NCBI GenBank assembly: GCA_944324135.1
Contig: CALUVE010000020.1
Coordinates: 1-37,692, forward strand
DNA from: Candidatus Gastranaerophilales bacterium
GTDB taxonomy: Bacteria; Cyanobacteriota; Vampirovibrionia; Gastranaerophilales; Gastranaerophilaceae
Direction of reading: 5' to 3'
DNA: 37,692 nt
Below, piece after piece: positions 1 through 37,692 of the stretch; the stretch's first letter is position 1, and the number at the start of each line of letters is the position of its first letter. The notes under the pieces are model-generated. The model saw only the letters and a program-made list of their open reading frames with translations, searched no databases and had not been told where the DNA came from. The position numbers and the translations under genes were made by a program.

Positions 1-70
<70 letters not shown>

Positions 71-115
71 AGAGTATATCTGTGAATTGGGATTTATTTG
101 TGGCGGCGGTAGCGG

Positions 116-198
116 CGCTACCTTTCCTCTCCTCAAACGTGACATTTAGTCACGTTATCGTCGGCAGAGTGCCACATCCCAGAATATTTAGTTGTCAA
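116..198. repeat. Repeat cassette A (shared ends, short interior)
   Basis: The left end (116-139, beginning CGCTACCTTTCCTCTCC) and right end (161-198, beginning TCGGCAGAGTGCC) recur exactly in cassette B at 224-247 and 372-409. The interior is about 21 bp and carries, with the last bases of the left end, the inverted repeat ACGTGAC-atttA-GTCACGT at 137-155. Constant ends with a variable interior suggest a small mobile or recombining unit; no coding capacity is evident. Confidence 0.7.
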
Positions 199-223
199 AT
201 AGGGATTAAGTTGGCGTCAGTAT

Positions 224-409
224 CGCTACCTTTCCTCTCCTCAAACGATATAGAACGTTCTATCTTGGATTTGCTTTGTGCTCGGACAGTTTTGCCTTTT
301 GAACTTCGTTCAAGCCGGCTCAATGTCCTCGCTATCCGGACTAACTTCGTTTCGTCCGTCCGCAAATCCGCTCGGCAGAGTGCCACATCCCAGAATATTT
401 AGTTGTCAA
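224..409. repeat. Repeat cassette B (same ends, longer interior)
   Basis: It has the same 24-bp left end and 38-bp right end as cassette A, but an interior of about 124 bp. The interior includes the perfect 14-bp palindrome ATAGAACGTTCTAT at 249-262 and small hairpins such as GAACTTCGTTC. Its interior does not resemble that of cassette A. Confidence 0.7.
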
Positions 410-435
410 TCTAACATATTTTTAGCACTGCGTGC

Positions 436-474
436 AGTTGTTTCTGTAGGTCAGGCACTGCCTGACATTATTTG
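436..474. repeat. Dispersed GTCAGGC palindromic repeat, copy 1
   Basis: The hairpin GTCAGGC-act-GCCTGAC is embedded in flanks (AGTTGTT upstream, TTATTTG downstream) that recur in similar form at 36839-36880. No coding function is apparent. Confidence 0.55.
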
Positions 475-562
475 CGCTGACGCACTTTATAAATCTATCA
501 TCAAAAATATAAAAAATCAAGAGGAATTCTTTGAGATTTATATATATGTTTGTCAAAACCAC

Positions 563-629
563 GTCATACTGAGCGACAGCGAAGTATCTAAATAAGAAAG
601 ATTCTTCGGGCAAAAGCCCTCAGAATGAC
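563..629. repeat. MITE-like palindromic element, copy 1
   Basis: The ends are near-perfect inverted repeats, GTCATACTGAG and CTCAGAATGAC. A second inner pair, CGAAGTATCT and AGATTCTTCG, lets the whole unit fold into a long hairpin. A second full copy is at 18110-18171 and a half copy at 23560-23585. It lies just past the 3' end of the minus-strand nucleotidyltransferase gene, where it could also act as an RNA 3' hairpin. Confidence 0.75.
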
Positions 630-667
630 AGATTTTTTATAGTCAAAGCCTCCACAATAGTAAATTT

Positions 668-1681
668 TTACAGATTAACTGTTTCTCCGGAGATTTCCGT
701 GTTAGCACCTACAATCTGGGAAGAAATGTCACGGCGGATTGTGGAATTTGATGCTATGACGCAATTTTTCAGGGTTGTATTATCGGCTATAGTGACGTTA
801 TTCCAGAGAATGCAATTTTCCAGAGTAACATTTTTCCCTATGACGCATCCGCTGCCGAGTGTGGAGTTCCCGATGAATTTTACAGACATAGGCAGGACAC
901 TTGCTGAAATATAAGCGCCGGTTGGCGTTTTAACAATTGGAGCATGGTTAAAGGTATAATGTTTGTTGAACAAATCCTGTACAGATTGCTGATACTGTGC
1001 AAGAGTGCCGATATCGCTCCAGTATTCAGAAATTTCAAACGTATTAATTTGTTTTTCATGCAAAAGCTGCGGAAAAACATTTTTTGCAAAATCACAGAAA
1101 GTATCTTCCGGTATATATTCAAAAATTTTGTAGTTAAAGATATAGATACCGGTATTAATGTAGTTACTTTTAGCATCTTGAACGGCGGGTTTTTCCTGAA
1201 ATTCAGTGATGAAACCGTCAGAATCAGTAACGACAACTCCAAAGTGTGAGACTTCGTTTTTAGGGATTTGTTTAATCCCGATAGTCGCGATGGCATTTGA
1301 GTTTTTGTGAACCTGCAGCCCGCGGAGCAAGTCTACATTTGAGACTCCGTCGCCTGACAGCACGATAAAATCTTCATCTTCGTCAAAGAAATACTGGCAT
1401 TTTTTTAAGCCGCCGGCAGTACCGGAGAGGGTATCTTCTTTGATATAATTAAAATTGATGCCAAAACTGTTGTTGGAATATCTTTCAATAATTTTATCGG
1501 CTAGGTAGTGAGTATTGGAGATAACACTTCTGACACCGATTTTAGCAAGGTATTCAAGGAGAATATCCATGACCGGTTTGTTAGCAATCGGGACGAGCGG
1601 TTTTGGGACAAGCTGTGTCAGCGGGTCAAGTCTTGAGCCTACGCCGGCTGCCATAATCATTGCTTTCAAATCGTGTTTCAT
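668..1681 (-). CDS. Sugar-nucleotide pyrophosphorylase (mannose-1-P guanylyltransferase-like)
   Basis: This is a predicted cytoplasmic enzyme that makes an NDP-sugar from NTP and sugar-1-phosphate. The N-terminus has the family signature AAGVGSRLDPLT followed by PKPLVPIANKP, the nucleotide-binding and catalytic motif of the GT-A-like nucleotidyltransferase fold. A TAGGL stretch and a SGDG metal-site loop follow. From about residue 265 to 325 the chain has hexapeptide-type repeats (GSGCVIGKNVTLENC and similar), indicating a left-handed beta-helix tail. The 337-residue length suits bacterial and cyanobacterial mannose-1-phosphate guanylyltransferase-like proteins. If it makes GDP-mannose it would feed the gmd/fcl pathway at 18254-20289, but substrate cannot be told from sequence; glucose-1-P thymidylyl- or uridylyltransferase activity remains possible. 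An AAGGAG ribosome site precedes the ATG. Confidence 0.88.
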   Translation of the reverse strand: MKHDLKAMIMAAGVGSRLDPLTQLVPKPLVPIANKPVMDILLEYLAKIGVRSVISNTHYLADKIIERYSNNSFGINFNYIKEDTLSGTAGGLKKCQYFFDEDEDFIVLSGDGVSNVDLLRGLQVHKNSNAIATIGIKQIPKNEVSHFGVVVTDSDGFITEFQEKPAVQDAKSNYINTGIYIFNYKIFEYIPEDTFCDFAKNVFPQLLHEKQINTFEISEYWSDIGTLAQYQQSVQDLFNKHYTFNHAPIVKTPTGAYISASVLPMSVKFIGNSTLGSGCVIGKNVTLENCILWNNVTIADNTTLKNCVIASNSTIRRDISSQIVGANTEISGETVNL

Positions 1682-1710
1682 GCCTCACTCCTTAATCAAC
1701 ATTTTATTAT

Positions 1711-1739
1711 ATTATGGCATGATATTTTAAGTTTGACAA
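1711..1739 (-). promoter_or_regulatory. Promoter of the nucleotidyltransferase gene
   Basis: On the minus strand, TTGTCA (1734-1739), a 17-bp spacer and CATAAT (1711-1716) form a good sigma-70-type promoter, followed by an AAGGAG ribosome site just before the ATG at 1681. Confidence 0.65.
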
Positions 1740-1774
1740 GAATTTTTTAGGCAAAAGTCCTATGTTTATTGTAC

Positions 1775-1803
1775 TTGACTTTTACATGCGCACGTTATAC
1801 TAT
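1775..1803 (+). promoter_or_regulatory. Candidate promoter of the giant autotransporter gene
   Basis: TTGACT at 1775-1780 is followed after 17 bp by TACTAT (1798-1803); TATACT at 1796-1801 is an alternative -10 with a short spacer. A second TTGACA at 1803-1808 lacks a convincing -10. The 5' leader would be about 65 nt and ends in AGAGAG before the ATG at 1877. Confidence 0.5.
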
Positions 1804-1876
1804 TGACATATCAGGTTACTTAATACGTTGATTATTTGGGTTAGATTTAAGTAATTATAAATAAGAGAGTGAATAT

Positions 1877-4800
1877 ATGAAGAGAACTATCAAGAGTCGC
1901 GTTAGAGAAGAGAAAGTGCTTAGTGATAAAAAAATGAAAGGACGCAGGCTCAGGGCGTTATGTACGGCGGTAATTTTAGGCAGCGTAACGCTGGGTGGTT
2001 TGTCTGCACACGCGGTTGATATTAGTAACCAGAGCGACCTGATAAATCCCGGTAATTATACTGACGGTTCAACTCTTAATATTCTAAATCCTATAAATTT
2101 AACAGATGCTGATTTTAGAGATAGTATCAGCGGTGCTGTAAAAGTTGTTATTGATGGCGGAAATAACAACGATATTACCGGTACAATTTGGGCATCAGAT
2201 CAAGAGTCCGGCGATGATTCTCTCCAAACTGGACATTATACTATTCAGTCCAATGGCTCGGATGTAACATTCCAGAATATGAGCTGGAAAACCAATACAA
2301 CAATTGATAATGATGGCCGTCCTTATTCCGGCAGAAACTGGTCGGTATTCGGCGGTGTTGTTCAAAATATGGCGGAGCTGGGAACTCTTAATATTACAAA
2401 TTCAACGTTTTCTTCATCGCTTAATATTGAGCAGGTTCGCTCCGGTGCGGCTTTTGCACATTCTTATATCAATGGCGGAATAATTGATAATATGGGAACT
2501 GCAAATATTTCTGCTACAAATTTCAACAAGAACGAGATTCATTCGACTTCTGTAAGAGATACGTTATCTACAGCGGCAACGTCTGATGAAGCTATTGCCG
2601 AGGTTAATGGCGGATTAATTAGAAATGCTTATGAAAATAGTACAATGACAATTACAGGCGGTACTATTTCCGATAATACTGTTGCAGCGACAGCAGAAAG
2701 TCAAAGATGGAGTTTGCTTAGTGGTGATAAAATATTTGCTACTATACACGGCGGCATGATATATAATGTCGGCAATCTTGAGATTAAGGGTGTATCAATC
2801 ACAGATAATACTGCCGGTGCGATAGCTAATAATAATGCAGGCCGCGGCGAGAGTGTGGCGAATGCTTATGGCGGTGTGTTCTACAACGAAGGTATCCTGA
2901 CTATCGGAGATGATACAAAGATTAGCGGCAACCAAGTATTTTATACCATGGAAGACAACGGCTCCGCTGAAGCTCTCGGTGGTGCCATATATAATACGGG
3001 AACGTTAAATCTCGGAGACGTAATATTTTCAAATAACCTACATCAGGATGAAGCTCTGAATGATATTTATACAACTGCGAATTCGGTGATTAAAGTGACA
3101 GGCAGAGCTGAAATCGGCAGCGGTCTTCAATCCGCTGACAATTCTGCACAAATTAATATCCAAAACGGCGGTAATCTTGTACTAGTAGGCAAACAAACTC
3201 TTGCTGACGGTACAGAAACAGTCGGAAATAACGCCGGGTATACTGGTGCTCTCAATGTTGCACAGGGCGGTATTTTGACTCTCAAAGGTACTGAAGAAGC
3301 GGACACTCTCGCTGCTGCCCTCACAAAAGCAACTAACAAAAGCTGGGAAGTTGGTTCCGGTTTAGCTTTTGATATTGAAAATGACATAGCGGCACGCCCC
3401 GGACAGGACAACCCTCCTGTAGCGCCTGATGCCACAATTTCTGCAGCTGATATTACAAATATTCTCGGTAGTGATGCTAAAAATGTTGATATTTATAAAC
3501 TTGGCGACAACTATATCACTTTTAGTGATGATTACTCTTCTGTCGGACGCAATGTATATGTAAAAGACGGTACAATGCGCTTTTTCATAGAAAATAATGA
3601 CACTGAGGGCGGCGGTGAAAAATATTTCAACGGAGGTAATGCAAATACTTACATCTCTGACGGCGCGAAGTTCATCTTTGAAATCTCAGGTGAAGAAAAT
3701 GATACTACATTCGCCGGCAATCTCATCAGTGAAGCGGTAGCAGGTGAAAAAGATAAAGCAGAGTTCCAAAAAGCAGGTGATGCAACCCTGACACTTACCG
3801 GTGACAACCGTGCTTTCAACGGAGAGGCTGTTGTTGAATGGGGCGAACTCGTTATTGACGGTAACAAATCTTTCTTTGGTGAAAATGCCAGTATCGTCGT
3901 TGACTGTCAGCGGAATTTTTCCGGTGATACAGGTATGGCAAGCCTTACATACAACAATGTAGCAGGCGGTGAGTTTAATCAGAATATTACACTTAAAAGT
4001 AAGGGGATACTCTCTATCAACGGCGCAGACAGAGGTGATAGCAATGCTATTACCATAAATGATACAATCACCTCAGATGATACAAATAATGTTATCAATT
4101 TTTCCGGTGCTGATTATACGTTGAATACAAATTTGGGTTCAGGACAAAACCTTAATTTTTCAAACGCAGGTATTACTCTCGGCAGCGGGGTTACATCTTT
4201 AGAACATGCAATTACGCTTGCTTCAGGTTCTACTTTGAATCTGGCTGACGGTACTGCTAATAAATATACATTTGGTGATGTAACTCTTAAAGATGCTACT
4301 AATAATGCAACGTTAGATATCAACCTTGACGGAGCTTCTGATGCTATTGCTGTCGGTGGAAATTCAACAGGTGTTCTGAATATCGCTGGTTTGAAGTTTT
4401 CAGGTACAGGCGGCGGTGCTATACAAAAAGAAATAGAAGTTATCACAGGCAGCAATAATTTGACATTTGATGCAAATTATAAAGATACCTATGATTCAGG
4501 CGTTTACGTATATGAGGTTACAACAAATGGCGGCAGCCTTTCTCTTATTGCAAGCGCTATTTCTGCTAACGGTTTGAAATATCAAAACCACTTTGTTGAT
4601 AGAGATAGAACATTTACATTTGTTGGAAATTCTCTGTACACAATCGCAGAAGACTTGGAAAACACTCAGAAAGGCAACTTTACAGTTTCCGGTAAGAATG
4701 AAGACCCAGCAGATAGTCTAATTTCCGGCGGAGACAGCCATTCGTTCTTTGAAGTCAGCACAGATACAACTCTCACTCTTGAAAATTTGACTATTCAAAA

Positions 4801-7800
4801 TGCACTTGCATCAGTGGAGGCTGCCGGTACTGAGGGTGCATCGGCAAATGAAAACGGTGCTGTTGTGAGTGCGACCGGCGGAACAGTAAACCTTAACAAT
4901 GTAGCTTTAAAGGATAACCACGCTGATGGTAACGGCGGCGCGATTTACGCAGCGGGCAACGCTATTATTAAGGGAACATCTGTTAATCTTTCGGGTAACA
5001 CTGCAGACGGTCAGGGCAGCGCAATCTATGCTCAGGAGGGCGCACAAATTACCCTTGAGGATTCGGTTATCGACGGAAGTGATTATGTTATCTACAACAA
5101 TGGCGCTGCAATAACTTTGAATGACACTAGTGTTTCCGGAACTGACAGCAAAATTTACAATAGCGGTACATTGAACATTAATTCAGTTGACAAGAATGTT
5201 ATCACTTCAGCTATTGAAAACGCCGGTACTTTGAATTTAAGCGCTGCTGCTGATAAGGAGCTTTCTATATCAGGCATTACAGGAACGGGTGCTCAAAATG
5301 CCAATAACATCATTAATGTAAACAGTGATGCCTCAAAAACCGGCAGAGTCGAACTCGGTGATGTTTCAAAATCAACACTCGCTGTAGGAAATGGTACTGC
5401 AGAGTTAGGAGCGCTTTCTGATGTTGATTTGAGCATTAATAACGCTGCTGTTGCTGAACATATCAGCGGTAATATTACTGACGGCTCAATTACAATAGCT
5501 CAGAGTGCAATATTAAAAGAACTCGGAGCGGCTGACACTACAATTTCATCTGTGCTCCACGGTTCAGGTACTATCCAAAAGGATGGCGCATCAACACTTA
5601 CTCTTTCCGGAAGCGGCAACGGTGCGGATTTTGCAGGCGATATTAATGTAAACGGCGGAAAACTTGTTTTCAATCAGGCTTACGGCTTGAATGCCGGTTC
5701 TGATGTTAATATCAAGAATGCAGTTGTTGAATATACTACAGCTAATGCAACACTTTCTAATGATACACTTGCAAATATCAACCTCAACGGTGATGCTCAA
5801 TTTACGGTTGACGCGAACGGAGCCACTGTTACTATTGCTGACAAGTTCTGGACTGCTAAAGATGAAACAACTAATAACAATCTGAATTTCAACGACGGTG
5901 CGTACAACCTCGGGTTCAGCACTGCAGGGCTTGCTGATGTTTTGAACTTTACGGATGCAAATATCACGCTTTCTCAAGCTGCTAACGGCTCTATCACGAT
6001 GAATAATTCAACACTTGACTTGTCAAACAGACATGACGGTGATAATTACACATTTGACAATCTCAATGCAACTCAAGGTCCAAATAACATCTCTCTTGAT
6101 TTGGATTTGTATGTTACTCAGGATAGAAACCCTATCGCTGACACAATCAATGCAACAGAAGGCGTGGGAATCCTTAATCTGACAAAAGTGTTTATCACAA
6201 ACGATAACGGTCAGATTTTCAGATTTGAAGATAAAAATAAAATTCAGGTTATATCTGGTAATAATGATTTAAAAATTGCAACAGCTGATGATATGGAGCT
6301 TTTGAGCTGGGCAACTAACGTATATAAATACCAGATTAACTCAGCAATGGAACAAAAAGGTATTGAAATCAGCTACGGCGGACCATCTTCAACCGATACA
6401 CTGCGTGACCTTAATATTTATAACAGCGGCGAACAAGGTATGAACAACCGCGGCTTCAACTTTGTTATTGATGACAAAAGCAACAGCTACAATATTTACC
6501 GTGATTTGGATACAACAACAGAGGGCAACTTCACGATTATCGGCGCTGTTAATGGTAACGGTTCAAAAAGTGTTCTGTCCGGAGAGTTGAAAGATTTGGT
6601 GTTGGATGCTGGTACTGTTGCAAACAGACTTGATTATAATGAAGATAATAATAAATACACTTACAAAAATGCTGACGGTTCACCTGACAGAACATTTGAT
6701 GCTTCTTTCGTAACTGATACTGCGGATGGCGGCAAAATTATCAAGGTTGAGGCTATGTCAGACGGTGATACAAACGGTTCGTTCTTTGAACTAACTAATG
6801 CTACAAACCTTGAAATTTCTGATGTTATAATCAAAGATGCCTATCGCGGCGCAGGCGAGCTCGATGCAAACCGCTTTACTAAATACGGTTCTGTGATCTA
6901 TGCAATGAATAAGGATGCTGTAGTCAACCTTTCTAATGTTGATTTCGTAAGCAACAATTCAGCAGCAAACGGCGGTGCTATAGGTAACGTATTCAGCAAA
7001 GAATTTAATATCACAAATGGCAGCTTTGATGACAACCATTCTGAAAAAGGACTCGGCGGTGCGATTTACACTGCTTTCAATATGAATATTAAAGATACAG
7101 ACTTCGGTGTAAATGGACTGAATACTCATCAGGCTGGTGAGGCTAACGACATTTATATCGCAGGTAATACAGTTACATTTGAAGTATCTGATAAAAATAC
7201 AAATACTATTAATAGCGGTATTGCAGGTGTAGCCGGAACTGTATTTGACAAAACAGGCGCCGGAACTCTCTTTCTCAACGGAAACAACGAGGATATGCTT
7301 GGGTCTCTTAAGATTTCCGCAGGTGAGGTTAAGTATACAGCAGACGGCAGTGAAGATTCATTCATAGGCGGCTCTACAGAAATTAATATTGACAGCAAAC
7401 TTACTATGGATATCGCGAATTCTGCCGATATTCAAGGCCAGATTATCAATAATTTATCAGGTAATGGTCAATTGGTTAAAACCAATAACGGCACTCTCAA
7501 TATGACCGGAGATAATCATTTGTTTACAGGTACAATGGCTATTGATGGCGGTAGCGTTGATTTTACATACGAAGCAGGTAAAAATATTTATATCGCAGGT
7601 CTTACTGATATTGGCGAAAATGGCATTCTGAATTATTCAACAGATTCAGAAATCACACTTTCCAACGTTAGCGGCACAGGTCTTTTGAACAAAAACGGCT
7701 CAGGTAATTTGAATTTCAATTATATGACAGATAACGGTGGAAAATTCAACGGTACTGCCTACGCAAACGAGGGAACTTTGACCGTTAATGCTTATCCGGA

Positions 7801-10800
7801 TGCAGCTGATGATAACGCATTTGATTTTAAAATGGTTGCAAACGGCGGCGACATTGTATATAACGCAGTAGCCGGACAAACTTACACTCTTGACAGTAAG
7901 TCAAACATTTCGTTCTCAGGCAATAACAATACTATAACTTTCAATAACGGTATTTACAACCTGAACGGCAGTATCAACGGATTAAATGATACAAATACTA
8001 TCGCTTTCAGCGGTTCTGTTGATACTCCGGCTCAATTAATTCTCGGACAAAATAAATACGATACTGGTATTTACAGTATCATTGGCAATACGATTATTGA
8101 TTTGCAAAAATCTGATAATAATACATTTAATACCTATGAGTTTTCTAATTTGAATATCGCAGACGGTGCAAATGCAGAGTTAAAAGTAGATTTGGAATTT
8201 AATTCAACCGCAGAAGGCACAATTCAAAATTCTGATGTGCTTGTTTCAAATGGCACAGGCGGTGTGATTTCTGTTACTGACCTTAATTTGAGCAAAGTGT
8301 ATGACTGCGGATTGAACAACCCGATTGAATTTGCAATACTCGGCGGTAACTTAAAACTGGATGAAAACGTAACACCGACTTCATGGGCTACAGATGTTTA
8401 TAATTATAATATTTCGGTCGGCGAAAGCGGACAATCTATTATCTTGGAGGCTGTTTATGCAGCTGATGAAAATTCCCTCCGTGCTCAAAATATACATAAC
8501 GGTCAGGAAGGTACAAGAGGCTTCAGTTTTCAAAGCCAGCAGAAGGACCTTTATGTAATCGGAGATCACCTCGGAGAAACCGCAGGCGGCACTTTCACTG
8601 TCAGCGGGAAAAATGACGGAAATAATAATATAATTTCACACATTTCCGGTGATACTGATAATGATGGCTCAGGCGATTATTCAATGTTTGACCTTCAGAA
8701 TAAAACTGATTTACGTCTGAATGACCTTGAGATTTCTCACGCCGCAACGGACGAAAACGGCTCTGTTATTAACCACCAGAATAGCGAGGCTGTTTCTACT
8801 ATTTCAAACGCATATATCCACGACAACACTTCCGGTGATAAAGGCGGTGCGATTTATGCTAACGGACAGATGAACCTGACAGATGTAAAATTTGAAAACA
8901 ATGCCCACGCTGACGGTGCTAATGATATTTATATTGACCAAAATGCCACTGTAAATTATAACGCCGCATCTGCGGATAAAAACTCTATCTCAAGCGGTAT
9001 CGCAGGCAATGGAACGTTGTATAAAACCGGCGAAAATGAACTGAAACTTTCAGGTAACAATGAAAACTTCACCGGTAATCTCGTTGTATCAAACGGTACT
9101 TTGAACTTTGACCAAAATTCCGGAAATGACACTTATATCAAAGGTACAACAACAATCGCTGACGCTGCTAATGTTGTTATCAATACTGATTTAGAAGAGA
9201 TTACAACAGGCGCATTTGCCGGCGGTGCAAGTTCAACAATCACAAAAACAGGTGATTATGATATTACGCTCTCAGGCGACAATTCACAGTTCAAAGGTAC
9301 TGCAAATATTAATGCCGGTAATGTCATCTGGAATACCGATGATGCAACATTCTTCGGCGGCAAAACAAATCTTGCAAAAGAAGAATACGGTATTGTTATC
9401 GAAGGTACTAAAGACGCCCAATTATCAAATATTTCAGGTGTAGGTACAGTAGGTAAAGATAATTCCGGTACACTTGTTCTCTCAGGAGACAACTCAGACT
9501 TCCACGGCAGTCTTGCTGTTAATCAGGGGACTCTGGCAATCGCTGCAGGCACTCAATTAGGTAATCTTAATACCGGTGCTTTCGGTAACGGTACTTCTAT
9601 CAATCTACAAAATACTGCCGCTGTCGAAAACGAGGATGGTAGCTGGACTACTAATCCAAATCCGGCAAGTATCGAGAACCTTAACTTTGAAACACTGGAA
9701 ATTGACGGTGATGTCAGCCTATACTTGGATGTTGATTTAGCAAAAGAACAAGCTGATAAAATCTCCGCAGATAATGTTACAGTTAATAACAACGGACATC
9801 TTGTAATCGGTCCTGACGGTATCAACCTTGTAAGTGATGCACTTGTTAAAAATGTTTCTACCCAGATTGTTTCCGGTAATATAGCTCAGTATGTAATGCT
9901 TGACGATGCAGCCAGAACTGCTATGGGTCCTATTCAGAAATATATGGTTGATTATGCAAACGGTTACTTGAGTTTTGCGGCTCAGGGCGGCAATACTCCA
10001 TCTTACGGCGACGTCAACCCGGGTATTATGGCATCTCCTGTGGCTGCCCAACTCGGCGGATATCTTGTCCAGTTGCATTCTTACGATGAAGCTTTCCGCA
10101 ATATGGATATGTATATGCTGATGACAAAAGAACAGCGTCAGGCTATGAAAATGAAAAACCAAATTGCATCAGCCGCTAAAAATTCTAATATAGTATTAGA
10201 CCCGACTGTATCACGTTATGAAAATAAATCTGGCTGGTTCAGACCGTATGCAACTTTTGAAAATGTTTCACTTGATAACGGGCCAAAAGTTTCTAACGTA
10301 GCTTACGGTTCATTCTTCGGTGCTGAATCCGAAATGTATGACCTCGGTCACGGATGGGACGGTATCTGGAGTGTTTATGGCGGTTACAACGGTTCGCATC
10401 AGGCTTATGACGGCGTTGGTATCTACCAGAACGGCGGTACTCTCGGTATTGTCGGTATGGCTTATAAAGGTAACTTCTTTACAGGTTTGACAGCAAATAC
10501 CGGAGCAAGTGTCGGCGAGGCTCAAACAGGCTTTGGTCAGGATAACTTCACTATGTTGATGGCAGGTATCGCATCTAAATCAGGTTACAATGTTGAATTT
10601 GCTAAAGGTAAATTAATTATCCAGCCAAACTTCACAATGTCTTATTCTTATGTAAATACATTTGATTACCACAGTGCTGCAGGTGTTTCAATCAGTTCTG
10701 ATCCGCTGCATGCCATTCACCTTGAACCGGGAATTAAGGTTATAGGCAACCTGAAAAACGGATGGCAGCCTTATGGCAGCGTAAGTATGATTTGGAACAT

Positions 10801-11062
10801 AATGGATAACACACAATTTATGGCAAATCAGGTTTATCTCCCTGAATTAAGTGTCAAACCGTTTGTAAAATACGGTGTCGGTGTAAGAAAATCATGGGGT
10901 GAAAAATTCACCGGATTCTTCCAGACATACATCACAAACGGCGGCAGAAACGGTGTGGGCTTGCAGTTAGGTTTCCGCTGGATGCTCGGCGACAAATCTT
11001 CAAGTAAAAAGACAACCAGCCAGACCCCGCAAAATAAAAAAGTGATTAAATCAATGAAATAA
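1877..11062 (+). CDS. Giant Pmp/PATR-type autotransporter adhesin (3061 aa)
   Basis: This is a predicted type Va-secreted surface protein. A long, basic signal region ends in a hydrophobic stretch and a likely cut after SAHA (about residue 46). The passenger (about 47-2700) is Asn/Gly/Thr-rich beta-helix. Chlamydial-Pmp-like motifs (GGAIY with FSNN, FDDN or FENN) occur near residues 370, 1018, 1696 and 2335. About eight PATR-like strands (pattern GxGtLxKxGxgtLxLsGxN) lie near residues 630, 1230, 1790, 1862, 1933, 2377, 2452 and 2520. A module of about 600-690 residues occurs three times, starting near residues 759, 1356 and 2042, with a partial fourth copy before the barrel. A helical linker (about 2710-2785) leads to an autotransporter barrel (about 2786-3038) ending in GFRWMLG. 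Unusually, a 23-residue Lys/Ser/Thr-rich tail follows the last strand. The passenger shows no obvious catalytic motif; adhesion or host contact is inference. Confidence 0.88.
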   Translation: MKRTIKSRVREEKVLSDKKMKGRRLRALCTAVILGSVTLGGLSAHAVDISNQSDLINPGNYTDGSTLNILNPINLTDADFRDSISGAVKVVIDGGNNNDITGTIWASDQESGDDSLQTGHYTIQSNGSDVTFQNMSWKTNTTIDNDGRPYSGRNWSVFGGVVQNMAELGTLNITNSTFSSSLNIEQVRSGAAFAHSYINGGIIDNMGTANISATNFNKNEIHSTSVRDTLSTAATSDEAIAEVNGGLIRNAYENSTMTITGGTISDNTVAATAESQRWSLLSGDKIFATIHGGMIYNVGNLEIKGVSITDNTAGAIANNNAGRGESVANAYGGVFYNEGILTIGDDTKISGNQVFYTMEDNGSAEALGGAIYNTGTLNLGDVIFSNNLHQDEALNDIYTTANSVIKVTGRAEIGSGLQSADNSAQINIQNGGNLVLVGKQTLADGTETVGNNAGYTGALNVAQGGILTLKGTEEADTLAAALTKATNKSWEVGSGLAFDIENDIAARPGQDNPPVAPDATISAADITNILGSDAKNVDIYKLGDNYITFSDDYSSVGRNVYVKDGTMRFFIENNDTEGGGEKYFNGGNANTYISDGAKFIFEISGEENDTTFAGNLISEAVAGEKDKAEFQKAGDATLTLTGDNRAFNGEAVVEWGELVIDGNKSFFGENASIVVDCQRNFSGDTGMASLTYNNVAGGEFNQNITLKSKGILSINGADRGDSNAITINDTITSDDTNNVINFSGADYTLNTNLGSGQNLNFSNAGITLGSGVTSLEHAITLASGSTLNLADGTANKYTFGDVTLKDATNNATLDINLDGASDAIAVGGNSTGVLNIAGLKFSGTGGGAIQKEIEVITGSNNLTFDANYKDTYDSGVYVYEVTTNGGSLSLIASAISANGLKYQNHFVDRDRTFTFVGNSLYTIAEDLENTQKGNFTVSGKNEDPADSLISGGDSHSFFEVSTDTTLTLENLTIQNALASVEAAGTEGASANENGAVVSATGGTVNLNNVALKDNHADGNGGAIYAAGNAIIKGTSVNLSGNTADGQGSAIYAQEGAQITLEDSVIDGSDYVIYNNGAAITLNDTSVSGTDSKIYNSGTLNINSVDKNVITSAIENAGTLNLSAAADKELSISGITGTGAQNANNIINVNSDASKTGRVELGDVSKSTLAVGNGTAELGALSDVDLSINNAAVAEHISGNITDGSITIAQSAILKELGAADTTISSVLHGSGTIQKDGASTLTLSGSGNGADFAGDINVNGGKLVFNQAYGLNAGSDVNIKNAVVEYTTANATLSNDTLANINLNGDAQFTVDANGATVTIADKFWTAKDETTNNNLNFNDGAYNLGFSTAGLADVLNFTDANITLSQAANGSITMNNSTLDLSNRHDGDNYTFDNLNATQGPNNISLDLDLYVTQDRNPIADTINATEGVGILNLTKVFITNDNGQIFRFEDKNKIQVISGNNDLKIATADDMELLSWATNVYKYQINSAMEQKGIEISYGGPSSTDTLRDLNIYNSGEQGMNNRGFNFVIDDKSNSYNIYRDLDTTTEGNFTIIGAVNGNGSKSVLSGELKDLVLDAGTVANRLDYNEDNNKYTYKNADGSPDRTFDASFVTDTADGGKIIKVEAMSDGDTNGSFFELTNATNLEISDVIIKDAYRGAGELDANRFTKYGSVIYAMNKDAVVNLSNVDFVSNNSAANGGAIGNVFSKEFNITNGSFDDNHSEKGLGGAIYTAFNMNIKDTDFGVNGLNTHQAGEANDIYIAGNTVTFEVSDKNTNTINSGIAGVAGTVFDKTGAGTLFLNGNNEDMLGSLKISAGEVKYTADGSEDSFIGGSTEINIDSKLTMDIANSADIQGQIINNLSGNGQLVKTNNGTLNMTGDNHLFTGTMAIDGGSVDFTYEAGKNIYIAGLTDIGENGILNYSTDSEITLSNVSGTGLLNKNGSGNLNFNYMTDNGGKFNGTAYANEGTLTVNAYPDAADDNAFDFKMVANGGDIVYNAVAGQTYTLDSKSNISFSGNNNTITFNNGIYNLNGSINGLNDTNTIAFSGSVDTPAQLILGQNKYDTGIYSIIGNTIIDLQKSDNNTFNTYEFSNLNIADGANAELKVDLEFNSTAEGTIQNSDVLVSNGTGGVISVTDLNLSKVYDCGLNNPIEFAILGGNLKLDENVTPTSWATDVYNYNISVGESGQSIILEAVYAADENSLRAQNIHNGQEGTRGFSFQSQQKDLYVIGDHLGETAGGTFTVSGKNDGNNNIISHISGDTDNDGSGDYSMFDLQNKTDLRLNDLEISHAATDENGSVINHQNSEAVSTISNAYIHDNTSGDKGGAIYANGQMNLTDVKFENNAHADGANDIYIDQNATVNYNAASADKNSISSGIAGNGTLYKTGENELKLSGNNENFTGNLVVSNGTLNFDQNSGNDTYIKGTTTIADAANVVINTDLEEITTGAFAGGASSTITKTGDYDITLSGDNSQFKGTANINAGNVIWNTDDATFFGGKTNLAKEEYGIVIEGTKDAQLSNISGVGTVGKDNSGTLVLSGDNSDFHGSLAVNQGTLAIAAGTQLGNLNTGAFGNGTSINLQNTAAVENEDGSWTTNPNPASIENLNFETLEIDGDVSLYLDVDLAKEQADKISADNVTVNNNGHLVIGPDGINLVSDALVKNVSTQIVSGNIAQYVMLDDAARTAMGPIQKYMVDYANGYLSFAAQGGNTPSYGDVNPGIMASPVAAQLGGYLVQLHSYDEAFRNMDMYMLMTKEQRQAMKMKNQIASAAKNSNIVLDPTVSRYENKSGWFRPYATFENVSLDNGPKVSNVAYGSFFGAESEMYDLGHGWDGIWSVYGGYNGSHQAYDGVGIYQNGGTLGIVGMAYKGNFFTGLTANTGASVGEAQTGFGQDNFTMLMAGIASKSGYNVEFAKGKLIIQPNFTMSYSYVNTFDYHSAAGVSISSDPLHAIHLEPGIKVIGNLKNGWQPYGSVSMIWNIMDNTQFMANQVYLPELSVKPFVKYGVGVRKSWGEKFTGFFQTYITNGGRNGVGLQLGFRWMLGDKSSSKKTTSQTPQNKKVIKSMK
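4150..9990 (+). repeat. Triplicated coding module within the autotransporter
   Basis: Three coding modules begin near 4150, 5941 and 7999. Each runs in the same order: an LNF..ITL strand, a YTF..L..DL block, a VISGNN-like segment, a (T)WATxVYxY-like strand, a short LRxxN..G..RGFxF box, a GNFTVSGKN-like strand, an SFFEL/LENLTI strand, Pmp-like GGAI units and PATR strands. A fourth, partial copy (NFETLEIDGDVSLYLDVD) precedes the barrel near 9680-9990. The copies are diverged at protein level, so the duplications are old. Confidence 0.7.
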
Positions 11063-11068
11063 TTCAAA

Positions 11069-11096
11069 AAGAGCCGGTATTTACCGGCTCTTATAA
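11069..11096 (+). terminator. Terminator of the autotransporter gene
   Basis: The 11-bp perfect stem AAGAGCCGGTA / TACCGGCTCTT with a 2-nt loop starts 6 nt after the stop codon and is followed by an AT-rich stretch with a short T run. Confidence 0.75.
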
Positions 11097-11127
11097 TTTG
11101 CATTTTAAGCTGAAAATAACGCGGCTA

Positions 11128-11156
11128 TTGACTAAAACTATCTGTTTTGCTAAAAT
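11128..11156 (+). promoter_or_regulatory. Promoter of tRNA-Lys
   Basis: TTGACT (11128-11133), 17 bp, TAAAAT (11151-11156). The predicted start of transcription lies a few bases before the mature tRNA 5' end at 11170. Confidence 0.75.
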
Positions 11157-11169
11157 TAAAACGAAATTT

Positions 11170-11242
<73 letters not shown>

Positions 11243-11268
11243 ATTTTTATTATATTAGACAATATTTT

Positions 11269-11289
11269 GAGCCGGGTAGGCTCTTTTTT
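11269..11289 (+). terminator. Terminator after tRNA-Lys
   Basis: The hairpin GAGCC-gggta-GGCTC is followed directly by six T residues: a short intrinsic terminator about 26 nt past the tRNA. Confidence 0.8.
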
Positions 11290-11347
11290 GTTGGATAATG
11301 TTCATCAAAGTTAAATTACTAGCAAAAATTTTTCTTGATGTGGTTTA

Positions 11348-13384
11348 ATGTTATGTATGAAAGTATTACCGGTATATTTAAATTTTACAAATCACCCCGC
11401 TGTATATAATACTCCGGCCCGTAAGAATATAGCTGCTGCAAATGACAGTACCAATACAACTATTCTGCCGGCTTTTTACTATCAGCCGGTTAGTTTTAGC
11501 GGTAAAGAAGAAAAGAAAGAAGCTTTGGTTAATGACTTAAAAGCTTTGAAAAATCTGCATTGCCCGTATTGCGGAACCAAAATGTTTTCTTCTGACGAAT
11601 TTCAGGCGGCGCAGGATAATGTTGAGAAAATAACTACTGTTAATGATTTGTTTAAATACCTTGATAAATATGAAGAGTATATAAATCCGCGATTTAAAAA
11701 TATTGTTGCCGAAGTAAAACGTGCAGGATATGCAAATTACAGCCGCACTCCGGATGATGTTCTCACTGTCTGTAAAACGAATATGCAGCAAAAAACAGAG
11801 TATGTTTATAAATCTATGCTCGTAAATCTTGATGATATTATAAATAACGGTAATCTTGATGAGCACGATAAAACTATTCTCTCTGATTTTAGAGACGAAG
11901 CTGCTACAATTAATGATTATGTTCCTAAACGGGTTGGAATTTATAGAGAGTTTTCAAAAACTTTGAAAAATTGTGTTTCGGAAATGTATTCGCGCGAAAA
12001 AAATCAAATTTATCAGCGGTTAAATAGTCCGGTGAGAGACGTGTTTGTTGATGAAAATTTGTTTTCTCAGCCGTATGGAGAAGAGACTTCCTTAACTAAA
12101 ATTTTTCTGAGAAATCTACTCCGGTATTCAAGGTCTGATATCCACAATGTAAGCGAAAAAGCTCCTGATGGTATTGATAATATTATGCTTAGCTGTAAAC
12201 ATTGTTATGTTACCGGCAAAGGGCTTCATAGCAAAGATCTAAAAAGACAGAATTATTACAACCACATATATGAATTATGCGGTGCCGCTCTCGCCGGTGA
12301 TTTACACGAAAATCGTTCTTACCCTATACTTTTGCAAAACAATGTTATAAAAAATTATAACAACAGATTTGTGCCGGATAACTTTCAGCCCGATTTGCGT
12401 GCTCTTTTGAAAACAACCGGTATAAAACCTCCAAAATATGTTACTTTCCCTCTCACGGACGTTCCGGGTATCTGCTGTGCTTCCTGCGGGCAAAAAACAA
12501 TTACTCACGACCAAAAAGCCAAAATCTTTACTGAAATTAATGATGCAGAAACTATGCCGGATTTGTTGGGCGTTCTTCATAAATATCATGATGTTATAAA
12601 ACCGAAATATAATATTTTAATTCAGGAATTTGAAAATAATCTCCACAGACACAGTTTTGATACTGAATCTAATATGGTTAAACTGTTGAAAGTTTTTGTG
12701 TATAAAAATTTGCAGGATACTCTCACGGAAAATATGAGAAAAGTGGAAGATATTACGGATAACTATAATCTTCAGCCGTCTGAGTCCGCTGCTGTTCGCA
12801 AATTTATCTCAAAAGCAAATGCAATATCGCTTAATATGAATCCCGATACTGTATTTCCGCTGGATGATTATCATGATATTCTCTCTGAGCTTGTCGGAAA
12901 ACTCAGCCGTAACGCGCGCCGTGAAATTTGGGAAGCGTGTTATCAGAATATTGTTGAAGACTACTCCCGCCAGATAGTTCTTATTCCGCCGGAATCTCTT
13001 TCTTATAAAGGTAAATCAGATTTGAAAGTAATGGCTGAGTATATTTTTACGCATTCACAGGCAACGGTCGATCATCTTGATCCAAAGTATAAATATAATG
13101 CGGAGCGCAAAAATAATAACAGAAAAGGATTCCCTGAAAATAAAAATCAAAATCTTGTTGTTATGTGTAAGGATTGTAATAACAGTAAAAGTTCAACAGA
13201 ACTCCGCCGCTGGGTTCAGAAACATCCGGAAATGATTAGGAATATGGAAAAATACATCATGCAGGTTAAACAATTGCGTAAGGATAGAATTATCGGGCAA
13301 AAATTTGAATTTTATCCGTACGAAGTGGCAGCACAGTTTACGCGTTTGACAGGCATTGATTTATCAACAACCGGAAGTAAATAA
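11348..13384 (+). CDS. Internally duplicated CxxC / HNH-like protein (678 aa)
   Basis: The function is not recognised beyond an HNH-like fold. The C-terminal third has D575-H576 (VDHLDPKY), then NLVVMCKDCNNSK with C607, C610, N611/N612 and K614: the order of an HNH (beta-beta-alpha metal) nuclease domain with its structural Zn pair. An upstream half has the same architecture: HCPYCG (C72, C75), a helical KYEEYINPRF block, then H266 (SDIHNVSEK) and NIMLSCKHC (C283, C286). The second half repeats it as CASCG (C377, C380) and KYHDVIKPKY before the HNH. The first HNH copy has lost the Asn/Lys end (YVTGKG), so it is probably inactive. The N-terminal ~55 residues are low-complexity and end in PVSFSG. 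No classical signal peptide is seen. The ATG at 11357 (MKVLPVY) is an equally likely start; neither has a clear ribosome site. The next gene begins 3 nt after its stop. Confidence 0.75.
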   Translation: MLCMKVLPVYLNFTNHPAVYNTPARKNIAAANDSTNTTILPAFYYQPVSFSGKEEKKEALVNDLKALKNLHCPYCGTKMFSSDEFQAAQDNVEKITTVNDLFKYLDKYEEYINPRFKNIVAEVKRAGYANYSRTPDDVLTVCKTNMQQKTEYVYKSMLVNLDDIINNGNLDEHDKTILSDFRDEAATINDYVPKRVGIYREFSKTLKNCVSEMYSREKNQIYQRLNSPVRDVFVDENLFSQPYGEETSLTKIFLRNLLRYSRSDIHNVSEKAPDGIDNIMLSCKHCYVTGKGLHSKDLKRQNYYNHIYELCGAALAGDLHENRSYPILLQNNVIKNYNNRFVPDNFQPDLRALLKTTGIKPPKYVTFPLTDVPGICCASCGQKTITHDQKAKIFTEINDAETMPDLLGVLHKYHDVIKPKYNILIQEFENNLHRHSFDTESNMVKLLKVFVYKNLQDTLTENMRKVEDITDNYNLQPSESAAVRKFISKANAISLNMNPDTVFPLDDYHDILSELVGKLSRNARREIWEACYQNIVEDYSRQIVLIPPESLSYKGKSDLKVMAEYIFTHSQATVDHLDPKYKYNAERKNNNRKGFPENKNQNLVVMCKDCNNSKSSTELRRWVQKHPEMIRNMEKYIMQVKQLRKDRIIGQKFEFYPYEVAAQFTRLTGIDLSTTGSK

Positions 13385-13387
13385 TTT

Positions 13388-14275
13388 ATGAAAGTAAATG
13401 ATACAACTAAAAAAATTGCAATAAGTACAGCTATCGCCGGAAGTTTCGGAGTACTATACGGCGGTGTCCGAAGTGTGTCAAAATCAATGGGCAAACTGGA
13501 AAAAGAATTTATGAAAAACATCAAGCCCGAGTATTTTTCTTATCTTAATTCTGATGAAATTCTTTCTGTACAGAAACTTTTGAATAAAGGTTTGTCAACG
13601 GAAGAACTTAATATGTTTTCCCGTATCTGGAAAATCCCTGATAAAAAACAGTTTCTCAAAGAAGCTCTTGATATTTATTTGGACGGTACAGGTTATGAAC
13701 ATATTAAACCTGGTTTAACTTTTGAAAATTCACAGAATGACGGTGGCTGGTTGTGGAGTAATTTTAATATTAATATTTCTAATGTCGAAAATTATTCTAA
13801 AGTAAGAATCCTATCAGTCCTCAGGCATGAGATTGAACATTACAAACAATTTGTTACGATGTTGAGAACTGAGGGTATCGGTACGGATGAAATATTTGAT
13901 TTTGAAATGAAAGACATGTTCAACAAGGCAAAAAAATCAGATCACTTTAAAGACATGAGTGATGAAGAAATAAAAAATTTGTTGAACTTCCATTATGGTC
14001 AGCTTAAAGAGATATTTTACTTACGGCAGCAGATTGCAGAATTATCTTTCGGCAAAATTCCGGCAAATTCTCCTGAAGGGCAAAAAGCGCGTGATTATTT
14101 TGAGGCAAACAAAAATTATGTGCGAGTTAACATTTTCTCAAGCGATGAGGATGTGGCAAAATACGAGGGGAATCTCCTTGAAAAAGAAGCGTTTGCGGTC
14201 GGTGGTGATACTGCTGAAAAATACAGAAAGTTTATATTAGCGCTTATTGAAAATAAAAAATCTAATCTTCAGTAA
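13388..14275 (+). CDS. HExxH putative zinc-metallopeptidase-like protein (295 aa)
   Basis: The motif RHEIEHYKQF (H147, E148, H151) on a predicted helix is a classic HExxH zinc site. EKEAFAVG near E265/E267 could supply the third ligand, as in gluzincin-type proteases, which often have an ExxA motif downstream. The N-terminus has a weakly hydrophobic stretch (IAISTAIAGSFGVLYGG, about residues 10-26) that may be a membrane anchor. The gene starts 3 nt after the HNH-like gene's stop, so the two are almost surely cotranscribed. Its 3' end overlaps the convergent gene by 14 bp. I cannot assign a named peptidase family; a non-catalytic zinc protein is possible. Confidence 0.65.
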   Translation: MKVNDTTKKIAISTAIAGSFGVLYGGVRSVSKSMGKLEKEFMKNIKPEYFSYLNSDEILSVQKLLNKGLSTEELNMFSRIWKIPDKKQFLKEALDIYLDGTGYEHIKPGLTFENSQNDGGWLWSNFNINISNVENYSKVRILSVLRHEIEHYKQFVTMLRTEGIGTDEIFDFEMKDMFNKAKKSDHFKDMSDEEIKNLLNFHYGQLKEIFYLRQQIAELSFGKIPANSPEGQKARDYFEANKNYVRVNIFSSDEDVAKYEGNLLEKEAFAVGGDTAEKYRKFILALIENKKSNLQ

Positions 14276-15551
14276 GATATTCAACCATTTTTTTTGCGAA
14301 CGGATGTTCTTCCTCCATACTTGATATTTTTATATACCGGAGGTGTTTATTATAATTTTCTTCGGTCGGGTTTTCCTTGTAGAGTTTGAATCGTGAAAGT
14401 ATATTTTCAGCCTCTTGCACGGTAATTACTTCTGTATCTTTAGCTTTTGTATATATTTCAATTGATTTATCAACAATTTCTATAGTTGGTTTGTCAAATC
14501 CGATTTTTCTTTCGTTTGCATAAAGTTCATTATAGAGATTTAAAAGGTTAGATGTCTTTTCGTCTAAAGCTAGTTTTTCTTTATTTTTTGTGAGCACCTC
14601 AAATAGTTGTTTTGTCGATAAATATTTGATGTTTGTAATAGTTCCGAAAAATTGCTGTTTTCTTCCGCTTTCCAATGATAAGTTTAAGTAATAGTCAAAA
14701 CTCTTTGGCATATCGTAAATATCTCGCGGAAAATAAATTTCAAACCATTCACAGCAGTCTTCAGGATTATTAACTTCTGTTATACTTTTCATTATTGTAT
14801 GGAATGCGTCATCACTGTATTCGCAATTTTTGTTTCTGAATATCTCGAGAACTTTTTCGTAATTTTTTTCTTTGCCTTGAAGTATGATTTCCGTATTTAT
14901 AAAATATTTTTTGACCCATTTCTGGTCAAATCTATCATCGGCTCTTTTGAGCAGATTAAATGCTTTTTCTTTGTTCTGTGTGTTGTAGTAAGCCTTTGCC
15001 ATTTCTGCTATCATTGACGGTTCGTTGACTTCAATAGAGCGACCTTTTTGGAAAATTTCTTCCATGTATCGCTCCATAAGCTCGACATAGGTTTTATCAT
15101 CAATTTCGTTGCGGTATTCGCGTTTGAAAGTAAGAACTCTGCTCAGGTTTGTAAGAGCCTTTCCATCTGCCAGTCTGTGAGCTTTGATAATCTCTTCAGT
15201 ATTATCGTTGTAAAATTTGGAAGCGATTTCATTTCCGTATTTATCATTTATGACTTCTCTCGCCTGCTGGAGGGTATCATCTACCAGATTTTCAAGAGGT
15301 TTGTAGACCGGAACTTCAGGTTTTTTGAAGAGTTTTCTGGCAATAAATCCGCGGCCTGCAAATATCATTATTCCGCTGAGCGTGATAATGCCGGCTGTGG
15401 CAAGCTGTTTTTTTTCTGTTTTGGAAAAGTTGAAATTTTCGGTAGTTTTTTTCTCAGATTGAATTTCCGGCTGTTTTTTGGCAGGTTGTTCCGGTGCTGT
15501 ATATAATGTTGGTTTAGAAAATTGTGAAAATATTTTATTAGTGACTGGCAT
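14262..15551 (-). CDS. Membrane-anchored helical-repeat (TPR/PPR-like) protein (429 aa)
   Basis: The protein is unassigned. The first ~45 residues are polar (Pro/Lys/Gln/Thr-rich). One transmembrane segment follows at about 48-70 (TAGIITLSGIMIFAGRG). The remaining ~350 residues are predicted helix pairs resembling tetratricopeptide or pentatricopeptide repeats, for example KAYYNTQNKEKAFNLLKRA and KNYEKVLEIFRNKNCEYS. The short N-terminal segment KPTLYTAPEQPAKK recalls HPAVYNTPARKN in the 678-residue protein of the same cluster. It is convergent with, and overlaps by 14 bp, the HExxH gene. A scaffold or interaction role is inference. Confidence 0.7.
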   Translation of the reverse strand: MPVTNKIFSQFSKPTLYTAPEQPAKKQPEIQSEKKTTENFNFSKTEKKQLATAGIITLSGIMIFAGRGFIARKLFKKPEVPVYKPLENLVDDTLQQAREVINDKYGNEIASKFYNDNTEEIIKAHRLADGKALTNLSRVLTFKREYRNEIDDKTYVELMERYMEEIFQKGRSIEVNEPSMIAEMAKAYYNTQNKEKAFNLLKRADDRFDQKWVKKYFINTEIILQGKEKNYEKVLEIFRNKNCEYSDDAFHTIMKSITEVNNPEDCCEWFEIYFPRDIYDMPKSFDYYLNLSLESGRKQQFFGTITNIKYLSTKQLFEVLTKNKEKLALDEKTSNLLNLYNELYANERKIGFDKPTIEIVDKSIEIYTKAKDTEVITVQEAENILSRFKLYKENPTEENYNKHLRYIKISSMEEEHPFAKKMVEYLTED

Positions 15552-15605
15552 ATTTGTTTAAAATCTGTAAAAAAATTTTTTTGTTATTTTTATCTTAACA
15601 AAAAA

Positions 15606-15634
15606 TTGATTTATATATATTATTATTTTATTAT
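15606..15634 (+). promoter_or_regulatory. Candidate promoter of the glycosyltransferase pair
   Basis: TTGATT (15606-15611), 17 bp, TATTAT (15629-15634) in very AT-rich DNA, followed by a GGGAGAG ribosome site before the ATG at 15661. AT-richness makes chance matches likely, so support is moderate. Confidence 0.45.
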
Positions 15635-15660
15635 AAAATAGGATTACTGGGAGAGTTTTT

Positions 15661-16578
15661 ATGAAGAAATTGCTGGATGTTATTGTACCTGTTTATAATG
15701 AAGAAGCCTGTATAACAGAGACTATACAGCGGCTTTTTAATTTAAGAAATCTTTTGATAGATGAGCTGGATGTGAATTTTATTTTTGTGAACGATGGTTC
15801 AAGGGATAAGAGTTTAGATATTTTGAAAAATTTTGCTTCAAAATATCCTTTTGTGAAAGTTATTGGTTTTTCAAGAAATTTCGGGCATCAGGTAGCTGTC
15901 ACAGCAGGGCTTGATTATTGTAAAGGAGATTATGTTGCAATAATTGATGCTGACCTGCAGGACCCGCCGGAGTTAATCAAGGATATGTATTTGATGTCAA
16001 AAGACGGCGGGTATGATGTAGTTTACGGAAAAAGACTCAAGCGTAAATCGGAAACTATCTTTAAAAAATTTACTGCGTTTGCATTTTACCGTTTGTTAAA
16101 TTCACTTTGTCAGATTGAGATACCGACAGATACCGGTGATTTTCGCCTAATCACACGGGAGGTCGTAGAGGCTGTAAAATCAATGCCGGAAAAACACAGA
16201 TTTATCCGAGGAATGGTTCCGTGGGTCGGATTTAAGAGTGCACCTTTGTTTTATAACAGAGATGAAAGATTTGCGGGTGAGACAAAGTATCCGTTATCAA
16301 AGATGTTAAAACTCGCTTTTGACGGAATTTTTTCATTTTCGGTGAAGCCGTTGAAATTTATTACGGATGCAGGAATTGCCGTTTTGGTTATGGCTTTGGC
16401 GGCATTTTTAGCGGGAATTATTTTCAGATGTCCGATTTCTGTTATTTCGTCTGTAGTTTTATTTGTCGGCGGTTTGCAGCTGATTGCGCTCGGGGTTATT
16501 GGCGAATATGTTGGAAGAATTTTTGAAGAGTCAAAGAACAGACCTTTGTATATAGTGAAAGATAAAATTAATTTGTAG
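15661..16578 (+). CDS. GT2 polyprenyl-phosphate glycosyltransferase (GtrB/ArnC-like)
   Basis: It is predicted to load a sugar from an NDP-sugar onto undecaprenyl phosphate at the inner face of the membrane. The N-terminal GT-A domain has VIVPVYNEE, VNDGSRDKS and the metal-binding D96-A-D98 (IDADLQDPPE). RFIRGMVPWVGF and the two C-terminal transmembrane segments (about 235-255 and 260-283) are typical of the DPM1/GtrB/ArnC subfamily. The length of 305 residues is normal. The next gene, 7 nt downstream, is an ArnT/PMT-like transferase that uses such lipid-linked sugars, so the two form a donor-acceptor pair. Which sugar is used cannot be read from the sequence; no arnA/arnB-like genes are present in the window. 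Confidence 0.9.
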   Translation: MKKLLDVIVPVYNEEACITETIQRLFNLRNLLIDELDVNFIFVNDGSRDKSLDILKNFASKYPFVKVIGFSRNFGHQVAVTAGLDYCKGDYVAIIDADLQDPPELIKDMYLMSKDGGYDVVYGKRLKRKSETIFKKFTAFAFYRLLNSLCQIEIPTDTGDFRLITREVVEAVKSMPEKHRFIRGMVPWVGFKSAPLFYNRDERFAGETKYPLSKMLKLAFDGIFSFSVKPLKFITDAGIAVLVMALAAFLAGIIFRCPISVISSVVLFVGGLQLIALGVIGEYVGRIFEESKNRPLYIVKDKINL

Positions 16579-16585
16579 GTGATTT

Positions 16586-18052
16586 ATGGGAAAGATAAGA
16601 AGTTTTATACAGAATAAACCGGAGCTTGCTTGCTTGACAATCCTCGGTATATTCTGTCTTATATTTTTATTTGCAGGATTGAATTCATACCCGCTTGTTG
16701 ACGTGGATGAAACCAGATACGCTGTTATGGCAAGAGGGCTTATAGGGTCAGGCGATTGGAGCATACTAATGCTGAACGGTACGCCGTTCACGGAAAAACC
16801 CCCGTTATTCTTCTGGATGGCAGCTTTATCTATCAAATATTTAGGCTTTAATGAATTTGCAGTACGTTTTCCGACGGCAATTCTTGCGACATTAATCACT
16901 TTTTTCACATATTATGTCGGAAAAACTATCATTTCCAGAAAATTCGGGATGTACAGTGCTTTGATTTTACTTTCTACTGTATTTTTCCTGATGCTTGCGC
17001 ACGTTGCTATTCTGGATATGACGTTTACTGTATTTTTGACAGCTGCAATTTATTGCGGTTTTTTGACAAGTTTTTGTAAAGAGGAACATAAAAAATTATA
17101 CTGGCTGGGATTTTATGTTTCAATGGGTTTGGCTTTTCTTGCAAAGGGGCTGCTTGCTCTGGTGATTCCTGTTGCTGTTATCGGGCTTTACAGACTTGTT
17201 AGCGGTGGTGTTAAGGAAATTTTTAGACCGCTGAATATTATTCTGGGATTTATTGTATTTCTGGCAATAATTTTGCCGTGGCATATTCATATGTATCAGG
17301 TTTACGGATACAGATTTATTTATGATTATTTTATTCTTCATCATTTTGAAAGACTGGTGAATGCTGAAGAGCTTGGAAAAACAAGACCGTTTTTCTATTT
17401 TGTACCGGTGTTTCTGGTTGGATTTTTGCCGTGGTCTGTACCGTTTGTTATTTTTCTGGTCAAAAAATTCAAACGTTTTGTGAGGAGAATTGAGACTAAA
17501 ACTCTCCATTTTACGTTTGATACGAATGAGAGAAAATTAATTTTGTTCTCGGCAATATATTTTATTCTGGTATTTTTGCTGTTCAGTGTGGCAAGCGGAA
17601 AACTGCCGACATATATTCTGCCGGTATTTCCTGCAGCATCAATGCTTACGGCTCTATTTTTCTACAAAAAGCCGATGGATTATTTCACAGCAAGTATTAT
17701 AGTTGCACTTCTTGCCAATTTCATAATGGTAGGGATTGTATTCGATAAAATTTATTCAGGCGGAATGGATGAGCTTGTAGAATACGCGGAAATGGCGCAG
17801 GAGGACAACAAAAAGCTTGTAACTTTTGATATGCCGGTTAAGCCGAGTGTCCTGATTAATTACAGAGAAAAGGTGGATTTCATAACCCAGCGCGACTTTG
17901 AGGAACTGGATGAAAAGCTTGATTTTGATAATGATTGTTATGTAATTATGAAAAATAAACACATGAAAGATGACGATTACAAAAACGAACTGATGAAACA
18001 TTTGATTAAAATCAAATCAGGCGACAAGTATACAATCTACGCAGAACCTTAA
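16586..18052 (+). CDS. ArnT/PMT-family (GT83/GT39-like) membrane glycosyltransferase
   Basis: This is a multi-pass membrane enzyme of the GT-C fold that transfers a sugar from a polyprenyl-phosphate carrier to a periplasmic acceptor such as lipid A. Evidence: a first transmembrane helix (about 15-33), then the first periplasmic loop with LVDVDETRYA (D39, D41, E42) and FTEKPPLFFW, the conserved region of ArnT/PMT proteins. About ten or more further hydrophobic segments and a soluble C-terminal tail follow. At 488 residues it is a little shorter than E. coli ArnT. It lies 7 nt after the GtrB-like gene. The acceptor could be lipid A, another glycolipid or protein; sequence alone does not decide. 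Confidence 0.85.
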   Translation: MGKIRSFIQNKPELACLTILGIFCLIFLFAGLNSYPLVDVDETRYAVMARGLIGSGDWSILMLNGTPFTEKPPLFFWMAALSIKYLGFNEFAVRFPTAILATLITFFTYYVGKTIISRKFGMYSALILLSTVFFLMLAHVAILDMTFTVFLTAAIYCGFLTSFCKEEHKKLYWLGFYVSMGLAFLAKGLLALVIPVAVIGLYRLVSGGVKEIFRPLNIILGFIVFLAIILPWHIHMYQVYGYRFIYDYFILHHFERLVNAEELGKTRPFFYFVPVFLVGFLPWSVPFVIFLVKKFKRFVRRIETKTLHFTFDTNERKLILFSAIYFILVFLLFSVASGKLPTYILPVFPAASMLTALFFYKKPMDYFTASIIVALLANFIMVGIVFDKIYSGGMDELVEYAEMAQEDNKKLVTFDMPVKPSVLINYREKVDFITQRDFEELDEKLDFDNDCYVIMKNKHMKDDDYKNELMKHLIKIKSGDKYTIYAEP

Positions 18053-18064
18053 AGGGTGTGCGTT

Positions 18065-18084
18065 GTCGGATTAGTAAATCCGAC
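18065..18084. repeat. GGATT-N4-AATCC hairpin repeat after the ArnT-like gene
   Basis: The 8-bp perfect stem GTCGGATT / AATCCGAC with a 4-nt loop lies just past the ArnT-like stop. The same core (GGATT-N4-AATCC) forms the hairpin at 36804-36831, also just after a gene end. Confidence 0.55.
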
Positions 18085-18109
18085 CTACATTACTAAATAT
18101 AAAAAACTC

Positions 18110-18171
18110 GTCATACTGAGCGTCAGCGAAGTATCTAAAAAAGATTCTTCGGGCATAGCCCTCAGAATGAC
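18110..18171. repeat. MITE-like palindromic element, copy 2
   Basis: It is a near-identical copy of 563-629: GTCATACTGAG at the left, CTCAGAATGAC at the right, with the inner pair CGAAGTATCT / AGATTCTTCG. The centre is shorter (AAAA instead of about ten bases). It lies between two convergent operons. Confidence 0.78.
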
Positions 18172-18201
18172 GGATTTTTTAATAATTTGTTATATTCCAT
18201 C

Positions 18202-18240
18202 AAAAAGGAGGCAATTTATAAATTTTGCCTCCTTTTTTTA
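18202..18240. terminator. Bidirectional terminator between convergent operons
   Basis: The 13-bp stem AAAAAGGAGGCAA / TTGCCTCCTTTTT has A runs on one side and T runs on the other, so it can terminate both the plus-strand ArnT-like operon and the minus-strand glycan operon that ends at 18254. Confidence 0.88.
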
Positions 18241-18253
18241 TAAATCAAAATAT

Positions 18254-19201
18254 TTAGACTTTTGCGAGATGGTGATTTTTAAAATCTTCGTAAGCGATTT
18301 TCAAACCGTCTTTCATATTAGTTTTTGCGCTCCAGCCGAGAGCTTTCATCCTTGATACATCCATTAATTTGAGCGGAGTACCGTCAGGTTTTGATGTATC
18401 ATATACAAGTTCGCCCTCATAGCCGACAGTTTCTTTTACAAGGTTAGCGATTTCTGAAATCGGCATATCAAAGCCTGAACCTATATTGATAAATTCTCCG
18501 ATATCTTTGGCGTCTTTGTTTTCCATAAGGAAAACAACAGCGTTTGCAAGGTCATCGGAGAAGAGGAATTCTCTTCTTGGTGTGCCTGTACCCCAGACCG
18601 TAACTTCTTTCAATCCCTGTTCTTTTGCTTCGTGGAAACGGCGTATCAGCATCGGGACAACGTGAGCATTTTGCGGGTGGTAATTGTCGTTCAGTCCGTA
18701 CAAATTGCAAGGCATAACAGACATATAATTTGTTCCGTATTCGCGGTTATATGCGTTGCAGAGTTTTATCCCGATAATTTTTGCGAGAGCATACCCCTCA
18801 TTTGTTTTTTCCAGATATCCGGAAAGAAGATGATCTTCTTTCATAGGCTGCGGAGTTTCGCGGGGGTAGATGCAGCTTGATCCAAGAAACAGTAATTTTT
18901 TCACGTCGTTTTTGTAAGAATTTTCGATTATATTATTTTGGATTTTCAAATTCTCCAGCATAAATTCAACGGGATAAGTATTGTTTCCGTAGATACCTCC
19001 GACTTTTGCCGCTGCAAGTATAACCCAGTCAGGTTTTTCTTGTTGGAAAAACTCTGCGACCGCGTCACTGTCTGTCAAATCCAGTTCGCTATGGGTTCTG
19101 CAAACAATATTTGTATAACCTTTTCTTTCAAATTCTCTTTTTATAGCACTTCCGACCAGTCCTCTATGTCCGGCTATGTAAATTTTAATATTTTTATCCA
19201 T
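18254..19201 (-). CDS. fcl: GDP-L-fucose synthase
   Basis: This is the final step of GDP-L-fucose synthesis: epimerisation and NADPH-dependent reduction of GDP-4-keto-6-deoxy-mannose in the cytoplasm. It is a short-chain dehydrogenase/reductase-fold protein. The Rossmann motif is GHRGLVG (G11, G14, G17), with LGSSCIYP in the active site and the catalytic Y137-x3-K141 (YALAK). Family-specific stretches AAAKVGGIYGNN, PCNLYGLNDNYHP and NAHVVPMLIRRFHEA are present. The length of 315 matches the family. It follows gmd by 2 nt and is the last gene of the minus-strand glycan operon, ahead of the strong terminator. Confidence 0.96.
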   Translation of the reverse strand: MDKNIKIYIAGHRGLVGSAIKREFERKGYTNIVCRTHSELDLTDSDAVAEFFQQEKPDWVILAAAKVGGIYGNNTYPVEFMLENLKIQNNIIENSYKNDVKKLLFLGSSCIYPRETPQPMKEDHLLSGYLEKTNEGYALAKIIGIKLCNAYNREYGTNYMSVMPCNLYGLNDNYHPQNAHVVPMLIRRFHEAKEQGLKEVTVWGTGTPRREFLFSDDLANAVVFLMENKDAKDIGEFINIGSGFDMPISEIANLVKETVGYEGELVYDTSKPDGTPLKLMDVSRMKALGWSAKTNMKDGLKIAYEDFKNHHLAKV

Positions 19202-19203
19202 TT

Positions 19204-20289
19204 TTATACCTCTTGCGGAATAAGTACTTTATATCCCTTTTCTCTTAAAACTTTTTCTTTTTTAGCAAGTTCTAAATCCTCAGCAACCATTTCTTTGACT
19301 AACTGTTCCAGATTATATTTAGGCTGCCAGCCGAGTTCGCGTCTTGCTTTTGCGCTGTTTCCAAGCAGCAGGTCAACTTCTGCCGGTCGAAAATATCTCG
19401 GGTCTACTTCTATAAGCACTTTGCCTGTTGCTTTGTCAATACCTTTTTCGTCAACTCCTGTGCCTGTGAATTCAATATCAATCCCGAGTTCTTTGAAAGT
19501 CATTTTGCAGAAATCTCTGATAGAAGTTGTCACGCCTGTTGCAAGTACATAGTCCTGAGGTTTGTCCTGCTGCAGGATTCTCCACATCCCCTCAACATAA
19601 TCTTTTGCGTGTCCCCAGTCACGTTTGGCGTCGAGGTTGCCGAGATACAATTTATCCTGCAAGCCTACTTTGATTTTAGTTGCAGCCATTGTAATTTTTC
19701 TTGTTACAAAAGTTTCTCCGCGGCGTGGAGATTCGTGGTTGAACAGAATTCCGTTTGCCGCAAACATACCAAAGCTTTCTCTATAGTTTACGCAAATCCA
19801 GTAGGCGTATAATTTTGCAACTGCATAAGGTGAGCGCGGATAAAACGGTGTGGTTTCACTTTGTATAGGTTCTTGTATAAGTCCGAAAAGTTCTGATGTG
19901 GAGGCTTGATAGAATTTTGTTTTCTTTTCAAAATTATTCATCCTGATAGCTTCCAGCAGTCTCAAAGTTCCGAGCGCATCACAGTCTGCAGTGTATTCAG
20001 GGCAATCCCAGGAAACTTTTACGTGAGATTGCGCCGCAAGGTTATAAATTTCATCCGGTTCAATGTCGTGTACAAGCCTTATCAGGTTTGAAGAATCTGA
20101 CAAATCTCCGTAGTGCAGTTTGAAATTTGAAGTTTCGTGGATATCCTGATACAGGTGGTCAATTCTTGATGTATTGAAAGAAGATGCTCTTCTTTTCATC
20201 CCGTGGACTTCATACCCTTTTTCGAGCAGAAGTTCAGCAAGATAACTTCCATCCTGTCCTGTAATCCCTGTGATTAACGCTTTTTTCAT
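19204..20289 (-). CDS. gmd: GDP-mannose 4,6-dehydratase
   Basis: It converts GDP-D-mannose to GDP-4-keto-6-deoxy-D-mannose, the first committed step to GDP-L-fucose, in the cytoplasm. The extended-SDR Rossmann motif is [14 protein letters not shown] (G8, G11, G14). [16 protein letters not shown] is the Gmd-typical NADP-binding region. STSELFG and Y155-x3-K159 (SPYAVAK) form the catalytic site, and [14 protein letters not shown] is the hallmark Gmd segment. The 361 residues are a full-length enzyme. An AGGAG ribosome site precedes the ATG. The pairing with fcl makes the pathway assignment firm. Confidence 0.97.
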
Positions 20290-20325
20290 TTTTATTTCTC
20301 CTGTTTAATATTATGTCAGTTTATG

Positions 20326-21291
20326 TTACCAGTAGCAGCCGCCTTCGACTTTTTCAGCGCCTTTGGGTTTTTCTGTTTCCAGCGGTCTTGTCCAGTGTTC
20401 GTTGATTAATTTCCCAATAGAATTATCATATTTATTTTCCCAGCGTTTGCCTGTGATTCCGAACAAAATCTGAGTAGCACCTCCCATATGTACAGCTTTT
20501 TTGCCAAGCATTTTGCAGTGATGAGCAAGGAATATTCCGTACGCGCCTGCTCCTATTATTGCTATATCAAAATCAATAGCATCAATTTGTTTTTTCATAG
20601 CATCCAGCGCATCAAACCAGTTTTCATACGGCAGGTTGTCTTTGTTATCAGCGATACTTTGAACCGGTTTCATAGTAATCAATTCGAAATCCGGCAGTGT
20701 GTCTTTATTTTCAAATAGCAATTTGTGTTTTTGATACTGTTTTTTTATAGATTCTTCAAACGGGTGAATGACCAGAACTTTTTTGTTTTCTAAAGCTTTT
20801 GACCACGGAAGTTTGCAATCAACAGGATTGATGCTGTCAAGAGTTACCAATCTGGCTTTTTCCGGCAAAAAGCTATTGCAAATCTCATCTTCTCCCTTTA
20901 AGTTCCATACTCCAAGTGCATCAATATCTTTAATAAGTGATAAAAATTCACTTGCAAATCTTGATAAATGGTAGTCATCACTCGGAAAAAATCCTGCGTT
21001 TAGAGACATTTGGGTTACGGTTTTCTTATCAAAGTGGAATTTTTTATTTCCGTGTTTTAAAAAATGATAAACGGTTCTAAGTTCAACGCCTCCGAATCTG
21101 CAGATTAGAGCAGGAGCGTCATTTTGAAGCAAATCATAGATAATTGCCTGGGCATCTTGATTTGCATATATATGTCTGATACCGTAATTATTACGTTTAT
21201 TTTTATCAATAATATATTTTTTTCTGATTGTGTGTCTTATTTTTTTTGACGGAATAAAACAAGTTATTAAGTTAACAAAAAATTTCATCAT
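20326..21291 (-). CDS. Putative GT-D fold glycosyltransferase-like protein
   Basis: It is probably a polysaccharide-locus glycosyltransferase. RFGGVELRTV (residues ~65-75) resembles the R-F-G-x-x-E motif of GT-D fold (DUF1792-type) transferases. The C-terminal half carries AIIGAGAYGIFLAHH and KKAVHMGGATQILFGITG, a signature I associate with a family found in capsule and O-antigen loci. The N-terminus is basic with no clear signal peptide. At 321 residues it is plausible as a single domain. The ATG directly abuts the stop codon of the preceding gene (21292), implying translational coupling. The precise donor and acceptor are unknown. Confidence 0.65.
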   Translation of the reverse strand: MMKFFVNLITCFIPSKKIRHTIRKKYIIDKNKRNNYGIRHIYANQDAQAIIYDLLQNDAPALICRFGGVELRTVYHFLKHGNKKFHFDKKTVTQMSLNAGFFPSDDYHLSRFASEFLSLIKDIDALGVWNLKGEDEICNSFLPEKARLVTLDSINPVDCKLPWSKALENKKVLVIHPFEESIKKQYQKHKLLFENKDTLPDFELITMKPVQSIADNKDNLPYENWFDALDAMKKQIDAIDFDIAIIGAGAYGIFLAHHCKMLGKKAVHMGGATQILFGITGKRWENKYDNSIGKLINEHWTRPLETEKPKGAEKVEGGCYW

Positions 21292-22266
21292 TTATTTTCT
21301 CTTTTTCTTATTTATACCTATTACCTGTCTGATAATCGTAGAGCTTTCACCATTATAGTTCAGAGTTACAAGTTCGGCAAAAAATCTCAAGATAAATTTA
21401 AACATAAAACTTTGGATTCTATAAAAATGTTTGAAAATTAAATCGTCGTATTTGCGGTTGTAAACTATTTTATCTGGCAGATTTATGTTTTCTATTTCAA
21501 AATTCTGCTGGCTTGAAAGTAATTTACTTTTCTTTTTGCCTCTATAGTGAGTTCCATCAAATCCGGTGTTTTTTATAAGATTTTTGCAAGGATACAGGCA
21601 AACTCCACCGTGCTCCATAATATTCAAAGCCCACTGATAATCCCAGCTTTTTAATTTATTATTGTTATTTCTGTATAATATTCTCAGCCAGTATATTTGC
21701 CAGCTAATTTTATCAAAGGTGTTACGAATATTTTGTATATTATAATTATTCAAATCTGAATTAAAATATTTCCATCTGTCAGCCCATGTAGCCCAGCCCC
21801 AGCAGAGCATACATTTTGACGTATAGACAATGTCTGTATTGTCGGAAAGATGTATATTTTTTGAATTTGAACCGCCTATATGCCATATGTGTTTGTCATT
21901 TTTGTATTTATCCAGCGCCATTTCGCAATATTTGAAAAAACTCTGTGAAGGTAAACAGTCATCTTCTAAAATTATTCCGTCAGTTTCATTTTCAAAAAAG
22001 GTGCTGATTGCTTTGGAAATATTAATGTTACATCCCAAATTTTTTTCTCTGAAAAGAGTTTTGACTTCGCAATCCCAGTCGATGTTTTCCAGAATCCATT
22101 TACGGATGTTTTCTACAATTGCTTTTTCGTTTTCAACATTTTCTCTGGCACCGTCGCTTGCTATATATAACCTTGGCGGCTTCGCGAGGCGTATCTGCTC
22201 AAATACCTTTTGCGCAGTGTCAAATCTGTTGAATACTATAAACAAAACAGGTTTATTCATCTGCAA
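21292..22266 (-). CDS. GT-A (GT2-like/HlpA-type) glycosyltransferase
   Basis: It is a cytoplasmic glycosyltransferase of the nucleotide-diphospho-sugar transferase fold. KPVLFIVFNRFDTAQKVFE starts the GT-A domain. The metal-binding acidic motif is LEDDCLPSQSFF, followed by HIGGSN, CWGWATWADRW and SWDYQWALNI, all recurrent in the family of O-antigen-locus transferases sometimes called HlpA-like. Length is 324 residues. It overlaps the preceding GT9 gene by 10 bp and abuts the following gene, so it is firmly in the operon. Sugar specificity is not evident. Confidence 0.82.
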   Translation of the reverse strand: MQMNKPVLFIVFNRFDTAQKVFEQIRLAKPPRLYIASDGARENVENEKAIVENIRKWILENIDWDCEVKTLFREKNLGCNINISKAISTFFENETDGIILEDDCLPSQSFFKYCEMALDKYKNDKHIWHIGGSNSKNIHLSDNTDIVYTSKCMLCWGWATWADRWKYFNSDLNNYNIQNIRNTFDKISWQIYWLRILYRNNNNKLKSWDYQWALNIMEHGGVCLYPCKNLIKNTGFDGTHYRGKKKSKLLSSQQNFEIENINLPDKIVYNRKYDDLIFKHFYRIQSFMFKFILRFFAELVTLNYNGESSTIIRQVIGINKKKRK

Positions 22267-23264
22267 TTTACCTCTATAACTTTTTTATCTGTAAGTTCAG
22301 TTAGATTTTCGTATATTTTTTCTGCACTTATGTGTTTGTCTGTTTGATTAACCAAAAGTCTGTTGTATTTCAAATCAGCAGGCCCCCATTTGCTGTACAG
22401 GTGGCTGAAAAATAATGAAACAACAGGAGTTTTCAACGCTATTGCCAGATGCTGGCATGATGTATCTACAGAGACAAATTTTGAACATTTATCTATCAGT
22501 GCTGCGGTTTCGCCGTATTTAGTTTTGCCGGTCAGGTCTGTAAATTCTGTTTTGCACAGCTCTTTCAGTCTTGATGCAAAATCCGAAACGTCAGAACCGC
22601 CTGTTATTACAATTTTATAATCGCCTTTTTTGTTCACAAGGTCAATAAATTCAGCAGCATCTTCAGCCGGCATTGTTTTTATTTTCTGACCGCAGGCAGG
22701 GCAGAAACCCAAAAGTTTTTTATCCTGCAGGTTATGCTCTTTTAAAATTTCAGTTATTCTTGTTTCATCTTCTTTTGTATAAGAAAAAGACGGCTCAATA
22801 TTTTCTTTGTACAGCCCTAAAGGTTTGAGGCAGCGTGCGTAATATTCTGCTACATAAACATCGTTTTTTTCTTCTTTTGTGAACGGAATTGACCCTGTCA
22901 AAAGCGGTGTTCTGAAATTGCAGCGTCTCCCGATTCTTCTTTTTGCCCCTGTCATAAAAGCAAGATGTGCACTGCGAAATGATGTATCAAGGATTACAAT
23001 TGTGTCGAATTTTCCCTGGTTGGCAAGCGCAAATTTCCAGATTTCAAACAACCCTTTCAATCCTTTTTTGCTGCGGTCAAACAAATAACGGTTTGCAATC
23101 TCCGGTATTCCGTAGGAGGCTGTAACCCCTGCAGGAATAGTTATTATGGATAGCGGATTATCTGGATATGCTTTTTTCAGAGTTCTGAATACTCCGGACG
23201 AATTGATTACGTCACCCAGCGGCCCGAGTATCATCACTGCTATTTCTTTGTTTTTATTTACCAT
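22257..23264 (-). CDS. GT9 (heptosyltransferase-like) glycosyltransferase
   Basis: It has a GT-B fold and resembles LPS heptosyltransferases that use ADP-heptose. MILGPLGDVINSSGVFRTLKKAYP is the N-terminal GT9 signature region. GFCPACGQKIKTMPAEDAAEF and DLTGKTKYGETAALIDKCS precede the C-terminal donor-site VSVDTSCQHLAIALKTPVVSLFF. A CPAC pair in the middle is unusual but may be incidental. Length of 335 residues is normal. The gene is first after the repeat-filled gap at 23265-23602 and has its own candidate promoter. It points to assembly of an LPS-like glycan. ADP-heptose as donor is likely but not proven, since GT9 includes other specificities. Confidence 0.88.
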   Translation of the reverse strand: MVNKNKEIAVMILGPLGDVINSSGVFRTLKKAYPDNPLSIITIPAGVTASYGIPEIANRYLFDRSKKGLKGLFEIWKFALANQGKFDTIVILDTSFRSAHLAFMTGAKRRIGRRCNFRTPLLTGSIPFTKEEKNDVYVAEYYARCLKPLGLYKENIEPSFSYTKEDETRITEILKEHNLQDKKLLGFCPACGQKIKTMPAEDAAEFIDLVNKKGDYKIVITGGSDVSDFASRLKELCKTEFTDLTGKTKYGETAALIDKCSKFVSVDTSCQHLAIALKTPVVSLFFSHLYSKWGPADLKYNRLLVNQTDKHISAEKIYENLTELTDKKVIEVNCR

Positions 23265-23289
23265 TAAGCCTTAATTCCCCTCTACCTAC

Positions 23290-23317
23290 AGTATAAACCA
23301 GATAAAAACGTTGTTAA
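23290..23317 (-). promoter_or_regulatory. Candidate internal promoter of the glycan operon
   Basis: On the minus strand, TTAACA (23312-23317), 16 bp, TATACT (23290-23295), 25 nt ahead of the GT9 start. It would let the GT9-to-fcl half be transcribed apart from the fucosyltransferase half. Confidence 0.55.
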
Positions 23318-23368
23318 ATATAATTCCACGCCGGTTTAATAAAAGTTTACACCGGAAACTTCCTTATT

Positions 23369-23523
23369 CTGATGCAAACATGATGTTCTCCAGAAACCCC
23401 TCACCCGAATTTCTAAAACTCGCATTCGCTCGTTAAGAAATTCTCCCTCTCCCGCAAGGGGCGAGGGGAGTATTTTACGTTCCTCCCCACTCCGTGGGGG
23501 AGCAAACATGATGTTTGCATCAG
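23369..23523. repeat. 155-bp element with 19-bp terminal inverted repeats
   Basis: The left end CTGATGCAAACATGATGTT is matched by the inverse of the right end (18 of 19 bases). The right end also forms the perfect inner palindrome GCAAACAT-g-ATGTTTGC. The interior holds two G/C-rich hairpins and no gene. It looks like a non-autonomous mobile or folded repeat. Target-site duplications were not evident. Confidence 0.65.
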
Positions 23524-23559
23524 TAATATGTTCATTTCCCCGCAGGGACTTAGTTTTAC

Positions 23560-23585
23560 GTCATTCTGAGCGCAGCGAAGAATCT
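23560..23585. repeat. MITE-like element, half copy 3
   Basis: It carries only the left half of the element at 563 and 18110 (GTCATTCTGAG, then CGCAGCGAAGAATCT); the inverted right half is missing. It lies just past the 3' end of the acetyltransferase gene. Unlike copies 1 and 2 it has the T that pairs perfectly with the other end. Confidence 0.65.
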
Positions 23586-23602
23586 CATGGCTCGGAACAT
23601 AA

Positions 23603-24151
23603 TTATAGCCCTGCAATGATTTTTTTTGCCTCTTCCGGCGGAAAATTCCAGTATTCGGATTGTAGAATTCTTTCAATTTTTTCTTTGTCAAATCTATACT
23701 TAAGTATTCTTGCCGGACAGCCGCCGACTACGGCAAAATCCGGTACATCTTTATTCACAAAAGAATTAGCTCCGATTACTGCTCCATTCCCGATTGTCAC
23801 ACCGCGGCGGATTACTGCTCCAACTCCTATCCAAACATCATTTTTGATTATACAATCCTTGCGGGTTAGAAATTTGTATCCGCCGTGTTTTGCAAGATAT
23901 CCCGAGGTTGAAATATCATTGATATCGTGTTCGCCTAAACCAATTCTGACATGTGAACCAATGGAGCAATATCTTCCGATTTTTGCTTTTGTTATATCAG
24001 TGCATTTGTTAATGAATGTGTAATCGCCTATTTCTGTATTAGAGTCAATGTCGGCGCTCGGGTGAACACTTATTTTTTTATCAAACGCATAAAATCTGAC
24101 GGGTTTGCCGCGCAATTTGTCGATAATTTTCTGGACAATACGTATTTTCAT
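23603..24151 (-). CDS. Hexapeptide-repeat O-acetyltransferase
   Basis: This is a left-handed beta-helix acyltransferase of the XAT/CatB/WbbJ type, predicted to acetylate a sugar of the surface glycan from acetyl-CoA. The N-terminal half has imperfect hexapeptides (SVHPSADIDSNTEIGDYTFI, CSIGSHVRIG), then an acceptor loop GEHDINDIST whose His is the likely catalytic residue. The C-terminal coils WIGVGAVIRRGVTIGNGAV and GANSFVNKDVPDFAVVGG bind CoA. GCPARILKYRF is the typical closing motif. The 182-residue length fits. Its ATG overlaps the stop of the upstream small ORF in an ATGA junction, indicating translational coupling. Confidence 0.9.
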   Translation of the reverse strand: MKIRIVQKIIDKLRGKPVRFYAFDKKISVHPSADIDSNTEIGDYTFINKCTDITKAKIGRYCSIGSHVRIGLGEHDINDISTSGYLAKHGGYKFLTRKDCIIKNDVWIGVGAVIRRGVTIGNGAVIGANSFVNKDVPDFAVVGGCPARILKYRFDKEKIERILQSEYWNFPPEEAKKIIAGL

Positions 24152-24273
24152 AACACATCACTCCCAAAACAGTGATGCTGGTGAAACCGTATTTTACTTG
24201 AGTGCCCCCCTGTGAGAAAATCAAACCAGGAGCGGATTTTGCCGTTGACGTTTTCAGCAACTGTTACTTTCAT
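24148..24273 (-). CDS. Small ORF coupled between GT11 and acetyltransferase (41 aa)
   Basis: This short ORF is held in place by its junctions. AGGAGGA lies in the last codons of the GT11 gene. The GT11 stop TAG is followed immediately by this ATG, and its TGA overlaps the acetyltransferase ATG as ATGA. The product begins MKVTVAENVNGKIRSW and ends in a His-rich HQHHCFGSDVL; no transmembrane segment is seen. The first ~22 residues (ending FDFLTGG) look like an ordinary protein N-terminus, so it could be a remnant of a larger deleted gene whose frame happens to close here. Alternatively it is a genuine small protein or a coupling leader. No family is recognised. Confidence 0.55.
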   Translation of the reverse strand: MKVTVAENVNGKIRSWFDFLTGGHSSKIRFHQHHCFGSDVL

Positions 24274-25155
24274 CTAAACTTGTCCTCCTATTCTTATCCA
24301 TTCTTCCGGCATCAAATCGTAATCTGATTCAATGTTTTTCATCCAGATTTTTGGCGCTATGACTATTTTCTCCGGATTCTCGTTGAGCCACGCCGCCCAC
24401 CACGAGAAACTGCTGTTTGCAATTATGTTGTGCTTGCAATTTTTCATTAGTTCAAAATCATAATATCCACGCTTGCCGGAATTTATGTCTACTACAATTG
24501 TGTCGTGATTGAATTTGACGTTTTCTTTCACCCATTTGGGGTCATCGGAAAATATAAATAATGTAAGCGGTTTGTTTAATTTTTCGGCAATGGTATCTAC
24601 TGCTTTTTCATAATATTCGTCAGTGCAGGCTCCCATTACGTTCGCAACACGTGATTTCAAATAGTCCGTGCGGCGGTAATGCAGCGAAACAGATTCTGTA
24701 TTTTTGATTTGTTCAAGTACTTTTTTGTTTTTAGCGTTCATCGGCTTTTTAAGTCTAAAGTCCTCTATAAGCTCAGAACGAACCATTTCCGGATATCTGC
24801 AGGATTGGAAAAATCCGTCAAGATATATTGGCGGCTCTACATTTAAATATTTTTCATCGTATTTGAAGTACGGTTTTTCCTGAAGTTTCGGGGTAGTAAT
24901 TTTTATTTTTGTGAGTTTGTTCCGCAAATTTCTCAGCGGTATGGTTTTTCTGAAAAGTTTGTACTTAAGCGGCTTTTTTATTGCATATTTTTTGAAATCC
25001 AGTTTGAAAGCCCCGAGTTTCTGGGTCTCTTCACTGTCGTCAAATATCGGCTGTATCCCGGTTTGTTTCTGTATAGCTTTACCAAGCGCCCATTGAAACA
25101 TCTGGTTTGCCATCCTGCCGTTCAGTCTGATGATAATATTATTTTCTTTATCCAT
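24274..25155 (-). CDS. Alpha-1,2-fucosyltransferase-like (GT11)
   Basis: It is predicted to transfer L-fucose from GDP-fucose to a galactose-type acceptor in alpha-1,2 linkage, as in H-antigen or Lewis b/y mimics. GT11 motifs are present: an N-terminal LNGRMANQMFQWALG (the family usually has GGLGNQMFQYA, so the GG-L-G part is altered), the GDP-binding HYRRTDYL (HxRRxDY motif), and the C-terminal ANSSFSWWAAWLNENPEK. Length of 293 is standard for FutC/WbgL-type enzymes. It lies 1 bp from GT10 upstream and abuts the small ORF downstream. The co-located gmd/fcl pair supports a GDP-fucose donor. Acceptor specificity is unknown. Confidence 0.92.
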   Translation of the reverse strand: MDKENNIIIRLNGRMANQMFQWALGKAIQKQTGIQPIFDDSEETQKLGAFKLDFKKYAIKKPLKYKLFRKTIPLRNLRNKLTKIKITTPKLQEKPYFKYDEKYLNVEPPIYLDGFFQSCRYPEMVRSELIEDFRLKKPMNAKNKKVLEQIKNTESVSLHYRRTDYLKSRVANVMGACTDEYYEKAVDTIAEKLNKPLTLFIFSDDPKWVKENVKFNHDTIVVDINSGKRGYYDFELMKNCKHNIIANSSFSWWAAWLNENPEKIVIAPKIWMKNIESDYDLMPEEWIRIGGQV

Positions 25156-26136
25156 TTATCCAACCTTAATCTTTATTCCGAAAAGATACAAAATTTTGTG
25201 CATCCCTTTGTCACGTATAGGTGCATATCTTTCGTACAACCGTATAAATTTGTTGCGCTGGCGTACGTAAGGATGATTACCTTTATTGATAATATGAGTT
25301 AAAAATTTTTCAAGTTTGTTATAGACGTTAAAATCATAATCCGGATTCATTACCGGTTCTCTGAGCATCGCCATGTATTTATCGTCATCATTATCAAGCT
25401 CTTTTACCCGTTCTATGACTTCATCAAAATTCTTGTAGTCGTTGCAGTTGATGAACGCTTTCGGGTTGAAATCTTTCACCACAAGCGGATTTCCCCAGTA
25501 AATCGGGATTGAATTTGCCATCATCGGATGGAAGAGTTTTTCTGTTGTGTAGCCGTTTGTCATACGGTTCTCAAAAGCTATTGTGAATTTGTAATTGCTC
25601 AGAAAATCCAGTTTGCCTTGCTGCCAGTCGCCGTTTCGAGGTGATATTGCGTCTTGCATGTTATTCAAAACTTTCCCCGGACAGTCGATATGTTTGTAGC
25701 GGGATAACTCTTTGCAAAATTCCATGCGCAGTGCCGCTCCCTCTCCGTTTTTGCTATTGGTGTACACAAAGTTACAGAACTTTCTCCCCGCCAAATCGTC
25801 AGGTAAATCCCGACGGTTTTGGATTTGCGGCTGCAAGTTCATATTGTATTCTGTGAATCTCAGGTATCTGTCGTCAAAATCTATATTGTGAAACCCGATG
25901 CCGTAGTCGCATTCATTAAAATCCGGCACAACATTTTCGTTTGAATAATAAATCTTTACGCAGTCTGTGTATTCCCAGTGTTTTGTGCCAAAACAGGAGT
26001 AGAATAAAAAATCAGGCTTATCTGAAATTTCCACGTCATAATTTTTTTGTAAAATTTCAAGAAACAAATTCTTTTGACCTTTTACAAATGTATCGTCATT
26101 GTCACAAAAGTTTATTTTGATTTTGGGTTTTGTCAT
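25156..26136 (-). CDS. Alpha-1,3-fucosyltransferase-like (GT10)
   Basis: It is predicted to add L-fucose in alpha-1,3 (or 1,4) linkage to GlcNAc or Glc, as in Lewis x/a-type epitopes. The GT10 signature is YKFTIAFEN...GYTTEKLFHPMMANSIPIYWGNP (split here by the linker RMTN), the GDP-fucose-binding region. An N-terminal segment PDFLFYSCFG and NFVYTNSKNGEGAALRMEFC fit the family. The C-terminal ~45 residues are basic and hydrophobic (ending KILYLFGIKIKVG), resembling the membrane-binding tail of Helicobacter FucTs, though the usual heptad repeats are absent. Length is 326. Its stop and start directly abut the neighbouring genes. Linkage is inferred from family, not shown. Confidence 0.93.
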   Translation of the reverse strand: MTKPKIKINFCDNDDTFVKGQKNLFLEILQKNYDVEISDKPDFLFYSCFGTKHWEYTDCVKIYYSNENVVPDFNECDYGIGFHNIDFDDRYLRFTEYNMNLQPQIQNRRDLPDDLAGRKFCNFVYTNSKNGEGAALRMEFCKELSRYKHIDCPGKVLNNMQDAISPRNGDWQQGKLDFLSNYKFTIAFENRMTNGYTTEKLFHPMMANSIPIYWGNPLVVKDFNPKAFINCNDYKNFDEVIERVKELDNDDDKYMAMLREPVMNPDYDFNVYNKLEKFLTHIINKGNHPYVRQRNKFIRLYERYAPIRDKGMHKILYLFGIKIKVG

Positions 26137-26871
26137 TTACTTTCCAACTCCGGTCCAGTATTTTTCAAGCCAGCGTGTTGGTTTGATATATCGAAAACCG
26201 CATTTGCCGAAATATCCTTCATAAGCTTGTTTAGGTGTCGGTTTGCCGTGGAAAATGAGAATTTTGGATTCCTCCGGATCTCTCGGTACTTTAAACCAGC
26301 ACATTGGAAATTTGTGCAGACAGTTGCGTTTGAAACTTACGCACCAATTTTTATCCCAGTATTTGAGGATGCCTTTTCGGTACATCTCGTAAGTTAAAAA
26401 TGCCTGTTCATTTTTGTAGCGTTTCCTTATATCTTTCCCCTCCTGATAAAAATGCTCAATAATATCAGGATGTTTGCCTATCTCAAATCTGAATACTGAG
26501 GAATTTCCTATTATATCGTGCGGAAAATCCCAGTCTTTTATTATCAGAAAGTCGCCTTCCGCCTCAAAAAACGGTGCTAAATCGTCTCGGATTATAATAT
26601 CCAAATCCAAAAACAGTGCCTGACCTTTTAAGTCCGCAAGTTTTTCATTGAAAACTGTCAGTTTTTTCCACATCCTGTCAGGGATTCCCTCTTCATTCAA
26701 TGGCGGAATCTCGCGGATTTCTACTTTCGGATTGATACCTGCCGGATTGTCTGTAAAACATACAAATCTGTGCGGAATTTTCAGGTTGCGCTCTACCATG
26801 TCATAAAGTCTGTTGACATAGTCTGCATCAAATTTGTCGCCCCACTTCATACAAATAACATTTTTTTCCAT
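26137..26871 (-). CDS. GT8-like glycosyltransferase (DLD motif), first gene of the operon
   Basis: It is a GT-A fold transferase. ICMKWGDKFDADYVNRLYDMV starts the domain in the manner of this family (split here: ICMKWGDKF then DADYVNRLY). QALFLDLDIIIRDDL carries the DxD metal site. Later HGKPTPKQA and GNSSVFRFEIG resemble GT8-type or related galactosyl/glucosyltransferases. Length of 244 is compact. There is no transmembrane segment. It is the first gene of the minus-strand glycan operon and abuts the GT10 start. GGGAG about 12 nt before the ATG is its ribosome site. The sugar donor is unknown. Confidence 0.78.
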   Translation of the reverse strand: MEKNVICMKWGDKFDADYVNRLYDMVERNLKIPHRFVCFTDNPAGINPKVEIREIPPLNEEGIPDRMWKKLTVFNEKLADLKGQALFLDLDIIIRDDLAPFFEAEGDFLIIKDWDFPHDIIGNSSVFRFEIGKHPDIIEHFYQEGKDIRKRYKNEQAFLTYEMYRKGILKYWDKNWCVSFKRNCLHKFPMCWFKVPRDPEESKILIFHGKPTPKQAYEGYFGKCGFRYIKPTRWLEKYWTGVGK

Positions 26872-26924
26872 AACAAAAATTTACTCCCATTAGCACTATT
26901 TTGTCCATTTTAGCACAAATATGC

Positions 26925-26944
26925 CATGTTTTGTACAAACAATG
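26925..26944. promoter_or_regulatory. Palindrome between gdhA and the glycan operon
   Basis: A 20-bp imperfect palindrome with the perfect core TTTGTACAAA (26930-26939) and outer CAT/ATG. It lies in the 83-nt gap between the gdhA stop and the first glycan-operon gene. On the minus strand a TAAAAT -10-like box follows it, without a good -35. It could be an operator; no partner protein is known. Confidence 0.35.
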
Positions 26945-26954
26945 TAATAAAAAT

Positions 26955-28307
26955 TTATATAATGCCCTGCTGTTCCATAGCTTTAGCCAGTTTTGTGAAC
27001 GAAGCTATGTTTGCTCCGGCTACATAATTATTGCCGAGGTTATATTTTTCAGCCGCAGTTTTGCAGGACTTAAATATATTAACCATAATGTTTTCCAGCA
27101 TTTTATCAACATCTTCAAATGTCAGATAATATCTCATGCTGTTCTGACTCATTTCTATGGCTGATGTGGCAACCCCGCCTGCATTTGCTGCTTTTGCAGG
27201 TGCTACCAGAACTTTATGTGCAAGGAAGTATTCTGTTGCCTCTTTTGTGCAAGGCATGTTAGCTCCCTCTCCGATTGCAATTACTCCGTTTGCCGTCAGT
27301 TTTTTTGCATCTTCAAGCGTTATTTCATTCTGTGTTGCACAAGGAAGTGCGATATCTGTTTTTATGTTCCAGATAGGTGATTCAGCTCCTGTGCGTTCAA
27401 AATATTTTGTTTCGGCATATTTTTTCAGGTAATCTTTAATTCTGCCACGTTTTACTTCTTTTATCTCTTTAATTTCTTCAAGGTTGAGTCCGTCCGGATG
27501 GTAAATACAGCCGTTTGAATCACTCATTGCAACAACTTTTGCTCCCAGCATTTCGGCTTTTTCTGCCGCGTAAATTGCAACGTTGCCTGAACCTGAAATT
27601 GTTACGGTTTTGCCAGACATGCACTGGTAGTTGTTTGCGTTAAGCATTTCTCTCATAAAGTATATCAAGCCGTAGCCGGTTGCTTCTTTTCTGACAAGAG
27701 AGCCGCCGTATTCAAGTCCTTTACCAGTGATAACTCCTGCTTCATAGCAGTTTCTTATGCGGCGGTATTGTCCGTAAAGATATCCGATTTCTCTTGCTCC
27801 GACTCCGATATCGCCAGCCGGAACATCGACATCCGGCCCTATGTGACGCTGGAGCTCTGTCATAAAGCTCTGGCAGAATCTCATAATTTCGTTGTCAGAT
27901 TTACCTTTCGGATCAAAATCACTTCCGCCTTTTGCTCCGCCTATGGGCAGTCCGGTCAGTGCATTTTTGAAAATTTGTTCAAATGCCAAAAATTTCATAA
28001 TGCTGATGTTTACACTAGGGTCAAATCTCAATCCGCCTTTATACGGTCCGATTAGCCCGTTGAATTGTACTCTGAACCCTCTGTTGACTCTTGTCTTTCC
28101 GCTGTCATCGACCCACGGTATTCTGAATGCAATTATCCTTTCCGGCTCGGTGAATCTTTCCAGAAGTGCTATGTTTTCAAACTCCGGATGCTCATTCACT
28201 ACCGGTTCTATTGTTGTTAATACTTCGTCAACGGCCTGAAAAAATTCAGGTTCGTTTGCATTTTTTTCTTTTGTTTCTTTTAATACTTTTTCCAGATATG
28301 CATTCAT
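26955..28307 (-). CDS. gdhA: NADP-type glutamate dehydrogenase
   Basis: It catalyses reductive amination of 2-oxoglutarate with ammonium to glutamate in the cytoplasm, a nitrogen-assimilation enzyme. PYKGGLRFDPSVN with K90 and PIGGAKGGSDFDPKG with the catalytic K126 are the substrate-site motifs. The Rossmann domain has SGSGNVAIYAAEKAEMLGAK (no acidic residue right after the second strand but VVAMSDSNG, as in NADPH-preferring enzymes). The 450-residue length is that of the hexameric small-subunit class. A candidate promoter and an AAGG ribosome site precede it. It is divergent from the SIMPL gene and upstream of the glycan operon, with which it may share readthrough. Confidence 0.97.
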   Translation of the reverse strand: MNAYLEKVLKETKEKNANEPEFFQAVDEVLTTIEPVVNEHPEFENIALLERFTEPERIIAFRIPWVDDSGKTRVNRGFRVQFNGLIGPYKGGLRFDPSVNISIMKFLAFEQIFKNALTGLPIGGAKGGSDFDPKGKSDNEIMRFCQSFMTELQRHIGPDVDVPAGDIGVGAREIGYLYGQYRRIRNCYEAGVITGKGLEYGGSLVRKEATGYGLIYFMREMLNANNYQCMSGKTVTISGSGNVAIYAAEKAEMLGAKVVAMSDSNGCIYHPDGLNLEEIKEIKEVKRGRIKDYLKKYAETKYFERTGAESPIWNIKTDIALPCATQNEITLEDAKKLTANGVIAIGEGANMPCTKEATEYFLAHKVLVAPAKAANAGGVATSAIEMSQNSMRYYLTFEDVDKMLENIMVNIFKSCKTAAEKYNLGNNYVAGANIASFTKLAKAMEQQGII

Positions 28308-28339
28308 AATTCTACCTTACTTTCTTTTAAGTACAACTC

Positions 28340-28367
28340 ATAATAACACATTTCTAAAGTTTTGCAA
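28340..28367 (-). promoter_or_regulatory. Promoter of gdhA
   Basis: On the minus strand TTGCAA (28362-28367), 16 bp, TATTAT (28340-28345), about 33 nt before the ATG. Confidence 0.6.
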
Positions 28368-28375
28368 AGTGACAA

Positions 28376-28404
28376 TTGAAAATTTATCACAGATGGTGTA
28401 TCAT
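28376..28404 (+). promoter_or_regulatory. Promoter of the SIMPL-domain gene
   Basis: TTGAAA (28376-28381), 17 bp, TATCAT (28399-28404), followed by an AGGGGG ribosome site ahead of a GTG start at 28450. It runs back to back with the gdhA promoter. Confidence 0.65.
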
Positions 28405-28449
28405 GTACACAAGGTTTTTACATGTGTGTCTTATGACAGGGGGTAAACA

Positions 28450-29175
28450 GTGTTTCAACAATTAGAAAAATTTCAACTGGCTATACTTGGTCTTTTACTG
28501 GCAGTTGCACTTGTTTGGGGTGCAAAAAGTATTACATCATCTGTCCCGAAAGACGGTATATCCGTTACAGGATCTGCATATCAGATTGTAAAATCTGATT
28601 CCGGAAGATTAGAATTCCAGATTACGGCAAAACAGCCGACAAAAGCCGCTGGTTATAATCTCGTCCAAAAACAGCTGCCGGAAGTGCTCGCTTTTTTGAA
28701 AGATAAAGGTATTGAAGATAAAGATATTGATGTTCAGGCATATAACGGATATTACTCTTACAAAACAAATGCTAACGGCATGTCTACAAATGTTGTAGAT
28801 TCTTATAATATTTCTCTGCCGGTAGTTGTAAAATCCAACGATGTAGAAAAAATAAAAACAATTTCTACAGAAATTCAGACACTTTTATCTAAAGGTATTG
28901 ATATCAATGTATATAGACCTGAATATTTTTATTCAAACCTTGCTGATTTAAAGGTTTCACTGCTGCAGGAGGCTACTAAAGACGCAAAACAAAGAGCTGC
29001 AGCTATGCTGAAAGCTACTAACAACAGAGTTGGTAAAATTCAATCTGTAAGAATGGGTGTATTCCAAATTACGCCTGTTGATTCTACAAATGTTTCAGAT
29101 ATGGGTATCAGTGATACTTCAACTATTGATAAAAAAGTTACTTCTGTTGCAAATGTCGTATTCCAGATTAAATAA
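28450..29175 (+). CDS. SIMPL-domain (DUF541) envelope protein
   Basis: It starts at GTG (28450), supported by AGGGGG just upstream. An N-terminal hydrophobic segment (FQLAILGLLLAVALVWGA, about 9-27) acts as anchor or signal. The rest is a SIMPL/DUF541 domain: GISVTGSAYQIVKSDSGRLEF, GYNLVQKQLPEVLAFLKDKGI, VDSYNISLPVVVKSNDVEKI, and LKVSLLQEATKDAKQRAAAM with the typical ending VVFQIK (segments each shortened). Members such as YggE/BP26 are periplasmic and implicated in stress resistance, but the biochemical role is unknown. 241 residues is typical. A secreted-protein gene follows 14 nt downstream in the same operon. Confidence 0.87.
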   Translation: MFQQLEKFQLAILGLLLAVALVWGAKSITSSVPKDGISVTGSAYQIVKSDSGRLEFQITAKQPTKAAGYNLVQKQLPEVLAFLKDKGIEDKDIDVQAYNGYYSYKTNANGMSTNVVDSYNISLPVVVKSNDVEKIKTISTEIQTLLSKGIDINVYRPEYFYSNLADLKVSLLQEATKDAKQRAAAMLKATNNRVGKIQSVRMGVFQITPVDSTNVSDMGISDTSTIDKKVTSVANVVFQIK

Positions 29176-29189
29176 AGGAGAAATAAAAT

Positions 29190-29861
29190 ATGAAAAAAAA
29201 CATATTACTCTGCGGTGTGTTATTTACGGTATCTGCCCTTGCTGTACAAGCTTTTCCTGACGGAATGCCTAATTTTACACCGGGTTCTATAAATCCGGCT
29301 ATGTCTCCGGCTACTTTTGGCGCTTATGAAATGCAAATGATGAAAGAGCAGCGTCAACGCCAGTATATTGATGAAGATTTTAAACTTTATCAGAAAAAGA
29401 AAGAACTGGAAAAAACAGGTGAAGTTGATTCTGATATTATAAAAGATGACAGAGTTGATTTGGAATCAGAGTCTGAGGCTAACAATACGTTCATCAAACG
29501 TGTCAGAAACAGAAGTAAATCTAATCCTGATTATGTCCAAAACAACGGTAAAGTTATTGTAAAGGAAGAACCGAAATCCGAAGCTAAGGAAATTAAAGTA
29601 AGAGATAATTCTAATCCTGCAGTTCAACAGGAGTTGCCGGCTGTAGAATCAGGCGATAAACCTGAATCTGTTGTTCCCGAAGAAAATACTCAAACGCAGC
29701 CGCAGACCAAACCTCAGATTAAAGAAGATTCACTCTCTTCATCCTCCACATACAAACCGCTTGTGAAACAGGCAAAAGCTAAACCGTGGCTTGATGAAAT
29801 TTCTCCGGATGTTCCGACTGTAGAGCCGGCTTCTTTTGAGGATAATTTTGATGCTGATTAG
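29190..29861 (+). CDS. Secreted, charged low-complexity protein (223 aa)
   Basis: No family is recognised. A classical signal peptide (KKNILLCGVLFTVSALAVQA) ends with likely cleavage after VQA (about residue 21). The mature part is rich in Lys, Glu, Pro and Gln; a coiled-coil-like segment around residues 50-75 (KEQRQRQYIDEDFKLYQKKK) is followed by a disordered Pro/Gln/Ser region. A strong AAAGGAG ribosome site precedes the ATG. It is cotranscribed with the SIMPL gene; its last 4 bp overlap the convergent EamA gene. It may be a periplasmic partner of the SIMPL protein, by context only. Confidence 0.7.
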   Translation: MKKNILLCGVLFTVSALAVQAFPDGMPNFTPGSINPAMSPATFGAYEMQMMKEQRQRQYIDEDFKLYQKKKELEKTGEVDSDIIKDDRVDLESESEANNTFIKRVRNRSKSNPDYVQNNGKVIVKEEPKSEAKEIKVRDNSNPAVQQELPAVESGDKPESVVPEENTQTQPQTKPQIKEDSLSSSSTYKPLVKQAKAKPWLDEISPDVPTVEPASFEDNFDAD

Positions 29862-30721
29862 TATAATATTATAAAAATAGAACCTAATATTATAATCAAC
29901 GCGCCTGCTGATTTTTTCAGCAGGTGTTTTTCTTGGAAAAATTTGTATCCCAGAAATACATTCAGCAAAATGGAAAGCTGGAATAATGAAAGGGCATACC
30001 CAACATTGATTTTTGCAAAGGTGTATGCGGTTGTGACCATGACAAGCCCGAAACATAAAGCCGGCATCAAAAATGAGAGGATATTCCCCGTGGTGATTTT
30101 TGAAATCTTGATTTTGTGAAATTTGAGGATAAGAAAAGAAAATATCATTCCAAATAGAACTGTACTTATGCAGGAGACTGTTATACCGCCAATCAGGATT
30201 ACTTTTTTTATGAAAACTGCCTCAATTGCTGTTAAAAACAGCGCATAAAATCTGTACTGAATGTCTTTACGTTTAAATAGGGCAAGGGAAAATTTTTCTT
30301 CCACCGTATCAAAGACCAGATAACTGCCTGTTATAATTAGAATTATACCGACTATTCCGGATAGTGTCGGAAGTTCTTTGAGAAAAATAATTCCGCCTAG
30401 CAGCCCTATTACGGATTTGTAAGCGTTTATCGGACCCAGTACTGAAAGTTCACCTTGTTCAAGTGCTTTTATCAAAAAAGCATTGCCAAAAGCTCCGAAT
30501 ATGCCGCCTAAAATTGAATATAACCAGAAATCTGCCATAAAAACTGCACCGGACAGATGTCCCAAAAGCGGAATACAGCATATGGCAAGTATTAAATATG
30601 TCACAAAATTGACGCTGTAAGGTGATTCATTTTTTGCTGTTAATTTTTTTTGAAAAACATTCAAAAATGAATTTGAAAAAATTCTTAAAATTACTGCGGT
30701 TATTATTGCCAGATTGCCCAA
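29858..30721 (-). CDS. EamA/DMT-family transporter
   Basis: It is an inner-membrane protein with about ten transmembrane helices in two EamA halves, each about 140 residues. Typical segments are ALEQGELSVLGPINAYKSVIG (conserved end of the first half, shortened), LLGGIIFLKE and, in the second half, AYTFAKINVGYALSLFQLS and YKFFQEKHLLKKSAGALIII. 287 residues is standard. The stop overlaps the 3' end of the secreted-protein gene by 4 bp. It is the third gene of the marR-emrA unit, 14 nt after emrA, where an EmrB-type permease would be expected. The substrate is unknown. Confidence 0.88.
   Translation of the reverse strand: MGNLAIITAVILRIFSNSFLNVFQKKLTAKNESPYSVNFVTYLILAICCIPLLGHLSGAVFMADFWLYSILGGIFGAFGNAFLIKALEQGELSVLGPINAYKSVIGLLGGIIFLKELPTLSGIVGIILIITGSYLVFDTVEEKFSLALFKRKDIQYRFYALFLTAIEAVFIKKVILIGGITVSCISTVLFGMIFSFLILKFHKIKISKITTGNILSFLMPALCFGLVMVTTAYTFAKINVGYALSLFQLSILLNVFLGYKFFQEKHLLKKSAGALIIILGSIFIILY
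29904..29931 (+). terminator. Plus-strand terminator embedded in the convergent EamA gene
   Basis: The perfect 8-bp stem CCTGCTGA / TCAGCAGG with a 5-T loop is followed by TGTTTTT on the plus strand, 43 nt past the secreted-protein stop. It lies within the last codons of the minus-strand EamA gene and could end the SIMPL operon transcript. Confidence 0.6.
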
Positions 30722-30735
30722 ATTTTATTCCTGAT

Positions 30736-31836
30736 TTATTTTTTCTGCCATTTCTTGACTTTTACGGTCGGAACGACAGACATACCCGGAACTATATTAT
30801 AATCCGAAATATCTTCTGTGAATACAATTTTTACCGGAACTCTCTGGACTATTTTTACATAACTTCCGACAGCGTTTTCAGGCGGGAAAAGACTTGATTT
30901 TGCCCCTGTGGCTCTTTGTATGCTGTCAATTTTGCCCTTAAATTTTTTGCCGGGATAAGTGTCAATTTTTATCATAACAGGTTCGTCTTTTTGCATGTGA
31001 GTCAGTTGGATTTCTTTGTAGTTTGCAACAACCCAGACTTTTTCCGGCACGATGGAGAGAATCGGCTGGGCAACCTGTACGTAATTTCCCTGTTCAACAC
31101 TTCTTGCTGTAATTTTGCCGGCTTCAGGTGCTTTGATTTTTGTATATGAAAGGTTTAATTCGGCCTGTTCAACTTCTGCTTCAAGTCTTTTTATTTCAGC
31201 TTCTATTGCTTCTGTTTTGGCTTTTTGTGATTTCAAAACGGCTTCTGCGGCTTTTAAATGTTCCTGAGATGCGTTCAGGTTTGCCTGCGCTACAGTAAGC
31301 TCTGTATTACTCTTATCAAATTCCTGTTTGGAAGCAATGCCGGATTGATACATATCAGTATATCTTTTGTGGTCTTTTTGTGCAAAGTCGTATTTGGATT
31401 TTGCAGATTCTATATTTTCTGTTGATTGTTGTACGTTAGACTGGCTTTCTTCAATCTGGCGTGCTGTAATATTCAGATTTGCTTTTGCTTCCTCAAGTTT
31501 TGCCTGAGTTTGTTTTAATTTTACCTCGTAGTCCGTCGGGTCAATTTCTGCAATGAGCTGCCCCGCTTCAACTTCATCGTTATCATCAACCAGAAGTTTT
31601 ACAACCGGGCCTGCTACACGCGGAGCTACAGCTATTATGTGTCCCTCAACAAAAGCGTCGTCTGTTGTTTGATAATATGTAGAGCGGACTGCCCAGAATA
31701 TGCCGAGCAATACTAATATTACTGCAGTGATTGTCGGGATGATTACTCTTTTTTTCTGATATTCGTGACGGCTTTTTTTTGCTCTTATTTTTGATATTTT
31801 TGATTTTTGGGGTTGATTTTTTTCTTCTTCTTCCAT
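30736..31836 (-). CDS. emrA: EmrA/HlyD-family membrane fusion protein
   Basis: This is a periplasmic adaptor linking an inner-membrane exporter with an outer-membrane channel. A basic cytoplasmic tail (to residue ~27) precedes one transmembrane helix (about 29-48). TTDDAFVEGHIIAVAPRVAG is the EmrA-type first beta/lipoyl strand. A long coiled-coil hairpin spans roughly 105-225. The second lipoyl half is AELNLSYTKIKAPEAGKIT, followed by VEQGNYVQVAQPI. 366 residues and a single transmembrane helix match EmrA. Upstream is a marR gene (11 nt away), and the divergent neighbour is a tolC gene, completing two parts of a tripartite pump. The EmrB permease is absent from the window. Confidence 0.93.
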   Translation of the reverse strand: MEEEEKNQPQKSKISKIRAKKSRHEYQKKRVIIPTITAVILVLLGIFWAVRSTYYQTTDDAFVEGHIIAVAPRVAGPVVKLLVDDNDEVEAGQLIAEIDPTDYEVKLKQTQAKLEEAKANLNITARQIEESQSNVQQSTENIESAKSKYDFAQKDHKRYTDMYQSGIASKQEFDKSNTELTVAQANLNASQEHLKAAEAVLKSQKAKTEAIEAEIKRLEAEVEQAELNLSYTKIKAPEAGKITARSVEQGNYVQVAQPILSIVPEKVWVVANYKEIQLTHMQKDEPVMIKIDTYPGKKFKGKIDSIQRATGAKSSLFPPENAVGSYVKIVQRVPVKIVFTEDISDYNIVPGMSVVPTVKVKKWQKK

Positions 31837-31847
31837 AGTGTCCTCTT

Positions 31848-32306
31848 TTATATTTGTATATTTACTTTAGCTTTTAAATTCTCTGTAACTTTATCCAGAA
31901 GTTTGCTGCACAGGAGCAGTTCTTCTTCGGATAATCCTGTAATGCAATTCTCCCAGATTTGCAGGATTACGGGTTTTGTCTCCTCATAGATTTTTTTGCC
32001 TTTTTCTGTGAGGTATATTTTATAAATTTTTCTTCCGTTTGCATCGGCTTGTTTTGTTATGCATCCGAGATTTTCCAGTATATTTAATATTCTGGTTACA
32101 TTCCCTCTGTCTTTCATTGTTAGCGCAGAGATTTGTCTCTGGTATACAGCGCCGTGGTTTACCAGTACTTCCAGCACAGTATATTGTTCCGGAGTAATCT
32201 GGCATGAATGTGCACTCAGGGTCTGGATTGCATGTAGTTTGGACAAAATCCCTGCTCTGGCTATATTATAACCGATTTTTGTTTGCTGTAAAATTTCCTT
32301 TTGCAT
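31848..32306 (-). CDS. MarR-family transcriptional regulator
   Basis: It is a winged-helix dimeric repressor. The DNA-binding core runs QTLSAHSCQITPEQYTVLEV (helices), the recognition helix QRQISALTMKDRGNVTRILN and the wing CITKQADANGRKIYKIYLTE, followed by C-terminal dimerisation helices. I place the start at 32306 (MQKEILQQ): AAGGA lies 8 nt before this ATG. The longer frame starts with TTG at 32339 inside an inverted repeat that overlaps the gene's own -10 box, so it is unlikely. The product is 152 residues, normal for MarR. It heads the marR-emrA-EamA unit and probably represses itself and the divergent tolC. Confidence 0.92.
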   Translation of the reverse strand: MQKEILQQTKIGYNIARAGILSKLHAIQTLSAHSCQITPEQYTVLEVLVNHGAVYQRQISALTMKDRGNVTRILNILENLGCITKQADANGRKIYKIYLTEKGKKIYEETKPVILQIWENCITGLSEEELLLCSKLLDKVTENLKAKVNIQI

Positions 32307-32316
32307 ATATTTTGTC

Positions 32317-32340
32317 CTTGTGTTAGCATGATAACACAAG
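32317..32340. promoter_or_regulatory. Probable MarR operator
   Basis: A perfect inverted repeat CTTGTGTTA-gcatga-TAACACAAG (two 9-bp arms, 6-bp spacer) lies between marR and the divergent tolC gene. It covers the -10 box (TATCAT, minus strand 32328-32333) of the marR promoter. Arm length and position fit a MarR-family operator. Confidence 0.75.
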
Positions 32341-32357
32341 AAAAATTTAATTGTAAA
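32328..32357 (-). promoter_or_regulatory. Promoter of marR-emrA-EamA
   Basis: On the minus strand TTTACA (32352-32357), 18 bp, TATCAT (32328-32333), overlapping the operator. No good plus-strand promoter for tolC was identified in the same gap, but it must lie close by. Confidence 0.55.
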
Positions 32358-32377
32358 CAGCCGGAGATTTTTTTATA

Positions 32378-33754
32378 ATGAAGAAGTTAAGTATACTACT
32401 ATTTATCCTGTTACTCCTTGTGAGTGCCCCTGTGTCAGCTAAAAAACATGAGGACAATTCTTATAAACTTGCATATATAAATATTGATTGGTGGGAAAAT
32501 TACAAAGACCCTATTTTGCGCGAATATATGTTGAAAATTTATAATGACAATCCTGATATAAAAATTGCGACATTAAAGTCAGAACAGAGCAAGCAGGTTG
32601 TAAAAATGTCTCTTGGACAGGAGCTCCCGCAAATTGGTTTTAATCCTAATATATCAAGAGAATTTGCTTCAAGTGACGTTTATTTCGGGAATGTTTTGAT
32701 TCCGAATTACACACAGAGCAGATTTTTGCTTCCTTTAACTATGAGCTATGAAGTTGATATTTGGGGCAAAAACCGGCAGATGACAAAGAGTTTTTCTAAA
32801 GAACTTGAGATGGAAAAACAAAATGAGCGTGCTGCTTATATTCTTGTAACTTCTGCTTTTGCATCTGATTATTTTAATCTGGTAAAGGTCGATGCGTTAT
32901 TGAAAAATCAAAAAAAACTCGTTGAACTTCAGAAAAATATTGTTGAATTTACCGATAAAAAATATAAATCAGGTTTGTGTCCGCTTACTGTATTGTTAGA
33001 AGAAAAGCAGATTTTGACAAATTTTGAAGAACAGTTGAACAGTCTTGAAGAAAAACAGGATGTTCTTGAAAATCAGTTGTACGTTTATCTCGGAGACAGA
33101 ACAAATCATGACATAAAACGAACCTCTTATGAGGATTTGTATCTTGTGACAATTCCTGAAAGTATTGATTCCACTGCTATTAAATACCGTCCGGATATGG
33201 TTAGAACCGAAAAATATATTGAAAAAACAGGGCTGCTTGTCAAAGTTGCAAGAAAAGAATTTTTGCCAAGTTTCACATTATACGGTCAGGTAGGGTTTAA
33301 TGCTTATCAGTTGAGTAAAATATTTACCCATCACACATTTTTATCTAACTTAGGTGTGATGCCGAATATTGATTTGTTTACCGGCGGGACTAAAATGGCT
33401 CGTTTCAGATATAGAAAACTTGAGTATCAAAAAGCTCTCCAGTTTTATGAAAAAACAGTTCTCACTTCTATTCAGGAATTGAATGATTCGCTTGTGACTG
33501 CCAAGACTACCGATAAAAACAGAAAAATATCTGATGAGCGTTATGATATTGAACAACAAAAATTTCAACTCGCAGAGAAAAAACAAAACATCGGCGCTTC
33601 CGGAAGTATTGAGTTTATGAAAGCTCAGGAGCGCCTGCTTGAAAGTGAAAATTCAAAAATTTCAGGACGTATAAATTACCTCGTATCTACTATAAATTTA
33701 TATAAAGCCGTCGGCGGGCTTGATTATAATAATCTTGACGAAAGTACTCTATAA
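32378..33754 (+). CDS. TolC/OprM-family outer-membrane efflux protein
   Basis: It is an outer-membrane channel of the outer membrane factor family. A signal peptide with hydrophobic core LLFILLLLVSAPVSA is cut before KK (about residue 22). It lacks an obvious lipobox. Two OEP-type repeats follow, each with long coiled helices: ILREYMLKIYNDNPDIKIAT, RAAYILVTSAFASDYFNLVK and, in the second, FLPSFTLYGQVGFN, PNIDLFTGGTKMARFRYRKL and QELNDSLVTAKTTDKNRKIS. SYEVDIWGKNR resembles the NodT-type LSYEIDLWGR stretch. 458 residues is normal. It is divergent from the marR-emrA unit and shares its operator region, so it is the probable outer-membrane part of that pump. Confidence 0.9.
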   Translation: MKKLSILLFILLLLVSAPVSAKKHEDNSYKLAYINIDWWENYKDPILREYMLKIYNDNPDIKIATLKSEQSKQVVKMSLGQELPQIGFNPNISREFASSDVYFGNVLIPNYTQSRFLLPLTMSYEVDIWGKNRQMTKSFSKELEMEKQNERAAYILVTSAFASDYFNLVKVDALLKNQKKLVELQKNIVEFTDKKYKSGLCPLTVLLEEKQILTNFEEQLNSLEEKQDVLENQLYVYLGDRTNHDIKRTSYEDLYLVTIPESIDSTAIKYRPDMVRTEKYIEKTGLLVKVARKEFLPSFTLYGQVGFNAYQLSKIFTHHTFLSNLGVMPNIDLFTGGTKMARFRYRKLEYQKALQFYEKTVLTSIQELNDSLVTAKTTDKNRKISDERYDIEQQKFQLAEKKQNIGASGSIEFMKAQERLLESENSKISGRINYLVSTINLYKAVGGLDYNNLDESTL

Positions 33755-33783
33755 GTTTTTCGTATGAGTTTGTTAAGCTTATC

Positions 33784-33812
33784 TTGTCCTATCACGATAA
33801 ATAATGTATAAT
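33784..33812 (+). promoter_or_regulatory. Promoter of the 63-residue membrane protein
   Basis: TTGTCC (33784-33789), 17 bp, TATAAT (33807-33812), about 30 nt before the ATG at 33842, with GAGG as ribosome site. A good sigma-70-type match. Confidence 0.75.
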
Positions 33813-33841
33813 ACTTTCTGTTACTAACTGTGAGGTAAATT

Positions 33842-34033
33842 ATGGGTAAGTTATTAGTATTAATTGTTGTTTTAGGCGGATTATATTTTATCGGCACAAA
33901 CTATCAATCTATAGATTTGGAACAAACAAAAGACGCTGTTATTCATAATCTTGAAACAAAAGGTGCTGTCGGCGCTGTACGTAATGGCCGTATGCAACGT
34001 CAAAAAGAAATTCTTGATGCGACAAGTTTTTAA
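33842..34033 (+). CDS. Small membrane-anchored protein (63 aa)
   Basis: No family is recognised. One hydrophobic helix (LLVLIVVLGGLYFIG, about residues 4-18) leads into a polar, basic tail (VRNGRMQRQKEILDATSF). It has a clean promoter and GAGG ribosome site of its own, so it is likely expressed. It sits between the tolC gene and a YvlD-like gene. Confidence 0.65.
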   Translation: MGKLLVLIVVLGGLYFIGTNYQSIDLEQTKDAVIHNLETKGAVGAVRNGRMQRQKEILDATSF

Positions 34034-34121
34034 TTTATTCAAAAAATAGCCTGTTCAGCGAATAATTTTTTTGCAGCTTTGCTTTAAATTTTTAATGTGT
34101 TATTTAAAGTGAGGTCTATTT

Positions 34122-34454
34122 ATGTTGAATTTAATATTGAGATGGGTTGTTTATGCTTTTGCTGTAGTGTTTGTTTCTTGGGTTGTGCCGGGAATTGAAG
34201 TTGAAAGTTTTTGGAGCGCATTACTGGTGTGTGTCATTCTGGCTTTGATAAACACATTTATAAAACCGTTAATCCAGATTATCACTTTACCTGTGAATAT
34301 TTTGACGCTCGGGTTGTTTTCGTTTGTTATAAATGCACTTCTCTTAATGCTTGCAGGAGCTGTAGCGCCAGGGTTTGAAGTCGAGGGATTTTTGAGTGCG
34401 CTTATCGGTTCAATACTTCTTTCGTTATTTGCTCTCGGTATTAGCAGAATTTAG
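34122..34454 (+). CDS. YvlD/phage-holin-4-family membrane protein (110 aa)
   Basis: It is a four-helix inner-membrane protein of the PF04020 type (Mycobacterium four-TMS, YvlD). Typical features are WVVPGIEVESFWSALLVCVI, ALINTFIKPLIQIITLPVNI with the conserved N-x2-I-K-P, and LTLGLFSFVINALLLMLAG. GAVAPGFEVEGFLSALIGSI repeats the first motif. The family name mentions holin, but no phage context exists here. It overlaps the convergent transporter gene by 30 bp. GTGAGG precedes the ATG. Confidence 0.88.
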   Translation: MLNLILRWVVYAFAVVFVSWVVPGIEVESFWSALLVCVILALINTFIKPLIQIITLPVNILTLGLFSFVINALLLMLAGAVAPGFEVEGFLSALIGSILLSLFALGISRI

Positions 34455-35360
34455 AATATTTTTGAGAGACGGAATGTTCAATTGTGAAAGTATGGTTGCG
34501 GTTATCATAAAGCCGCAGCCTACCAGTTCTCTCAGCGTCAAGACTTCGTTAAGTATTAAAAATCCGCCGATAACTGCAAAAACTGATTCTAAACTCAAAA
34601 TCAAAGATGCCACAACCGGTGAGGTATTTTTTTGTCCTGCAATTTGCAATGTATAAGCTACACCGCAGGCGAAGAAACCTGAGTAAAGTATCGCGTCTTT
34701 TGCAAGCCAGATATTGTGTATATCAGGTGTCTCAAATATTAGCATCGGTACAATTGAAAGTATCCCTGCAATAAAAAATTGTACACATGATAGTTTTATT
34801 GGATTTACTTTTGGCGAGTAGTGGTTTATCACCATAATATGAGCCGCAAACATCAAGGCGCTTATAATCAGGATTAAATCAGCAGGTGCGACCGTAAAGT
34901 TTGACTGGCAGCACAAAAGGTACAGACCGACGGCTGCAAGAAATACGCTTACCCATACGTTTGCTGTGATTTTGTGCTTGTAAAAATACGACAGTATCGG
35001 AACAATAACTATATACAATGCTGTGATAAAACCGGCTTTCCCAGCTGTTGTATAGATTAAACCTATCTGCTGGAGTGTCATTCCGAGAAATAATACCAGC
35101 CCGCAAGCCAGCCCGCCTTGGAATAATCGTATTCTTCTTATTCTTGTTTTTTCAGGTGAATATTTCCTTTTTCTCTTCTTTTGAAGCAATTTGAATAAAA
35201 TAATTACAGGTACAAGGCTTATGCTGCCTAAAATTGCACGGACTGCGTTGAATGTAAAAGGCCCGAGAAATTCCATGCCGACTCTCTGGGCTGTAAATGT
35301 CAGCCCCCATATTACGGCTACTGTTAATAAGGCTATATTTGCGTAAATCTGTTTGTTCAA
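34425..35360 (-). CDS. EamA/DMT-family transporter, second copy
   Basis: It is an inner-membrane protein with about ten helices in two EamA halves. AVIWGLTFTAQRVGMEFLGP is the typical first helix and loop, and FNAVRAILGSISLVPVIILF the second. In the second half are ILYSGFFACGVAYTLQIAGQ, NTSPVVASLILSLESVFAVI and GGFLILNEVLTLREL, the conserved end of the EamA domain. The start is TTG at 35358-35360, supported by AAAGGAG at the right distance; the first internal ATG lies at residue 29 in the first loop. 311 residues. It is convergent with the YvlD gene (30-bp overlap) and divergent from the second TolC gene. Confidence 0.9.
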   Translation of the reverse strand: MNKQIYANIALLTVAVIWGLTFTAQRVGMEFLGPFTFNAVRAILGSISLVPVIILFKLLQKKRKRKYSPEKTRIRRIRLFQGGLACGLVLFLGMTLQQIGLIYTTAGKAGFITALYIVIVPILSYFYKHKITANVWVSVFLAAVGLYLLCCQSNFTVAPADLILIISALMFAAHIMVINHYSPKVNPIKLSCVQFFIAGILSIVPMLIFETPDIHNIWLAKDAILYSGFFACGVAYTLQIAGQKNTSPVVASLILSLESVFAVIGGFLILNEVLTLRELVGCGFMITATILSQLNIPSLKNILNSANTESK

Positions 35361-35377
35361 TTTTTTCTCCTTTTTTT

Positions 35378-35406
35378 ATTATATGGTAAACATTTTTAAT
35401 AGTAAA
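35378..35406 (-). promoter_or_regulatory. Promoter of the second EamA transporter
   Basis: On the minus strand TTTACT (35401-35406), 17 bp, TATAAT (35378-35383), followed by AAAGGAG and a TTG start. Confidence 0.72.
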
Positions 35407-35434
35407 CTTTTTATAATAATTTACTCTTCTTTTG

Positions 35435-35440
35435 TATAAT
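35435..35440 (+). promoter_or_regulatory. -10 box of the second TolC-family gene
   Basis: TATAAT with no clear -35. It lies inside the longest possible frame (35432), which argues that translation begins downstream at 35471. Confidence 0.4.
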
Positions 35441-35470
35441 TATGGTATGATTTTGCTTGGACGAAATTGT

Positions 35471-36775
35471 ATGAAAAAGTTACTTTTTTTATTAATATTA
35501 TATTTTATCCCTACGGGTTGTTTTGGTATAGAGGAAACTCAAAAAATTAACCTCCAGCAGGCGATTGATATCACTATTGAAAATAACCTCGATATAAAAG
35601 TCACCACTCTTGACAGCGACATCGCAAAAAATAACGTTAAAATTGCAAACAGACTGCAAAACCCTGATTTCAACGCATTTTATTTTCTTGGGGCTGCCGG
35701 CAGAAGTGAACCTAATCAGCTGGGGTTTACGGAACTTATTGAAATCGGCAAACGCGGTGTAAGAAAAAATCTGGCAAAAGCTAACCTTGAACTTGTTGCA
35801 CAAAATGTCGATTACAGAAAATTTACTATAGAAATGGATGTCAGGGAGGCTTATGTCAATCTTGTTGCTGCAAAATCAGTTCTGGATACCATGGAGCAGC
35901 AGCGTGAACTTCAAGAAGAATTACTGGAAATAGCTCAGCGTCATGTAAAATCCGGTTTTGTTCCTGAAATTGATGCTATTCAGGCTACTATTGCCCTTAA
36001 CCAGATGATTACGCAGGTCAATACCGCAAAAGCTAACGTGAAAAGCGCACTTTTTGAATTCAATAAGATAATCAATTCTAAGGAAAAAACTTTTTATGAT
36101 TCTGTAGACAAAGTATTGTATGAAAATAATAATTTTGAAGAATTAATGACCCCGCCTCCAACGACGTGTTTCCCGGAATTTGACGCCATTTCCGAACGCG
36201 CCATTGAAAATAGATATGATATTAAAATCGCAAAACAGGAAATTGAAGTCGCTAAAAAGAATTTAACTGTTGTTATGCGTAAAAGAGTTCCGGATTTGGA
36301 ACTTGTCGGCGGGTATGCTTATCAGACAATGACTCAAACCGATGACAGACGCTATAACAGCGGGGCTTATGTCGGTGGCAATATTGTTAATTTACCGGTG
36401 TTTTACAATTATGCACCGGAAATTAAAAATGCTAAATTACAGCTTGAGCAGGCAGAACTTAAATATGAATCCGTAAAAAATAAGGCTGTTAAAGATTTAA
36501 ATAGCGCATATTACAAACTCCAGATTGCTGCTGCCAATTTAAATGACTATGAAACAAAAATTCTCACCAGTTCCGAAGAGCTGATTGATTTGTCGGTTAA
36601 GGATTACGAAACCGGTAAATCTGATTTGACCTCTCTAATCGTTATGAAACAGTCCTACAAATCTATTATCGTTGGGTATACTCTGGCACTTGCAGAATAT
36701 TATAACAGCTGGACAAACTTCTTGCGTGAAGTCAATTCAGATGAATTTGAACTGATTTCTGACTCCGCTTTGTAA
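35471..36775 (+). CDS. TolC/CusC-family outer-membrane channel protein, second copy
   Basis: It has a signal peptide (KKLLFLLILYFIPTGCFG) starting at the ATG at 35471; the frame opens earlier at 35432 but that part overlaps the -10 box and lacks a hydrophobic start. The Cys near residue 17 sits in IPTGC, a poor lipobox, so lipidation is doubtful. Two outer-membrane-factor repeats follow: NLQQAIDITIENNLDIKVTT, QLGFTELIEIGKRGVRKNLA and DVREAYVNLVAAKSVLDTM, and in the second half RYDIKIAKQEIEVAKKNLTV and KAVKDLNSAYYKLQIAAANL. The FTELIEIGKR segment resembles the QxxxxGKR motif of CusC/CzcC-type metal-pump channels. 434 residues. It has no adjacent adaptor or pump gene within the window. Confidence 0.87.
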   Translation: MKKLLFLLILYFIPTGCFGIEETQKINLQQAIDITIENNLDIKVTTLDSDIAKNNVKIANRLQNPDFNAFYFLGAAGRSEPNQLGFTELIEIGKRGVRKNLAKANLELVAQNVDYRKFTIEMDVREAYVNLVAAKSVLDTMEQQRELQEELLEIAQRHVKSGFVPEIDAIQATIALNQMITQVNTAKANVKSALFEFNKIINSKEKTFYDSVDKVLYENNNFEELMTPPPTTCFPEFDAISERAIENRYDIKIAKQEIEVAKKNLTVVMRKRVPDLELVGGYAYQTMTQTDDRRYNSGAYVGGNIVNLPVFYNYAPEIKNAKLQLEQAELKYESVKNKAVKDLNSAYYKLQIAAANLNDYETKILTSSEELIDLSVKDYETGKSDLTSLIVMKQSYKSIIVGYTLALAEYYNSWTNFLREVNSDEFELISDSAL

Positions 36776-36803
36776 AAAAATATGTCTGTTTGGGTGAAAA
36801 TTG

Positions 36804-36831
36804 ATGGGTTGGATTAAATAATCCAACCCAT
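36804..36831. repeat. GGATT-N4-AATCC hairpin after the second TolC gene
   Basis: The 12-bp perfect stem ATGGGTTGGATT / AATCCAACCCAT with a 4-nt loop starts 28 nt after the stop. There is no T run, so it is a weak intrinsic terminator, more like a 3'-end repeat; it shares its core with the hairpin at 18065-18084. Confidence 0.6.
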
Positions 36832-36838
36832 TCTAAAT

Positions 36839-36880
36839 AGTTGTTGTAACTGCAGGTCAGGCTCTGACTGACAGTTATTG
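36839..36880. repeat. Dispersed GTCAGGC palindromic repeat, copy 2
   Basis: This is the counterpart of 436-474: AGTTGTT, then CTGCAGGTCAGGC-tctga-CTGACA and TTATTG. The stem is less perfect than in copy 1. Confidence 0.5.
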
Positions 36881-36904
36881 TTTGAATATTAATATATAGC
36901 GGCT

Positions 36905-36935
36905 GCAAGGCGAGAACGCCTGCTCATAATTTTTT
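36905..36935 (+). terminator. Candidate terminator downstream of the second TolC gene
   Basis: Hairpin AGGCG-agaa-CGCCT, extended outward by GC pairs with one bulge, followed by TCATAATTTTTT on the plus strand. The T run overlaps the stop end of the minus-strand 76-residue gene. Confidence 0.5.
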
Positions 36936-37164
36936 ATTCGTGTTTTGATTGTTTTACAAAATTTATTCCAAATTCATGCAATTTCCCAAGAATGCTATCT
37001 GTCTGTTTTGTTGTCGGGGAGGTGATGTCAATTCTGTCTGCATGAAAATCTGCCTGTACCTGATTCTTTTTTACAATTTCGTTTACTTTATTGTAAGTGT
37101 ATTGTACTTTCTGTGCCGCAGGTATTCTAATCTTGGTGGATATTTCAGGGGTTACTTTAATCAT
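36934..37164 (-). CDS. Hypothetical protein (76 aa)
   Basis: No family is recognised. It is a soluble, basic protein with no membrane segment; a polar helix with KVNEIVKKNQVQADFHADRI sits in the middle. AAAGGAG lies 8 nt before the ATG, a strong ribosome site, and the frame is clean, so it is likely real. It starts 44 nt after the minus-strand tRNA-Ala and may be read from the same transcript or from a TATCAT box between them. Confidence 0.6.
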   Translation of the reverse strand: MIKVTPEISTKIRIPAAQKVQYTYNKVNEIVKKNQVQADFHADRIDITSPTTKQTDSILGKLHEFGINFVKQSKHE

Positions 37165-37208
37165 AATTTTTACTCCTTTGCTATGATGATACGTCTAAAA
37201 ATAAAATT

Positions 37209-37281
37209 TGGAGCGTAGGGGATTCGAACCCCTGACCCCGACACTGCCAGTGTCGTGCGCTACCAACTGCGCTAACGCCCC
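37209..37281 (-). tRNA. tRNA-Ala (GGC anticodon)
   Basis: The complete 73-nt cloverleaf on the minus strand has acceptor GGGGCGT / ACGCTCC, D arm GCGC/GCGC, anticodon stem CGACA/TGTCG with loop CTGGCAG, and T arm with TTCGAAT. Discriminator A; CCA not encoded. Anticodon GGC reads GCC/GCU Ala codons. Upstream (higher coordinates) the tandem array at 37321-37692 carries repeated copies of its 5' end. Confidence 0.96.
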
Positions 37282-37320
37282 TTCCATAGGTATTTTATAA
37301 TATTCAATTATCATGGTGGC

Positions 37321-37692
37321 GAGCGCAGTACCCCCCACCCAAAATCAGACATTTAGTCAGATTTTGTGCGGGTCCCTGCTAACGCCCCGCTAGATTGTTA
37401 TGCAATTGTCATTTGTTTGAGTGCAGTCCTCTGCCCAAAATCAGACATTTAGTCAGATTTTGTGCGGGTCCCTGCTAACGCCCCGCATGGTTATTATGCA
37501 ATTGTCATTTGTTTGAGCGCAGTCCTCTGCCAAAAATCAGATTTTAGTGGATTTTGTGGGTTCCAGCTACGCCCCGCATGGTTATTATGCAATTGTCATT
37601 TGGTCGAGTGCAGTGCCCCACCCAAAATCAGACATTTAGTCAGATTTTGTGCGGGTCCCTGCTAACGCCCCGCTAGATTGTTATGCAATTGT
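37321..37692. repeat. Tandem array of ~91-98 bp units upstream of tRNA-Ala
   Basis: Four head-to-tail units are visible: 37321-37418, 37419-37514, 37515-37605 and 37606 to the window end (cut). Each contains, on the plus strand, GAG[CT]GCAG, the hairpin AAAATCAGAC-attta-GTCAGATTTT, the inverted pair GCGGG...CCCGC and the segment GCTAACGCCCC, which is the complement of the first 11 bases of the adjacent tRNA-Ala. An AT-rich block with TTATGCAATTGTCATTTG ends each unit. Unit 3 is shorter and more diverged; it lost part of the hairpin. The array continues past the window. Confidence 0.82.

What the first reader, a model, noticed from the sequence alone, without database searches (positions are those of the whole stretch)
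11348..15551. Unassigned HNH-like / HExxH / membrane helical-repeat cassette
An internally duplicated CxxC-HNH protein, an HExxH protein 3 nt downstream and a convergent membrane protein with TPR/PPR-like repeats form a compact cluster between a tRNA gene and glycosyltransferases. A nuclease-like fold paired with a metallopeptidase-like fold beside a tRNA recalls defence or effector islands, but no known system matches. This is the best candidate here for a novel functional unit.
Basis: partly seen in the sequence, partly recalled or inferred. Interest (0 to 1): 0.62.

Follow-up and report, generated by a model that had tools for sequence, protein, structure and literature searches.

The report
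Lineage-specific double HNH protein with protease
In gut bacteria of the Gastranaerophilales this stretch carries a fast-changing protein made of two fused nuclease-type modules (only one with a working-looking active site), followed by a membrane-anchored protease-like gene and a helical membrane protein; the trio is kept only within one genus and does not look like a defence system, but the double module is, as far as searched, an undescribed, lineage-confined design.

Summary
The sequence observation is right; the interpretation as one novel defence- or effector-like unit is mostly not. Protein A (11348-13384+) is a genuine internal duplication (profile-profile E 2.5e-36). Each half is a zinc-type HNH module whose CxxC knuckle is separated from the beta-beta-alpha core by a ~190-residue helical insert. 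Only the C-terminal copy keeps D575/H576; the N copy lacks them in all 31 relatives aligned. N halves and C halves form separate clades: one ancient fusion, then loss of catalysis. The family is confined to one family of Candidatus Gastranaerophilales (plus one order-mate), sits at a fixed housekeeping locus in many genera, and also exists as single modules and tandem gene pairs. B (13388-14275+) is a gluzincin-type metallopeptidase (H147, E148, H151, E265 invariant in 22 relatives), probably membrane-anchored. C (14262-15551-) is a fast-evolving single-pass membrane protein, helical repeats likely. The trio is fixed in 4 of 4 genomes of the genus, absent elsewhere; B-C alone recur in a second genus; A and B are not associated across genomes. 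No defence-system match. A's disordered tail carries a bipartite signature (MKIxP...[SN]FxG) shared by unrelated proteins, a possible sorting signal. Biochemical function unproven.

The parts
11348..13384 (+). Protein A: asymmetric double-HNH protein (678 aa). The translation start may be the ATG at 11357 (MKVLPV...), where most relatives begin
11348..11503 (+). A residues 1-52: disordered N-terminal tail with conserved ends (MKVLP ... PVSFSG) and a hypervariable middle
   Evidence: pLDDT about 35 for residues 1-52; column counts: K5 22/30, I/V6 31/31, P8 17/31, P47 20/29, F50 22/31, G52 20/31
11525..12442 (+). A residues 60-365: N-terminal HNH-type module, zinc cysteines C72/C75 and C283/C286, no catalytic DH
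12443..13372 (+). A residues 366-675: C-terminal HNH module, zinc cysteines C377/C380 and C607/C610, helical insert between them
13070..13075 (+). D575-H576, putative catalytic pair of the C-terminal HNH module (N602 at 13151-13153)
   Evidence: 27 of 31 aligned relatives keep DH
13388..14275 (+). Protein B: gluzincin-type metallopeptidase (295 aa), probably membrane-anchored
13826..13840 (+). HEIEH (H147-H151), zinc-binding and catalytic motif of B
   Evidence: invariant H147, E148, H151, Q154 in 22 homologues
14162..14191 (+). YEGNLLEKEA of B; E265 is the candidate third zinc ligand
   Evidence: E265 and A268 invariant, Y259 at least 90%
14262..15551 (-). Protein C: single-pass membrane protein with a probable helical-repeat domain (429 aa); overlaps B tail-to-tail at 14262-14275
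15339..15395 (-). C residues 53-71, transmembrane-like helix AGIITLSGIMIFAGRGFIA
   Evidence: mean hydropathy 1.66 over 19 residues
11169..11243 (+). tRNA-Lys(ctt), a neighbour and not part of the unit; same position upstream of A in 4 of 4 genus genomes
11269..11289 (+). Intrinsic-terminator-like hairpin after the tRNA (GAGCCGGGTAGGCTCTTTTTT), separating tRNA and A transcription

Best explanation
A is a single-chain tandem of two zinc-type HNH modules that arose by one ancient duplication and fusion in the ancestor of a Gastranaerophilales family. The C-terminal module keeps the full HNH site (D575, H576, N602, zinc cysteines) and most likely cuts nucleic acid with a metal ion. The N-terminal module lost the catalytic pair and most likely serves as a zinc-held, helix-rich partner domain that binds substrate or packs against the active half, like a dead subunit of a dimer. 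The disordered tail with conserved ends probably directs the protein to a particular place (membrane, envelope or outside). B, probably co-transcribed with A, is a membrane-anchored gluzincin-type peptidase (E148 catalytic; H147, H151, E265 holding zinc). C is a membrane-anchored helical-repeat protein that may present substrates to B, since B and C stay together in a second genus without A. Shown by computation: duplication, module homology, residue conservation, predicted folds, distribution, vertical synteny, faster divergence than flanking genes. Inferred: nuclease activity, role of the dead module, role of the tail, A-B co-transcription, B-C partnership.
For: Duplication: hhalign E 2.5e-36. 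Module tree: 33/33 N halves monophyletic (support 0.999), 33/33 C halves (0.936), 18/18 single modules (0.948). Seven of the eight zinc-site cysteines are kept in every one of 31 aligned relatives, the eighth (C607) being His in three; DH of the C half in 27 of 31, DH of the N half in none. HNH Pfam hits in 27 of 31 members, best E 2.1e-8; solved HNH proteins by sequence profile: Csn1/Cas9 8d2k E 3.3e-8, HNH endonuclease 4h9d E 2.4e-6. AF2 model of A pLDDT 82; residues 363-670 align with Cas9 HNH domains (7mpz Z 6.3, 102 residues, 3.5 A; 5vgb Z 6.1). B: invariant HExxHxxQ and E265, AF2 pLDDT 86.5, profile hit to minigluzincin/selecase MJ1213 E 4e-4, top fold matches nearly all HExxH gluzincins (PprI/IrrE, a DPC-repair protease, ACE, selecase; Z 5-6). 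B-C convergent pair with tail overlap in genus g20 without A beside it. Vertical synteny of long A next to an aquaporin / PgeF-like cluster in 15 loci.
Against: No activity has been measured. Fold matches of both models are modest (Z 5-6; Foldseek E above 0.04). Genus g6 orthologues lost D575/H576 but kept the cysteines (L043-L046), so nuclease chemistry is dispensable in part of the family. C homologues stay in the genus apart from short ones in g20 and one 57-residue hit in G020. A-B linkage exists only in one genus, so a joint function is not demonstrated.
Confidence: 0.5

Rival explanations
1. A is an exported effector: the disordered tail with conserved ends is a secretion signal, and the nuclease acts on neighbouring bacteria or on host cells; B or C assist maturation or export.
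For: Tail disordered with two conserved ends in distant relatives; the same kind of tail occurs on unrelated proteins of the genome (16 of 366 vs 3.6 expected by shuffling); A, B and C diverge much faster than flanking genes (49-68% vs 86-91% identity); paralogue expansion in some genera (up to 8 hits in G021).
Against: No Sec/Tat-type signal visible, no secretion-system gene beside it in this window, no conserved immunity-like neighbour as antibacterial nuclease toxins usually have (inference), single-copy and fixed at a housekeeping locus in many genera.
Confidence: 0.22
2. A is a zinc-stabilised structural or regulatory protein; the HNH site is vestigial and there is no nuclease activity.
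For: N module dead in all 31 relatives aligned; DH lost in the C module of genus g6 while the cysteines remain.
Against: 27 of 31 keep the D-H and K pattern despite as little as 15% overall identity, and single-module paralogues keep an [ED]H...C-x-x-C pattern. That is hard to explain without catalysis; g6 also keeps a second copy with DH intact (L048).
Confidence: 0.15
3. The cassette is an anti-phage defence or abortive-infection system (nuclease plus protease plus sensor) inserted at a tRNA gene.
For: Nuclease-type and protease-type genes adjacent, beside a tRNA; fast divergence. Weak HNH hit to PtuB of Septu (17.2 bits).
Against: PADLOC hits cover little more than the HNH core; present in 4 of 4 genus genomes rather than patchy; vertical synteny elsewhere; no phage copy; A and B unassociated across genomes.
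Confidence: 0.08

Closest known systems
HNH endonuclease superfamily (Pfam PF01844 / HNH_5), zinc-finger type; Cas9/IscB HNH and Geobacter HNH (4h9d) as nearest solved relatives
   Same: beta-beta-alpha core with DH, N and CxxCN-x-x-K; two CxxC pairs for zinc; fold aligns with Cas9 HNH domains
   Different: About 190-residue helical insert between the first CxxC and the core; two modules fused with the first catalytically dead; disordered tail; no RNA-guided parts
Gluzincins, in particular minigluzincins (selecase/jannalysin) and the PprI/IrrE and Wss1/SPRTN-like group
   Same: HExxH helix plus downstream Glu ligand; compact catalytic domain; profile and fold matches
   Different: N-terminal membrane-like segment and long extra helices; HExxHxxQ ... 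NxLExEA signature; the window protein reaches no Pfam cut-off
TPR / LapB-type membrane-anchored helical-repeat proteins
   Same: Single N-terminal membrane helix then probable helical repeats
   Different: Only sub-threshold sequence similarity; genus-restricted
PtuB (Septu defence HNH)
   Same: Shares the short HNH core
   Different: No PtuA-type ATPase neighbour seen, different architecture, vertical inheritance

Membership tests
HNH endonucleases (PF01844) | HNH core motif [DE]H ... N ... (C-x-x-C)-N-x-x-K | tested here: met
   C module: D575 H576 N602 C607 C610 N611 K614; DH in 27/31 relatives
HNH endonucleases (PF01844) | Profile score above the curated cut-off | tested here: met
   21.5 vs cut-off 21.4 bits for the window protein, where the best stretch lies in the N half; 27 of 31 homologues match, best E 2.1e-8
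HNH endonucleases (PF01844) | beta-beta-alpha-metal fold | tested here: met
   AF2 model: strands 571-576 and 603-607, helix 608-614; aligns with Cas9 HNH domains at Z about 6; modest score
HNH endonucleases (PF01844) | Nucleic-acid cleavage | not testable with these tools
   needs biochemistry
Gluzincin metallopeptidases | HExxH plus downstream Glu zinc ligand | tested here: met
   H147, E148, H151, E265 invariant in 22 homologues
Gluzincin metallopeptidases | Zincin catalytic fold | tested here: met
   AF2 pLDDT 86.5, pTM 0.80; top matches nearly all gluzincins, Z 5-6, modest; profile E 4e-4 to selecase
Gluzincin metallopeptidases | Proteolysis | not testable with these tools
   needs biochemistry
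TPR/PPR repeat proteins (protein C) | Repeated 34/35-residue helix-turn-helix units recognised by profile | tested here: inconclusive
Known anti-phage defence systems (PADLOC) | Full-length match to a system's proteins with the required partners | tested here: not met
   Only short partial hits at or below 17.2 bits for A; none for B or C
Conserved three-gene system (A-B-C) | Co-occurrence beyond close relatives | tested here: not met
   Trio only in 4 genomes of one genus; C in 3 of 41 genera at E<=1e-4; A-B association p = 0.79

The most novel reading that the evidence does not exclude
The tail of A belongs to an undescribed lineage-wide sorting signal of Gastranaerophilales: a short start block (M-[KRQ]-[IV]-x-P-[IV]-N), a disordered spacer, and an end block ([VIL]-[SNT]-F-x-[GA]) carried by a few percent of the proteome (nuclease-type, kinase-like, ankyrin-like and other proteins), delivering proteins by a so far unknown route; A is then a targeted pseudo-dimeric HNH enzyme.
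Probability: 0.25. Interest if true: 0.75.

Novelty: new variant of a known kind. Interest (0 to 1): 0.42.

Why it matters
It shows a lineage-confined way to build an HNH protein: a fused pair with one dead and one live site, each split by a large helical insert. That gives a natural test of what a catalytically dead HNH module does. If the tail signature is a sorting signal, it would open the exported or localised proteome of a common but little-studied group of gut bacteria.

Tried and rejected
(1) Defence system: PADLOC, phage records and synteny do not support it. (2) Integration at the tRNA: a pattern search found no copy in the window, but the pattern typed was not the exact 3' end of this tRNA, so that search is void as a test; the stable position in 4 of 4 genomes is what argues against a recent insertion. 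(3) A-B functional pairing across the family: no association. (4) De novo k-mer search for the tail motif in all proteins: diluted by housekeeping proteins, no clear winner; the first regex test was positive on non-A clusters (p = 2.7e-4) but not significant in G009 alone (p = 0.11). (7) Four-helix-bundle matches of the insert (pectin methylesterase inhibitor, Z about 10) are read as a common helical arrangement, not kinship. (8) The Mistic hit of C (E 0.0032) is below the curated cut-off and was not followed.

Full report
What is there. The window is one whole contig (G000:C20) of a 1.82-Mb genome. Its genus mates at the same locus are titled Candidatus Gastranaerophilales MAGs. Downstream of tRNA-Lys lie A (678 aa) and, 3 nt later, B (295 aa); C (429 aa) converges on B with a 14-nt tail overlap; then come glycosyltransferase-type genes. 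All four genomes of the genus hold tRNA-Lys, A, B and C in this order. A terminator-like hairpin directly after the tRNA suggests that A is transcribed separately.

Protein A. The two halves are homologous (hhalign probability 99.9, E 2.5e-36, 287 columns). Each half holds a CxxC, about 190 residues of helices, and a beta-beta-alpha unit with a second CxxC. In 31 diverse long relatives (down to 15% identity to the window protein) seven of the eight cysteines are invariant and the eighth (C607) is His in three; the catalytic D575-H576 of the C half is present in 27 and absent in the four genus-g6 orthologues; the N half never has it. A tree of 84 modules separates N halves, C halves and single modules into three clean groups, so the fusion and the loss in the N half happened once, early. 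Single-module relatives of 350-480 aa occur alone or as tandem gene pairs, and some carry long C-terminal extensions. The window's genome has one such single-module paralogue (475 aa, L102:2856-4283-). AlphaFold gives pLDDT 82 with residues 1-52 disordered. The C half, skipping the insert, aligns with Cas9 HNH domains at Z about 6, and sequence profiles reach Cas9/Csn1 and a Geobacter HNH protein. HNH membership is therefore supported; activity is inferred.

Distribution. With the loose single-sequence search 90 of 146 genomes of the family had an A-like match. In 292 genomes of the phylum, 110 matched at E <= 1e-10: every one listed belongs to this family except one order-mate, G285. No phage record matched. 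In 15 long-form loci of other genera A lies beside a conserved cluster (aquaporin-like, PgeF/YfiH-like and two other genes), which points to vertical inheritance at a fixed place; the gene names there come from reading the sequences, not from a family scan. In this genus it sits by tRNA-Lys. A, B and C are 49-68% identical among genus mates, while the two flanking glycosyltransferase-type genes are 86-91% identical in the same comparisons.

Protein B. Twenty-two homologues (16-67% identity) share H147, E148, H151, Q154, E265 and A268. AlphaFold gives pLDDT 86.5 and pTM 0.80. The best sequence-profile match among solved structures is the minigluzincin selecase MJ1213 (E 4e-4); the best fold matches are nearly all HExxH gluzincins (Z 5-6); some homologues hit putative metallopeptidase families such as DUF6782. 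Residues 9-28 look like a weak membrane segment, modelled at low confidence. B-type proteins occur in 18 of 41 genera at E <= 1e-4, in two cases within predicted proteins of 2269 and 2713 aa.

Protein C. Genus-restricted, except for short versions (about 221 aa) in genus g20 that again converge on a B gene with a tail overlap and no A beside them, and one 57-residue hit in G020. The simplest reading is that B-C is the older pair and A was added in this genus. TPR-like repeats are plausible but only sub-threshold.

Tail signature. The A tail has conserved ends (MKIxP and [SN]FxG) and a hypervariable middle. Similar tails appear on unrelated proteins. A pattern chosen after inspection matched 16 of 366 proteins in a sample of the window's genome against 3.6 +/- 1.9 in composition-preserving shuffles (maximum 11 in 500 runs), and 9 of 360 against 3.3 in a second genus, where the best of 500 shuffles also reached 9. 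Because the pattern was post hoc, part of the hits are chance, and one earlier test was not significant, this is a lead only. Papers found on Gastranaerophilales report flagellar genes in part of the group (PMC5877343, PMC4451040); the searches run found no description of this protein family or tail.

Verdict. Real, conserved within its lineage, and structurally unusual; not a demonstrated system, and not defence-like. Most likely: a lineage-specific single-chain pseudo-dimeric HNH enzyme, possibly targeted by its tail, placed in this genus next to an independent membrane protease and helical-repeat pair.

Noticed in passing
L083-L102 (own genome sample), e.g. L085:6947-7939+, L087:818-1456+, L099:10535-12679-, L100:2210-3424-; L172-L173 of genus g7: Unrelated proteins share an N-terminal tail like that of A: a short MK[IV]xPIN-type start, a low-complexity spacer and an [SNTA]FxG-type block; some then have a Gly/Ala-rich membrane helix. 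Possible lineage-wide sorting signal.
   Followed up: partly
L072-L077 and L080: Single-module relatives of A lie as tandem gene pairs; in genus g26 (L076, L077, L080) the upstream partner has lost the second CxxC but keeps EH.
   Followed up: partly
L043:7249-9279+, L044:6654-8690-, L045:7655-9688+, L046:7342-9381+: In genus g6 this A copy lost the catalytic DH but kept all cysteines, while a second copy in the same genome (L048, from G045) keeps DH.
   Followed up: yes
L151:3794-11935+ and L152:4616-11425+: B-like HExxH domain match inside predicted giant proteins of 2713 and 2269 aa.
   Followed up: no
L137:5823-7331 and L138:6551-8059: Convergent, tail-overlapping B-C pair in genus g20 without an adjacent A; next to it a ~445-aa protein starting MRVDSFNLAKPSFKGYDARK / MRITPHTTTTISFKGYDARK.
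   Followed up: partly
window 1877-11062+: A 3061-aa autotransporter-like protein with PATR repeats (PF12951, E 8.3e-18) lies directly upstream of the tRNA; large ORFs resembling it lie in the same place in L014 and L016 but not in L015.
   Followed up: no
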